Position numbers and translations under genes: made by a program
Shown here: positions 1-40,454 of the stretch, one piece after another
How positions within the stretch are numbered: the first letter of the stretch is position 1
How the letters are laid out: each line of letters starts with the position of its first letter
The notes under the pieces: generated by a model
Databases searched by the model: none
Told to the model about the DNA's origin: nothing
The model's input: the letters and a program-made list of their open reading frames with translations, nothing else
IMG/VR virus record: IMGVR_UViG_3300032893_000141
Coordinates: 1 to 40,454 of that record
DNA length: 40,454 nucleotides
From: a virus
Direction: 5' to 3' (one strand)

Positions 1-135
1 GCCAGTGGCGACTCCAGCAAGCTCGCGGCCAGTGGCGACTCCAGCCAGCTCGCGGCCAGTGGCGACTCCAGCAAGCTCGCGGCCAGTGGCGACTCCAGCA
101 AGCTCGCGGCCAGTGGCAACTCCAGCAAGCTCGCG
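1..135 (+). repeat. 27-bp tandem repeats, left end (5 copies)
   Basis: Five perfect-length 27-bp units (1-27, 28-54, 55-81, 82-108, 109-135), starting gccagtggc and differing only at a few bases (gac/aac, aag/cag). A sixth unit starts at 136 and breaks off. They have no spacers and are in frame with the coding sequence, so they are coding repeats and not a CRISPR array. The same unit is found seven times at the right end. Confidence 0.95.
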
Positions 136-339
136 GCCAGTGGCAAAAAATCTGTCGTCATGGCTGCCGCAACTGAATGCACTGCGAAGGTCGGCGACGA
201 CGGATGTATCGCGCTGGCATGGTGGGATTCAAGCGCAGAACGCTTCCGGGTCGCGGTAGGTTATGTGGGCGAAGACGGAATCGAAGCCAACGTCGAATAT
301 CGCGTGCGCGATGGCAAGCTCGCACGCGTCGAGGAATAG
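1..339 (+). CDS. 3' part of 27-bp-repeat protein (split by contig end)
   Basis: This is the C-terminal 112 codons of a gene that begins at 39896 and runs off the right end. The first part is five 9-residue repeats of the type ASGDSSKLA, then a non-repetitive tail of about 65 residues ending at TAG 337-339. Sharing the 4 bases (gcca) present at both ends gives an intact frame of 297 residues. Repeats of this kind often form an elongated solenoid or stalk, but no function is recognised here. Repeat number may be collapsed by assembly. It is followed 2 bp later by a small membrane-protein gene in the same early operon. Confidence 0.8.
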   Translation, partial: ASGDSSKLAASGDSSQLAASGDSSKLAASGDSSKLAASGNSSKLAASGKKSVVMAAATECTAKVGDDGCIALAWWDSSAERFRVAVGYVGEDGIEANVEYRVRDGKLARVEE

Positions 340-341
340 CC

Positions 342-536
342 ATGATCCGCCACGACGAACCCGGTATCAGCGTGACATTGAGCGCTGAAGGTCTGCGCCG
401 CGCGTACTCACACGAAGACATGCTTTCGAGTCTTCGCGGCGTTCGGCTCATCGAGCGCATTCATGCTGCGGTTGCTTGGGGCGCAGCGTTCGGACTGGCG
501 ATTCTGATCGCTTATAGCGCGGTATCGGGGAACTGA
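342..536 (+). CDS. Small membrane protein, unknown function
   Basis: 64 residues. ATG 342 follows a GAGG-type ribosome site overlapping the previous stop. The N-terminal half is charged and soluble; residues about 43-62 form one hydrophobic segment (AAVAWGAAFGLAILIAYSAV) close to the C-terminus, so it is probably tail-anchored in the inner membrane. It lies in the rightward early operon between the repeat protein and other small genes. No family recognised. Confidence 0.7.
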   Translation: MIRHDEPGISVTLSAEGLRRAYSHEDMLSSLRGVRLIERIHAAVAWGAAFGLAILIAYSAVSGN

Positions 537-537
537 C

Positions 538-861
538 ATGCGGAATACGACTGATATCCGCGGCCTGCTTGATCAGTACGACAAGGCGGTCGATGCGCTT
601 GGGATTCTTCGGGATGAGGCAGCGAAACTGCGTCTTAATGGTCATCAAGACGATGTGCAACTCAGCATCCATATCAGCGGCAGAAAGGGACGCGGGTTGA
701 CCCTTGCGACTTCGAGCCGCGAAACAAATTATGCATCGGCACAGGTGCGCGGCATGGAAATGATCATGCTCGGCGTCAAAAAATGGTACGCAGCAGAGAT
801 TGAGCGCCATCAGCAGCATGTGAAACGGCTTGAGGAACGGATCAGGGAGAGCGCGCAATGA
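538..861 (+). CDS. Hypothetical phage protein with C-terminal helix
   Basis: 107 residues, start ATG 538 one base after the previous stop with GGGGAA ahead of it. The N-terminal 40 residues and the last 35 residues (KKWYAAEIERHQQHVKRLEE region) are predicted helical and charged, suggesting a coiled coil. The middle part (about 42-65) looks beta-rich. The stop overlaps the next ATG by ATGA, so translation is likely coupled. Function not recognised. Confidence 0.75.
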   Translation: MRNTTDIRGLLDQYDKAVDALGILRDEAAKLRLNGHQDDVQLSIHISGRKGRGLTLATSSRETNYASAQVRGMEMIMLGVKKWYAAEIERHQQHVKRLEERIRESAQ

Positions 862-1028
862 AGCATCTCAAACGCCTCTCCGCGTGGTCCGACGATCACC
901 CGGTTATCTCGATCCTCGTCGGCATGCTCGTGCTGTGGCTGTTTGCCGTGGTGTGTTTGCCGGCCGATCCGCCGTATGTGCAGCAGACAGGACACGTCGT
1001 TACTGGCCATGTACGAAACGCCACTTGA
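858..1028 (+). CDS. Small single-span membrane protein
   Basis: 56 residues, ATG 858 overlapping the preceding stop (ATGA) with AGGGAG 8 bases upstream. Residues about 16-33 (VISILVGMLVLWLFAVV) form a transmembrane segment, followed by a short Pro-rich external or cytoplasmic tail. Member of the early accessory gene string just before the recombination genes. No recognised family. Confidence 0.65.
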   Translation: MKHLKRLSAWSDDHPVISILVGMLVLWLFAVVCLPADPPYVQQTGHVVTGHVRNAT

Positions 1029-1071
1029 GGCGCGAGCCGCCGACGCTCTCCAATCTTTCGAGGAAATCGCA

Positions 1072-1884
1072 ATGAATATGACCGCACAGCAGGAAATAAC
1101 TGATTTCGATGTCGCAGAATTGAAGCCCGGCGCGATCGTGCGCGCGCCGCAACAATCGATTGTCAGCGTTACTCCGACGCCGGCCGACCTCGTGCGCTAC
1201 GCGATGGAACGCAGCGATGTCGATCTGGACCGCCTTGAGCGCCTGATGGACATGCAACTGAAGTGGGAGGCTAACCAGGCACGAAAGGCGTTCACCGATG
1301 CGATGGCCGAGTTAAAGAAGAATCCTCCGACCATCTACAAGGACAAGCACGTTGAGTTCCGCACGGACAAGGGCGTGACCGCGTACGACCACGCGACGAT
1401 CGGAAACGTGGTCGAAAAGGTCGTCTCGGCGCTTGCCGAGCACGGTTTCAGCCATCGCTGGGTACCCAACCGCGGTGAAGGCGGAATGATCTCCATCACA
1501 TGTGTCATCACGCACAAGGCCGGCCATAGCGAAGAAACGACGCTTGAAGCCGGGCTCGACCAGTCGGGTGGTAAGAACAACATTCAGGCAATGATCTCGA
1601 CGAAATCGTACCTCGAGCGTCATTCGCTGCTGGCTGCCGTAGGCCTCGCGACACGTGATACACCTGATGACGATGGTCGTGCCGCGGAGCGTTCAGACGA
1701 CGTGCAGGCGATTGTCGAGAAGTGGCTGAACAACGTCAACGGCTCGAAGACGGAGAAAGAGGTTCGTGGAATCTGGGCTCAGGCTGCACCAGAGTTGCGG
1801 GCCACGAAGGACACGGAAGCGTTCAAGCAGGTCAAGAACGTCGTCGAATCCAAGATTGCTGACTTTAAGGCGGCTGCGCAATGA
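1072..1884 (+). CDS. erf: ERF-family single-strand annealing protein
   Basis: 270 residues. Likely anneals complementary single strands during phage recombination and genome circularisation, working with the nuclease encoded next. The ERF core covers about residues 68-200, with the characteristic stretch QAMISTKSYLERHSLLAAVG (about 172-191) and GLAT directly after it. The C-terminal 70 residues are acidic and helical. ATG 1072 is preferred because AGGAA lies 6-9 bases upstream; an in-frame ATG at 943 would run through the preceding gene. The stop overlaps the exonuclease start (ATGA at 1881). Confidence 0.88.
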   Translation: MNMTAQQEITDFDVAELKPGAIVRAPQQSIVSVTPTPADLVRYAMERSDVDLDRLERLMDMQLKWEANQARKAFTDAMAELKKNPPTIYKDKHVEFRTDKGVTAYDHATIGNVVEKVVSALAEHGFSHRWVPNRGEGGMISITCVITHKAGHSEETTLEAGLDQSGGKNNIQAMISTKSYLERHSLLAAVGLATRDTPDDDGRAAERSDDVQAIVEKWLNNVNGSKTEKEVRGIWAQAAPELRATKDTEAFKQVKNVVESKIADFKAAAQ

Positions 1885-2648
1885 AGATCATCGAGTGTTC
1901 ACAAGGTTCGCCCGAGTGGCACCGGGCTCGCGCTGGCTGCATTACGGCCAGCATGTTCTCGACGATTCGAAAGAAGGTCGGTTGCCTGGATGAGCGACAG
2001 GCCCAATTCGTTGAGTTACATCGCGGGGGTATGCCAGCGAAAGAAGCCGCCGAGCAGGCAGGATATAAGGCTGTCCCGAAGTCCGACATCATCACGCGCG
2101 CGCTCGCCGGCGAGAAGATCGGCGACTGGTCCGACGTAGCGAAGGACTACGCGTTTCGTCTCGCCATCGAGCGCATCAGCGGGCACCCGCTCGACGAAGG
2201 CTTCGAGACGTGGGCCATGAAACGCGGGCACGAGCTGGAGACCGAGGCGCGCATGGAACATGAGGCGATGACTGGCCTTCTCGTGGAGTCTGCCGGGTTT
2301 ATCACGACCGATGACGGCGTATTCGGCGCGAGCGCGGACGGCCTGATCGATCCCAACGGCGGCAGCGAGTACAAGTGCTTCATCGATCCCGCACGACTAC
2401 GCCCGATCCTGCTCGAAGGCGACATCACCGAAGTGCGCGACCAAGCGCAGGGCTGTATGTGGATTGGTGGCCGTCAATGGTGGCACGTCGGGCTCTACTG
2501 CCCTGCTCTCTCGGCCGCTGGGAAGCAATTCACGATGATCGAAGCGCCGCGCGACGATGACTTTATCGAAACGATGGAAGTCGATCTCATGGAATTCGCA
2601 CGGTTCGTCGACGAGTATGAGTCGGCGCTTCGGAGAAAAGCAGCATGA
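1881..2648 (+). CDS. YqaJ-type (lambda Exo-like) recombination exonuclease
   Basis: 255 residues. Expected to resect double-stranded ends to make 3' tails for the annealing protein. Family marks: GSPEWHRARAG (9-19), WAMKRGHELE (111-120) supplying an acidic residue, GASADG (149-154; Asp153), EYK (163-165) and a downstream Gln, i.e. the PD-(D/E)XK-like metal site of the YqaJ/lambda Exo group. Between the first motif and the core, residues about 37-80 read like the helix-turn-helix of terminase small subunits (QAQFVELHRGGMPAKEAAEQ, then AGY), an apparent insertion. Overlaps both neighbours by 4 bp. Confidence 0.88.
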   Translation: MKIIECSQGSPEWHRARAGCITASMFSTIRKKVGCLDERQAQFVELHRGGMPAKEAAEQAGYKAVPKSDIITRALAGEKIGDWSDVAKDYAFRLAIERISGHPLDEGFETWAMKRGHELETEARMEHEAMTGLLVESAGFITTDDGVFGASADGLIDPNGGSEYKCFIDPARLRPILLEGDITEVRDQAQGCMWIGGRQWWHVGLYCPALSAAGKQFTMIEAPRDDDFIETMEVDLMEFARFVDEYESALRRKAA

Positions 2649-3046
2649 CCACGACCTTCGTCCTCCGCGCACCTGAGCATGCCAAGTCGATGGTTGCCTA
2701 CGTGAAGGCCCACGCGGGCCCACAGGCGGCTGCTGGACGGCCGCTGGTTGTCTCCATTGCCGAGTACAAGGAGAAGCGCAGCGGCGAGCAGAACAGGCTT
2801 CTGCACGCCCTCCTGAACGACATAGCCGAACAGGCGACGGTGAACGGCAAGCACTACAGCGCGGAGACGTGGAAGGAGCACATTCGACGCCTATTCATCG
2901 GCACAGAGGAAATCGACCTCCCGGACGGATCGCGGCTCGAGCGCGGAATCTCGACCACCACGCTATCCGTCGGCGAGTTCATGCAGCTTATCGACCGCGT
3001 TCAGGCTTGGGCAACGACCGAGCTTGGCGTGCAGTTTCAACTCTAG
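2645..3046 (+). CDS. ninB: NinB-family recombination mediator
   Basis: 133 residues. NinB (lambda Orf) helps load recombination proteins on single-stranded DNA. The sequence follows the family: PLVVSIAEYKEKRSGEQNRL (residues about 34-53), then LLNDIAEQATVNGKHYSAE, EHIRRLF, an LPDGS loop, and a STTTLSVGEFMQLIDRVQAW region. ATG 2645 overlaps the exonuclease stop and has GGAG upstream. Its place after an annealing protein and an exonuclease supports a RecFOR-like accessory role. Confidence 0.85.
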   Translation: MTTTFVLRAPEHAKSMVAYVKAHAGPQAAAGRPLVVSIAEYKEKRSGEQNRLLHALLNDIAEQATVNGKHYSAETWKEHIRRLFIGTEEIDLPDGSRLERGISTTTLSVGEFMQLIDRVQAWATTELGVQFQL

Positions 3047-3059
3047 GAGAACCACCCGC

Positions 3060-3644
3060 ATGTTCACCGTCACCGACCACCTGGCCAAGATCAACTCTGT
3101 AACCAACGTCGCCGAGAAGCACGGCAAAGAGCGCGTCGCAGCGCTTTCCATCGGCCTCTATCTCGTCGGCGGCGGCGAGCTGCTCGACATGTTCGATGTG
3201 GCGCTGCGTCCGATGCTCTATCGCAAGCCGCAGCCGAAGCCAGGCGAGTTGCCGATGGAGCACGACGGCCTGACCGAACTGCGCTTCCCATTCCTGCGCA
3301 ATCTCGCATGGGATCGTAAATACGCGGGCTATCTGCTGCGCTTCCACATCGGCGCGACCGGCGCTGAAGACGTATTGCTCGCGGACTGCGGCCTGAAGGA
3401 CATTAGATTCGTGACGCAGGAAGGCGGCTCTGTGGGCGTGCACTTCAAGGTGACCGCGCATCCGAAGGATGAGGTTGATCACGGGCGCATCGCTACCCGC
3501 TTGCAGCAGGAGATGATCATCACACTCACGCCGCCCGATGATTACGTCGAGCCGGGATTGTTCGGAGAGCCGACGAACGACGAGGACCGCGATCCGTTCG
3601 AGGGATCTGATCTGGCCGAAGACGATTCGCGCATCGACGCGTAA
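3060..3644 (+). CDS. Conserved phage protein of the recombination cluster
   Basis: 194 residues. ATG 3060 is preceded by TAGGAG (3045-3050). I recall similar proteins in many temperate phages beside recombination or replication genes, with the shared stretch GLTELRFPFL (about 71-80) and a C-terminal part reading VGVHFKVTAHP and ITLTPP. The body looks beta-rich and the last 25 residues are very acidic (NDEDRDPFEGSDLAEDD), like the tails of single-stranded DNA-binding proteins. A DNA-binding role is only inference from this tail and position. Confidence 0.75.
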   Translation: MFTVTDHLAKINSVTNVAEKHGKERVAALSIGLYLVGGGELLDMFDVALRPMLYRKPQPKPGELPMEHDGLTELRFPFLRNLAWDRKYAGYLLRFHIGATGAEDVLLADCGLKDIRFVTQEGGSVGVHFKVTAHPKDEVDHGRIATRLQQEMIITLTPPDDYVEPGLFGEPTNDEDRDPFEGSDLAEDDSRIDA

Positions 3645-3690
3645 CCGCGACGGCGGCCTCGTGCCGCCTGAATTAAACCGATTGAGTGAG

Positions 3691-4014
3691 ATGAGCATGA
3701 GCGAAACCATCACGATTCCCGAAATCTCCGACATCGAGATCGCATTCGGGACCACTACGGGACTGCCGAAATACGCAGCGATCCCGGCTGAATTCAAACG
3801 CCACAACGGCACGAAATGGAATGAGTTGTTCTCGAAATGGTTCTACGGAGGACTCAAAAGCCTCAAGGTCGCTCCCAAGGAAGGAATCGACAAGAATGCA
3901 GCGCTGCGGCACGTCAAGGCGTGCATGGCCTCCTGGGAACCGAAAGCAGAGCACAAGGAAGCTGGCGTCGCCTACCTCATGAGCCAGTATTTCGCCGACG
4001 CGGAATGGTCCTGA
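3691..4014 (+). CDS. Hypothetical early protein
   Basis: 107 residues if ATG 3691 is used; ATG 3697 is an equal alternative. The frame is open further upstream, but that part overlaps the previous gene and lacks a ribosome site. Contains FKRHNGTKWNELFSKWFYGG (about 41-60) and a helical C-terminus. No catalytic motif seen. It sits between the recombination proteins and the HNH gene. Confidence 0.65.
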   Translation: MSMSETITIPEISDIEIAFGTTTGLPKYAAIPAEFKRHNGTKWNELFSKWFYGGLKSLKVAPKEGIDKNAALRHVKACMASWEPKAEHKEAGVAYLMSQYFADAEWS

Positions 4015-4045
4015 CTACCCACCCGTAGCCGCATAGAGAGCCGAC

Positions 4046-4462
4046 ATGCCCATCAAGCCCGAAAACCGCGGCCGCTACCCGGCGAACTGGCCTGAGATCC
4101 GCGCACGCATTCTGGAGCGTGCCGCGCACGCCTGCGAGCAATGCCGCGTGAAGAATCACACGATCATTCAGCGCGGCTGTGGGCACGACAAAGGCACGTT
4201 TCGCGAGATCGACACAGGCACGGTGCGCAACGCGGAAAACGGATGGTGGCTGGGCTACGCGCACGAGTCCGATTACTGCGGCACGCCGGTGAAGATCGTC
4301 CTCACGATCGCTCACCTTAACCACATTCCTGAAGACGTGCGAGACGACAACCTGAAGGCGCTGTGCCAGCTGCATCACCTGCGCTACGACGCGAAGCATC
4401 ACGCTGCCAATGCGCGTGAGACGCGTCGCGCTCGCAAGGCGATTGGCGATCTGTTCGCCTGA
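4046..4462 (+). CDS. HNH-type endonuclease-like protein
   Basis: 138 residues. An N-terminal CxxC pair (Cys30, Cys33) and the HNH core IAHLNHIPEDVRDDNLKALC (88-107) followed by QLHHLRYD form a zinc-supported beta-beta-alpha metal fold that nicks or cuts DNA. His90, Asn102, His110/111 are the likely key residues. About 45 residues between the CxxC pair and the core include a second possible ligand group (CGHDKG). Standing inside the recombination cluster and not beside TerL, it may be a recombination nuclease or a homing-type nuclease. Confidence 0.8.
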   Translation: MPIKPENRGRYPANWPEIRARILERAAHACEQCRVKNHTIIQRGCGHDKGTFREIDTGTVRNAENGWWLGYAHESDYCGTPVKIVLTIAHLNHIPEDVRDDNLKALCQLHHLRYDAKHHAANARETRRARKAIGDLFA

Positions 4463-4478
4463 CCGAATCGAGGAAAAC

Positions 4479-5126
4479 ATGAAACAGAGCCACTACAACG
4501 AACTGATGAAGATCGCCGCCGACCTTGAAACGGAGGGCGACGGCGCGATTGCGAAGGCACTCCGCGCCGCTCTCGCTTCAGATACGGCTGGAGGGGTGGT
4601 TGGCGAAGCCGGGAATATGCCAGGCACCGATGGATTCACGATGGCGTGCTTCGAAGCCGCGAAAGTGCCGGTTGGCACGAAGCTCTACGCCGCTCCAGTC
4701 GCCCCTCCTGCGGTAGCGCCTTTGACGGATGGACAGCGCAGCGCTATCGAATATGCACTTTCCATTCTTGAGAATCGGGGGAAGGACGATGACGTGAAAT
4801 GTTTGACGGCTTTGCTCGCCGCCCCAACGCCTACCGTCGCCACAGATGCGGCAGCGCCGAAGTGCATGTGCAGCGGCCTTGGTCCGTGCGAGCAACGCAC
4901 CGATGGTTCGTGCCGCCTGAAGGCGCAGCCCTGTGGCGTTTGTGAGGGCGACTGTGGGGCAGAAGCAAGCGGATATGCATGTCAGGCGCAGACTGATGAG
5001 CGCGCGGCGATGACATTCGAACAGTGGATTGAATCGGTGCCGCCGTTGATGTGGGAAAGCTGGGGCCGTCGAGAAGCTGCACACGCAGCGTGGCTTCGCG
5101 CTGCCTCGCAAGGAGCCCAGCAATGA
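4479..5126 (+). CDS. Cys-rich accessory protein
   Basis: 215 residues, ATG 4479 with GAGGAAAAC ahead. The N-terminal 70 residues are helical and include VPVGTKLYAAP (67-77), a motif seen in many phage accessory proteins. An Ala/Pro-rich linker leads to a segment (about 126-170) holding eight cysteines, several in CxC or CxxxC spacing, which could bind zinc. The C-terminus (MTFEQWIESVPPLMWESWGR) is aromatic and helical. Function unknown. Stop overlaps next ATG. Confidence 0.7.
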   Translation: MKQSHYNELMKIAADLETEGDGAIAKALRAALASDTAGGVVGEAGNMPGTDGFTMACFEAAKVPVGTKLYAAPVAPPAVAPLTDGQRSAIEYALSILENRGKDDDVKCLTALLAAPTPTVATDAAAPKCMCSGLGPCEQRTDGSCRLKAQPCGVCEGDCGAEASGYACQAQTDERAAMTFEQWIESVPPLMWESWGRREAAHAAWLRAASQGAQQ

Positions 5127-6091
5127 GCGCTATTCGAGTCTGCGCAATCAGTGACATTGAGTGCTCGCGCGGTTGCGGCGCTGGCGCGTGCAAGAAAGAG
5201 GAGAAAGCCATGAGCAATGAAACAATGAAGGACGGCGAGCGGGCGGCATTTGAGGCGATTGGGCGTCAGTTCAAAGACTACTTTGGTCATATCACGCCGG
5301 AGGAGGCTTGCCGCATCATCAACGAATTGCAAGGCAAGTTGAATGCCCGCGCCGCCTCCCCGCAATCCGATGAAAAGTATACGCAGGAGAAATCGATCAG
5401 CGACGAAATGATGGATCTGGTAGATCGTCTTGGCAGTGAATTCGATAAAGTTGACCTGCGTGCATGGAAGCATCTTTTGGTGTATGCGCCGAAACCGCAA
5501 GAATTGCAGCCGCTGGATACACCCGTCGAAATGAACAACTACCAAGGTCGATGGGCATACGCCGCTGGGTGGAATGCTTGCGCACGCGAAGCAGTGCCAC
5601 AATCCGGCGAGAAGGCAAACGAATCTTGCTCTGCTTGTTCAGTTGGAGTTTGCTCTGCCCATCGTAATCAAGATCACGGCGCGGCAGCACCACAAGCAAC
5701 GCTGAGCGACGAGCAGCGGGACGCCCTCAACGAGGCTATTTGTTGGGCTCGTGATGATGGGTTGCCCGGCACGGAGACTCAACTTAGATCGATCCTCACC
5801 CAAGCGCCAACCGAGCGCATGAGCGATGCAGTGCGCGAATTGACTCCTGACGACGCCGATATGGTCTGGCCACTCGATGACGGCGAGACCTTCTATCACA
5901 CGCTGGACGATGCCGTTGAGCAGGAAATATCCAATGCGTGGCCGGTTGAAGCGCCCGTGGAATTTGAATTCCAGATTGCGAAGCGCATCCCAAATGTGAC
6001 TGTGCGCGTGACCGAGATAACCGAGAGCGGCCACGTGTGGGAGATTGTCGCCGCCCGCAAAGCCGAGATCGAGTGTGATTCAGGAGAATGA
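5123..6091 (+). CDS. Cys-rich accessory protein, unknown function
   Basis: 322 residues from ATG 5123, which overlaps the previous stop and has AAGGAG 8 bases upstream. A second in-frame ATG at 5210 also has a strong site (GAGGAG), giving 293 residues; the first start adds a Cys-rich lead (four cysteines). Further cysteines cluster near residue 190 (SCSACSVGVCSAH). The C-terminal 100 residues are acidic with mixed alpha/beta character. Base composition is somewhat lower in G+C than neighbours, as is common for accessory genes. No family recognised. Confidence 0.65.
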   Translation: MSAIRVCAISDIECSRGCGAGACKKEEKAMSNETMKDGERAAFEAIGRQFKDYFGHITPEEACRIINELQGKLNARAASPQSDEKYTQEKSISDEMMDLVDRLGSEFDKVDLRAWKHLLVYAPKPQELQPLDTPVEMNNYQGRWAYAAGWNACAREAVPQSGEKANESCSACSVGVCSAHRNQDHGAAAPQATLSDEQRDALNEAICWARDDGLPGTETQLRSILTQAPTERMSDAVRELTPDDADMVWPLDDGETFYHTLDDAVEQEISNAWPVEAPVEFEFQIAKRIPNVTVRVTEITESGHVWEIVAARKAEIECDSGE

Positions 6092-6092
6092 T

Positions 6093-6224
6093 ATGCACTT
6101 AACCTCTTTCGAATGGTTTTTATCTGGTTTCTTGTTAGCGTTACCCGTTGTAAATGTCTACAGGGATTGGAAATCGGATATCAGTAGCAAAGCCGAGATC
6201 GGGCGCGGGGAGGGGCAATCGTGA
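6093..6224 (+). CDS. Tiny membrane protein
   Basis: 43 residues. ATG 6093 lies one base after the previous stop with CAGGAG 6 bases upstream. Residues about 7-22 (EWFLSGFLLALPVVNV) are hydrophobic, followed by a charged tail. Clearly more A+T-rich than its surroundings, suggesting recent acquisition. The stop overlaps the GTG start of the next gene (GTGA). No function known. Confidence 0.55.
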   Translation: MHLTSFEWFLSGFLLALPVVNVYRDWKSDISSKAEIGRGEGQS

Positions 6225-6439
6225 CCACGCGCGACGAGTTTGAGGAGTGGGCCAACGAAAACTGGATCGGTGGTCTCTCGAAGATGATCGCACTCAGGGC
6301 ATGGCAAACATCGCGCCTCGCGGCGCTGGAGGAAGTCGCCAGAGCGTTCGAAGCCGAGCACGGGCGAACGCGAGACCGCAATTATTGGCTCGTGGCCGCA
6401 TCCATGGTGCGCGCCCTCGCAAAGCCTGAAGGTGAATAA
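6221..6439 (+). CDS. Small hypothetical protein
   Basis: 72 residues, GTG start at 6221 preceded by GGGGAGGGG and overlapping the stop of the tiny membrane gene. Mainly helical, with WANENWIGG near the N-terminus and many Arg/Glu/Ala residues. Resembles small phage accessory proteins in size and tone, but no named family is recognised. Confidence 0.65.
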   Translation: MTTRDEFEEWANENWIGGLSKMIALRAWQTSRLAALEEVARAFEAEHGRTRDRNYWLVAASMVRALAKPEGE

Positions 6440-6440
6440 C

Positions 6441-6887
6441 ATGAGCAAGCTCCAAGTCTCCGCAGCAACCATCGAGCGCATGCGCCTCCTGATGCTCGAC
6501 GGCCAGCCGCGCTCATGCCTTGCGACAGCGGGCGAACTCGGCATCTCGCGCTCGTCGGCAGATCACGCGATGACTGCACTGCACAAGCGCCACATCGTCT
6601 TCATCGCCCGATACGAGCGATGCGAAGCCGGCACGAGCTGGATCCGTATCTTCCAGGCCGGTCACCAGCGCGACGCCGCGCGGCCAAGCTCAGTGCAAAC
6701 GCACAGCCACGCCTATCTGCGCCGCGAGCGCGAGCGTCTTAGCCAGGCGCGCGCGACGAAGATCTTCCGGCATCCGTGGGACGTGGCGCTTTTCGGCGAG
6801 TGCCCTACCGTTCCCACGACGACGTGGAAGGGCCGAGTCATCCGGCAGTCAATGTCGGTCCGCGATGAGGATGAGGTGATGGCATGA
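6441..6887 (+). CDS. Putative winged-helix DNA-binding protein
   Basis: 148 residues. ATG 6441 with AAGGTG upstream is preferred over GTG 6432. Residues about 8-55 fit a helix-turn-helix/winged-helix pattern (a helix around ERMRLLMLDG, then ATAGELGISRSSADHAMTAL as turn and recognition helix, then a hairpin). The rest is Arg-rich. Placed three genes before the integrase, it might regulate lysogeny functions, which is inference. Stop overlaps the next ATG (ATGATG). Confidence 0.65.
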   Translation: MSKLQVSAATIERMRLLMLDGQPRSCLATAGELGISRSSADHAMTALHKRHIVFIARYERCEAGTSWIRIFQAGHQRDAARPSSVQTHSHAYLRRERERLSQARATKIFRHPWDVALFGECPTVPTTTWKGRVIRQSMSVRDEDEVMA

Positions 6888-7090
6888 TGTTTCTGACCGA
6901 CAAAGAGCTTACCGAACTCACAGGGAAGCGCCAGAACGCCGCGCGCATCCGCGTGCTCAACACACTCGGCGTGCAGCATAAAATCCGCCCTGATGGCTCG
7001 ATCGCAGTCCTGCGCGCGCACGTGGAGCGCGTGTTTGGAGAGAAGGCGTCGAAGACCGAGCCGCCCGCATGGCAACCTGCCTGGAACTGA
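6884..7090 (+). CDS. DUF4224-type protein preceding integrase
   Basis: 68 residues. The N-terminus FLTDKELTELTGKR (3-16), then a short second helical stretch (IRVLNTLGVQHKIRPDGS) is typical of the small DUF4224 proteins found directly upstream of phage integrases. The predicted helix-turn-helix resembles excisionase-like regulators, so a role in excision or in controlling the integrase is plausible but unproven. GAGGTGATGGC precedes the ATG; only 4 bp separate it from the integrase. Confidence 0.8.
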   Translation: MMFLTDKELTELTGKRQNAARIRVLNTLGVQHKIRPDGSIAVLRAHVERVFGEKASKTEPPAWQPAWN

Positions 7091-7094
7091 TGAA

Positions 7095-8156
7095 ATGCCG
7101 CGCCCGAGAAAAAAAGAGAATCAGGGCCTGCCTGCCCGGTGGGTCCTTCACCATGGCGCCTACTATTTCCGCGTGCCGCCCGGGCAGGAGCACGCGTGGG
7201 ACGGCAAGAAGAAATTCCGTCTAGGCGACACGCTGCCGAGCGCCTATCGCACCTGGGCTGATCGCATCGGCCGCTACGAAAAGGCGAAGAACATCGGCCA
7301 GTTGCTCGATCAATACGCGCTCGAGGTGATCCCGACGAAAGCGCCGGCCACGCAGACGCAGAACATCGCGGCGCTCAAACCGTTGCGTGAGCACTTCGCC
7401 ACCGCTCCCCTGTCAGCAATTACGCCGACCGTTGTCTATGCGTACCTGCGCCGCCGCTCCACAAGCGCCAGGACGGGTTCTAAGCGAGAGATTGAGGTGT
7501 TGTCCCATGCGCTGACGAAGGCCGTCGAGTGGGGCTATATCGACCGCCATCCGTTCGCCTGGCAGATGCGCATAGAGAACGAGGAACCGCGCGATCGATA
7601 CGTCGAGGATTGGGAGATCGATGAATGCCTCGCGCTCGATTCGCGGCGCAAGAAAGGCAGCGTGCGAGCCGCCCAGGCGTATATCCGCATCAAGCGCATC
7701 ACCGGCATGGCGCGCGGCGATCTGCTGCGCCTGCGTCCGGCTGTCGACTTCAAGGAAGACGGCATCCACATTCAGCGGCACAAGACCGCGAAGAAGACCG
7801 GCAAGCGCACCGTCTACCTGTGGACCGACGAGCTGCGCGCCGCGGTGAACGCCGCGCTGGCCGCGCGCCCGGTGCACATCTCGCCGTGGCTGTTCTGCAC
7901 GCTGCGCGGCGAGTGCTACATCAACGAGGAAACTGGCCGGGCCGGCGGATGGGAATCGCTCTGGCGCGGCTTCATGGAGCGCGTTCTGACCGAAACGAAG
8001 GTCACCGAGCGTTTCACCGAGCACGATATTCGCGCGAAGGCAGCGAGCGATGCCGAGACGCTCGAGCAGGCTCAAGCCCTACTCTCGCACGCCAGCCCTA
8101 GCACCACGAAGCGCATCTACCGGCGCCGCCCTGAGAAGGTCAAACCGGTTCGATAG
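7095..8156 (+). CDS. int: Tyrosine-recombinase phage integrase
   Basis: 353 residues. Integrates and (with a helper) excises the phage at the tRNA-Ser-type site just downstream. Domains: an N-terminal arm-binding region (about 15-60), a SAM-like core-binding domain (about 65-155) and a catalytic domain (about 165-345). Catalytic residues visible: Arg207 in TGMARGDLL, a Lys around 230-234, His310 and Arg313 in EHDIR, His332 in LLSHAS, and Tyr342. ATG 7095 lies directly after the DUF4224 gene. The set of catalytic residues is complete, so it should be active. Confidence 0.93.
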   Translation: MPRPRKKENQGLPARWVLHHGAYYFRVPPGQEHAWDGKKKFRLGDTLPSAYRTWADRIGRYEKAKNIGQLLDQYALEVIPTKAPATQTQNIAALKPLREHFATAPLSAITPTVVYAYLRRRSTSARTGSKREIEVLSHALTKAVEWGYIDRHPFAWQMRIENEEPRDRYVEDWEIDECLALDSRRKKGSVRAAQAYIRIKRITGMARGDLLRLRPAVDFKEDGIHIQRHKTAKKTGKRTVYLWTDELRAAVNAALAARPVHISPWLFCTLRGECYINEETGRAGGWESLWRGFMERVLTETKVTERFTEHDIRAKAASDAETLEQAQALLSHASPSTTKRIYRRRPEKVKPVR

Positions 8157-8276
8157 CTGGGTCATATGCCCGTCGCACCGGTAAACGATTCAACGACTTA
8201 CGATAGAAATTCTGTTTTCGAGTGACCCACTCAACAACCGGCAAAGCCAATACTGGCAAGCCATAAGGAGAAAACC
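8157..8276 (+). other. Intergenic stretch between int and attP; possible Int arm sites
   Basis: No gene seen. It holds a 7-bp inverted repeat (tgggtca near 8159 and tgaccca near 8223) and two related short words (ggcaaagcc, ggcaagcc at about 8240-8263). Such repeats beside an attachment site are good candidates for arm-type integrase or excisionase sites, but this is inference from position. Confidence 0.3.
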
Positions 8277-8702
8277 ATGCTTCGTTTAATAGCCTATCGG
8301 GGGTTCGAATCCCCCTCTCTCCGCCACCCGATACATAAGGCTTCCAGCCTGCCTCGAAAACGCCATTGGGTCATAGATTGGCGTTTGGGGCATTCAAAAC
8401 TGATCCTTACAGGGATCGTCGCCATCCTTCCCACCCTCGCATGCGCCGGCACCATCGGCGGCGGACCGCACGGCGGCATGAGCAGCGGCGCGGCCAGCCC
8501 TCGCATGATGGGCATGCAGGCCGGTCCCGGGCAGCACGGCCCCGGGCCTACGGGTTCGTCCGCGGCGCCGGGGCAATCCGGCCAGGGCGGCTACTACTAC
8601 GGGCCGCGCGACGGCAGCGTGGTGGACGCGTACCAGCCGTGGCCCGAGTCGGAAATGCGCAGGTTTCAGAAGCCGCGCTGGGAGCCGTACGCAGGAAACT
8701 GA
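8277..8702 (+). CDS. Putative secreted Gly-rich protein whose frame crosses attP
   Basis: 141 residues from ATG 8277, which has AAGGAG about 8 bases upstream. The first 17 codons run through the tRNA-like attP sequence and are probably not native. A shorter product from TTG 8385 (105 residues) would begin with a signal peptide (KLILTGIVAILPTLACAG) followed by a Gly/Met/Pro-rich stretch and a C-terminal YYYGPRDGS...PWPESEMRRF region. Integration at attP would detach the upstream start. Could be a moron gene expressed in lysogens. True start uncertain. Confidence 0.45.
   Translation: MLRLIAYRGFESPSLRHPIHKASSLPRKRHWVIDWRLGHSKLILTGIVAILPTLACAGTIGGGPHGGMSSGAASPRMMGMQAGPGQHGPGPTGSSAAPGQSGQGGYYYGPRDGSVVDAYQPWPESEMRRFQKPRWEPYAGN
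8290..8326 (+). other. attP: attP core: tRNA-Ser 3' end copy
   Basis: The sequence contains a T-stem/loop (ggggg 8299-8303, ttcgaat 8304-8310, ccccc 8311-8315), the 3' acceptor strand tctctcc (8316-8322), discriminator G (8323) and CCA (8324-8326). This is the 3' end of a tRNA-Ser type gene with no 5' part, exactly what integrases of this class use as target. Insertion would restore the host tRNA with the phage region beyond 8326 next to it. Left border of identity cannot be set without the host sequence. Confidence 0.85.
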
Positions 8703-8712
8703 TAGCTATCAG
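8699..8712. repeat. 14-bp perfect palindrome at end of Gly-rich gene
   Basis: ctgatagctatcag is identical to its reverse complement and contains the TGA stop of the upstream gene. It may bind a dimeric protein or form a small hairpin; no specific factor can be named. Confidence 0.4.
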
Positions 8713-8734
8713 TTACAGTAAGGCCGCCCTTGTC

Positions 8735-8766
8735 GGCGCATGATTTTCAATGACAAATCATGCGCC
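8735..8766. terminator. Bidirectional hairpin between convergent genes
   Basis: Perfect 12-bp inverted repeat (ggcgcatgattt, 8735-8746, and its complement 8755-8766) with an 8-nt loop. It lies between the rightward Gly-rich gene and the leftward tail spike gene, and the spike stop codon is in the loop. There is no clear T-run on either side, so it may end or stabilise transcripts from both directions. Confidence 0.6.
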
Positions 8767-10657
8767 AGTTGACCGACTGCGAACCCGTGGCGCTGTAGAG
8801 CGTCGCTCCGGTCGTGGACTGGCTTGCGACACCAGTCGCCACCGCTCCAGCGTTCTCGTTGGTCGTGATCACGGAATCAACAGCAGTCGGACACGCAAGA
8901 GGCCACGTGACTGCCACCGAACCCGGAGTGCCAGATCCAGTAGTAGCAGCGCCCCACTCCTCGATATGCCCGTCAGGCAGGTTAATGCAGGCGGATACGT
9001 TGTTCGCCCAGCAGTTTCCGAAGAGCGTTCCCATCTCTGAAGCAGTGCTGAATCGGTTGTCTCCTATGTCAGTAATCTTCCAGTCTCCATAGACAGAATT
9101 TGAGACATAGATAAATTGACGGCCAGAATTAGGAACATAACTACCCAAATCTGAAAATGAGTTGCCATGCAGGCTTATGAGTGTCTGTGCACCTGAATTG
9201 TTATTGAATAGTTGTAGTGCATGGTTAACGTATGTTGTGCTGCTGATACGTGCCTGCTCAACACCAACAATAGAATGCACTCCAGCCCCACTACCTACCC
9301 CGGAGGCATTCTGCGTAATGCAAAAGTCCGCCGTTCCCCCATTAATCTGATAGTAACCGCCAAAAACAGACAATCCCTTGACCCCTTCATTAGGATTGCC
9401 GTTAATCATGATCGTGCAATAGGCAGTGTTATTACTCGAATTGATCCCTTCAAAGTCTCCACCGAACAAATCAAAATCCGCCGGACTTGAAATCACGAAG
9501 CCAGCCTGAGACTGCGCGCCAACCCATGGGTTTATAATCGTCCAATTGTTCGGGTGGCTGTTAGAGCCATACCCTGCATTAATCGCCTGTTGTCCGCCCT
9601 CCAAAACCGGATGATTCAAATTTATGCGGATGCTGTCCAGCGAGTAAATCTGATAGGTAAAGTTCTGTATCGTGAATGGGATCGTATTCAGATAGGTGAT
9701 CTGATTGATGCAGAGGCCATAACCCGCGTTATTGATGGACGTGAGATTCCAGCCGCCTAGGGCATTCCCGCCATAGCTGCTAGTTCCATACGTGCCTTGC
9801 AGATTTATGGCGCACGTTGTACCAGTTACGGTAGATTCAAGATTCGTTCCGCCGTTTCCGGTAAGGGAGCTACCGCCATACTGATAGCCACGGTTTGCCG
9901 ATGGTTGCGTAATGCTGGAGAACTTGATGTACCCACCAGGCGTGCCGGGTAGTTTCAAGTCCTGACCAATCGAATCCGCGAAATTCCATGCATATTGAAG
10001 CTGCGTTGTGCTATCCGTTGCGCCGGTAAGGTCAAGCCCAAATTCCCTCGCGTCCACAGGCTGTGCACCGTACTTAGCAATCCAGCACAGCGAATTCGCA
10101 CTCTTTACTTGAGAGCCGCCATCACCATTTCCGGAATTCAATGAGCACGCACTCCCGGACGCAACAAAAGTCAGCGGGGGCGCATCTCCAGATGCGGTAT
10201 AGCCAAGTCGAATTACCGTTGAGATAGTCGCGGTAGAGAGCGCTTGAAGGGCTGCGTTCGTCGGAACAGTCGGAAAGTAGGTCGCCGATCCGGTGGTAAG
10301 GGTCGTGAACGCGCCCGTACTCGCAGTCGTTGAACCAATCGGGCCTGGCGACGCGAATGTCGCCCCGCCCAGCGACGCGGCGTTGATCGCGCTGTTGCAC
10401 GTGAATCCAGTGTTCGTCGTCCATGCCAGCGCATTCGTCGTTGCACTGCAACCGGGCATTGCAAACGGCAGAGGTGCCGCGCTCGATCCTGTAGCGTTCG
10501 CCAGAACGGTATTGGCCGCTTGCGGCCCAAGGTTGATTGAACCTCCAGTGATCGTCCCGAGCACGGTTAGATTCTGGAACGTGACGGAGGGATAGGTGAA
10601 AGTCTGGCCGAATGCCAGCAGCGGCCACAGGAGGGCCGCATATAGGAATCGTTTCAC
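8747..10657 (-). CDS. Tail spike/fibre with pectate-lyase-like beta-helix, probable depolymerase
   Basis: 636 residues from GTG 10657, three bases after the previous stop; a longer frame to 10702 overlaps that gene. The N-terminus (KRFLYAALLWPLLAFGQ) looks like a signal peptide, followed by about 100 residues closely matching the N-terminus of the neighbouring tail gene, likely the virion attachment module. Around residue 210 the sequence DAREFGLDLTGATDSTTQLQ matches the start of pectate-lyase-3/beta-helix spikes. The centre is rich in Asn/Gly/Ser turns; the last 75 residues form a separate C-terminal domain. The central part is much lower in G+C than the rest. Probably binds and may cleave host surface polysaccharide. 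Confidence 0.82.
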   Translation of the reverse strand: MKRFLYAALLWPLLAFGQTFTYPSVTFQNLTVLGTITGGSINLGPQAANTVLANATGSSAAPLPFAMPGCSATTNALAWTTNTGFTCNSAINAASLGGATFASPGPIGSTTASTGAFTTLTTGSATYFPTVPTNAALQALSTATISTVIRLGYTASGDAPPLTFVASGSACSLNSGNGDGGSQVKSANSLCWIAKYGAQPVDAREFGLDLTGATDSTTQLQYAWNFADSIGQDLKLPGTPGGYIKFSSITQPSANRGYQYGGSSLTGNGGTNLESTVTGTTCAINLQGTYGTSSYGGNALGGWNLTSINNAGYGLCINQITYLNTIPFTIQNFTYQIYSLDSIRINLNHPVLEGGQQAINAGYGSNSHPNNWTIINPWVGAQSQAGFVISSPADFDLFGGDFEGINSSNNTAYCTIMINGNPNEGVKGLSVFGGYYQINGGTADFCITQNASGVGSGAGVHSIVGVEQARISSTTYVNHALQLFNNNSGAQTLISLHGNSFSDLGSYVPNSGRQFIYVSNSVYGDWKITDIGDNRFSTASEMGTLFGNCWANNVSACINLPDGHIEEWGAATTGSGTPGSVAVTWPLACPTAVDSVITTNENAGAVATGVASQSTTGATLYSATGSQSVNWRMICH

Positions 10658-10658
10658 C

Positions 10659-11552
10659 TTACGCCCCAAGGTAGCAGCCGCTAATGGTTTCGACAGCTCC
10701 ATTCGCGGCTGCGCTGGAATTGCTGTAGGTGAAAATAGTCATCGTAGAAGATGAGGGATTGATATCCCCCTGCAACATATTCCCGGTACTGGCGGTCTCG
10801 CGACCGGGCAATATCTGAACGCTTCCACCGGTGGCAGACGAGAAAGGGAGACTCAGGATTGTCTGGGTTCCCGTTCCTACCGTGGTGATAGTTGCCGCAA
10901 CGCTAATACAAACAAGTTTCCCGATCTTCGTATAAGAGCCAACGGCGCTTGCCGTCGTGTAGGTTCCAGAGGCGGCTGACACAGTTGGCGAATATGACGT
11001 CCAGCCAGTGGGGAGGGAATTACTGGTGACAAACGCAGTTGTGGCGAGTTGAGTCGTGCTGGTTCCGGCTGAAGCGGTCGGCGCAGTCGGCGTGCCTGTG
11101 AGCGCAGGAGAAGCCAGAGGCGCGAAGCTATTTGCAACGAACGCCGTCGTAGCGATCTGCGTGGTGTTTGTGCCCGCAGTCGCAGTAGGAGCGGCAGGCG
11201 TGCCGGTCAGCGTAGGAGATGCTAGCGGCGCATAAGTGTTCGCGGCGCTTCCGCCGAGCGATGCCGCGTTGATGCTTGTATTGCAGGTAAAGCCAGTGCT
11301 CGTGGTCCAGTTCAGCGCACTGGATGACGTACTGCAAGACGGCATTGCAAATGCCGTAGGACTTGCGCTCGAAGCGGTTGCATTTGCAACGACGGTATTA
11401 GCCGCCTGCGCAGCGAGACTTGATAGACCTACATTGCCAGAGGACGTGAACGTCCCCAGCACCGTGAGGTTCTGGTACGTCGGGCTCGGGTAGCTTTGGG
11501 CGAGCGCCAGCAGCGGCCAGAGAAGAGCCGCGATCAGGATTTTCTTGATCAT
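10659..11552 (-). CDS. Tail fibre protein with signal-like N-terminus
   Basis: 297 residues. N-terminus KKILIAALLWPLLALAQ resembles a signal peptide; residues about 20-105 match the next spike (QNLTVLGT, QAANTV, GFTCN, INAASLGG). Then two tandem 37-residue phage-fibre repeats (APLASPTLTGTPAAPTA; second copy APLASPALTGTPTAPTA, each ending TTAFV). The C-terminal about 110 residues resemble a receptor-binding head with WTSYSPTVSA near its start. AGG precedes ATG 11552 by 8 bases. Together with the spike it may form a branched receptor-binding apparatus. Confidence 0.8.
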   Translation of the reverse strand: MIKKILIAALLWPLLALAQSYPSPTYQNLTVLGTFTSSGNVGLSSLAAQAANTVVANATASSASPTAFAMPSCSTSSSALNWTTSTGFTCNTSINAASLGGSAANTYAPLASPTLTGTPAAPTATAGTNTTQIATTAFVANSFAPLASPALTGTPTAPTASAGTSTTQLATTAFVTSNSLPTGWTSYSPTVSAASGTYTTASAVGSYTKIGKLVCISVAATITTVGTGTQTILSLPFSSATGGSVQILPGRETASTGNMLQGDINPSSSTMTIFTYSNSSAAANGAVETISGCYLGA

Positions 11553-11560
11553 GGGATTGC

Positions 11561-12280
11561 CTACGAGGTTGTCAGCGTTGCGGCCGCGATTGCATCGATG
11601 CGGCTCTGGTAGAGGTCAATCGAGTGGTCCGCGAAGTCCCAGCCGCTGGTCCAGAGATCGCCGAGCACCATCTGGTAGCCGCCCGCGTCCTGAAGCCAGA
11701 TGTGCTCGAGCGGCGGCCGGTCTTTCCAGCGCGGATCGATCCACGGCCAGCTCGCCCAGCCGTCGCGTCCGTTGAGCACGCAAACCATGTCGGCCAGCGC
11801 GTCGGCGTGCGCGTGATAGAAGTCCGCGGCGACGAACTTGGGCGCGGCGAAGCTATGCAGCGCGCCGATGCGCTCGCGCGGCAGGAATGCGGGCGTCAGG
11901 TGCGTGCGTGAGGCGCCGAGCGAGTGCCCGCAAACCGAGATCGGGTTTGCCTGCGGCACGGTCTGCAAGACCCAATTCCAGAGCGCCTGCATGCCTTCGG
12001 AGACGCCCGTCGTCACCGTGCCGCCCGCGAGCGTGACAGGCACCAGGCGCGCGTCGGCCCACACGTCGGCCAGCTTTCCTTCGCTCGCGCGCGTGCCGCT
12101 GATGCTCAGGTGTGTTTCTCCTGACGGCGTGACCGAGAGCACCGCCTGATGGCTGGCGTCCTGATAGAGGTCGATCCAGTCGTCACCCAGAGACGAAAAA
12201 GCCGCCTTTGAGGCGGCTGCGTCTTCGATATAGGCGTCGTTCGCCCGCCTCGCGGCGAGCGCGATGGCTTGCCAGTCCAT
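11561..12280 (-). CDS. Class-3-type lipase / alpha-beta hydrolase in lysis cassette
   Basis: 239 residues from ATG 12280, which shares one base with the stop of the lipoprotein gene (TAATG). The nucleophile elbow is VCGHSLGAS with Ser120; Asp173 (in VLNGRDGW) and His219 (in DHSIDLYQ) are the likely partners. Motif LSISGTRAS (58-66) matches the family's oxyanion region. No signal peptide is visible, so it would have to leave by lysis or by the holin. The frame stays open upstream to 12880 but that part is not genuine. Role in the phage is unknown; membrane breakdown during lysis is a reasonable guess. Confidence 0.8.
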   Translation of the reverse strand: MDWQAIALAARRANDAYIEDAAASKAAFSSLGDDWIDLYQDASHQAVLSVTPSGETHLSISGTRASEGKLADVWADARLVPVTLAGGTVTTGVSEGMQALWNWVLQTVPQANPISVCGHSLGASRTHLTPAFLPRERIGALHSFAAPKFVAADFYHAHADALADMVCVLNGRDGWASWPWIDPRWKDRPPLEHIWLQDAGGYQMVLGDLWTSGWDFADHSIDLYQSRIDAIAAATLTTS

Positions 12281-12729
12281 TACTTGCTCGCAGCGGGCGC
12301 GGAGGCGGCGGCAGGCGCCGCGGTAGCGGCCGGCGCGGCCGGCGCGTAGACCGTCATCGCGTTCTGCAGCGTCAACGAGAAGATGCCGATGGCAGCGATG
12401 AAGATCGGCTTCTGGTTCGCGGGAATCTGCGTCGATTCGTTGATGGCCTTTTCCATCGCCGGAACGCCAGTTGCGAGAAGCGTCTGGACCGAGCTCACGG
12501 TGATAGCGCCGGCCGTCGAGCAGAACAGGCCGTTGGCACTGGCAGCAGCGGCCAGGCTCGGATCGATCGCGGCGATGCTTTGCAGCGTGGGTTGCACGAC
12601 TTGGCAGCCGTTGACAACCGTCGTCTGGAGCTTCGCAAGATCGCCAGCGGCGGTCTGCTGTTGCGCGGTCGAGCAGCCAAAGAGAGCGGACAGGGCTAAG
12701 CCTGCCGCGAGAAGCAGCATGCGTTTCAT
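12280..12729 (-). CDS. Phage lipoprotein of the lysis cassette
   Basis: 149 residues. A type II signal peptide (KRMLLLAAGLALSALFGC) with lipobox LFGC puts lipid-modified Cys19 at the mature N-terminus, so it is anchored in a membrane, probably the outer one. The mature part has two further cysteines (about 42 and 70), a hydrophobic stretch near residue 110-122, and an Ala/Pro-rich C-terminus. It could be a divergent outer-membrane spanin subunit, but it is longer than usual Rz1 proteins and has no overlapping Rz-type partner. Confidence 0.8.
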   Translation of the reverse strand: MKRMLLLAAGLALSALFGCSTAQQQTAAGDLAKLQTTVVNGCQVVQPTLQSIAAIDPSLAAAASANGLFCSTAGAITVSSVQTLLATGVPAMEKAINESTQIPANQKPIFIAAIGIFSLTLQNAMTVYAPAAPAATAAPAAASAPAASK

Positions 12730-12750
12730 GGTGGTCTTCCTTGGGTGTGG

Positions 12751-12930
12751 TTACTGCTTGGGCGGAACTGCCTGGAGATTCGTCACGGCGTGATAGCCTA
12801 CGAGAGCGGTGAGCTGGGTGCTGATCGCGGCGATGAGCGGCATTGCGTCCGCCTTGCCGGTGAACACGAGTGCCGCCCACAGGCCGTTCAGGCCAGCTGC
12901 GGCGATGAGTTTCAGGACTGCGCTATTCAC
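12751..12930 (-). CDS. Small membrane protein, holin candidate
   Basis: 59 residues; GTG 12930 overlaps the endolysin stop (GTGA), implying translational coupling. Two hydrophobic parts, about 5-23 (VLKLIAAAGLNGLWAALVF) and 29-47 (AMPLIAAISTQLTALVGYH), joined by a short charged turn, would allow a hairpin in the inner membrane, and the tail is charged. Position directly after the endolysin and before the lipoprotein makes a holin or antiholin role plausible; the sequence alone does not prove it. Confidence 0.65.
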   Translation of the reverse strand: MNSAVLKLIAAAGLNGLWAALVFTGKADAMPLIAAISTQLTALVGYHAVTNLQAVPPKQ

Positions 12931-13418
12931 GTCGATACCTCCGGTTGTGGTTGGGCTTCCCCCGATGCGGGATCCTGCGAGAAGTCGGCGCCGAGCGTGA
13001 ACAGCGCGCGCTCAGCATCACGGCGACGCCACAGGCCGGCGAGAACCCGACCGCTAGCCATGTCCCACTTGTCGAATTCGCCGATGGCCGCTTGAATGTT
13101 GTTTGCGTTGATATCGGCGAGCAGCGTGGAGCGCGCAAAATTGCCGATTCCCACGTTGAAGACGAAATCAACCAGCGCGTCGAATTCATCCTGCGTGAGG
13201 CCGATCTTCACCATCTGATTGACCGCGTTCACAGCGAAACCGACATCGTCCAGTAGCCACTGATCGGCCTGCGCCTGCGAGCACGTCATGCCGTCTTCCA
13301 CGCCTACCGTATGACCCCATCCGATCGTCCATGGATCGGTGGGCGTCGGCTTGTACGCGACGAGACGGCATTCTTCGAACTGCTCGGTGAGCGCCATTCC
13401 TTGTTTTGAGTACTGCAT
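12927..13418 (-). CDS. Endolysin, GH24 phage lysozyme
   Basis: 163 residues. Cleaves the glycan strands of peptidoglycan. Active-site block: FEECRLVAYKPTPTDPWTIG (about 14-33) directly followed by WGHT, giving the catalytic Glu (15/16), Asp28 and Thr31. Later conserved parts are DALVDFVFNVGIGNFARSTL and GLWRRRDAERALF. No signal peptide or SAR anchor, so it needs a holin. ATG 13418 is chosen (AAGGGG 5 bases upstream); GTG 13421 would add one residue. The C-terminal 18 residues are Pro/Gln-rich. Confidence 0.9.
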   Translation of the reverse strand: MQYSKQGMALTEQFEECRLVAYKPTPTDPWTIGWGHTVGVEDGMTCSQAQADQWLLDDVGFAVNAVNQMVKIGLTQDEFDALVDFVFNVGIGNFARSTLLADINANNIQAAIGEFDKWDMASGRVLAGLWRRRDAERALFTLGADFSQDPASGEAQPQPEVST

Positions 13419-13783
13419 CACTCCCCCTTTGCGGTGAGAAGTTTCAGGAGCCGGTCGTCGGCCTCTTTCATGGAACGCATGAGCGCAAGTTGCTGGGCGT
13501 CGTGCTCGCGCGCGGCTTCAGCCATCGAGAGCAGGCTCTCGAGCATCTGGCGCATCTGCTCGGCAATGCGCTGCTGCATCTCTGCCGACTTCTCGGCCAT
13601 CATCGTGAGTACTGCGCTGGCGATCGACGCCTCGATTGAGAGCGTGAGGTTCGTCGCGCCCCAATCCGAGTCGTAGCCGCGCACGAAATGCAGCGCGAGC
13701 GACGTGACGACGAAGGTCACGAGCGCAATCAGGAACACGCGCGGATGCCGGAACGCGAGATAGATGCGCGTGAGGTTAGGCAT
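13418..13783 (-). CDS. Membrane protein with coiled coil, possible lysis factor
   Basis: 121 residues. A transmembrane segment at about 16-34 (VFLIALVTFVVTSLALHFV) is followed by a second amphipathic or membrane-embedded stretch (LSIEASIASAVLTMM, about 48-62) and a long charged coiled coil (65-118). Overlaps its upstream neighbour by 8 bp and abuts the endolysin. Could be a holin or a spanin-like protein; neither can be decided from the sequence. Confidence 0.7.
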   Translation of the reverse strand: MPNLTRIYLAFRHPRVFLIALVTFVVTSLALHFVRGYDSDWGATNLTLSIEASIASAVLTMMAEKSAEMQQRIAEQMRQMLESLLSMAEAAREHDAQQLALMRSMKEADDRLLKLLTAKGE

Positions 13784-13994
13784 GGCGCAGCCCCCACCAC
13801 AGTTGAAAGCCGCCGATCACGAGCTCAGCGACGAATAGCGCGACCACGATCCAGTTCAGGCGCATGCCTTCGGCGTGCTTCTCGTCGGCGTTTTGCTCGT
13901 GCTGCGCGGCCTCTAACGCCTCGATCCGCTGGCCGTAGTGATCGAGGCGCTCTTCATGAAGCTGGAAGCGGCCTTCGATGATTTCGTCATCCAT
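13776..13994 (-). CDS. Coiled-coil protein with C-terminal membrane anchor
   Basis: 72 residues. Heptad-like helix at about 6-42 (RFQLHEERLDHYGQRIEALE), then one membrane span at 46-68 (LNWIVVALFVAELVIGGFQL). Layout is like XhlA-type haemolysin/holin helper proteins of phages: a soluble coiled coil followed by a C-terminal anchor. Overlaps both neighbours by 8 bp. Confidence 0.68.
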   Translation of the reverse strand: MDDEIIEGRFQLHEERLDHYGQRIEALEAAQHEQNADEKHAEGMRLNWIVVALFVAELVIGGFQLWWGLRHA

Positions 13995-14289
13995 GGATGC
14001 GCGGAACGAACAGGGCGATGACGGTCACGAGCAGCGAGCCGGCGGCAATCAGCAGCCCGACCTTTGCGGGAATCGACGCGTGCGCTTCCTTGAGCTGCGT
14101 GTAGAACGTCGTGTTGATGTCCTCGCGCAGAGCGGCTACGTCCTCTTTAGTCGCGACCTGCGCGATGGCGGTGCGCAGTTCGGCAATGATTTCGTCGTGG
14201 CGCGTCACGCGCGCGTCGAGCTTTTCGATTGCGGCTTCGTTTGCTTCGGCCCGCGTGCGCAATTCTGCAATGAGCATGGTCTGATCCAT
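13987..14289 (-). CDS. Coiled-coil protein with C-terminal membrane anchor
   Basis: 100 residues. Long helix (about 5-70) with regular hydrophobic spacing (LRTRAEANEAAIEKLDARV), then a membrane span at 77-95 (VGLLIAAGSLLVTVIALFV). Same architecture as the next gene but not obviously similar in sequence. GGGGAA precedes ATG 14289. Probably works in the membrane with the two genes downstream of it in a lysis-related complex. Confidence 0.68.
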   Translation of the reverse strand: MDQTMLIAELRTRAEANEAAIEKLDARVTRHDEIIAELRTAIAQVATKEDVAALREDINTTFYTQLKEAHASIPAKVGLLIAAGSLLVTVIALFVPRIHG

Positions 14290-14313
14290 GGATTCCCCGG
14301 GGGTTGAAGGTGG

Positions 14314-15381
14314 TTATTGAGCTAGTTCGAAGACGACGAAAAGGCCGGGCGTCCCGTTGAAACCTGCGCTGACTCCAGACGGACCGGAGCGCGCGCTACC
14401 TGAGCCGCCCGAGCCGTAGCCAGAGCCATTCGCGCCGACACCGGACTGGCCGCCCGGGCCGCCCGAGCCGAACGGGCTATTGCCACCGCTGCCGCCCAGC
14501 GGGTTAAGCAGATCGAGGCCAGGAGCACCAGCGCACCCGCGGTTCGAAAATATGAGCGTGCCGCTGCCGCTCGGTGCGCTCGGCAAAGACGGAGGGGGAG
14601 CGCCGACGTTGCCGTTGCCGCTCGTGCCGCCATCGACGATGCCGACGTTGCCTCCAATACCGCCGGGCAGCACCAGCAGCGAGCCAAAGCTGGACTGGCC
14701 GCCATTGCCGCCATTGGCACCGGAAACGCCCGTCCCACCAGCACCGATCGTCACGGTTTGGCTGGAAAGCCCGCTCGGGATGAGGATCACGCCGAAGGTG
14801 CCCGAGCCGCCGCCAGATCCTGCCGCGCACGGCGTGTTAAGACCGGTCATGTCATGCGTGCCGCCGCCGGCCGCCCCACCGCTGACGCCCGCTACAATGG
14901 CCTTCGTCGCGCCCGGCGTCGGGTTGTAGGTGCCGCTCGCCGTGATGACCTGCACGTTGATGAGCGAGCCGAGCAGCGACTTCCCGGGCGTGTTGATGCC
15001 GACATCGACTTCGGACAGGCCCGAGTCCATCGAGCCGCTGTCCATCGCCACAGTGACTGTCGTCAGCGTCGTGTAGGCTGATGCAGTCACGGTGCCGTAG
15101 AGCGTGCCGCCGGTGTTGACCGTGCGCACGCGCCGACCGACCGCATAGAGCGCCGTCAGGTTGCCGGGAACGGTGAACTGCGTGCCGCTCACGTAAGTCG
15201 GCGTGAGCGCCGGGTTGATCCATTCCGCCGCGGCGAACCACGTTGCAATGGCAGCCATCATCGCGCGCGCGGAGTCGTTCACCGACGAGGGCGGCTGGCC
15301 CTCCTGCCAGTTGATTGCCGGATCGGCCGTCGCGTTATTGGCCGCTGTCTGTGACCACAGCCCGACTAGCGTTTGCAGCAT
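14314..15381 (-). CDS. Glycine-rich phage tail protein
   Basis: 355 residues. N-terminus SQTAANNATADPAINWQEGQ (10-29) with PPSSVNDSARAMMAAIA is a common attachment module of phage tail proteins. A beta domain follows (about 55-145). Residues about 165-350 are extremely Gly-rich, with blocks such as GGTGVSGANGGNGG and GGSGGNSPFGSGGPGG, ending GLFVVFELAQ. Such Gly-rich tips can act as receptor-binding adhesins. AGGTG lies 7 bases before ATG 15381. It is placed between the ejection proteins and the lysis genes. Confidence 0.82.
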   Translation of the reverse strand: MLQTLVGLWSQTAANNATADPAINWQEGQPPSSVNDSARAMMAAIATWFAAAEWINPALTPTYVSGTQFTVPGNLTALYAVGRRVRTVNTGGTLYGTVTASAYTTLTTVTVAMDSGSMDSGLSEVDVGINTPGKSLLGSLINVQVITASGTYNPTPGATKAIVAGVSGGAAGGGTHDMTGLNTPCAAGSGGGSGTFGVILIPSGLSSQTVTIGAGGTGVSGANGGNGGQSSFGSLLVLPGGIGGNVGIVDGGTSGNGNVGAPPPSLPSAPSGSGTLIFSNRGCAGAPGLDLLNPLGGSGGNSPFGSGGPGGQSGVGANGSGYGSGGSGSARSGPSGVSAGFNGTPGLFVVFELAQ

Positions 15382-15392
15382 TTCGGTTCACC

Positions 15393-15423
15393 TATAATGA
15401 CGAACCGGGCGCGAGGCCCGGTC
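15393..15423 (+). promoter_or_regulatory. Candidate rightward promoter and hairpin inside leftward operon
   Basis: A perfect -10 box TATAAT at 15393-15398 has only a poor -35 (TTGCAG at 15373-15378 with a 14-bp gap). It is followed by a 7-bp perfect hairpin (accgggc/gcccggt, 15405-15423) and GGGGAG before ATG 15437. The order promoter-hairpin-ribosome site on the strand opposite to the surrounding operon is unusual. Confidence 0.35.
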
Positions 15424-15436
15424 CGGGGAGATTTCA

Positions 15437-15670
15437 ATGCACGACGTTTTGATCGTCGGACTGGCGAAACTTGGCATCGTGGCCGTGATCGCGTTCATTG
15501 GAGGCTTCCTACGGGCTGCCCAGGAGTCCCGTCGCGCCAGTAACGGCGGCTGGGCGAGCGTAGTTCAGGAGCCCGCGTACAAGCGCATTTGGAACCGCCT
15601 GCGCCGGCGCAGCAGCACGAGCGTCGAGGTACGGCAGGATCGCGTTCGGGTCCATCAGAAGCCCCGTTAG
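15437..15670 (+). CDS. Possible small membrane protein, antisense to ejection gene
   Basis: 77 residues. ATG 15437 has GGGGAG 6 bases upstream. Residues 4-25 (VLIVGLAKLGIVAVIAFIGG) form a good membrane span, followed by an Arg-rich tail. Codons from 15509 on overlap the 3' end of the leftward ejection gene in antisense, so that half may be a shadow reading. If real, it is the only rightward gene between attP and cI. Coding status uncertain. Confidence 0.35.
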   Translation: MHDVLIVGLAKLGIVAVIAFIGGFLRAAQESRRASNGGWASVVQEPAYKRIWNRLRRRSSTSVEVRQDRVRVHQKPR

Positions 15671-17383
15671 CCGGTCCTGCAGGCGACCGCCGACCATCTG
15701 CCCGATCTTGTTGCCGCCGCCGAGAATCCCAAGTCCCACCATCGGATGCCCGAGCGCCGTCGCGCCGATCGCACCGACCGCCTTCCCGAGATTGCCCGCG
15801 CCGCCGAACGTCGGCCCGTAGAGCTGGCGCGCGAGCCAGCCATTCGTCGCGAGGTTGTATGCCGTGTCACTGCCGGGCGATTTGATCGAGTTGGAGACAG
15901 TCGCGCGCTGCAAGTCCTGACCGATCCCCTGAAGGGTCTGCAGTGCGTTCGCATCGATCCCATAGCGCGCCGCATTGCCGCCGTTCATCGCCTGCGTGAG
16001 CGCCGAGCGGAACGGCATCATCTGGATTTCCGGCACGCCACCGGCATTCATTGCGCGCGTGCCCAGCCCGTTTGCGATCTGCTGGCCGACTTCCATCGTG
16101 TTCACCGGCACGCTTCCCTGGGCGTAGGCCGCCTTCGCCGCTTGCACGCCCGGGATATAGCGCTGCGTCCAGTTGTCGACGTTATCCTTGAGCGCCGAGA
16201 GCGACGCGGCGCGCGAAGTCTCGCCCGCGCGCTGCGCTGCGCTGATCATGTCGCCAAGCGCGCGCGAGGTGTAGTCGAGCGCCGATCCGTTGATCGTGTT
16301 CGAGTTTGGGGTGGGCCACACCGGCGGCACGCCGCGCCCGACCGCCGCATCCAGTGCCGCGCTGTTCTGAGCTTGCTGCATGGCCTGCTGCATCTCGGGA
16401 ATCTGGGCGTAACGCATGAACGCCGGCCCGACGTTAGCCGTTGCCTGGTGCGCCTGCTGGTAGAGAGGTGTCGCCGCTGTTTCGCGCGCGACCTGCGCGG
16501 CGGCCAGGTCCGCCGGCGTCTGCGCGACGCCCATGAGCGCTTGCCAGCGCGCATCGTTGTTGTCGATCGCGCGCTGCGCCATCGCCGTCTTGAACGCCGG
16601 CATGTTCGCCGCGGCCTTCTCGGTCTGCACCATGACCGGCGTCTGCGCGACTTGCGCGGTGGTCGGCAACGAGCCAGGCACGAACTGTTGCGCGCCGCGG
16701 ATGTTTTGCGCCGCCGCCGCCGCCTCTGCCGGGTCCATCGCGCCGGCCAGGCCGCGTCCGACGAACTGCGTGGGCTGCACGAGGGGCTGCACCGCACCCC
16801 ATAGACCGCGCCCGAGCGCGCCCGCGCCAGCCGTCACAAGCGGCGTAGCAGCGCCGAGCGCGCCGCCCAGACCTACCTGCTCCGCCTTGTTCTGCCAGAA
16901 GTTCTGATCGCTTGTCGGCATCATGGCCGCGCCCGCAGCGCCCTGCGCCGCACCCAGACCGAGCCGACCGGCGAGGCCGAGCCCAGCATACTCAGGTCCG
17001 ATCAGCATCGTGGGCGCGGTGCCCGCGATCTGGCCGCCGACGTTGCCCGTCTCTGCGGTGATCGGATTGGCCTGCTGGTATGGGGCGAACTGCGCATCGA
17101 GGCGCGCGCGGCCCTGCGCTGCGTCATTCTTCAACCAGTCGCCAATCGCACCCGGAACGATATGGCCGAGCGCCTGCTGCACGCCGAGCACGGTCGATCC
17201 GAGCCCGTGCCCGAGCCCCGCGCCGAGCGATGCAAGCATGCCGGGCTGCGATCCTTGCGCGGTGGGCGCCTGAGCGGGCGCCGGGCCGCTCGCCGCCGCT
17301 GGCGCACTTGCCCCGAGATACGCATCGAAGCCCTGCTGCGCTGGCGCGGCTGGCGTCGCGAGGTAATCGTCGAACGCGCTCAT
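15509..17383 (-). CDS. Putative DNA-ejection / internal virion protein
   Basis: 624 residues, ATG 17383 overlapping the upstream stop (ATGA). The first 45 residues contain a twofold repeat (FDDYLATPAAP, FDAYLGASAPA). Then a Gly/Ala-rich hydrophobic region (about 50-190), long Ala/Gln-rich helices (200-400), and a second Gly-rich part (530-624). Large size, Ala/Gly/Gln bias and place behind two other such proteins match the ejection proteins of short-tailed phages that form a channel through the cell envelope. Not matched to a named family. Confidence 0.7.
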   Translation of the reverse strand: MSAFDDYLATPAAPAQQGFDAYLGASAPAAASGPAPAQAPTAQGSQPGMLASLGAGLGHGLGSTVLGVQQALGHIVPGAIGDWLKNDAAQGRARLDAQFAPYQQANPITAETGNVGGQIAGTAPTMLIGPEYAGLGLAGRLGLGAAQGAAGAAMMPTSDQNFWQNKAEQVGLGGALGAATPLVTAGAGALGRGLWGAVQPLVQPTQFVGRGLAGAMDPAEAAAAAQNIRGAQQFVPGSLPTTAQVAQTPVMVQTEKAAANMPAFKTAMAQRAIDNNDARWQALMGVAQTPADLAAAQVARETAATPLYQQAHQATANVGPAFMRYAQIPEMQQAMQQAQNSAALDAAVGRGVPPVWPTPNSNTINGSALDYTSRALGDMISAAQRAGETSRAASLSALKDNVDNWTQRYIPGVQAAKAAYAQGSVPVNTMEVGQQIANGLGTRAMNAGGVPEIQMMPFRSALTQAMNGGNAARYGIDANALQTLQGIGQDLQRATVSNSIKSPGSDTAYNLATNGWLARQLYGPTFGGAGNLGKAVGAIGATALGHPMVGLGILGGGNKIGQMVGGRLQDRLTGLLMDPNAILPYLDARAAAPAQAVPNALVRGLLNYARPAAVTGATGLLGSP

Positions 17384-19299
17384 TTCAGGAGCCCATTGTT
17401 GAACGCCCATTCGAAGTTCGGGCGCAGCGACGGATTGGCCTTGATCGCCGCTTGCACCGCGGCGCGCTGCGCGTCACCCTGTAACTGGAGCGCCGGCATC
17501 ATCTGCGGCTTGATGTTCTGATCGAAGCCAGCGGACAGTTGCGTGAACTGCTTTTCGTTGCCCTGCTGATAAGTCGGCGTGAGGAACTGCGTCTTCAGAT
17601 GCGCGAGGTCGAGGTTATTGAGCTGCGCGGTCAGCCCTTGAATTCGCGCTTGCTGCGGCTTCGTGAAGTCGGGAACCGCGTTGCCCTGATTCGCTCGAGA
17701 TGCGTCCGTGCCGCCGCTGCCTAGAGATTTCCCTTGCAGCGACGTGAACAGCGCGTGCGCCTTGTCATACTCGGCCGCATCGTTGCTCAGCCTCGTCGCC
17801 CATTCCTGTGGAAGAAGGCGCGCAACCGTATCGCCGGGCGCGTTCCTGTTCGTGATGTCCAGCATGGTCTGCAGGGCATCGCGCGACTGCTGGTAATTCG
17901 CATCGCTACCGGAGAGTGCGCCGTATGTGTCGGCCATCTGCTTCGATGGCGCACCTTGCGACGCATTCGCCGCAGTCGTCTGCCCGAGCGGCGGCTGCGC
18001 TGCCATCGGGCCGGCGACGCGTTGCGGCGTCGGTTGGGCACCGCCGATCGCATTTCTCCATCCCGGGGTTTCCGTGTCGAACAGCGCCGGCAGAATGCGC
18101 GCCCGCGTGGCGGGATCCTGAAGATTGATCGGCTGATTCGCCGGCACGCCGCTGGCCGCGGCCATTGCTTCGGCCTTCGCGGTCGGGTTGTTGCTGCCGT
18201 CTCCTGACGGCGCCCAGCGGTTGGCGATGCCTGCAATGGTATTGATGCCGTGCTGGCTGCCGTAGGAAGCCAGCAGCTGATCGGCTGCGTTCACCCCTTC
18301 CTGCGGCGTCGCATACGTGGCGAACTGGCCGTTTGCGCCTTTGATGTTCCCGAAATTGTTGTTGCGGATGCCGACAGGGACTTGCGCAGACCCGTTTCCG
18401 CCCGCCGCATCCGAAACATTCGCCGCGGTCTGGAAGACGAAGCCACCCTGGCCGTTGTTCGCCGTCGGATCCCACACCTGCATCGGCTTGAATCCGGCCT
18501 GCGCGCGCGCCTCGGCGCCATACTGCGCGCCGTAGCCGGCAGCGAGCTGCGCCGGGTCCACTACCTTCGTTGTGCCCGTCGTAGGATCGAAGTAGATCGG
18601 CGTGCGCAGCGCCGTCGGTGCGATGTAGTTGGCCTTCTGGACCCCTGCGCGGTTCGCCGCCTGAATGTCCGCCGGCGACATGCCGCCCTGGACGCCCATT
18701 TTCGTGAGATCAGTGGGCATCTGCGCCTGCAGCGTCGGATCGTACTGCGCGGCCATCTTCATCATGTCCGCGCCGCCCGGGATACCTGCGAGGTTCATCA
18801 TCATGCCCTGCTGCCAGAGCTGCTGCGGCGTGCGGCCAAAGATCGATGGTGATGCTGGCTGCGCGACGTCGTTCGGGTTCACTGGCGCGCTTCCTGCGCC
18901 AGCGTAAGGCCCCATGCCAGCGGAGATACCCGAGAGCCCCGGCACGTTTGGCGAGCCCGTCACAGGCGCTCCCTGCGGGCCGGTCGGCGCTTGCGCGGTG
19001 CCCGAGGGCGCGCCAAGCAGCCCCTGCATGGCTTGCATGGTGAGCAGCGCGCGCTGGTTTTGCATCGCGTTGCCGATGCCCTGCTGCATGCCCTGAAAGC
19101 CCGCGCCGAGCATCTGCCCGTTCGTCACCGGCAAGCGCGACGGACCTGCGGCAGACAGCAGGCCCCCGGCCATGCCGAGCAGCCCAGCGGTCTGCGGGTT
19201 GGCCAGCATTCCCATTACGCCAGGCATTCCCGATGGAGGCGCGAACCCGCTCATCAGACCGCTCGCAGTCGGGTCAGTTGGATCGAATAGACCGGCCAT
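17380..19299 (-). CDS. Ejection protein with embedded lysozyme-like domain
   Basis: 639 residues. The first 300 residues are Gly/Met/Pro/Gln-rich. Residues about 308-415 carry VGIRNNNFGNIKGANGQFAT and then ASYGSQHGINTIAGIANRWA, resembling the RNNNPGNIR-type muralytic domain found in virion-associated peptidoglycan-degrading proteins of many phages. The C-terminal 200 residues are helical. Likely injected with the DNA and used to open the peptidoglycan locally. ATG 19299 is preceded by GGGGTG. Confidence 0.75.
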   Translation of the reverse strand: MAGLFDPTDPTASGLMSGFAPPSGMPGVMGMLANPQTAGLLGMAGGLLSAAGPSRLPVTNGQMLGAGFQGMQQGIGNAMQNQRALLTMQAMQGLLGAPSGTAQAPTGPQGAPVTGSPNVPGLSGISAGMGPYAGAGSAPVNPNDVAQPASPSIFGRTPQQLWQQGMMMNLAGIPGGADMMKMAAQYDPTLQAQMPTDLTKMGVQGGMSPADIQAANRAGVQKANYIAPTALRTPIYFDPTTGTTKVVDPAQLAAGYGAQYGAEARAQAGFKPMQVWDPTANNGQGGFVFQTAANVSDAAGGNGSAQVPVGIRNNNFGNIKGANGQFATYATPQEGVNAADQLLASYGSQHGINTIAGIANRWAPSGDGSNNPTAKAEAMAAASGVPANQPINLQDPATRARILPALFDTETPGWRNAIGGAQPTPQRVAGPMAAQPPLGQTTAANASQGAPSKQMADTYGALSGSDANYQQSRDALQTMLDITNRNAPGDTVARLLPQEWATRLSNDAAEYDKAHALFTSLQGKSLGSGGTDASRANQGNAVPDFTKPQQARIQGLTAQLNNLDLAHLKTQFLTPTYQQGNEKQFTQLSAGFDQNIKPQMMPALQLQGDAQRAAVQAAIKANPSLRPNFEWAFNNGLLK

Positions 19300-19302
19300 G
19301 TA

Positions 19303-19923
19303 TCACCCCGTGAAGCCGAACGGCTGGAAGCGCGCGTAGGCGGGCATCTGCGATTGCATGAGCTGCTGCTGGAGCTGTGGGTTCTGCGGATGGCCGCCGC
19401 CCATCGGCATCGCGGGTGCGGCCATTGCCTGCTGCTGCGGCTGGCCTTGCTGCATCATGCGCATGGCCTGCATGGCCATCATCGGATTCATGCCTGATCC
19501 AGCCGCGCCGCCGAGCATCGAAGCGCCGCCAATCGGCGCCGCGCCCATGGTTGCGCCCGACAGGCCGCCGCCGAGCGCGCCGCTTGCCGAGCCAGTTCCA
19601 AGCAGGCCACCGCTTGCCCCCATGCCACCGCCGGGCAGCAACCCGCTAAAGAGTCCGGTAGGGGCTGCACCGAGCGCGCTGCCCATGCCGGCGCCTGTGG
19701 CACCCGCGGCTGTCCCCATGCCGGCGCCGGCCAAGCCCGACCCTGTGCCGGCGCCCAACGCGGCCCCCAGCCCGGAACCAGCAGCGCTCACCGTACCGGC
19801 AGCCCCCGCAGCCCCAGCCCCAGCGGCGGCAGCGGGAGCAGCGAGCGCATCAAGCGCGCCGCCAGTGAGAGCACCACCTGCAGCAAGTGCGAGGGGAAAC
19901 CATGGACTATTGAAGAATGACAT
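19303..19923 (-). CDS. Ala/Gly-rich virion protein
   Basis: 206 residues. Low complexity: about 15-140 is almost only Ala, Gly, Met, Ser, Leu; then a Met/Gln-rich segment (PMMAMQAMRMMQQGQPQQQA). The C-terminus RFQPFGFTG is distinct. Such bias is usual in small ejection proteins of short-tailed phages that insert into membranes. No family assigned. Confidence 0.65.
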   Translation of the reverse strand: MSFFNSPWFPLALAAGGALTGGALDALAAPAAAAGAGAAGAAGTVSAAGSGLGAALGAGTGSGLAGAGMGTAAGATGAGMGSALGAAPTGLFSGLLPGGGMGASGGLLGTGSASGALGGGLSGATMGAAPIGGASMLGGAAGSGMNPMMAMQAMRMMQQGQPQQQAMAAPAMPMGGGHPQNPQLQQQLMQSQMPAYARFQPFGFTG

Positions 19924-19932
19924 TTCGCCCCC

Positions 19933-20895
19933 TTAGAGCAAGCCCATCAGACCGCCGGCCGCAGCGCCGTACGCCGGATTCATACCCATCGAGCCAGCGA
20001 GCGCCGCGCCACCCAGCGCGCCACCCATGCCACCGGCAAGCTGGTTCGTGTAGTAAGGCGTCGTGGTGGTCGTGTTGCCGCCGTACTGACCTTGGATGAG
20101 GTTCGAGTAATTGTTGAGCAATTGCCACGGCGCATTGATGTACGCCTGATTGAGCGCCTGCTGATTGCCGCCCATGTTGTAGAGATTCGATGCCGCACCG
20201 TTGATCGAATTGACCGTGTTCGGTGCGGCATAGAGCGCGGCGTTTTGCTGCTGCGAGAGGCCCTGCGCGCCGGCAAGCATGTTGCCCATGCCCTGCTGAT
20301 ACATCGTGTTCGCGAGCGTGGCGTCGGTGTTGCCGAGCTGCGTGGCGAGATCCTGCTGGTTCTGGCTCACGGCCTGCCCGTAGGCGCCCGACCCATATCG
20401 GCCCGAGCCCTCGAAATTGCTGGCCGTTTGCGGCGCTGTCGCGGTCTGGTAAGCACGAGTGATGGCGTTATTCGCCGCGTCCATCGCGCTCGCCTGATAC
20501 GGGCTGTTCATCATCGAGCCGTTGGCGAAGTTCGCGAATGCGCTCGATGCCGGATTCGCACCCGTGTTGCCGTTGAGCACGTTCGTCGCGTAGGAACCCG
20601 CGGCATTATTGACGCCCGCGGCGTTGCCGAAATCCGTGCCGTTCGCTACCTGCTGGGTTGCGCCCATCGCCTGCTGCTGCATCGGCGTGAAGCCCGCGAC
20701 CGACGAGGACGGATTGGCCGCGAAGCCGTTATAGACGTTGCTCGCATTGCCGAACACGCTTTGCAGATACGGCTGCTGCCCCGTCCATGGCGTTGCAACG
20801 GTGTTGCTCGTGGTGTTGCCACCGCCTCCGCCATTCGCAGGTACAACGGGAAGCGCCAGCCGCATGAGCTGGACTTGTCGGGGATTGCGGATCAT
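19933..20895 (-). CDS. Asn/Gln/Ala-rich internal virion protein
   Basis: 320 residues from ATG 20895, overlapping the stop of the upstream gene (ATGA); the open frame upstream of it is not used. Composition is dominated by Ala, Asn, Gln, Gly and Tyr, with a helical core (PYQASAMDAANNAITRAYQT) and a Gly-rich hydrophobic C-terminus (AGGMGGALGGAALAGSMGM). Position and bias point to a third ejection protein or a tail-assembly protein. Confidence 0.68.
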   Translation of the reverse strand: MIRNPRQVQLMRLALPVVPANGGGGGNTTSNTVATPWTGQQPYLQSVFGNASNVYNGFAANPSSSVAGFTPMQQQAMGATQQVANGTDFGNAAGVNNAAGSYATNVLNGNTGANPASSAFANFANGSMMNSPYQASAMDAANNAITRAYQTATAPQTASNFEGSGRYGSGAYGQAVSQNQQDLATQLGNTDATLANTMYQQGMGNMLAGAQGLSQQQNAALYAAPNTVNSINGAASNLYNMGGNQQALNQAYINAPWQLLNNYSNLIQGQYGGNTTTTTPYYTNQLAGGMGGALGGAALAGSMGMNPAYGAAAGGLMGLL

Positions 20896-21305
20896 TTGAG
20901 CGCCTTTTCGACGTAGCAATGAGTCATTTCGTAGCCCAGGACACCGCGCAGAAAACCGCGCCACCATCCCGGACGCGCCTGCAGTTCCATCGCGTCGCAG
21001 CCGTTGGCTTTCGCCCAGCGCTCGATGGTCTCGATGCACGGCACTTGCCATTCAGAGCGGTTGCGGCCGGTCACAATGCGCAGCTGGCAAACGCGCTGCC
21101 TCGGGTAGTTCGTGATGCGCGTAACGCCTACGGCGTAGGCGGTTTCGGTGCGCCAGATCCACAACTGGTCTTCGCCGGTAAGAAGGCCGATGCGAATGTC
21201 GTTCTCGTCGAACTTGCCGCGCGACGTTTTGCAGGCTGCAGCAATCCACGGACGAACCTCGTCCCACACCTCGTCGATGAGGTGTTTCTGAATCCCGTAG
21301 AGCAT
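20892..21305 (-). CDS. GNAT-fold-like phage protein
   Basis: 137 residues. The pattern beta strands (LWIWRTETAYAVGVTRITNY) - helix (IETIERWAKANGCDAMELQA) - RPGWWRGFLRGVLGYEM resembles the end of GNAT acetyltransferase folds, where a C-terminal GY motif follows a helix. Similar proteins occur beside internal virion genes of podoviruses. The acetyl-CoA loop is not clear, so enzyme activity is doubtful. Confidence 0.6.
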   Translation of the reverse strand: MLYGIQKHLIDEVWDEVRPWIAAACKTSRGKFDENDIRIGLLTGEDQLWIWRTETAYAVGVTRITNYPRQRVCQLRIVTGRNRSEWQVPCIETIERWAKANGCDAMELQARPGWWRGFLRGVLGYEMTHCYVEKALK

Positions 21306-21307
21306 GG

Positions 21308-21640
21308 CTATCCGATTAGGACGACGTTGAATGTCTGGTCTATGTTGGGACTGCTCGGATGCACGAGCGTCGCCTGACCGTTCTGTTGCGAGTAGACGTG
21401 AAGCCCGGAAGTTACCGCCGCCGACGCGTTGGTGGTGAGCGGCGTGAAGCCGATGAACGTGTTCGCGCCGATGCGCGCGTCAGTGATCGTGGTGCTCGTT
21501 GCGTTCGCGTTGAGCGTCACCTGAATAACGTTGTTCGTCTTTCCCTGCAGCTGATTGTTGATGGCGCGCGCCATCTGCCGGCGGTGCTCCTGCTCGTTGG
21601 GCAGCATCTCCGGCACGCCCTGATAGCCCTTGACAGTCAT
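21308..21640 (-). CDS. Small structural protein
   Basis: 110 residues; ATG 21640 overlaps the upstream stop. A helical N-terminus (NEQEHRRQMARAINNQLQGK) precedes a beta-rich part with TTITDARIGANTFIGFTPLT, a stretch I recall from several phage proteins next to tail genes. Probably a minor tail or neck component; no exact role known. Confidence 0.68.
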   Translation of the reverse strand: MTVKGYQGVPEMLPNEQEHRRQMARAINNQLQGKTNNVIQVTLNANATSTTITDARIGANTFIGFTPLTTNASAAVTSGLHVYSQQNGQATLVHPSSPNIDQTFNVVLIG

Positions 21641-23151
21641 CGCCGCCCCGTCATCTCAATCGAGTCTTCGGGCACTTCCAGCCCCTGCAGGTGCGTGAAC
21701 GAGCCGCTCGTCTGGATGCGCGCGCGCAGGTAGCGCCCATCTGCGCGCGTCGGGCACTCGCCGTTCACGTTCAGCGAACTGGCCGTACCGAAAACGGGCG
21801 TATCGAGCAGGCGGTTGCGGGTGCCGATCTGCACGGTGGGCGTGCCGCCATCTATGAGGGGACGCGTCGCGGAGACGAACGCACGCCGCCCCTGCGCACC
21901 GAACGGCTCAAGCTCCACGGTGTCAGCCGTCGCATTGGCAGGCGAGCCGGTGAAGTACGCCAGCTTGTGCACCGAGTTGAAAGCCGCCATCAGCACCTGT
22001 CCGCCGGTCCACACGCGCGAGTCGAGCGAGAACGGCAGCGTGTCGAGCGTGTAGCCGGTCGAGTCCAGCGAATCGAGCGAATAACCCTGCGTGATCGCGC
22101 GGAAGATGTACTCCGCATCGACCTGCGCAAAGCCCCATTTGTTGAGCGTCCAGTTGAAGACGAGCAGCGAATCCGGCACGCCGTTCGACGACGAATTCGA
22201 CGGATAAAGCCACATCACCAGGCGGTTGATCGGATCGATGGCGCCGACGACGTTCTGCAGATACGACGTGTTGACGTTCGCCCAGAACGTCTTGTCCACG
22301 CGGTCCACGCCGATCGGCTGCGAGTTCGAGCCGTCGAACGCATAGAAACCGTCTTCGCCGAGGTAATAGACCAGTGCGCCGAGCTGCGCGATGCTCTTCG
22401 GCGCCGGCGTGCCGCGCGCGCCTTCCGCCGGGTAGAAGCCGAACACCGTCGGCGAGCCCTGAAACACCACGCGCCAGATCGCGCGTTCGAAGAAGACCGC
22501 GCCATCGGCCGTGCCGAGGTTGCCGACACCACCCATGAGCCATCCCTGATCGCCCGGGATGATCTGCGAGCCGGCCAGCAGTTGCGCCTCTGTCACGCTG
22601 CCGGCCACCGGCCAGGTCGTCGGATCGTCGATCGCGCACCACTGCACGCGCTGCGGTTGCTCGCCGTTCGTCGAGTCGTAGGTATTGCCGACCATCACGA
22701 AATCCTTGATGGTCCAGATGTACCGTGCCTGCGGCGCCGCGGCGGCAAGGTCAGCGAAGGCGGAACTCGAATTCAGAACGAACGATTGCAGGTTCTGCCC
22801 GAAGGCCGCGCCAATCACGCGCTGGCCGTATTGCGTGAAGTTCCAGCGCTCGCCAGAAGGCAGCGAATACCCGCCGCCCTTGCTGACGTTCGAAAATCCG
22901 GTGCTGCCCGGCGCCTGCTCATAGAGGCTCGTCGAGTCGCCGGCGAACAGGTAGTTGTTTGCGCCCGAGTCGATCGCCGTGATTGCGCCCAGGCACTGCC
23001 CAGCGAGGCCAGTACCGCCGAACGTGCTCAGCGTGCCCACAGGCCCCCACGACTCCTTCGTGCGCGGGAACAGGTTCACGATGTTCGCGGACGCACCCTG
23101 CGCGTTGTTAGGCGGCAGATCCGGCGCGAAATCGGCGATAGGCAGTTGCAT
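21637..23151 (-). CDS. Tail hub/nozzle protein (P22 gp10-like stabilisation protein)
   Basis: 504 residues. The N-terminus QLPIADFAPDLPPNNAQGAS followed by ANIVNLFPRTKES is typical of phage DNA-stabilisation/hub proteins that close the portal channel. The body has repeated beta units with Trp/Tyr/Gly (YLFAGDSTSLYE, VMVGNTYDS, ALVYYLGEDGFYAFDGSN), as expected for a beta-propeller. The C-terminal 90 residues form a separate beta domain. Overlaps both neighbours. Assigned by recalled similarity, not by search. Confidence 0.75.
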   Translation of the reverse strand: MQLPIADFAPDLPPNNAQGASANIVNLFPRTKESWGPVGTLSTFGGTGLAGQCLGAITAIDSGANNYLFAGDSTSLYEQAPGSTGFSNVSKGGGYSLPSGERWNFTQYGQRVIGAAFGQNLQSFVLNSSSAFADLAAAAPQARYIWTIKDFVMVGNTYDSTNGEQPQRVQWCAIDDPTTWPVAGSVTEAQLLAGSQIIPGDQGWLMGGVGNLGTADGAVFFERAIWRVVFQGSPTVFGFYPAEGARGTPAPKSIAQLGALVYYLGEDGFYAFDGSNSQPIGVDRVDKTFWANVNTSYLQNVVGAIDPINRLVMWLYPSNSSSNGVPDSLLVFNWTLNKWGFAQVDAEYIFRAITQGYSLDSLDSTGYTLDTLPFSLDSRVWTGGQVLMAAFNSVHKLAYFTGSPANATADTVELEPFGAQGRRAFVSATRPLIDGGTPTVQIGTRNRLLDTPVFGTASSLNVNGECPTRADGRYLRARIQTSGSFTHLQGLEVPEDSIEMTGRR

Positions 23152-23834
23152 TACGCGGCCACCATCGCGAGAGACGAGCCGGAAAGCTCTTCGGCCTTGT
23201 CGGCCAGAATGAAGCTCTGCATCTGCTGGTTATAGAGCGAATCCCACAGCTCAAATGCGGCCTGATCCTTATTGAAGCGCGCGGCGGCCCGATTCGTTGC
23301 CGCGAGCAGGAGCGTCGGAATCGTGTTCGTCATCCAGTTGACGTTGTTGACACTCGTCAACTGCGCGGCGCGCTGCCAGTACGTGCCGGTAAGCGTGTAA
23401 TTCGAGTCCGGGTATGGACCGAAGACGAAGTTCTGGCCGAGGCGCGCGAAATACTGCGGCACGCCGCCGGCAGTCTGATCCGGGTATTGCGTGTAGATGA
23501 ATTCCGGGGTCTTGCGCTCGACCTCGAACGTCTGGCCGCTCGACGAAATCAGCATGATCTTCATGCCGAGATAGCCACTCGGTAGTGGCGTTCCTGCGCC
23601 ATTCGCTGTCGAGCTGAAAGCCGCCTCGATGGGCTGAACGCCCTTGCCCTGGTTGTTCGTGAAGATGTCTCGGTAGATGTCCGCTTCGGCGAGCTGGATG
23701 AAATAGTCGATCCAGTTGCCGAGATCGGAGCGCGCGAACCAGTCGTTGACGGCCTGCGCCAGCGAAAAATAGTCGTAGACGCCAGCGACGCCAGTCGGCG
23801 TGCCATTTCCTACCGGGCGAACGAATTGGGTCAT
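23151..23834 (-). CDS. Head-tail adaptor protein
   Basis: 227 residues. Helical first part, then the stretch YLGMKIMLISSSGQTFEVER and PEFIYTQYPDQTAGGVPQYF, and a helical C-terminus. This order matches adaptor (gp4/gp11-like) proteins that dock under the portal of podoviruses and SU10-like phages. Stop overlaps the ATG of the hub gene (TAATG), which fits joint production of the two neck proteins. Confidence 0.72.
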   Translation of the reverse strand: MTQFVRPVGNGTPTGVAGVYDYFSLAQAVNDWFARSDLGNWIDYFIQLAEADIYRDIFTNNQGKGVQPIEAAFSSTANGAGTPLPSGYLGMKIMLISSSGQTFEVERKTPEFIYTQYPDQTAGGVPQYFARLGQNFVFGPYPDSNYTLTGTYWQRAAQLTSVNNVNWMTNTIPTLLLAATNRAAARFNKDQAAFELWDSLYNQQMQSFILADKAEELSGSSLAMVAA

Positions 23835-23835
23835 G

Positions 23836-24174
23836 TCAGCTCACCGAGATCGCGCCGCCGTCGTTCCAGAGCTTTCCGCTCGAACCCGGCAGGCTGGTAG
23901 GCAGATCGGCAGGAAGCACGTCCACGAGCAGCACGTCGCTGATCGTCGTCGTGGTGATGTTCGTTCCGCTGATCACGAGGTCATAGCGGCCGTCAGCAGC
24001 GTAGAACGCGTAACTGCCGTTCGTGTCCGTCGTGAGCGGGTTCGCGGCCACCGTGATCCCGTTGTCGGAATAGATCGTCGCCGCGCCGCCGCCGTGCACA
24101 TTGACCTGAACCGATGCGCCGGCAACGGGCAGGCCAGTCGCCGCGGCCGCCACGCTATTGACGTACTTCTGCAT
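23836..24174 (-). CDS. Ig-like/carboxypeptidase-regulatory-like virion protein
   Basis: 112 residues from ATG 24174. Residues 15-70 (GLPVAGASVQVNVHGGG, NPLTTDTNGSYAFYAADGRY) follow the pattern of small beta-sandwich domains with an added GXYXF strand, frequent on phage surfaces. The remainder has DVLLVDVLP and a short C-terminal strand. Probably a surface or tail accessory protein. The open frame upstream belongs to the neighbouring gene in another phase. Confidence 0.68.
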   Translation of the reverse strand: MQKYVNSVAAAATGLPVAGASVQVNVHGGGAATIYSDNGITVAANPLTTDTNGSYAFYAADGRYDLVISGTNITTTTISDVLLVDVLPADLPTSLPGSSGKLWNDGGAISVS

Positions 24175-24176
24175 GA

Positions 24177-24506
24177 TCAGATCGCCTTGTTCGTGGTGCG
24201 AAAGGCCGCGTATTCCGGTCCCTTCAGGAGCTTTTTCACCATCGGCCAGTGATCGCGGTTCATGTAATCCCAGCCGTACTTGAACTTGATCTCGAGCATG
24301 ATCACTTCGGGCACGCGCATGGTCTGCTTGAACTCGCCGATGCGCTCGCACTTGCCCTCGGCCGCGCGCTGCTCGTGGTTGAGCTTGATCACGGTTTCGA
24401 CATCCTGCGAGTACTGCAGGATCATCTTGCCGTCTTCCTCGTGATACGTGACGCGCTTGCCGTCCTGCGGCTCCAGCGCCGCGCCGTGTGCGGTTGTTTG
24501 CTCCAT
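24177..24506 (-). CDS. Conserved phage protein, head/neck region
   Basis: 109 residues from ATG 24506. C-terminal part KYGWDYMNRDHWPMVKKLL...EYAAFRTTNK follows a pattern I recall from small phage proteins in head gene clusters (a residue pattern of NRDHWP and FRT). N-terminal region has a YSQDV motif. No catalytic signature; role unknown. Confidence 0.68.
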   Translation of the reverse strand: MEQTTAHGAALEPQDGKRVTYHEEDGKMILQYSQDVETVIKLNHEQRAAEGKCERIGEFKQTMRVPEVIMLEIKFKYGWDYMNRDHWPMVKKLLKGPEYAAFRTTNKAI

Positions 24507-24514
24507 GGCTTTCC

Positions 24515-24820
24515 TCAGTGGGTCATCGGAACGCAATTGAGCGTTCCCGTCGATGCGCCGTCTTGAATACAGGCGACTTCCTCGTCGGGCTCGATGCGAA
24601 CGACCAGCGGCGGATCTGATGCCTTCACCAACATGTCGGTCGGGGCGGCGGTAGGTGACTTGCCGATCGCGACATGGCAATTGCCGCCGATCGCGGAAAG
24701 CTGGACGGCCTGCGCGTTATTGCCGATGGCCGTCGTCGCGGCCGATGACGCGCCGATCGTGAGGTTTTGCCCGGCGCCAGAAATCGGCCGCCAAGGTGCA
24801 ATCGGAAACCACTTGCTCAT
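24515..24820 (-). CDS. Small virion-type protein
   Basis: 101 residues, GAGGTCACGAG before ATG 24820. Beta-rich; central AVQLSAIGGNCHVAIGKSPT is a pattern common in small phage structural proteins that may decorate the head or neck. Three cysteines (48, 84, 96) are present. Separated from the next upstream gene by a terminator, so its expression may be lower. Confidence 0.65.
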   Translation of the reverse strand: MSKWFPIAPWRPISGAGQNLTIGASSAATTAIGNNAQAVQLSAIGGNCHVAIGKSPTAAPTDMLVKASDPPLVVRIEPDEEVACIQDGASTGTLNCVPMTH

Positions 24821-24835
24821 CTCGTGACCTCAAAT

Positions 24836-24863
24836 AAAAAAGGGCGCCCCGGAGGGGACGCCC
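24836..24863 (-). terminator. Rho-independent terminator after the two-half structural gene
   Basis: On the minus strand a GC-rich stem (gggcgtcccc with ggggcgccc, one-base bulge, 3-nt loop) is followed by six T. It lies 23 bp past the gene at 24887-25543 and before the next gene, so it probably trims transcription from the capsid region into the tail genes. Confidence 0.75.
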
Positions 24864-24886
24864 AAGCTCTCTCACTGAAGGAACTT

Positions 24887-25543
24887 TTACGCGCTCAAAA
24901 GCGAGTGCCACTGGCCTGCGTTCGTGCAGTAGAACTCCACGACCTTGGTTGCCGCCACTGCATATGCAGTGTTGGCGCCGAGCGCGTTGATCGCATCGCC
25001 CGTTGCGGGGAACACGTTCATGGAGTTTGCACCTGCGTTCACCACCATAATCTGCATGCCGGGGGCCGAGGCCGGAAGAAGCACGCTATCCGCCGTCGTC
25101 GCAACGGTCGTCACTCGGTTGATCATCGCCGGAAGCGGCGTTGCACTGCCTTGGCCGCCGCCGGCATGCGCCGTGATGCCGTTGAGCGTCAGCATCGTCT
25201 GGAGCTGGCCCGAGCTACCGAAGCCAGCATCGACCGACCACGCACCCGGCGCGGCCTCGATATACACGTCAGCCGAATACGGCGCCATCGCGATGCCGGT
25301 CGAGCCCGCGACGCCGTTGATCGTGTCCGAACCGTAGCCGTACACCTGAATCGGGTTCGCAGTGTTGTTGATCAGGAAAACCTTGTCGGTGCCCGAGCCA
25401 ACCTGGGGGAGAACCACGCCATCGCCGAGCAGTGAGCCCGCCGACGGTGCCGTGGAAGTGTTGACGGTCGTAACGTCCGCCGTGATCTGCGTTGCACCCG
25501 CTTGCGTGCGCGTGGTGCCCGCGGTGATAACCGAACCTGCCAT
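24887..25543 (-). CDS. Two-repeat structural/decoration protein
   Basis: 218 residues, AGGAG 8 bases before ATG 25543. The sequence has two similar halves: FLINNTANPIQVYGYGSDTI...GVAGSTGIAMAP (about 56-88) and VVNAGANSMNVFPATGDAIN...ALGANTAYAVA (about 166-198), each followed by a strand ending in W. This looks like an internal duplication of a beta domain. Directly after the major capsid gene, it is likely a head decoration or fibre-like protein. Confidence 0.68.
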   Translation of the reverse strand: MAGSVITAGTTRTQAGATQITADVTTVNTSTAPSAGSLLGDGVVLPQVGSGTDKVFLINNTANPIQVYGYGSDTINGVAGSTGIAMAPYSADVYIEAAPGAWSVDAGFGSSGQLQTMLTLNGITAHAGGGQGSATPLPAMINRVTTVATTADSVLLPASAPGMQIMVVNAGANSMNVFPATGDAINALGANTAYAVAATKVVEFYCTNAGQWHSLLSA

Positions 25544-25566
25544 GATCTTTGCTCCTGAAAGAGGAA

Positions 25567-25584
25567 GGGCGACCGAAGTCGCCC
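25567..25584 (-). terminator. UUCG-tetraloop hairpin after capsid gene
   Basis: Seven-bp perfect stem (gggcgac/gtcgccc) closed by a TTCG loop on the minus strand, 6 bp after the capsid stop, followed by a pyrimidine-rich stretch without a clean T-run. It may be a weak terminator or a 3' stabiliser that protects the capsid message from nucleases. Confidence 0.55.
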
Positions 25585-25590
25585 GAAGCC

Positions 25591-26571
25591 TTAGCCGTTG
25601 GTGTCGTAGATTGCAGCGTGGGCATGCTCGTTTCCGAGCTGCAGCGTGTACTCGACGAGCAGTTCCTTCTTGTCCGAGTCACCGGTCTTGGCGAGCGGAA
25701 TGGTCTGGAACGGGCGCAGGTATGCGACACGCACGTAGTTCGGGTTGATGAAGAAGATGTCGCCCGAGTGCGCGAGGAAGATGTCCGGGACGATCTTCAC
25801 GTCGCCGAAGTCCGACTCGTACACGTCAACGACCGTGCGCAGGGTCTTATCCTCGATCTCGATGAAACGCGTGCCGGGGCCGGAGAAAGCCGAGATGTTC
25901 TGCTTGTTGACCGACGAGACGAGCGCGTATTCCGGGCAATCGCCCGACGAGTTGAACGCCTTCTGGAGCGCCGACTTCACCATCGCTTCGGTCACAGCCA
26001 CCGTCACGCTGTTGTACGTGCGCGTCTGCGAGCCATCCGTCCAGCCGTTTGCGGCCAGCGAGGGGTTGGCTCCCGAGGGCGAGCCGCCCGTCTGGAACAC
26101 GACGTTCTGTTGCAGCCAGCACGGCAGACCCGCCATCGTGCGCGCGGTCGTGGACGAGCCGGCATTCTTGGCGTTGTTGTACGTCAGAATGCCTTCCATG
26201 TCGCGCTTCAGTTCCTTCGACTTCTTCAGGAGCTGGTAGCCCATCTTGTTCGAGCCGCCGGCGGCGACCACGGCTTGCGACGTGCCCGAGATCTGGACCG
26301 TCTTCGTCGAGATCTGCGTGTAGTTGCCCATGCGCGCGGTCGGCGTGAGCGTCTGCGCGGTGGGATCGTCACCTTCGACTGCGGCGTTGTTCAGGTTCTG
26401 CGCCGCGAGCGAATCGGTATCCCATTCGTGGTTCGTCTGCTTGGCCTGATCCTTCTTGGCCATGTTCAGGAACGGGGTCTTGAACGGATCCACGTTGTAG
26501 ATCGCGTTGATCAGGTCTTCGCGAATGTTCTTCTGCGTGTAGACCTGAAAGGTATTGGCCGGTACGGACAT
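25591..26571 (-). CDS. Major capsid protein, SU10-type (DUF5309)
   Basis: 326 residues. Forms the head shell. N-terminus NTFQVYTQKNIREDLINAIY with DPFKTPF, then THEWDTDSLAAQN-like NHEWDTDSL (47-55), GNYTQISTKTVQISGTSQAV, and KKSKELKRDMEGILTYN; the C-terminal part has SDFGDVKIVPDIFL and YVRVAYLRPFQ. These match the SU10/DUF5309 capsid family (HK97-like fold). AAGGAG lies 9 bases before ATG 26571, the strongest ribosome site among the late genes, as expected for the most abundant protein. Confidence 0.88.
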   Translation of the reverse strand: MSVPANTFQVYTQKNIREDLINAIYNVDPFKTPFLNMAKKDQAKQTNHEWDTDSLAAQNLNNAAVEGDDPTAQTLTPTARMGNYTQISTKTVQISGTSQAVVAAGGSNKMGYQLLKKSKELKRDMEGILTYNNAKNAGSSTTARTMAGLPCWLQQNVVFQTGGSPSGANPSLAANGWTDGSQTRTYNSVTVAVTEAMVKSALQKAFNSSGDCPEYALVSSVNKQNISAFSGPGTRFIEIEDKTLRTVVDVYESDFGDVKIVPDIFLAHSGDIFFINPNYVRVAYLRPFQTIPLAKTGDSDKKELLVEYTLQLGNEHAHAAIYDTNG

Positions 26572-26583
26572 TTCAATCTCTCC

Positions 26584-27669
26584 TTATTCGAACAACGAGA
26601 AGACGGCTGCCTGTGCGTCCTCGTTGCGCGGATCACGGTTAAATCGGTCGATCGCAGCGGTGCGCCGCGCATCGTTGGGGTTGGTTTCCGTCCGAGATCC
26701 CGGGGCGACCACCTTGGGTGCTTGCCGAACCTGTTTCAACGCCTGGGGAGCGGCTGCTTGGAGCGCCTGATAACGCGCCGCGTCGTGCAGGATTCGCATG
26801 TAGCGGTGGTCGTTGATCTGGCCTAACTCGGCATCCTGAAACCCGGCATTGCGGGCGTACTGCGCAATCTGCTGGCGATCACGATCGAAGGCGGCGGGGT
26901 CGCGCCACTCGGGAATCGCCTCGAGCATCTTCACGCGCTCCTGCGCGATGCTCTGCTGAAGAGTCTGCTGCTGCAGGAGTGCCTGCTGCTGCTGCTGTTG
27001 CTGGACCTGCTGGGCAAAGCCCTGAATCTGCTGCTGACGCTGCTGGAACTGCGTGTAGAGCGCGGCATACTCGGCCGGGTTCTGGGTGCGCAGCGTGTTC
27101 CAGTCGACCTGATTGAAGTCGTGGTTCAGCATGTTCAGGGCGAGATTCGCCATCGCCTGATGTTGCTGGAACGCCTGCTGGTTCGCGGCGCGCCATTCGT
27201 TGACAGCCCTCTCGTGCTCCGCGCGCTGGTTGCTCAGCTCGATCGACTTGTTGTTCACGTGCCCTTCGAGCTGGTACGACTTGAGCACGCTTTCGAGCGG
27301 AACCTGCGTTTCCACGCCGTCGATCTTCGTCGTGACGTTCAGCTTCATGACCGACGCCGGGTCGATCTTCAGCGAGGTCAGCAGCGCATCGAGGCTCTCG
27401 TATTCCTGCGACTGCTGTTGCTGGCCTTCTTGCTGACCCTCTCCAGCACCTTGCGACTGCTCGCCTGCCTGTTGACCTTCCTGAGGCGCTGCGGACTGCT
27501 GTGCGCCTTCCTGACCAGCCGGAGCGGCATCCTGTGTGCCTTCATTGCCTTCTTTCGGCGGAATGCCGTTCGGGTCGAATGCGCCCGAATCCCACAATCC
27601 CTGAAACTGGCTCTCTGCATCACCCGAAACTGCGGCGCCCGGCTGGGTGGTCGCAACGACTTCGCTCAT
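26584..27669 (-). CDS. Scaffolding protein
   Basis: 361 residues. Low-complexity Gln/Glu/Gly-rich part (about 30-90, with EGQQEGQQQQSQ), an alpha/beta patch (92-130), then a long helix full of Gln runs (QQQQQQALLQQQTLQQ, around 225-245). Acidic, helical and directly upstream of the capsid gene: the usual features of a scaffold removed during head assembly. GAGG lies 7 bases before ATG 27669. No separate protease gene is seen. Confidence 0.8.
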   Translation of the reverse strand: MSEVVATTQPGAAVSGDAESQFQGLWDSGAFDPNGIPPKEGNEGTQDAAPAGQEGAQQSAAPQEGQQAGEQSQGAGEGQQEGQQQQSQEYESLDALLTSLKIDPASVMKLNVTTKIDGVETQVPLESVLKSYQLEGHVNNKSIELSNQRAEHERAVNEWRAANQQAFQQHQAMANLALNMLNHDFNQVDWNTLRTQNPAEYAALYTQFQQRQQQIQGFAQQVQQQQQQQALLQQQTLQQSIAQERVKMLEAIPEWRDPAAFDRDRQQIAQYARNAGFQDAELGQINDHRYMRILHDAARYQALQAAAPQALKQVRQAPKVVAPGSRTETNPNDARRTAAIDRFNRDPRNEDAQAAVFSLFE

Positions 27670-27680
27670 TTGCTGGCCTC

Positions 27681-27711
27681 AAAAAGAAAAAGGCCTCGCG
27701 ATGGAGGCCTT
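27681..27711 (-). terminator. Terminator between portal block and scaffold gene
   Basis: On the minus strand an 8-bp perfect stem (aaggcctc/gaggcctt, 6-nt loop) is followed by TTTTCTTTTT. It lies 21 bp after the 94-residue gene and ends before the scaffold start. Either a scaffold/capsid promoter sits near it, or it is passed by antitermination. Confidence 0.78.
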
Positions 27712-27731
27712 CGTTGGGGAAACGGGTTGGA

Positions 27732-28016
27732 TTACGATCCGAACAGCCTGAAACGCTTCTTTTGCTCTTCCTGCTGCCGGATCTGGAAGTCGGCGATCTC
27801 GCCGGTTTGCTTGACCTGCGCCAGATAGGACTCCAGCGTGTTCCATAGCTGCAGCACGGTGATCAGGCGCGTGTGCATCGTCTGATCGGATAGCGGCACC
27901 GCGGCCATCTGGCGATGAATACCGTCGAGCACGGCTTTTTTCGCCTCGACGAAGATCGGCGCGTCGAGCACCTGAGCGGCCTGACCGCCGCGGACGATTT
28001 CCTCTTCAGGCGCCAC
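27732..28016 (-). CDS. Hypothetical protein after portal
   Basis: 94 residues, overlapping the portal stop by 11 bp. Helical; contains APIFVEAKKAVLDGIHRQMA and a second helix (TVLQLWNTLESYLAQVKQTG). I recall small proteins of this pattern placed directly beside portal genes in SU10-like and other phages, function unknown. It ends at a strong terminator. Confidence 0.7.
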   Translation of the reverse strand: MAPEEEIVRGGQAAQVLDAPIFVEAKKAVLDGIHRQMAAVPLSDQTMHTRLITVLQLWNTLESYLAQVKQTGEIADFQIRQQEEQKKRFRLFGS

Positions 28017-30189
28017 GCTGTACCTCGCTCACGTCCTGGTTGACCATCTGGCCGGCGTCGGCTGCCGGATCTTGCTTGAGCTGGCTCGCGACGATCTGGC
28101 CGATGATCTTGACGACCGTCTGCCACTCCTGCGAGCTGATCTGCGCCATCTGAATATCGCGGTCCTGCGAGCTTTGCTGCGCGCCGTGCACAAGCTCGGC
28201 CTGAGACTGCTGCGCCTGCGCCTGCGCCTTGACCTGTTCGGTTTGCAGGCGCGTGTTCGCGATGGCCTGATCGGACTGCGCCTTGATCTGGGTGGACGCG
28301 ATGCGCGGATCCTGCGGCTGATGCGCGCGCTGCGCCATCGCCTGCTGGTATTCCGGCGAATCGGGGTCCATGGCGAACTCGCTCGGATTCTCGAAACCGA
28401 GCAGATGCGTCACGTGCTTGAACGTCGCGTAAGCCTGCTTCGGCCCGATGAGGCCGAACGGCGCAAGTTCCTTTTGCGCTTGGCCGAGCAGCATCACATT
28501 CGCGCGAGCTTCCTCGCGGTTGCCAGAGCCGAGCCCGACGTTCACGACCAGCTCAGTGCGCTCGCGCCAGTCGGCCGGGTTCGCGTTCAGCCACTGGCGA
28601 TTCGTGAGCATCACCGCCATGTGCTGGTCCTGATGGCGACGCAGCAGGTTATGGATCTTCTGGAAGATGTCCTTCACGCCCTCGGCGAGCAGGCGCGCGA
28701 CGAGCTCGACCTTCGCCGCGGCGGCGGACATGGCCGCAAGCTGGCCGCCCTTCGTCACGTCCTGAAGCGCGTCGGCATCAACGCCCATCGTGTCCTTACC
28801 GATGCCGGTGCGCATCTCGCGCTGGAGGTCGCAGTACTCCATGGCCGGCAGGATCTGGGCCATCAGGTTCGAGGGCTGCTGGAACGGCATCAGGTTGTCG
28901 CCGATCGGGCCATCCACGCGGATAACGCCGCCCGGGCGCGACACGAGCAGATCCTGCACGTTCACGTTGCGCCAGTTGACCGCGACGCGCTGGTTGTTCG
29001 AGATGTAGATGTTGTCGAGCGCCTGACGGAAGAGCGTCGTCTTGATGACCTGAAGATCGTTCAGCAGGTCGTAATAGCTGATGCCCACGTGCCGATGCGG
29101 CATGCGAATCGGCGAGCATGACGAGAACGAGCCTTCCTCGATCTCTTCGTTTGCCAGAATCTTGTCGCCGCCGACAACCACGCGGCGGAATTCGGCCATC
29201 CCGTCGCCGTCGAAATCCACCTTCACGAAATTCGTGCGCACATCGATCAACTGGCTCGCCGGATCGATCGGATTTTCTTCGCTCAGCTCGTCGGTGACCT
29301 CGTTGCGCGCCAGGCTGATCAGGTCCAGCCACTCGGGACGCGCGACGCTGATCGAATCGACGAGTGCGGGATCGAAGCCCAGCTCCTTCGCCTCGGTGCG
29401 CGACATCGTGCGCAGATGCTGCACGAACGGAGCTTCGTCGAGCTTGCCCTTGCGCGCCTGCGGCGAGACGCGCATTTCTTCCGGCGGCGTGCACTCAACA
29501 CAGACGCGGCCGCGCTTGCTGGTGCGACGCAGTTTCAGGTCGAAGCATTGATACGCCTGCGGCTGCCCGTTCAGGATCGTCACGTCGGCGCGCTCATCCT
29601 GCTCAAGGATCTCGATCTCGTCGTCGTTCGCCTTCGCATCGAGAAGCAGCTGCGTGACTTCGATCTCGGTCAGGCCCGTATAGCGCTCGACGGTGCTCTT
29701 CGTTTCCTTCTTCCAGTAGGTCGTGACGTAGCCGTTGCGCAGCAGCAGCGCGTCCTTGAACATGTCGTGCAGCACGAAGAAGCCATCGTTCTGCTTCATG
29801 AACACGTGGTTCACGACTTCCGTTTCAATGTCGGCCTGGTCCTCGTCGCCGGGCGCCTCCGGGTCGAACTGTACCGGCTTGCCCGAGCCAATGAACATGC
29901 GCATGAGCGTCGGCATGATCCACTCGACGGTATCGCGCAGCTCGGGCAGCACGATCTGCGAACGGTCCTCGACCTCGTTGCCCATCGGGCGCCCGAAATA
30001 GGCGTTCAGCGCGTTGTAGCGATCGATCTCAAGCGTGGTCATCGTCTGGCCAGCCGGCTTGATGTTGCCGCCAACAGACGGGCCGACTGAGACGCTTGAG
30101 CCGAGCGACGCGCGCTCGTACTGCCCGATGAGGCCGAGAAGCTCGCTCTCCGTCATCTGGCGCGGCTTGCTGATCGGCGCGTCAGACAT
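28006..30189 (-). CDS. Portal protein, P22/SU10-like
   Basis: 727 residues. Forms the ring at the head vertex through which DNA moves. Family features: RSQIVLPELRDTVEWIMPTL (about 76-95), the FDPEAPGDEDQADIETEV region, EEMRVSPQAR, and a central segment MPHRHVGISYYDLLNDLQVI with RPGGVIRVDGP. The C-terminal 110 residues form a Gln/Ala-rich coiled coil (barrel). Start: ATG 30189 is used, as AAGGA lies 5 bases upstream; ATG 30195 overlaps that site. Confidence 0.87.
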   Translation of the reverse strand: MSDAPISKPRQMTESELLGLIGQYERASLGSSVSVGPSVGGNIKPAGQTMTTLEIDRYNALNAYFGRPMGNEVEDRSQIVLPELRDTVEWIMPTLMRMFIGSGKPVQFDPEAPGDEDQADIETEVVNHVFMKQNDGFFVLHDMFKDALLLRNGYVTTYWKKETKSTVERYTGLTEIEVTQLLLDAKANDDEIEILEQDERADVTILNGQPQAYQCFDLKLRRTSKRGRVCVECTPPEEMRVSPQARKGKLDEAPFVQHLRTMSRTEAKELGFDPALVDSISVARPEWLDLISLARNEVTDELSEENPIDPASQLIDVRTNFVKVDFDGDGMAEFRRVVVGGDKILANEEIEEGSFSSCSPIRMPHRHVGISYYDLLNDLQVIKTTLFRQALDNIYISNNQRVAVNWRNVNVQDLLVSRPGGVIRVDGPIGDNLMPFQQPSNLMAQILPAMEYCDLQREMRTGIGKDTMGVDADALQDVTKGGQLAAMSAAAAKVELVARLLAEGVKDIFQKIHNLLRRHQDQHMAVMLTNRQWLNANPADWRERTELVVNVGLGSGNREEARANVMLLGQAQKELAPFGLIGPKQAYATFKHVTHLLGFENPSEFAMDPDSPEYQQAMAQRAHQPQDPRIASTQIKAQSDQAIANTRLQTEQVKAQAQAQQSQAELVHGAQQSSQDRDIQMAQISSQEWQTVVKIIGQIVASQLKQDPAADAGQMVNQDVSEVQRGA

Positions 30190-30358
30190 GGCCATCCTTC
30201 GGCTTCGGACCGGGCTTCGCGCGCTGATTGAGCTCGATCAGTACAGCAATCTTCGCTTCTAGCGCATTGACGCGTTGAGCGAGAAGATCCACGGCCATAA
30301 GCGCGGTGTCGCGCTCGCGCTCAAGCGCGGTGACCCGTTCGGACAGTTGGATGCTCAT
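30182..30358 (-). CDS. Small coiled-coil protein between TerL and portal
   Basis: 58 residues, ATG 30358 overlapping the TerL stop (ATGA); its own stop overlaps the portal start. Residues 5-44 form a leucine-zipper-like helix (VTALERERDTALMAVDLLAQ, then RVNALE), followed by a basic, Pro-rich tail (KPGPKPKDG). It may oligomerise and bind nucleic acid or the terminase, which is inference from position. Confidence 0.62.
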   Translation of the reverse strand: MSIQLSERVTALERERDTALMAVDLLAQRVNALEAKIAVLIELNQRAKPGPKPKDGHV

Positions 30359-31662
30359 ACGACTCCAAGTTTTGGATACACAAGCGGCTGCATCGTCTTC
30401 GGCTCATCCCAGATGAGACAGCCCAAGCCGAACGCATCGCTGCCGTGGCTTGACCAGTCATGCTCAGGACCGAGGCCAATCCCGCGCTCTTCGTCGCGCT
30501 TCTCGTGATACCAGCCCAGCGCAAGGCGCCCGGCTTCGGTCGTGGCCTCATGAAAGCGCACCTGCGGGAACAGATCGCGGGCCCGCGTGATACGCGCGAG
30601 CGCGGCGCCTTTGCCCTGATTCGGAACAACGGTCACGGAATAGCCAGCCTTGCGAATGGCCGACTCGTACGACACGTCATAGACCTTGTCCTGCGTCGCG
30701 CCGTCGTGCGGCAACCAGAACTGCGCTCTGGACGGTTCGTAGCCTTGCAGGCGACACCAGGCAAGGTGCGCATCAAGCGGCTGTCCTATGGCCTCGTAGT
30801 AGTTCACGACGCGGATTTCGCGACCGATGAACTGCATCGCCCACATGGCGAAAGCGTCAGCCCGCGCGCCCGTGCCGCCGATGTCGCAGATCAGCCGGAT
30901 CGTCATCTTCGGGTCGGCCGGGAAAAAACCGATGCGGCCTTCCTCCTTCGCCTTCAGCAGATGCGAGGCGAAGTACGCGCCCTCAAGCGCCGTGACGTAG
31001 CCGCCTTCCCAGATGTGGTTGTACTGCTCGGGGCGCTCGGCGAGATCGCGCTGCCTGTCGCGCTCGAGCTTCGCCGGAAACTTCGGGTTGTCGCGCCAGT
31101 TGAGCTCGACGCCTTTGACGCGCGGGTCAGTGCTGTGCCTGAAACGCTTCTCGACCGGCGCTGCCTTTCGCTTCGGATTCCACGTCACCCACAGCTCAGC
31201 ATTCCAGCCGTCGCCTTCTTCGCGCAGCGTCGGAATCAGCGTGGTCCAGGCTTCCTCGGTGACAGGCTCGGCCTCATCCACCCAGCAAACCAGAATGCGG
31301 CCTTTCGACTTGATCGAGGCGATGTTGCGGTCGAGGCCGGCGAACACGAACGCAATGCGCCCATCGCGCGACCTGATGTAGTTGTCGCCGATCTCGTAAT
31401 AGGCAGCGAGCCACTCTTCGTCCTCGATTGCGCGCTTGCACTCTTCGAGCGACGAGTCCGACAGCGAATTCATGAACTGGCGCGCGCACAGCAAAATGCC
31501 CTTCACTCCGCACTTGCCGAACATGTAGCCGCGCACCGCGATCATCTTCGCGAAGCTGCGCGTCTTGGCACTGCCTCGCCCACCGTGGGCGTAACGCACG
31601 TCCGCTTCGCCGTCGAAGACTGGAATCAGCTTCTCGGGAAGCGCGATCTGCGCCGATGTCAC
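30355..31662 (-). CDS. terL: Terminase large subunit
   Basis: 435 residues. Motor and nuclease that packages DNA into the head. ATPase: Walker A GGRGSAKT (27-34), Walker B ILVCWVDEAE (123-132). Nuclease: acidic residues Asp260 (LICDIGG), Asp320 (LPHDG) and Asp409 (HDWSSHGSDA). The overall order is of the PBSX-type Terminase_3 family. Overlaps TerS by 4 bp and the small coiled-coil gene by 4 bp. All key residues are present. Confidence 0.92.
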   Translation of the reverse strand: MTSAQIALPEKLIPVFDGEADVRYAHGGRGSAKTRSFAKMIAVRGYMFGKCGVKGILLCARQFMNSLSDSSLEECKRAIEDEEWLAAYYEIGDNYIRSRDGRIAFVFAGLDRNIASIKSKGRILVCWVDEAEPVTEEAWTTLIPTLREEGDGWNAELWVTWNPKRKAAPVEKRFRHSTDPRVKGVELNWRDNPKFPAKLERDRQRDLAERPEQYNHIWEGGYVTALEGAYFASHLLKAKEEGRIGFFPADPKMTIRLICDIGGTGARADAFAMWAMQFIGREIRVVNYYEAIGQPLDAHLAWCRLQGYEPSRAQFWLPHDGATQDKVYDVSYESAIRKAGYSVTVVPNQGKGAALARITRARDLFPQVRFHEATTEAGRLALGWYHEKRDEERGIGLGPEHDWSSHGSDAFGLGCLIWDEPKTMQPLVYPKLGVV

Positions 31663-31958
31663 TTGAGGGCGACCAGCTCAATGCGCGCCACAACGCCAAC
31701 AGGACCACCGCCCTCGCCAGTCACCTGCAGCGGCAGGAGCTTCGGGTAAATCGTCCCCCAGAAGACGCGCTCGTTCTGGGGATCTTCCTGAGCCCAAGCG
31801 GTCAGGCGCTCAGCGCCGCCAAGCGCTTCAGCAGCCGCCGCAATCGCGTCCTTTGCTGCTTTCGTGGTCTTGTTGAGCGATCCCTTCTTGCGGCCCATGC
31901 CGGCCGCCGGTGGGCGCTTTTTCCCACTAGCCGTCACTTCTTTGCTGTCTTCGCTCAT
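31659..31958 (-). CDS. terS: Terminase small-subunit-like protein
   Basis: 99 residues. Contains MGRKKGSLNKTTKAAKDAI (about 21-39), a basic DNA-binding-like segment, and a C-terminal QVTGEGGG, features I recall from small proteins directly upstream of PBSX-type TerL. Would recognise packaging sites. Smaller than classical TerS, so the assignment rests partly on position. Confidence 0.68.
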   Translation of the reverse strand: MSEDSKEVTASGKKRPPAAGMGRKKGSLNKTTKAAKDAIAAAAEALGGAERLTAWAQEDPQNERVFWGTIYPKLLPLQVTGEGGGPVGVVARIELVALK

Positions 31959-31990
31959 CTATCGCCGCGCCCTTTCGGGTAGCGCTCCAG

Positions 31991-32110
31991 TTAAGCCCTG
32001 CCGTAAATGAACTTGATAAACTTCCAGAGTCCGCGCACGAGCAGTGCGAGGGTGAATGTCAGGACCGCCGCGCCGCAGAAGCCGGCGAGCCACGCGACGA
32101 AGTACTCCAT
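31991..32110 (-). CDS. Tiny membrane protein
   Basis: 39 residues, ATG 32110 one base after the previous stop. Residues about 3-25 (YFVAWLAGFCGAAVLTFTLA) form a membrane span; the C-terminus is basic (RGLWKFIKFIYGRA). The ribosome site is weak (GGGAAC). No known function. Confidence 0.5.
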   Translation of the reverse strand: MEYFVAWLAGFCGAAVLTFTLALLVRGLWKFIKFIYGRA

Positions 32111-32111
32111 G

Positions 32112-32582
32112 TCAGTTCCCGATCGGCACGTTGCTGAAGCCGTAGTTGAAACTGACGCGGATCGAGCCAGCCGTCAGCGCAACGTTGTTCACGCACTGGA
32201 TCGTGTCCCCGGCCTGCGAGCACGCGAAGAAGGCACCCGGCGCGCTTGTCTGCCGCAGCACCGTGGGCTGATTCGGCGATGCCGGCGTCGACGGAATGTA
32301 CTGACGCAGCAGCGCGACGACTTCACCGCCGTTGACGGTGGTCATGGTCGTGTTGACCATCCCCGCCGACGCGATCGTCGCAATTACGTCTGTCGTGATC
32401 TGAATGCCCCAGATGAACGCGTACATTCCAGCCGGAGCCGTCAGAACGGTCTGCGGCGTCGTTCCAGCGGCTGCATTCAGCGTCACCGCCGCGTACTTCC
32501 CGGCAATGAACTGGCCCTGAAGCTGTCGCGTAAAGCCTTGAGGATCAGAGAACTGGATGGGCGCGCCAATCGGGCTATTCAT
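32112..32582 (-). CDS. Putative virion surface protein
   Basis: 156 residues. Beta-rich with YAAVTLNAAAGTTPQTVLTA, AGMYAFIWGIQITTDV and a C-terminal SIRVSFNYGFSNVPIG. Pattern fits small phage head or tail accessory proteins. Two cysteines in ACSQAG and IQCVNN could pair. Located between the late-region terminators and terminase. Function unknown. Confidence 0.65.
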   Translation of the reverse strand: MNSPIGAPIQFSDPQGFTRQLQGQFIAGKYAAVTLNAAAGTTPQTVLTAPAGMYAFIWGIQITTDVIATIASAGMVNTTMTTVNGGEVVALLRQYIPSTPASPNQPTVLRQTSAPGAFFACSQAGDTIQCVNNVALTAGSIRVSFNYGFSNVPIGN

Positions 32583-32585
32583 GGC

Positions 32586-32882
32586 TTACTTGCCCAGATC
32601 CTCGAACTCGGCGTGCGAGGCCGGATGGCGCACTTCTCGCGTGCGCTGGTTCGTCTCGGTGCGTTCGCCACGCATGGGCATCTTGCCCATCACGCGGTCG
32701 GCCTTGGCGTCGATCTTCGATTCCGTCGATTTCGACATGCGGCCTTCGTTGACTGCCTGAGATGCGCGCGCCTTCGCGTTGGCCGCGTGGCTAGCATCAG
32801 GCATGGGGTAAGCCTTCTTGCCCGGCAGGCCAAACTCGGACTTAGGCATCGATTTGCGCTGCGCGCTGCTGAGTTTGGCCAT
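32586..32882 (-). CDS. Basic phage protein with FGLPGKKAYPMPD motif
   Basis: 98 residues from ATG 32882 (GAGGTG upstream). SEFGLPGKKAYPMPDASHAA (15-34), then KARASQAVNEGRMS and a Lys-rich KIDAKADRV, is a pattern I recall from several families of phage-encoded basic proteins of unknown function. First gene after the double terminator, so likely the first late gene. Confidence 0.7.
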   Translation of the reverse strand: MAKLSSAQRKSMPKSEFGLPGKKAYPMPDASHAANAKARASQAVNEGRMSKSTESKIDAKADRVMGKMPMRGERTETNQRTREVRHPASHAEFEDLGK

Positions 32883-32898
32883 GCTGGACACCTCGAAT

Positions 32899-32931
32899 AA
32901 AAAACCCAGCGCGCCGGGATGGCAGGCTGGG
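32899..32931 (-). terminator. Leftward terminator 2 before late genes
   Basis: On the minus strand cccagc (from 32931) and gctggg (to 32905) flank a 15-nt loop that can itself pair partly, followed by TTTTTT (32904-32899). It stops just upstream of the first late gene at 32882. Confidence 0.7.
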
Positions 32932-32981
32932 CGAAACTCAGCGCCGCGACCGGCCACTGAGCGGAGACACGGTACAAAGCA

Positions 32982-33015
32982 AAAACGCCGCGCGGCGTGA
33001 ACCGGGCGGCGTTTT
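32982..33015. terminator. Bidirectional terminator 1 before late genes
   Basis: A 10-bp perfect inverted repeat (aaaacgccgc 32982-32991; gcggcgtttt 33006-33015) with A/T runs on both sides, thus able to end transcripts from either strand. It lies 52 bp past the last gene of the early leftward operon. Together with the next one it separates early and late genes; the 185-bp gap 32883-33066 shows no gene and no clear promoter. Confidence 0.78.
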
Positions 33016-33066
33016 CTCGGGATCCACGTTTTCTCTGGACGAGCCAAACGTGCCCCACGCCGCGCA

Positions 33067-33468
33067 TTAAAGCACATTCGCCAATGGTTTACAAGCCGAT
33101 TTGTCAAGCAATCCCGCCGCCACCATCTTCGGGCAGAGAATCGCCTTGGCGCGCGCGTAGTCCTCGTCCTGCGTCTGCGGGTATCGAGGATTGACCCAGA
33201 CCGCCGAGCCGCTCAGGAAGTTGCGCACCGCCGTATTCACGGCCAGGCGGCTGCGCGTGTCGAGCGCTTGCAACATCGGCTCGACGATCTTGCCGGTGGC
33301 CGCCTTCAGGTTGCGCTCTACTTCCTCGTTCAGGTCGTCGAAGTCCATCCATTGCCGGCTGATGCGGAAATCTCGGCAGGCCGGATCTGCGCCGCCGTAG
33401 TCGAGATTGGGCGTGTAGGCTTGCTGGTATTCGTAGGCGTCGCAGAGGATTTCATCGATTCTGTCCAT
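33067..33468 (-). CDS. Hypothetical protein in late-regulator position
   Basis: 133 residues, GGGGAAACGA before ATG 33468. Starts DRIDEILCDAYEYQQAY, then ADPACRDFRISRQWMDFDDL and RLAVNTAVRNFLSGSAVWVN. I recall the same type in Burkholderiales prophages without a known role. It is the last gene before two terminators that guard the late genes, where lambda-like phages keep the antiterminator Q. A Q-like role is inference; there is no visible zinc-binding motif beyond Cys9, Cys31 and two C-terminal cysteines. Confidence 0.65.
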   Translation of the reverse strand: MDRIDEILCDAYEYQQAYTPNLDYGGADPACRDFRISRQWMDFDDLNEEVERNLKAATGKIVEPMLQALDTRSRLAVNTAVRNFLSGSAVWVNPRYPQTQDEDYARAKAILCPKMVAAGLLDKSACKPLANVL

Positions 33469-33631
33469 TCGTTTCCCCGTTTGTTCTCACCACTCCCCAC
33501 GGCCCCGCCGCCCGATTCATCACCTGCACCTCGTCCCAGACGTCGTCGAGCGCGTACGAGCGCTTGAGCTTCGCGCCGCCCTCGTTGCTGCGCGCGAGCT
33601 TCTGCTCCGGCGTGTCGGTGTCGGATTTCAT
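33452..33631 (-). CDS. Small hypothetical protein
   Basis: 59 residues; GGAGG 7 bases before ATG 33631 decides the start. Contains KLARSNEGGAKLKRSYALDD and DEVQVMNRAAG. Hydrophilic, basic in the middle. Overlaps both neighbours, so it is part of a tightly coupled operon. Not recognised. Confidence 0.6.
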   Translation of the reverse strand: MKSDTDTPEQKLARSNEGGAKLKRSYALDDVWDEVQVMNRAAGPWGVVRTNGETNGQNR

Positions 33632-33777
33632 TCCATCGCCTCCGCGATCTTCGACAGCGTTTGGCTGATCCACGTGAGCACCACGACCGGCGCGCAGTAG
33701 ACCAGCGAGAGGCCCGCGAAAAGCGACGAGAGCGCGAGCAGCCCAAGCCAGAGGATGAAGTTAAGGAAGGCGATCAT
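33628..33777 (-). CDS. Tiny membrane protein
   Basis: 49 residues, ATG 33777 overlapping the RuvC-like gene's stop. Residues about 3-34 are hydrophobic (LNFILWLGLLALSSLFAGLS, then VYCAPVVVLTW), enough for one long or two short membrane spans; a short amphipathic C-terminus follows. Unknown role. Confidence 0.55.
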   Translation of the reverse strand: MIAFLNFILWLGLLALSSLFAGLSLVYCAPVVVLTWISQTLSKIAEAME

Positions 33778-34262
33778 GTCATCGTCCTCTGCCCATATCG
33801 GGCGATCAGAAGCGCATCGGCGCGCCCGTCATGCTTGGCCAGCGGACACAGATGGGCGCCGAATAGCTGCCGCGCGATGCGAAGGCTCTGTTGCTTCGTG
33901 TCCTCGCGCTCGGTCTTGCGGATGCCGAAATAGCCCTGCCATGCCTTCGGCGTGACGTAGGCCACATCGAACCCTGTCAGCTCGCACACGGTGGCGATGG
34001 TGGCCTTCGTAGCCTCCAGCGAGCCCATCGTCTGCACGCTGCCGCCGGCGAAAGTGTTCAGCGCCTCCATGACGACGAGGCCGCGCTCGTCGGCCGGGAC
34101 GAGTTCACGCAGGATCGCCTGCAGCGCCTTCGGATCGATCTCGTTGCGAACCTTGCCGTTACCCTGCTTTGCGCGGATGGGCATGTCGCGCACCACCGGC
34201 TCGTCGTTGTGGTCGAGGCGCGCGATTGCGCCGCGGATGCCTGGGTCGATTGCGATCAGCAT
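33774..34262 (-). CDS. RuvC-like Holliday-junction nuclease
   Basis: 162 residues. RNase H-like fold: IAIDPGIRGA with Asp6, VVMEAL with Glu66, and KHDGRADALLIARY with Asp145 and Asp149 complete the metal site. Such proteins cut branched DNA made by recombination and replication before packaging. ATG 34262 shares one base with the helicase stop (TGATG); GTG 34265 is an alternative. It complements ERF, exonuclease and NinB encoded on the other arm. Confidence 0.83.
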   Translation of the reverse strand: MLIAIDPGIRGAIARLDHNDEPVVRDMPIRAKQGNGKVRNEIDPKALQAILRELVPADERGLVVMEALNTFAGGSVQTMGSLEATKATIATVCELTGFDVAYVTPKAWQGYFGIRKTEREDTKQQSLRIARQLFGAHLCPLAKHDGRADALLIARYGQRTMT

Positions 34263-35224
34263 CACTTGCCCCACACCGCATCCCAGCGGTTCTCGATCAT
34301 GTTGAGAGCCACGGCGCCGCCTTGACGCACATCGCGGAACTGCAGGCTCTCGGCGTCGAACCAGAGCTTCTGCGTGCCTTCCCACGTGTAGTGGCGCTGC
34401 TTGGCGCAGATGAGCGTCGTGTCGGCCATCGATTCGATCAGGGCGCGCTTCTCGGGCGTCAGATCCTTGCGCAGATCTGCCTCTTTAGCCTTGTTGCGAT
34501 GCACGATCAGCACGTTGTCAACGAGATCGGTGATCTCCCCGGCTCCCTTCAGGTCGAACTTGTCGGGAATGTTCGATTCCTTCTCGCTCTTGCGCGCGTG
34601 GTGCACAAGGTGGATATGCAGGTCCGTGTCCCGAGCGAGCGAGCAGAGCTGATCGACGAAATTCTTCTGGCCGGCATAGTCGTCGGGGGCAATACCGCAC
34701 TTGAGAATGCTGTCGATCACCATGTGCTGGACGCCCAACTCACGCCGGCAATAGCGGGACACAGCCAGCATCCGATCTCGCTGGACGGTGCCGATGTGGT
34801 TGTAGATCCAGAGACGGCCATCGGTCCAGCGGCCAAACTGAGACAGGAACTGGCCGGTAGGCTTCTCGACGCACGCGGCCTGCCGGGCCAGACGCTCTAG
34901 GGTGGCGCGCGGTCGCATTTCCATCGATGCGATGCACACACGATCGCCGGCGCTCATGGCGTGCAGCATGGCGTATCCGAGCACTGCGGACTTGCCGTGG
35001 CCATTCACGCCGCCCCAGAGCGTTACCTCACCCGGACGGAATGCGAGATCGTGCCCGACGGAGGGCCAGGGTGTGCGAGTGCCGTGCACCTGCTCAGCAA
35101 CGCCGCCGTGCAGATACTCGATCAGCTCTTCCGTGAATTCCGACGCCTTTCGCACATCGGCGCGGCCGTCGTCTTCGTCGTTGACGTAGGCTGCCCAATC
35201 AACATCGTCGGGGATCATTCTCAC
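34262..35224 (-). CDS. DnaB/gp4-like replicative helicase core
   Basis: 320 residues. RecA-type motor: Walker A GVNGHGKSA (72-80), catalytic Glu102 in SMEMRP, Walker B MVIDS (168-172), then HLVHHARKS (205-213) and the finger region GAGEITDLVDNVLIVHRNK (227-245). It lacks the N-terminal DnaB domain, so it is like short phage helicases. GTG 35224 is preferred over ATG 35218 because GGAG is 8 bases upstream. Expected to unwind DNA at the fork after loading by the initiator. Confidence 0.85.
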   Translation of the reverse strand: MRMIPDDVDWAAYVNDEDDGRADVRKASEFTEELIEYLHGGVAEQVHGTRTPWPSVGHDLAFRPGEVTLWGGVNGHGKSAVLGYAMLHAMSAGDRVCIASMEMRPRATLERLARQAACVEKPTGQFLSQFGRWTDGRLWIYNHIGTVQRDRMLAVSRYCRRELGVQHMVIDSILKCGIAPDDYAGQKNFVDQLCSLARDTDLHIHLVHHARKSEKESNIPDKFDLKGAGEITDLVDNVLIVHRNKAKEADLRKDLTPEKRALIESMADTTLICAKQRHYTWEGTQKLWFDAESLQFRDVRQGGAVALNMIENRWDAVWGK

Positions 35225-35706
35225 TGTGCGTTCTCCAGGGCAATTTTCACGACGAGATCACATGCCTCGTCGTAGGGGATAGGAATGGACTTGCCAAGCT
35301 CGCCGCAAATACGCTTGGCGATCATGGCGCCTTCGAGATAGCAGTTCGGGCCGATTCCCATCGGGAACCAGTCGAACAGCCGGAAATCGGTGATTTGCCG
35401 CCACTCGCCGCAGTGCACGCGTGGGCCTTCGCGGAATGTCAGGACCATCGATTGCGGCACAACCGCGGCAATGGCACCCAAGCTGCGAAGCAGGTCTGCG
35501 AACGGCGTGCTCGAGCTGGCGAAGACCTCGATGTTCAGCCCGGCAACCGGACGCCAGTCGAACGATTCGCCTGCATTGGCCTGAAGCACCACGTTCGTGA
35601 ACTCAGGCAGCGCGCCAACGAACGAGACGAGCACCGGCAGGTCAGGTACGACGCCTTTCATGCGCATCTCGATCAAGGCTGCAGCGTTACGCGGATAGCG
35701 GTCCAT
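35221..35706 (-). CDS. Hypothetical protein between initiator and helicase
   Basis: 161 residues. Starts MDRYPRNAAALIEMRMKGVV; mixed alpha/beta with EFTNVVLQANAGESFDWRPV, LTFREG, and a helical C-terminus (DEACDLVVKIALEN). Stop overlaps the helicase start. Position suggests a replication accessory or host-interaction role, with no motif to confirm it. Confidence 0.65.
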   Translation of the reverse strand: MDRYPRNAAALIEMRMKGVVPDLPVLVSFVGALPEFTNVVLQANAGESFDWRPVAGLNIEVFASSSTPFADLLRSLGAIAAVVPQSMVLTFREGPRVHCGEWRQITDFRLFDWFPMGIGPNCYLEGAMIAKRICGELGKSIPIPYDEACDLVVKIALENAQ

Positions 35707-35712
35707 GAAGGC

Positions 35713-36597
35713 TCACAGGAACGGGTTGTCGACGAGTTCACCACGCGAATTGCGCGTGACCAGCGAGGAGATATCGAGATCGGTCGAGCCGTTCGCAGGC
35801 CGGATTTCGTCTTCCCACCGGCGCTGATTCAGCCAGGTGGAGGCAAACGGGATGTATTTGCCGCCATCCCGCATCCACTGCTCGGTTTCGCAAAACCGCT
35901 CCAATGCCTCGAGCAAACGCTGCTGCAATGCAGGCGAAGGATTAAGCTTTTCGTAGGCCTTTTGCGCGGGAACCTTCGAGTCCTTTCTCGGGTACCGCTT
36001 CCAGAAAATCGAGAAGGAATCTTCTTTCTCGATTCGAGAAGGAGCTTTCTCGATTTCTTTCTCGACACCCAAATCGAGAAGACTTTCTCGGCTTTCTCGA
36101 TTTTTCTCGATTGCTCGCGCGCGCGTTGGGTTGGTTTTGGTTGTTGGGTTGGTTGTTGGGTTGGTTTTTCCTTGTAGGTACTTAAAAAACCTTGGAAAAA
36201 CTACCCCCCCCATACCCCCCCCAATCCGCGAATCGAGAAGATTTCGAGAAGAATCGAGAAAGGATTCGAGAAGGATTCGAGAAGAATCGAGAAAAGTGTC
36301 AGAGCCGAAATCGAGAAGATTTCGAGAAGAATCGAGAAGACCTCCTTTCTCGATTCGAGAAAGCCAGCCGACCTGAACGAGGGCATTCGAGAAACCTTCG
36401 AGACGCACATAGCGGTCAATCCACTCCGGGTTGACACCCAAAGCGAGCCCGTCTGCCAGATGCCGGTCTGCCCAGCTCCAGAGTCGGTGAAGACGGCCGA
36501 CGACGGCGAATTCATCGACGCCCAGCGTCGATGCCAGAGAGATCACGACGGGGTCTTCTGAAAGGTCTGTTTGCATTCTGATTGATTCGGCGGACAT
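35713..36597 (-). CDS. Replication initiator/organiser containing the candidate origin
   Basis: 294 residues from ATG 36597 (shares one base with the upstream stop). N-terminal part (about 8-85; TDLSEDPVVISLASTLGVDE, GRLHRLWSWADRH, GWLSRIEKG) resembles winged-helix domains of phage initiators. Residues 88-125 are a DNA-driven repeat (LLDSSRNLLDFGSDTF, FLDSSRILLES). C-terminal FWKRYPRKDSKVPAQKAYEK and FASTWLNQRRWEDE matches the DnaT/replisome-organiser tail that recruits helicase. As with lambda O, the coding sequence carries a repeat array likely bound by the protein itself. Two G8 runs lie inside the gene. Confidence 0.78.
   Translation of the reverse strand: MSAESIRMQTDLSEDPVVISLASTLGVDEFAVVGRLHRLWSWADRHLADGLALGVNPEWIDRYVRLEGFSNALVQVGWLSRIEKGGLLDSSRNLLDFGSDTFLDSSRILLESFLDSSRNLLDSRIGGGMGGVVFPRFFKYLQGKTNPTTNPTTKTNPTRARAIEKNRESRESLLDLGVEKEIEKAPSRIEKEDSFSIFWKRYPRKDSKVPAQKAYEKLNPSPALQQRLLEALERFCETEQWMRDGGKYIPFASTWLNQRRWEDEIRPANGSTDLDISSLVTRNSRGELVDNPFL
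35985..36403. other. Candidate origin of replication: iteron clusters inside initiator gene
   Basis: The hexamer CGAGAA or its complement TTCTCG occurs 22 times: ten between 35985 and 36109 (mixed directions) and twelve between 36234 and 36393 (mostly one direction). In the right cluster the steps are 11, 10, 12, 11, 10 bp, i.e. about one helical turn. Between the clusters are a GT-rich stretch (36124-36170), an A/T-rich stretch near 36181-36200 that could melt, and two C8 tracts. Together these are classic iteron-origin features. Confidence 0.75.
36231..36338. repeat. 30-bp direct repeat within iteron cluster
   Basis: An identical 30-bp block made of three iterons occurs at 36231-36260 and 36309-36338 (78 bp apart start to start). 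The exact identity at DNA level, in a coding region, suggests recent duplication or selection on DNA and not on protein. Confidence 0.85.
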
Positions 36598-36764
36598 CAC
36601 CGTAACCCCTTTTGTTTTTCCATCCGCGCGACCTGTTTGCTCGAGCGCTGCGCGATGAGCGCGCGCATCTGCTGCCACAGGACACCGCGGGCGTATTCCG
36701 ACTCGGCCACGACCATCGCTTCGCCGAGCTCCCTGATGCGCTGCTCGCGTTCGGCGTCGTTCAA
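36597..36764 (-). CDS. Small helical protein with TTG start
   Basis: 55 residues from TTG 36764, preceded by GGAG 6 bases upstream and overlapping the stop of the 24-residue gene (TTGA). Contains NDAEREQRIRELGEAMVVAE and WQQMRALIAQRSSKQVARM; a basic helical protein. An ATG at 36854 would make 85 residues but reads through the tiny gene. Function unknown; next to cII and the initiator. Confidence 0.55.
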   Translation of the reverse strand: MNDAEREQRIRELGEAMVVAESEYARGVLWQQMRALIAQRSSKQVARMEKQKGLR

Positions 36765-36835
36765 TGCAGTCTCCACGCGCCGTAGAAGGCCATGCCGATC
36801 CAGAACGCCATCCAGAGGTCGAAGATCAGTTCCAT
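36761..36835 (-). CDS. 24-residue membrane peptide
   Basis: ATG 36835 has GGGAGG 7 bases upstream, stronger than most neighbours. The peptide (MELIFDLWMAFWIGMAFYGA, then WRLH) is aromatic and hydrophobic, a single short membrane span. Its stop overlaps the next start, so it may be a leader for coupling or a real small protein. Confidence 0.5.
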   Translation of the reverse strand: MELIFDLWMAFWIGMAFYGAWRLH

Positions 36836-36837
36836 GG

Positions 36838-37158
36838 TCAGTCCTCCCACACAAGCTGCTGCATCGTGTCTGGATTGCTCATGGCGCCGGACGCGATGGT
36901 GACGAGTGCCTGGTACATCGAATGGTCGACGCAGACGCGATCAATAGGCACGAGCTTCAGCCCGGCTACGGCCAGCACCTGACACGCTCGCTCCAGATCC
37001 TCGGAGACGAATCGGCTCACGGTGGGCGGTGAAACTCCGATTTCAGTCGCGATGTTGTTCTGCCCGACTGCTGAAATGCGCTGCAAGGCAAGGCTATGCG
37101 ACTTGCGTGCGCGTTCAGTTGCGGGAAGCGATGATTGGTCCACGATGTTCAGCCTCAC
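36838..37158 (-). CDS. cII: CII-like transcriptional activator
   Basis: 106 residues, GTG 37158 with AAGGA 7 bases upstream. Helix-turn-helix around residues 31-55 (GQNNIATEIGVSPPTVSRFV), followed by DLERACQVLAVAGLKLVPID typical of the phage CII family. Expected to activate repressor and integrase promoters when lysogeny is favoured. Second gene of the leftward early operon, as in lambda. Confidence 0.83.
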   Translation of the reverse strand: MRLNIVDQSSLPATERARKSHSLALQRISAVGQNNIATEIGVSPPTVSRFVSEDLERACQVLAVAGLKLVPIDRVCVDHSMYQALVTIASGAMSNPDTMQQLVWED

Positions 37159-37203
37159 CTTGCGGTCCTTCCATGCATCTTGTTGGGGGGAATTCAGGTT
37201 CGG

Positions 37204-37419
37204 TCAGAGCGCTGCTGCAACGGCACCCTGGTTCTGCGTCACTTCGGCATGCACGCGCTGGATGGCGAGCAATGCTTTCGAAGAGCAGTTCGACTGACCG
37301 CGAAGGATGCGATTGACGGTGGGCTGAGATATGCCAAGGCGCTTGGCGAGTGCAATTTCGCCCTCGTTCGTCGCCTGCTTGATCTCGGCGAGCAGCTCGG
37401 TCGGCGTGCGCAAGTCCAT
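37204..37419 (-). CDS. cro: Cro-like repressor
   Basis: 71 residues from ATG 37419 (GGAAA upstream); GTG 37443 would add eight. Helix-turn-helix at about 22-43 (IALAKRLGISQPTVNRILRG) is of the XRE/Cro type; the last part is a short helix and a flexible tail. First gene after PR and divergent from cI, so it probably blocks the CI promoter during lytic growth. Confidence 0.8.
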   Translation of the reverse strand: MDLRTPTELLAEIKQATNEGEIALAKRLGISQPTVNRILRGQSNCSSKALLAIQRVHAEVTQNQGAVAAAL

Positions 37420-37453
37420 TTGGGGTTTCCAGAAGTTATTCACCTATACGCAA

Positions 37454-37481
37454 TCTATACGATGATGAATAGTTCTGTCAA
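37454..37481 (-). promoter_or_regulatory. PR: leftward early promoter
   Basis: On the minus strand -35 TTGACA (37481-37476, perfect), 16-bp spacer, -10 TATAGA (37459-37454). An operator lies across the spacer and the -10 box. Transcription would start near 37447 and run into cro, cII, the replication genes. Confidence 0.85.
37455..37472. promoter_or_regulatory. Operator 1 (in PR)
   Basis: 18-bp imperfect palindrome CTATTC-N6-GTATAG (read on the minus strand), overlapping the PR spacer and -10. The half-site CTATAC also appears once more 11 bp away (37444-37449), a possible extra half-site. Same motif as at 37512 and 38682, therefore likely the CI/Cro target. Confidence 0.75.
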
Positions 37482-37500
37482 TGCGGAGTTGGATAGCGGC

Positions 37501-37530
37501 TTGAGCGATGCTTATTCGGTTCCGTATAGT
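37501..37530 (+). promoter_or_regulatory. Candidate cI promoter (PRM), giving a leaderless message
   Basis: TTGAGC (37501-37506) and TATAGT (37525-37530) with an 18-bp gap (17 if GTATAG is read). The start of transcription would be about 37537, the A of the cI ATG. No ribosome site precedes that ATG. Confidence 0.65.
37512..37529. promoter_or_regulatory. Operator 2 (upstream of cI)
   Basis: TTATTC-N6-GTATAG, 18 bp, overlapping the candidate cI promoter's -10. Binding here would let CI or Cro turn the cI gene down. Centre-to-centre distance to operator 1 is 57 bp. Confidence 0.7.
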
Positions 37531-37536
37531 TCGGGC

Positions 37537-38250
37537 ATGAACCTAGCCGAACGACTTGATTTCGCCATGAAGGCGCGCAAGGTCAAGAGCCAAAGCGCCC
37601 TCGCCCGAGCCTCCGGCGTTCCCCAGCCGACCATCAACCGCATCCTGAAGGGCACCACCACCACACCTGATACGACCACCCTGCAGCGCCTCGCTGACGC
37701 CCTGGAGGTATCACTTCCATGGCTGCTAGAGGAAAAAGGGGAAGGTGTCAATCTTCCGAGAAGCGGCCCGAAACGGTCTCTTCCTGCGGGAAAGGGGCAA
37801 GTAGCCGTATGGGAAAATGAGGATGATCTGGAACCGGATGAAGGGAGAGTTTGGATCGACCGGTTCGATTACCATTTTTCGGCGGGGAACGGCTTGATCC
37901 AGTGGGAAGTACGCGAGAAGAAAGCGCTCCCCTTTAACGCGGCCTTTTTCAAGGCGAAGGGAGCACGGCCGCAAGACTGCAGACTGCTGGTCCTACGCGG
38001 GGACAGCATGGAGCCTTGGGCCGAAGACAAGAACATGATCATGATCGACGTAAGCTCGACGCGCATCCTGGACGGCGAGCGCTACGCGATCTATTTCGAG
38101 GACGAGCCGCTCGTAAAGCAGATCTTCAAGGAGGCCGGCGGCGGCTTGCGCCTGCATTCTTACAATCCGAAATATCCTGACAAGATCATTACGCCTGACA
38201 AGCTTGAGTTCGTGCACATCGTTGGGCGCGTCATCTACCGGTCTGGCTAA
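37537..38250 (+). CDS. cI: CI-type repressor with S24 peptidase domain
   Basis: 237 residues. N-terminal helix-turn-helix (about 16-38; SQSALARASGVPQPTINRIL) binds operators; C-terminal LexA-like domain has Ser157 (RGDSMEP) and Lys194 (LVKQI), 37 residues apart as in LexA. The likely self-cleavage bond is Ala116-Gly117 in FSAGNG; Ala84-Gly85 is less well spaced. RecA-stimulated cleavage would trigger induction after DNA damage. ATG 37537 is used; longer frames cross the operator region. Confidence 0.92.
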   Translation: MNLAERLDFAMKARKVKSQSALARASGVPQPTINRILKGTTTTPDTTTLQRLADALEVSLPWLLEEKGEGVNLPRSGPKRSLPAGKGQVAVWENEDDLEPDEGRVWIDRFDYHFSAGNGLIQWEVREKKALPFNAAFFKAKGARPQDCRLLVLRGDSMEPWAEDKNMIMIDVSSTRILDGERYAIYFEDEPLVKQIFKEAGGGLRLHSYNPKYPDKIITPDKLEFVHIVGRVIYRSG

Positions 38251-38255
38251 AGTCC

Positions 38256-38609
38256 ATGAGTGACCTGCTCAAGGTTGCCCTGTTCGTCGCGGCCCTTTGG
38301 GCCGTTGACGAATGGCGGGATGTCAGCCAGAAGACTGACGACTTTTCGCAATGCGATCGGCAAGCGGCCGAAGCCATCGCCGAGCAGCGCGGAAACGCTG
38401 CGGTAGCCTTTCTTCTTCCACCAAGTCTCAATACGCACGATCAGATCGACGAGCTGATCCAGCGGTGTATGACGGCGCGCGACTACGACTACGTGCCGGA
38501 CGGCTGGAAGCGGTGCCCAACCGAAAAGCTCCCCGCTTGCTATCACAAGCCATCTTGGGCGACTCGGGTTTACCGCGAGATCCGAGACCTAATTTTCCCA
38601 CGCGCATAG
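38256..38609 (+). CDS. Membrane-anchored protein behind repressor; possible superinfection exclusion
   Basis: 117 residues. Residues 4-17 (LLKVALFVAALWAV) are a short membrane anchor; the rest is soluble and external or periplasmic, with cysteines at 33, 71, 87 and 95 that could form two disulphides, and YDYVPDGWKRCPTEKLPACY in the middle. It follows cI by 5 bp and ends at a terminator, so it is expressed in lysogens. Genes in this place often protect the lysogen; that role is inference. Confidence 0.65.
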   Translation: MSDLLKVALFVAALWAVDEWRDVSQKTDDFSQCDRQAAEAIAEQRGNAAVAFLLPPSLNTHDQIDELIQRCMTARDYDYVPDGWKRCPTEKLPACYHKPSWATRVYREIRDLIFPRA

Positions 38610-38623
38610 ATCCCGATTCGGCC

Positions 38624-38649
38624 TCCCCGCTTAGCGCGGGGATTTTTTT
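38624..38649 (+). terminator. Terminator of the cI operon
   Basis: Seven-bp stem (tccccgc/gcgggga, loop ttagc) followed by seven T (38643-38649). Strong rho-independent terminator that isolates the cI transcript from PL 24 bp further on. Confidence 0.88.
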
Positions 38650-38672
38650 GCGCATAACTATTCATAGATGGA

Positions 38673-38700
38673 TTGACATACCTATTCACTGTCGTATACT
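38673..38700 (+). promoter_or_regulatory. PL-equivalent: rightward early promoter
   Basis: Perfect -35 TTGACA (38673-38678), 16-bp spacer, -10 TATACT (38695-38700). Spacer length and operator placement are the same as in PR. It should drive the accessory and recombination genes up to the integrase. Confidence 0.87.
38682..38699. promoter_or_regulatory. Operator 3 (in PL)
   Basis: CTATTC-N6-GTATAC, 18 bp, matching operators 1 and 2 and covering spacer and -10 of PL. A further half-like CTATTCAT lies at 38658-38665, upstream of the -35. Confidence 0.75.
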
Positions 38701-38701
38701 T

Positions 38702-38741
38702 GTCTCAACAGCGCAACCAAGCGCTCAGCGAGGCAAACATG
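38702..38741 (+). repeat. 40-bp leader repeat, copy 1
   Basis: Forms the untranslated leader right after the PL start and ends with the ATG of the next gene, including its ribosome site (GAGG). It is 39/40 identical to 39064-39103. Contains the small inverted words cgct and agcg. Confidence 0.9.
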
Positions 38742-38969
38742 GAAACGATCCGCATCACCTCTCTCGGCCACGTCCGAATCATGTCGAAGAACCTGCAGCG
38801 CGCCGTAGCTTGCGCGCACCGCATGGGTCTGATCGTCGACACGATCTACGGCAACCCGGAAAAGCACGCGACCGTCGACATCGGCTGCCGCCGTGCAGGC
38901 CCGATGGGCAACCACGAGCCGCGCTGGACCGATGAGCAGCGCCAGTTCTTCGTCGGCGCCGGTTTCTAA
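38739..38969 (+). CDS. First PL gene, small hypothetical protein
   Basis: 76 residues; ATG 38739 with GAGG 5 bases upstream within the leader repeat. Contains KNLQRAVACAHRMGLIVDTI and, near the C-terminus, EPRWTDEQRQFFVGAGF. As first gene after PL it occupies the place of antiterminator N or of anti-host functions. No basic N-type peptide is seen, so the role is open. Confidence 0.65.
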   Translation: METIRITSLGHVRIMSKNLQRAVACAHRMGLIVDTIYGNPEKHATVDIGCRRAGPMGNHEPRWTDEQRQFFVGAGF

Positions 38970-38981
38970 GCGAGGCGCGCC

Positions 38982-39104
38982 ATGCGAGTCCGTCTCTGGG
39001 ATGAATTCGACGTCGAGCCCGACATCGACCGCGCGCCGCGCCGTTGGTGTTGTGAATGCCGACGTCTCAACAGCGCACCCAAGCGCTCAGCGAGGCAAAC
39101 ATGA
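38982..39104 (+). CDS. Truncated zinc-ribbon paralogue
   Basis: 40 residues, GAGG before ATG 38982. The first 28 residues (MRVRLWDEFDVEPDIDRAPR, then RWCCECRR) match the start of the gene at 39297, including one CxxC pair (Cys23, Cys26). From codon 29 on it reads through leader copy 2 and stops at 39104, losing the second CxxC pair. Looks like the product of a duplication that cut off the 3' part. Confidence 0.6.
   Translation: MRVRLWDEFDVEPDIDRAPRRWCCECRRLNSAPKRSARQT
39064..39103 (+). repeat. 40-bp leader repeat, copy 2
   Basis: 39 of 40 bases equal 38702-38741 (one A/C change). Here the leader overlaps the 3' end of the truncated zinc-ribbon gene and supplies the ribosome site and ATG for the gene at 39101. 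No promoter precedes this copy. Confidence 0.9.
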
Positions 39105-39286
39105 ACTCCTTCTTCCGCCTGTACGTCCGCCCCTGCGGAAACACCGCGATCTGGATGCACGCGCTGGATCTCACGACTGGCATGTATCCGCAGTACGCCG
39201 ACTGGATCGACGCGACCGATCTTGACGACGACGCGTTCGAAATGCTCGTGACGCAGCTGCAGCGCGCGAGCGCCACGCTGCACTGA
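39101..39286 (+). CDS. Small hypothetical early protein
   Basis: 61 residues, ATG 39101 provided by leader copy 2 and overlapping the stop of the truncated gene. Contains YVRPCGNTAIWMHALDLTTG and an acidic C-terminal helix (ATDLDDDAFEMLVTQLQ). Not recognised. Confidence 0.6.
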   Translation: MNSFFRLYVRPCGNTAIWMHALDLTTGMYPQYADWIDATDLDDDAFEMLVTQLQRASATLH

Positions 39287-39296
39287 GGGGGCGGCC

Positions 39297-39467
39297 ATGC
39301 GAGTGACTCTCTGGGACGAATTTGATGTTGAGCCCGACGTCGACACGGCGCCGCGCATGTGGTGCTCGGACTGCCGCAAGCGGACGCTATTCACGCGCGA
39401 CATGGACGGCATTCCGCTGTGCCGCGAGTGCAACGAGGAAGAGGTTTGCCATGCAGATGAAGCTTGA
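39297..39467 (+). CDS. Small zinc-ribbon protein
   Basis: 56 residues, GAGGGGG upstream of ATG 39297. Two CxxC pairs, Cys23/Cys26 (WCSDCRK) and Cys42/Cys45 (LCRECNE), 15 residues apart, form a likely zinc ribbon. N-terminus nearly equals that of the truncated copy upstream. Such small ribbons often bind nucleic acid or RNA polymerase. Overlaps the next gene by 17 bp. Confidence 0.65.
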   Translation: MRVTLWDEFDVEPDVDTAPRMWCSDCRKRTLFTRDMDGIPLCRECNEEEVCHADEA

Positions 39468-39627
39468 GTACATCGTCGACGCGATCAAGGCGCTGAGGGC
39501 TGCAGAGTCCGTGCTGACCTCTGACGAGTTCCTGCCGCGCAGCAAAGCCGTCACGGAATGCCTGGTGGCTCGCGCGACCCTTGAAGCTGCTATCGGCGAT
39601 CACACGCTGACCGTCCTGGAGAAATAG
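39451..39627 (+). CDS. Small helical protein
   Basis: 58 residues, GAGG 6 bases before ATG 39451 (ATG 39457 is an alternative). Two helices (LEYIVDAIKALRAAESVL; KAVTECLVARATLEAAIG) joined by a short turn, probably a helical hairpin. Unknown function. Confidence 0.6.
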   Translation: MQMKLEYIVDAIKALRAAESVLTSDEFLPRSKAVTECLVARATLEAAIGDHTLTVLEK

Positions 39628-39629
39628 CG

Positions 39630-39758
39630 ATGAACCGCCTGAGCTATTCCATCGTGATCCTGAGCAACGCGTATCTCGAATACGTGTATGTGCCCTGGCT
39701 GGGCCGCCACGTGTACCGCGGCACCGTCGACCTGATGAAGCACGTCTGCCTGCAGTGA
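39630..39758 (+). CDS. Tiny hypothetical protein
   Basis: 42 residues, GGAG 8 bases before ATG 39630. Rich in Tyr and hydrophobic residues (YSIVILSNAYLEYVYVPWLG). Could be peripheral to the membrane. Its stop overlaps the next GTG start. Confidence 0.5.
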   Translation: MNRLSYSIVILSNAYLEYVYVPWLGRHVYRGTVDLMKHVCLQ

Positions 39759-39877
39759 AAGCCGTCTTGCGCGTCGCCGCCGTCGTCCTCTTCTGGGCGT
39801 TCCTCGCGGCGTCGATTTTAACGATAACCGTCGGCGGCCAGTTCTGTGCGTGGCTCGCTGGCGTGCTTGGTTGCTAA
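39755..39877 (+). CDS. Tiny membrane protein
   Basis: 40 residues, GTG 39755 overlapping the previous stop (GTGA). Nearly wholly hydrophobic (VAAVVLFWAFLAASILTITV), one or two spans, with a C-terminal Gly/Cys end. Unknown role in the early accessory set. Confidence 0.5.
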   Translation: MKAVLRVAAVVLFWAFLAASILTITVGGQFCAWLAGVLGC

Positions 39878-39895
39878 AAACCTCCGGAGAACCGA

Positions 39896-40454
39896 ATGTC
39901 TGATGAACAAAAAGTGATCGTCGCGTACAAGGCCTTCAACAAAGACCTGACGTGCCGCAATTTCCAGTACGAAATCGGCAAGACGTACGAACACGCAGGC
40001 AAAGTCAAAGCGTGCGAATCCGGCTTCCATGCCGTAGAGAATCCGCTTGATATGTTCTCGTACTACGAACTCACCGACTCGCGCTTCTGCTCGGTGGAGC
40101 TGTTGGGCGAGATCGCTCGCCATGGCGAAGATTCGAAGATCGCGGCCGGCCGCATCACGATCAAGGCTGAGATCGGTTTGCCGCAGATCATCACCGACGC
40201 CGTGCGCTGGATCATGGATCTGTGCAAGGACGTGAAGGCAGAAGGCGAAGCTATTCAATCGGCCAGTGGCTACTCCAGCCAGCTCGCGGCCAGTGGCGAC
40301 TCCAGCAAGCTCGCGGCCAGTGGCAACTCCAGCAAGCTCGCGGCCAGTGGCGACTCCAGCCAGCTCGCGGCCAGTGGCAACTCCAGCAAGCTCGCGGCCA
40401 GTGGCGACTCCAGCAAGCTCGCGGCCAGTGGCAACTACAGCCAGCTCGCGGCCA
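39896..40454 (+). CDS. 5' part of 27-bp-repeat protein (DUF7666-like)
   Basis: 186 codons, running off the window end and continued at position 1. GGAG lies 7 bases before ATG 39896. Residues 1-120 form a globular domain starting with VIVAYKAFNKDLTCRNFQYE and including CESGFHAVENPLDMFSYYEL; this resembles domains I recall as DUF7666 in phage proteins. From about residue 123 begin the 9-residue repeats (ASGDSSKLA type). The domain followed by a Ser/Gly/Ala repeat stalk suggests an interaction protein, but the function is unknown. Confidence 0.8.
   Translation, partial: MSDEQKVIVAYKAFNKDLTCRNFQYEIGKTYEHAGKVKACESGFHAVENPLDMFSYYELTDSRFCSVELLGEIARHGEDSKIAAGRITIKAEIGLPQIITDAVRWIMDLCKDVKAEGEAIQSASGYSSQLAASGDSSKLAASGNSSKLAASGDSSQLAASGNSSKLAASGDSSKLAASGNYSQLAA
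40262..40450 (+). repeat. 27-bp tandem repeats, right end (7 copies)
   Basis: Seven units of 27 bp (first at 40262-40288, last at 40424-40450) with a further gcca to the end. Same unit as at 1-135. Units differ mainly at codon 4 (gac/aac/tac) and codon 7 (aag/cag). At least twelve copies exist in the joined gene. Confidence 0.95.

Follow-up and report, generated by a model that had tools for sequence, protein, structure and literature searches.

Background

In bacteriophage lambda, the sites recognized by the replication initiator lie inside the O gene, between the parts coding for its N- and C-terminal domains, and are adjoined by the unwinding region (PMC7466680). The lambda origin contains four iterons of ~18 bp. 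Each consists of two half-sites in inverted orientation, which makes eight half-sites in ~86 bp. Among plasmids, the Rep protein of pSK41 has a winged-helix N-domain, origin boxes placed centrally in the rep gene and a dispensable linker, while pPR9 represents a published case, within the RepA_N plasmids, of an N-domain and origin being swapped together around a conserved C-domain (PMC5703833). The Rac prophage also carries a known origin, oriJ, which is active though normally repressed (PMC3945230).

The locus compared here with these systems belongs to a stretch of 40,454 bases (the window), virus record IMGVR_UViG_3300032893_000141. Its gene content is that of a temperate phage and includes a tyrosine integrase, Erf-like and RecE/YqaJ-like recombination genes, CI/Cro/CII-like regulators, terminase and portal; no DNA similarity of the window to deposited phages was found. 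Judging from the sequence and by analogy with the systems above, an array of short repeats within the initiator gene of this phage very likely makes up the binding-site part of its replication origin.

The initiator gene and its neighbours

The gene order, CI-Cro-CII-initiator-helicase, is lambda-like. The relevant genes and domains were as follows:

36838–37158, minus strand: CII-like regulator, upstream of the initiator (phrog_725, 2.9e-24)
35713–36597, minus strand: phage replication initiator gene, 294 aa, with ATG at 36597–36595; relatives align from the same ATG
36346–36597, minus strand: coding part of the N-terminal winged-helix-like domain, residues 1–84 (AlphaFold2 pLDDT 88–98 over 11–80; family alignment)
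35824–36018, minus strand: coding part of the C-terminal helical domain, FSIFWK...WLNQRRWED (phrog_9474 match; pLDDT mostly 88–96 over 191–260)
34262–35224, minus strand: DnaB-C-like replicative helicase, downstream of the initiator (PF03796, 1.4e-9; phrog_5482, 1e-63)

The initiator matched the 'replication initiation protein' profiles phrog_9474, phrog_2509 and phrog_270 with E-values down to 9.5e-40; in the profile search, phrog_2509 and phrog_9474 corresponded to its N- and C-terminal parts (2.6e-26 and 9.5e-40, respectively). It had no Pfam match, the RepA_N profile PF06970 matched neither the window protein nor 46 N-domain relatives, and homology with lambda O was rejected (hhalign probability 0.5%).

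The AlphaFold2 model of the N-domain contained helices at residues 29–46, 57–64 and 69–76 and strands at 51–53, 80–82 and 131–133, the last of these being the second wing strand, which is coded beyond repeat cluster 1 (see below). The linker (143–189) had low confidence in the model and is predicted to be disordered; the C-terminal domain is expected to contact the helicase or its loader. A Foldseek search of the PDB returned no significant fold match. Fold comparison recovered winged helices in general (Z ~4–5), pSK41-type Rep among them and tied with many unrelated ones; for the Rep structures of pSK41/pTZ2162 (5kbj, 4pql, 4pt7, 4pta), Z was 4.3–4.7, tied with CRP-type winged helices. Such Z values are too low to place the domain in a particular family.

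Between initiator and helicase lies a gene for a 161-aa protein without a family match (35221–35706), which is 44% conserved in the related contig L023; the order CII-initiator-orf161-helicase is retained there. Within the stretches examined, no homologues of the initiator's neighbours were found in three other relatives (L013, L015 and L033); different phages may accordingly use different helicase partners.

Structure of the repeat array

The array consists of three parts:

36233–36403: right cluster (cluster 1 in gene order); 12 hexamers, 11 on the plus strand and one on the minus strand, mostly at steps of 10–12 bp
36110–36232 (123 bp): centre; a GT-rich tract on the plus strand, followed by an A/T stretch and two C8 runs; candidate unwinding element
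35985–36110: left cluster (cluster 2); 10 hexamers, seven on the minus strand and three on the plus strand, in DNA coding for the disordered linker, residues ~163–205

An earlier note on this DNA had described 22 copies of CGAGAA/TTCTCG in about 410 bp, forming two clusters around a GT-rich and A/T-rich centre, with steps of about 10–11 bp in the right cluster and a simple Leu/Asp/Ser/Arg repeat in the encoded peptide. This description was borne out. There are 22 exact hexamers at 35985–36393, within the minus-strand gene at 35713–36597, of which 10 occur in 35985–36109 and 12 in 36234–36393; the centre is present between them and the peptide segment reads LLDSSRNLL...LDSSR. Successive steps are 11, 10, 12, 11, 10, 24, 11, 10, 14, 9 and 32 bp in the right cluster, which also has a one-mismatch copy (TCGAGAC) at 36398, and 25, 16, 9, 12, 12, 16, 10, 9 and 10 bp in the left. 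The right cluster codes for residues ~68–121, a segment that contains a long insert between the predicted wing strands. The repeat unit is better described as the heptamer TCGAGAA, with 20 copies in the initiator CDS. Of the note's 22-copy iteron origin, what is well supported is a set of iteron-like sites for the encoded initiator, selected at the DNA level, within its CDS; they behave as 7-bp half-sites, one per helical turn, rather than as complete iterons.

The centre codes for the conserved VVFPRF wing strand. On the coding strand it reads G8-TAT-G8, followed by GGTTTTTCC-like and AACC-rich sequence. Windows of low stability occur at and beside the centre, which is one of several such stretches in the window and not the least stable. 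The centre was also considered as a stable DNA hairpin, and this was not supported (z -0.92). The two C8 runs, split by ATA at 36204–36222 (G8 on the coding strand), could possibly form a G-quadruplex, and long G runs are kept at this position in L113, L115 and L116. A 5-bp purine tract, AGAGAAGAGAAGAGAAG, coding for TREEKRREEK, recurs in the linkers of L035 and many of L113–L192, a set of diverse phage initiators; the window initiator gene is without it and has the GT/AC tract instead. The purine tract may be a common element for unwinding or loading.

Selection at the DNA level

The repeats were far more frequent than expected from composition or from the encoded protein. Across the whole window, 62 hexamers were counted, compared with 29.7 expected from shuffles; in the 419-bp stretch, there were 22, compared with a dinucleotide-shuffle mean of 1.8 and maximum of 7. 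In 2000 shuffles keeping both protein and codon usage, the mean was 3.4 heptamers and the maximum 9, compared with 20 observed. The copies use five of the six frame/strand classes, and the constant feature is therefore the DNA pattern and not the peptide, in agreement with the earlier claim that the DNA pattern is what has been selected. When a test for such arrays was applied, 28 of 65 initiators passed, some relatives thus lacking an array by this measure, compared with one of 177 other ORFs; among similar-sized ORFs elsewhere in the window, no other had a comparable array.

Codon identity was compared between the window gene and two sisters that carry TCGAGAA (L116 and L113). At identical residues, the same codon was used in 39–44% of cases in the N-domain and 45–54% in the C-domain, compared with 70–95% in the arrays. 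The value for the centre was 75–81%, and the centre therefore appears constrained as DNA, although this holds for the closest sisters and is less clear for the pair L113/L115. G-C content at third codon positions was 0.39–0.50 in the arrays and centre, compared with 0.65–0.72 in the rest of the gene. Among relatives, including those with unrelated N-domains, repeated 6-mers were over-represented at 10, 11 and 22 bp relative to synonymous shuffles, the excess at 10 bp being partly caused by the 5-bp purine tract. That both arrays and the centre are selected at the DNA level, with helical spacing and conservation, was shown computationally, as was the co-variation of the repeat word with the N-domain described below.

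Relatives and the repeat word

Relatives of the window gene were sought in 2.9 million viral contigs (viral_contigs) using a pattern defined on DNA only, namely three TCGAGAA at steps of 10–13 bp. This yielded 21 stretches, three of which (L013, L015 and L023) contained the same initiator by tblastn, 45–62% identical and with arrays in the same place; for the remaining contigs, such as L011, L020 and L022, tblastn found no initiator relative. Searching viral_contigs and genome_contigs with the complete window protein produced nothing useful; scans by DNA pattern and by alignment worked. Most relatives were taken from viral contigs, of which several are incomplete.

One close relative of L113 (L033/L115) has 14 copies of TCGATAA and a single TCGAGAA, and for 13 of the 14 TCGATAA sites, one or more sisters have TCGAGAA at the aligned position. 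Its linker peptide shifts with the DNA word, from LLD to LID and from IEK to FDK or IDK; this peptide change is a passive consequence of the change in the DNA. Two of the N-domain residues specific to L115 (71 and 74) fall in the predicted recognition helix, and a connection between these modelled positions and the word switch, being a single case, is only suggestive.

A search with the N-domain identified 87 distinct relatives. In dozens of these, GTCACGC, GTAACGC or GTAGACG occurs 4–9 times at fixed positions, with clusters at nt ~137–194 and ~340–415 of the gene, steps of 11–13 bp and frequent converging pairs. The long insert between the wing strands, coded by cluster 1, belongs to the window clade; most relatives are without it and their cluster 1 is earlier in the gene. 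On the N-domain tree, relatives of the same motif class group together (9 changes, compared with 31.6 when shuffled), although this tree is short and weakly resolved, and tests on it are helped by close copies. Relatives sharing the C-domain only have unrelated N-domains, yet other words recur in them at steps of 11–12 bp, for example GACAAGC and TGCACAA. In L097, an ORF with an ATCGGGA array also contains a separate 6-bp repeat (CCCGATC) at nt 589–640, coding for (DP)n, by which its ATCGGGA count is inflated.

Two independent pairs, 83–97% identical in the C-domain, change both N-domain and DNA word together. In the Pseudomonas phages phiPSA1 and MR15, the C-terminal parts agree at 107 of 110 residues and the N-domains are unrelated, one of the window family and one DUF1376; their repeat words also differ (GCGGAC and GTGCAC). 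The Rac YdaU proteins of strains 442-2 and K-12 are 83% identical over the C-terminal 119 aa and have cleanly swapped N-domains (L245:1201–1989 and L247:5120–5977). The 442-2 gene, with a window-family N-domain, contains six GTAACGC, while the K-12 gene, with DUF1376, has a weaker TGTTCAA, occurring four times, a count not above the codon-shuffle maximum. Two more GTAACGC, convergent and perhaps autoregulatory, are found just upstream of ydaU in 442-2 (L245:1168–1186). A location of oriJ within ydaU is offered as a lead. From these sequence comparisons, the putative recognition sites and the initiator appear to evolve together.

Proposed mechanism and alternative explanations

The heptamers are, by their sequence, very probably docking sites of the encoded initiator. 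The winged-helix N-domain would bind TCGAGAA half-sites, about one per helical turn, in the two clusters. Once occupied, both clusters would hold the intervening DNA wrapped or constrained and melt the centre, which is GT-rich and in part A/T-rich; the C-domain, on its flexible linker, would then hand the phage DnaB-like helicase (34262–35224) to the opened strands. Binding, melting, helicase loading and origin activity are deduced from the parallels with lambda O (PMC7466680) and with pSK41 Rep (PMC5703833). A check of GC-skew for an origin, as the earlier note had proposed, gave no clear turning point at the array.

Three other explanations were weighed. The sites might bind the initiator mainly for autoregulation or copy control, through repression of its own operon or origin pairing, with replication starting elsewhere. 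Iteron-binding initiators often do both, as is established for iteron plasmids, and Rac 442-2 has its pair of GTAACGC just upstream of ydaU; but the arrays here are well inside the coding region and flank a centre constrained as DNA, which repression does not need, and the lambda and pSK41 precedents place the origin at this position (PMC7466680, PMC5703833). This explanation is considered improbable. Still less probable is that the array is a partition site (centromere) or is recognized by another protein, such as a host factor, or is a recombination signal. Arrays of short repeats do also make centromeres, but this phage has an integrase, and ParAB was not seen in the genes that were scanned; for a host factor, one would not expect the word to change with the initiator's own N-domain, as it does in the swaps and on the tree.

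The least credible explanation, with hardly any likelihood left to it, is that the repeat is a by-product of a needed low-complexity peptide (LLDSSR/IEK). The encoded peptide is indeed repetitive, but the copies are spread over frames and strands, synonymous shuffles fail to reach the observed count, the L115 peptide follows its DNA word passively, and codon identity points the same way; a peptide-driven repeat was rejected on these grounds. An origin within the initiator gene is preferred over all three.

It is also possible, if somewhat short of probable, that the window initiator represents a large, so far undescribed class of phage initiators with two helically phased heptamer arrays inside the gene around a centre. 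In such a class, N-domain specificity and origin would move together, by module swap or by near-complete rewriting of the word (TCGAGAA to TCGATAA), and the array of the window clade would have expanded about three-fold into the wing-coding DNA of the domain that reads it. If the reading of the array as an embedded origin is right, one short stretch per phage holds both the recognition domain of an initiator and its target, and natural matched pairs with different words exist; the specificity code of phage origins, and the joint change of a multi-copy array with its protein, become directly testable; and origins in uncharacterised temperate phages can be approached from sequence alone.

Comparison with known systems

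The window is similar to lambda O/ori in having a repeat array inside the initiator gene, between the parts for its N- and C-domains, a candidate unwinding region beside it, a half-site spacing of ~11 bp and a gene order of the CII-O-P type. Lambda has four 18-bp inverted repeats on one side of an AT-rich tract, and Stx-phage O genes have four to six iterons, whereas the window initiator gene has ~20 heptamers in two clusters flanking the centre, one of which codes for an insert in the predicted wing. The earlier claim that the array is denser than in lambda fails per bp because each lambda iteron is two half-sites ~11 bp apart; lambda likewise has roughly one half-site every 11 bp, density is equal, and the window array exceeds that of lambda only in site number and length. 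The SaPI origins resemble the window in layout, an A/T-rich region being flanked by two groups of short iterons; in contrast to the window, Rep of SaPI is a helicase in its own right and the SaPI origin is outside the gene.

The resemblance to pSK41-type Rep comprises the predicted winged-helix N-domain, the central array inside the gene and the swaps of N-domain and word among relatives; pSK41 has four boxes, compared with ~20 sites in the window. Rac YdaU of strain 442-2 and p23 of epsilon15 belong to the same N-domain family as the window initiator, with heptamer sites in two clusters inside the gene. They differ in having 4–8 sites rather than 20, in using a different heptamer and in placing cluster 1 earlier in the gene, while YdaU of K-12 has the DUF1376 N-domain instead. 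Origins inside initiator genes are already known, from lambda and the RepA_N plasmids; what differs here is the number of sites (~20, compared with 4–6 iterons), their arrangement in two clusters round a constrained centre, the position of cluster 1 in wing-coding DNA and a natural switch of word across the array.
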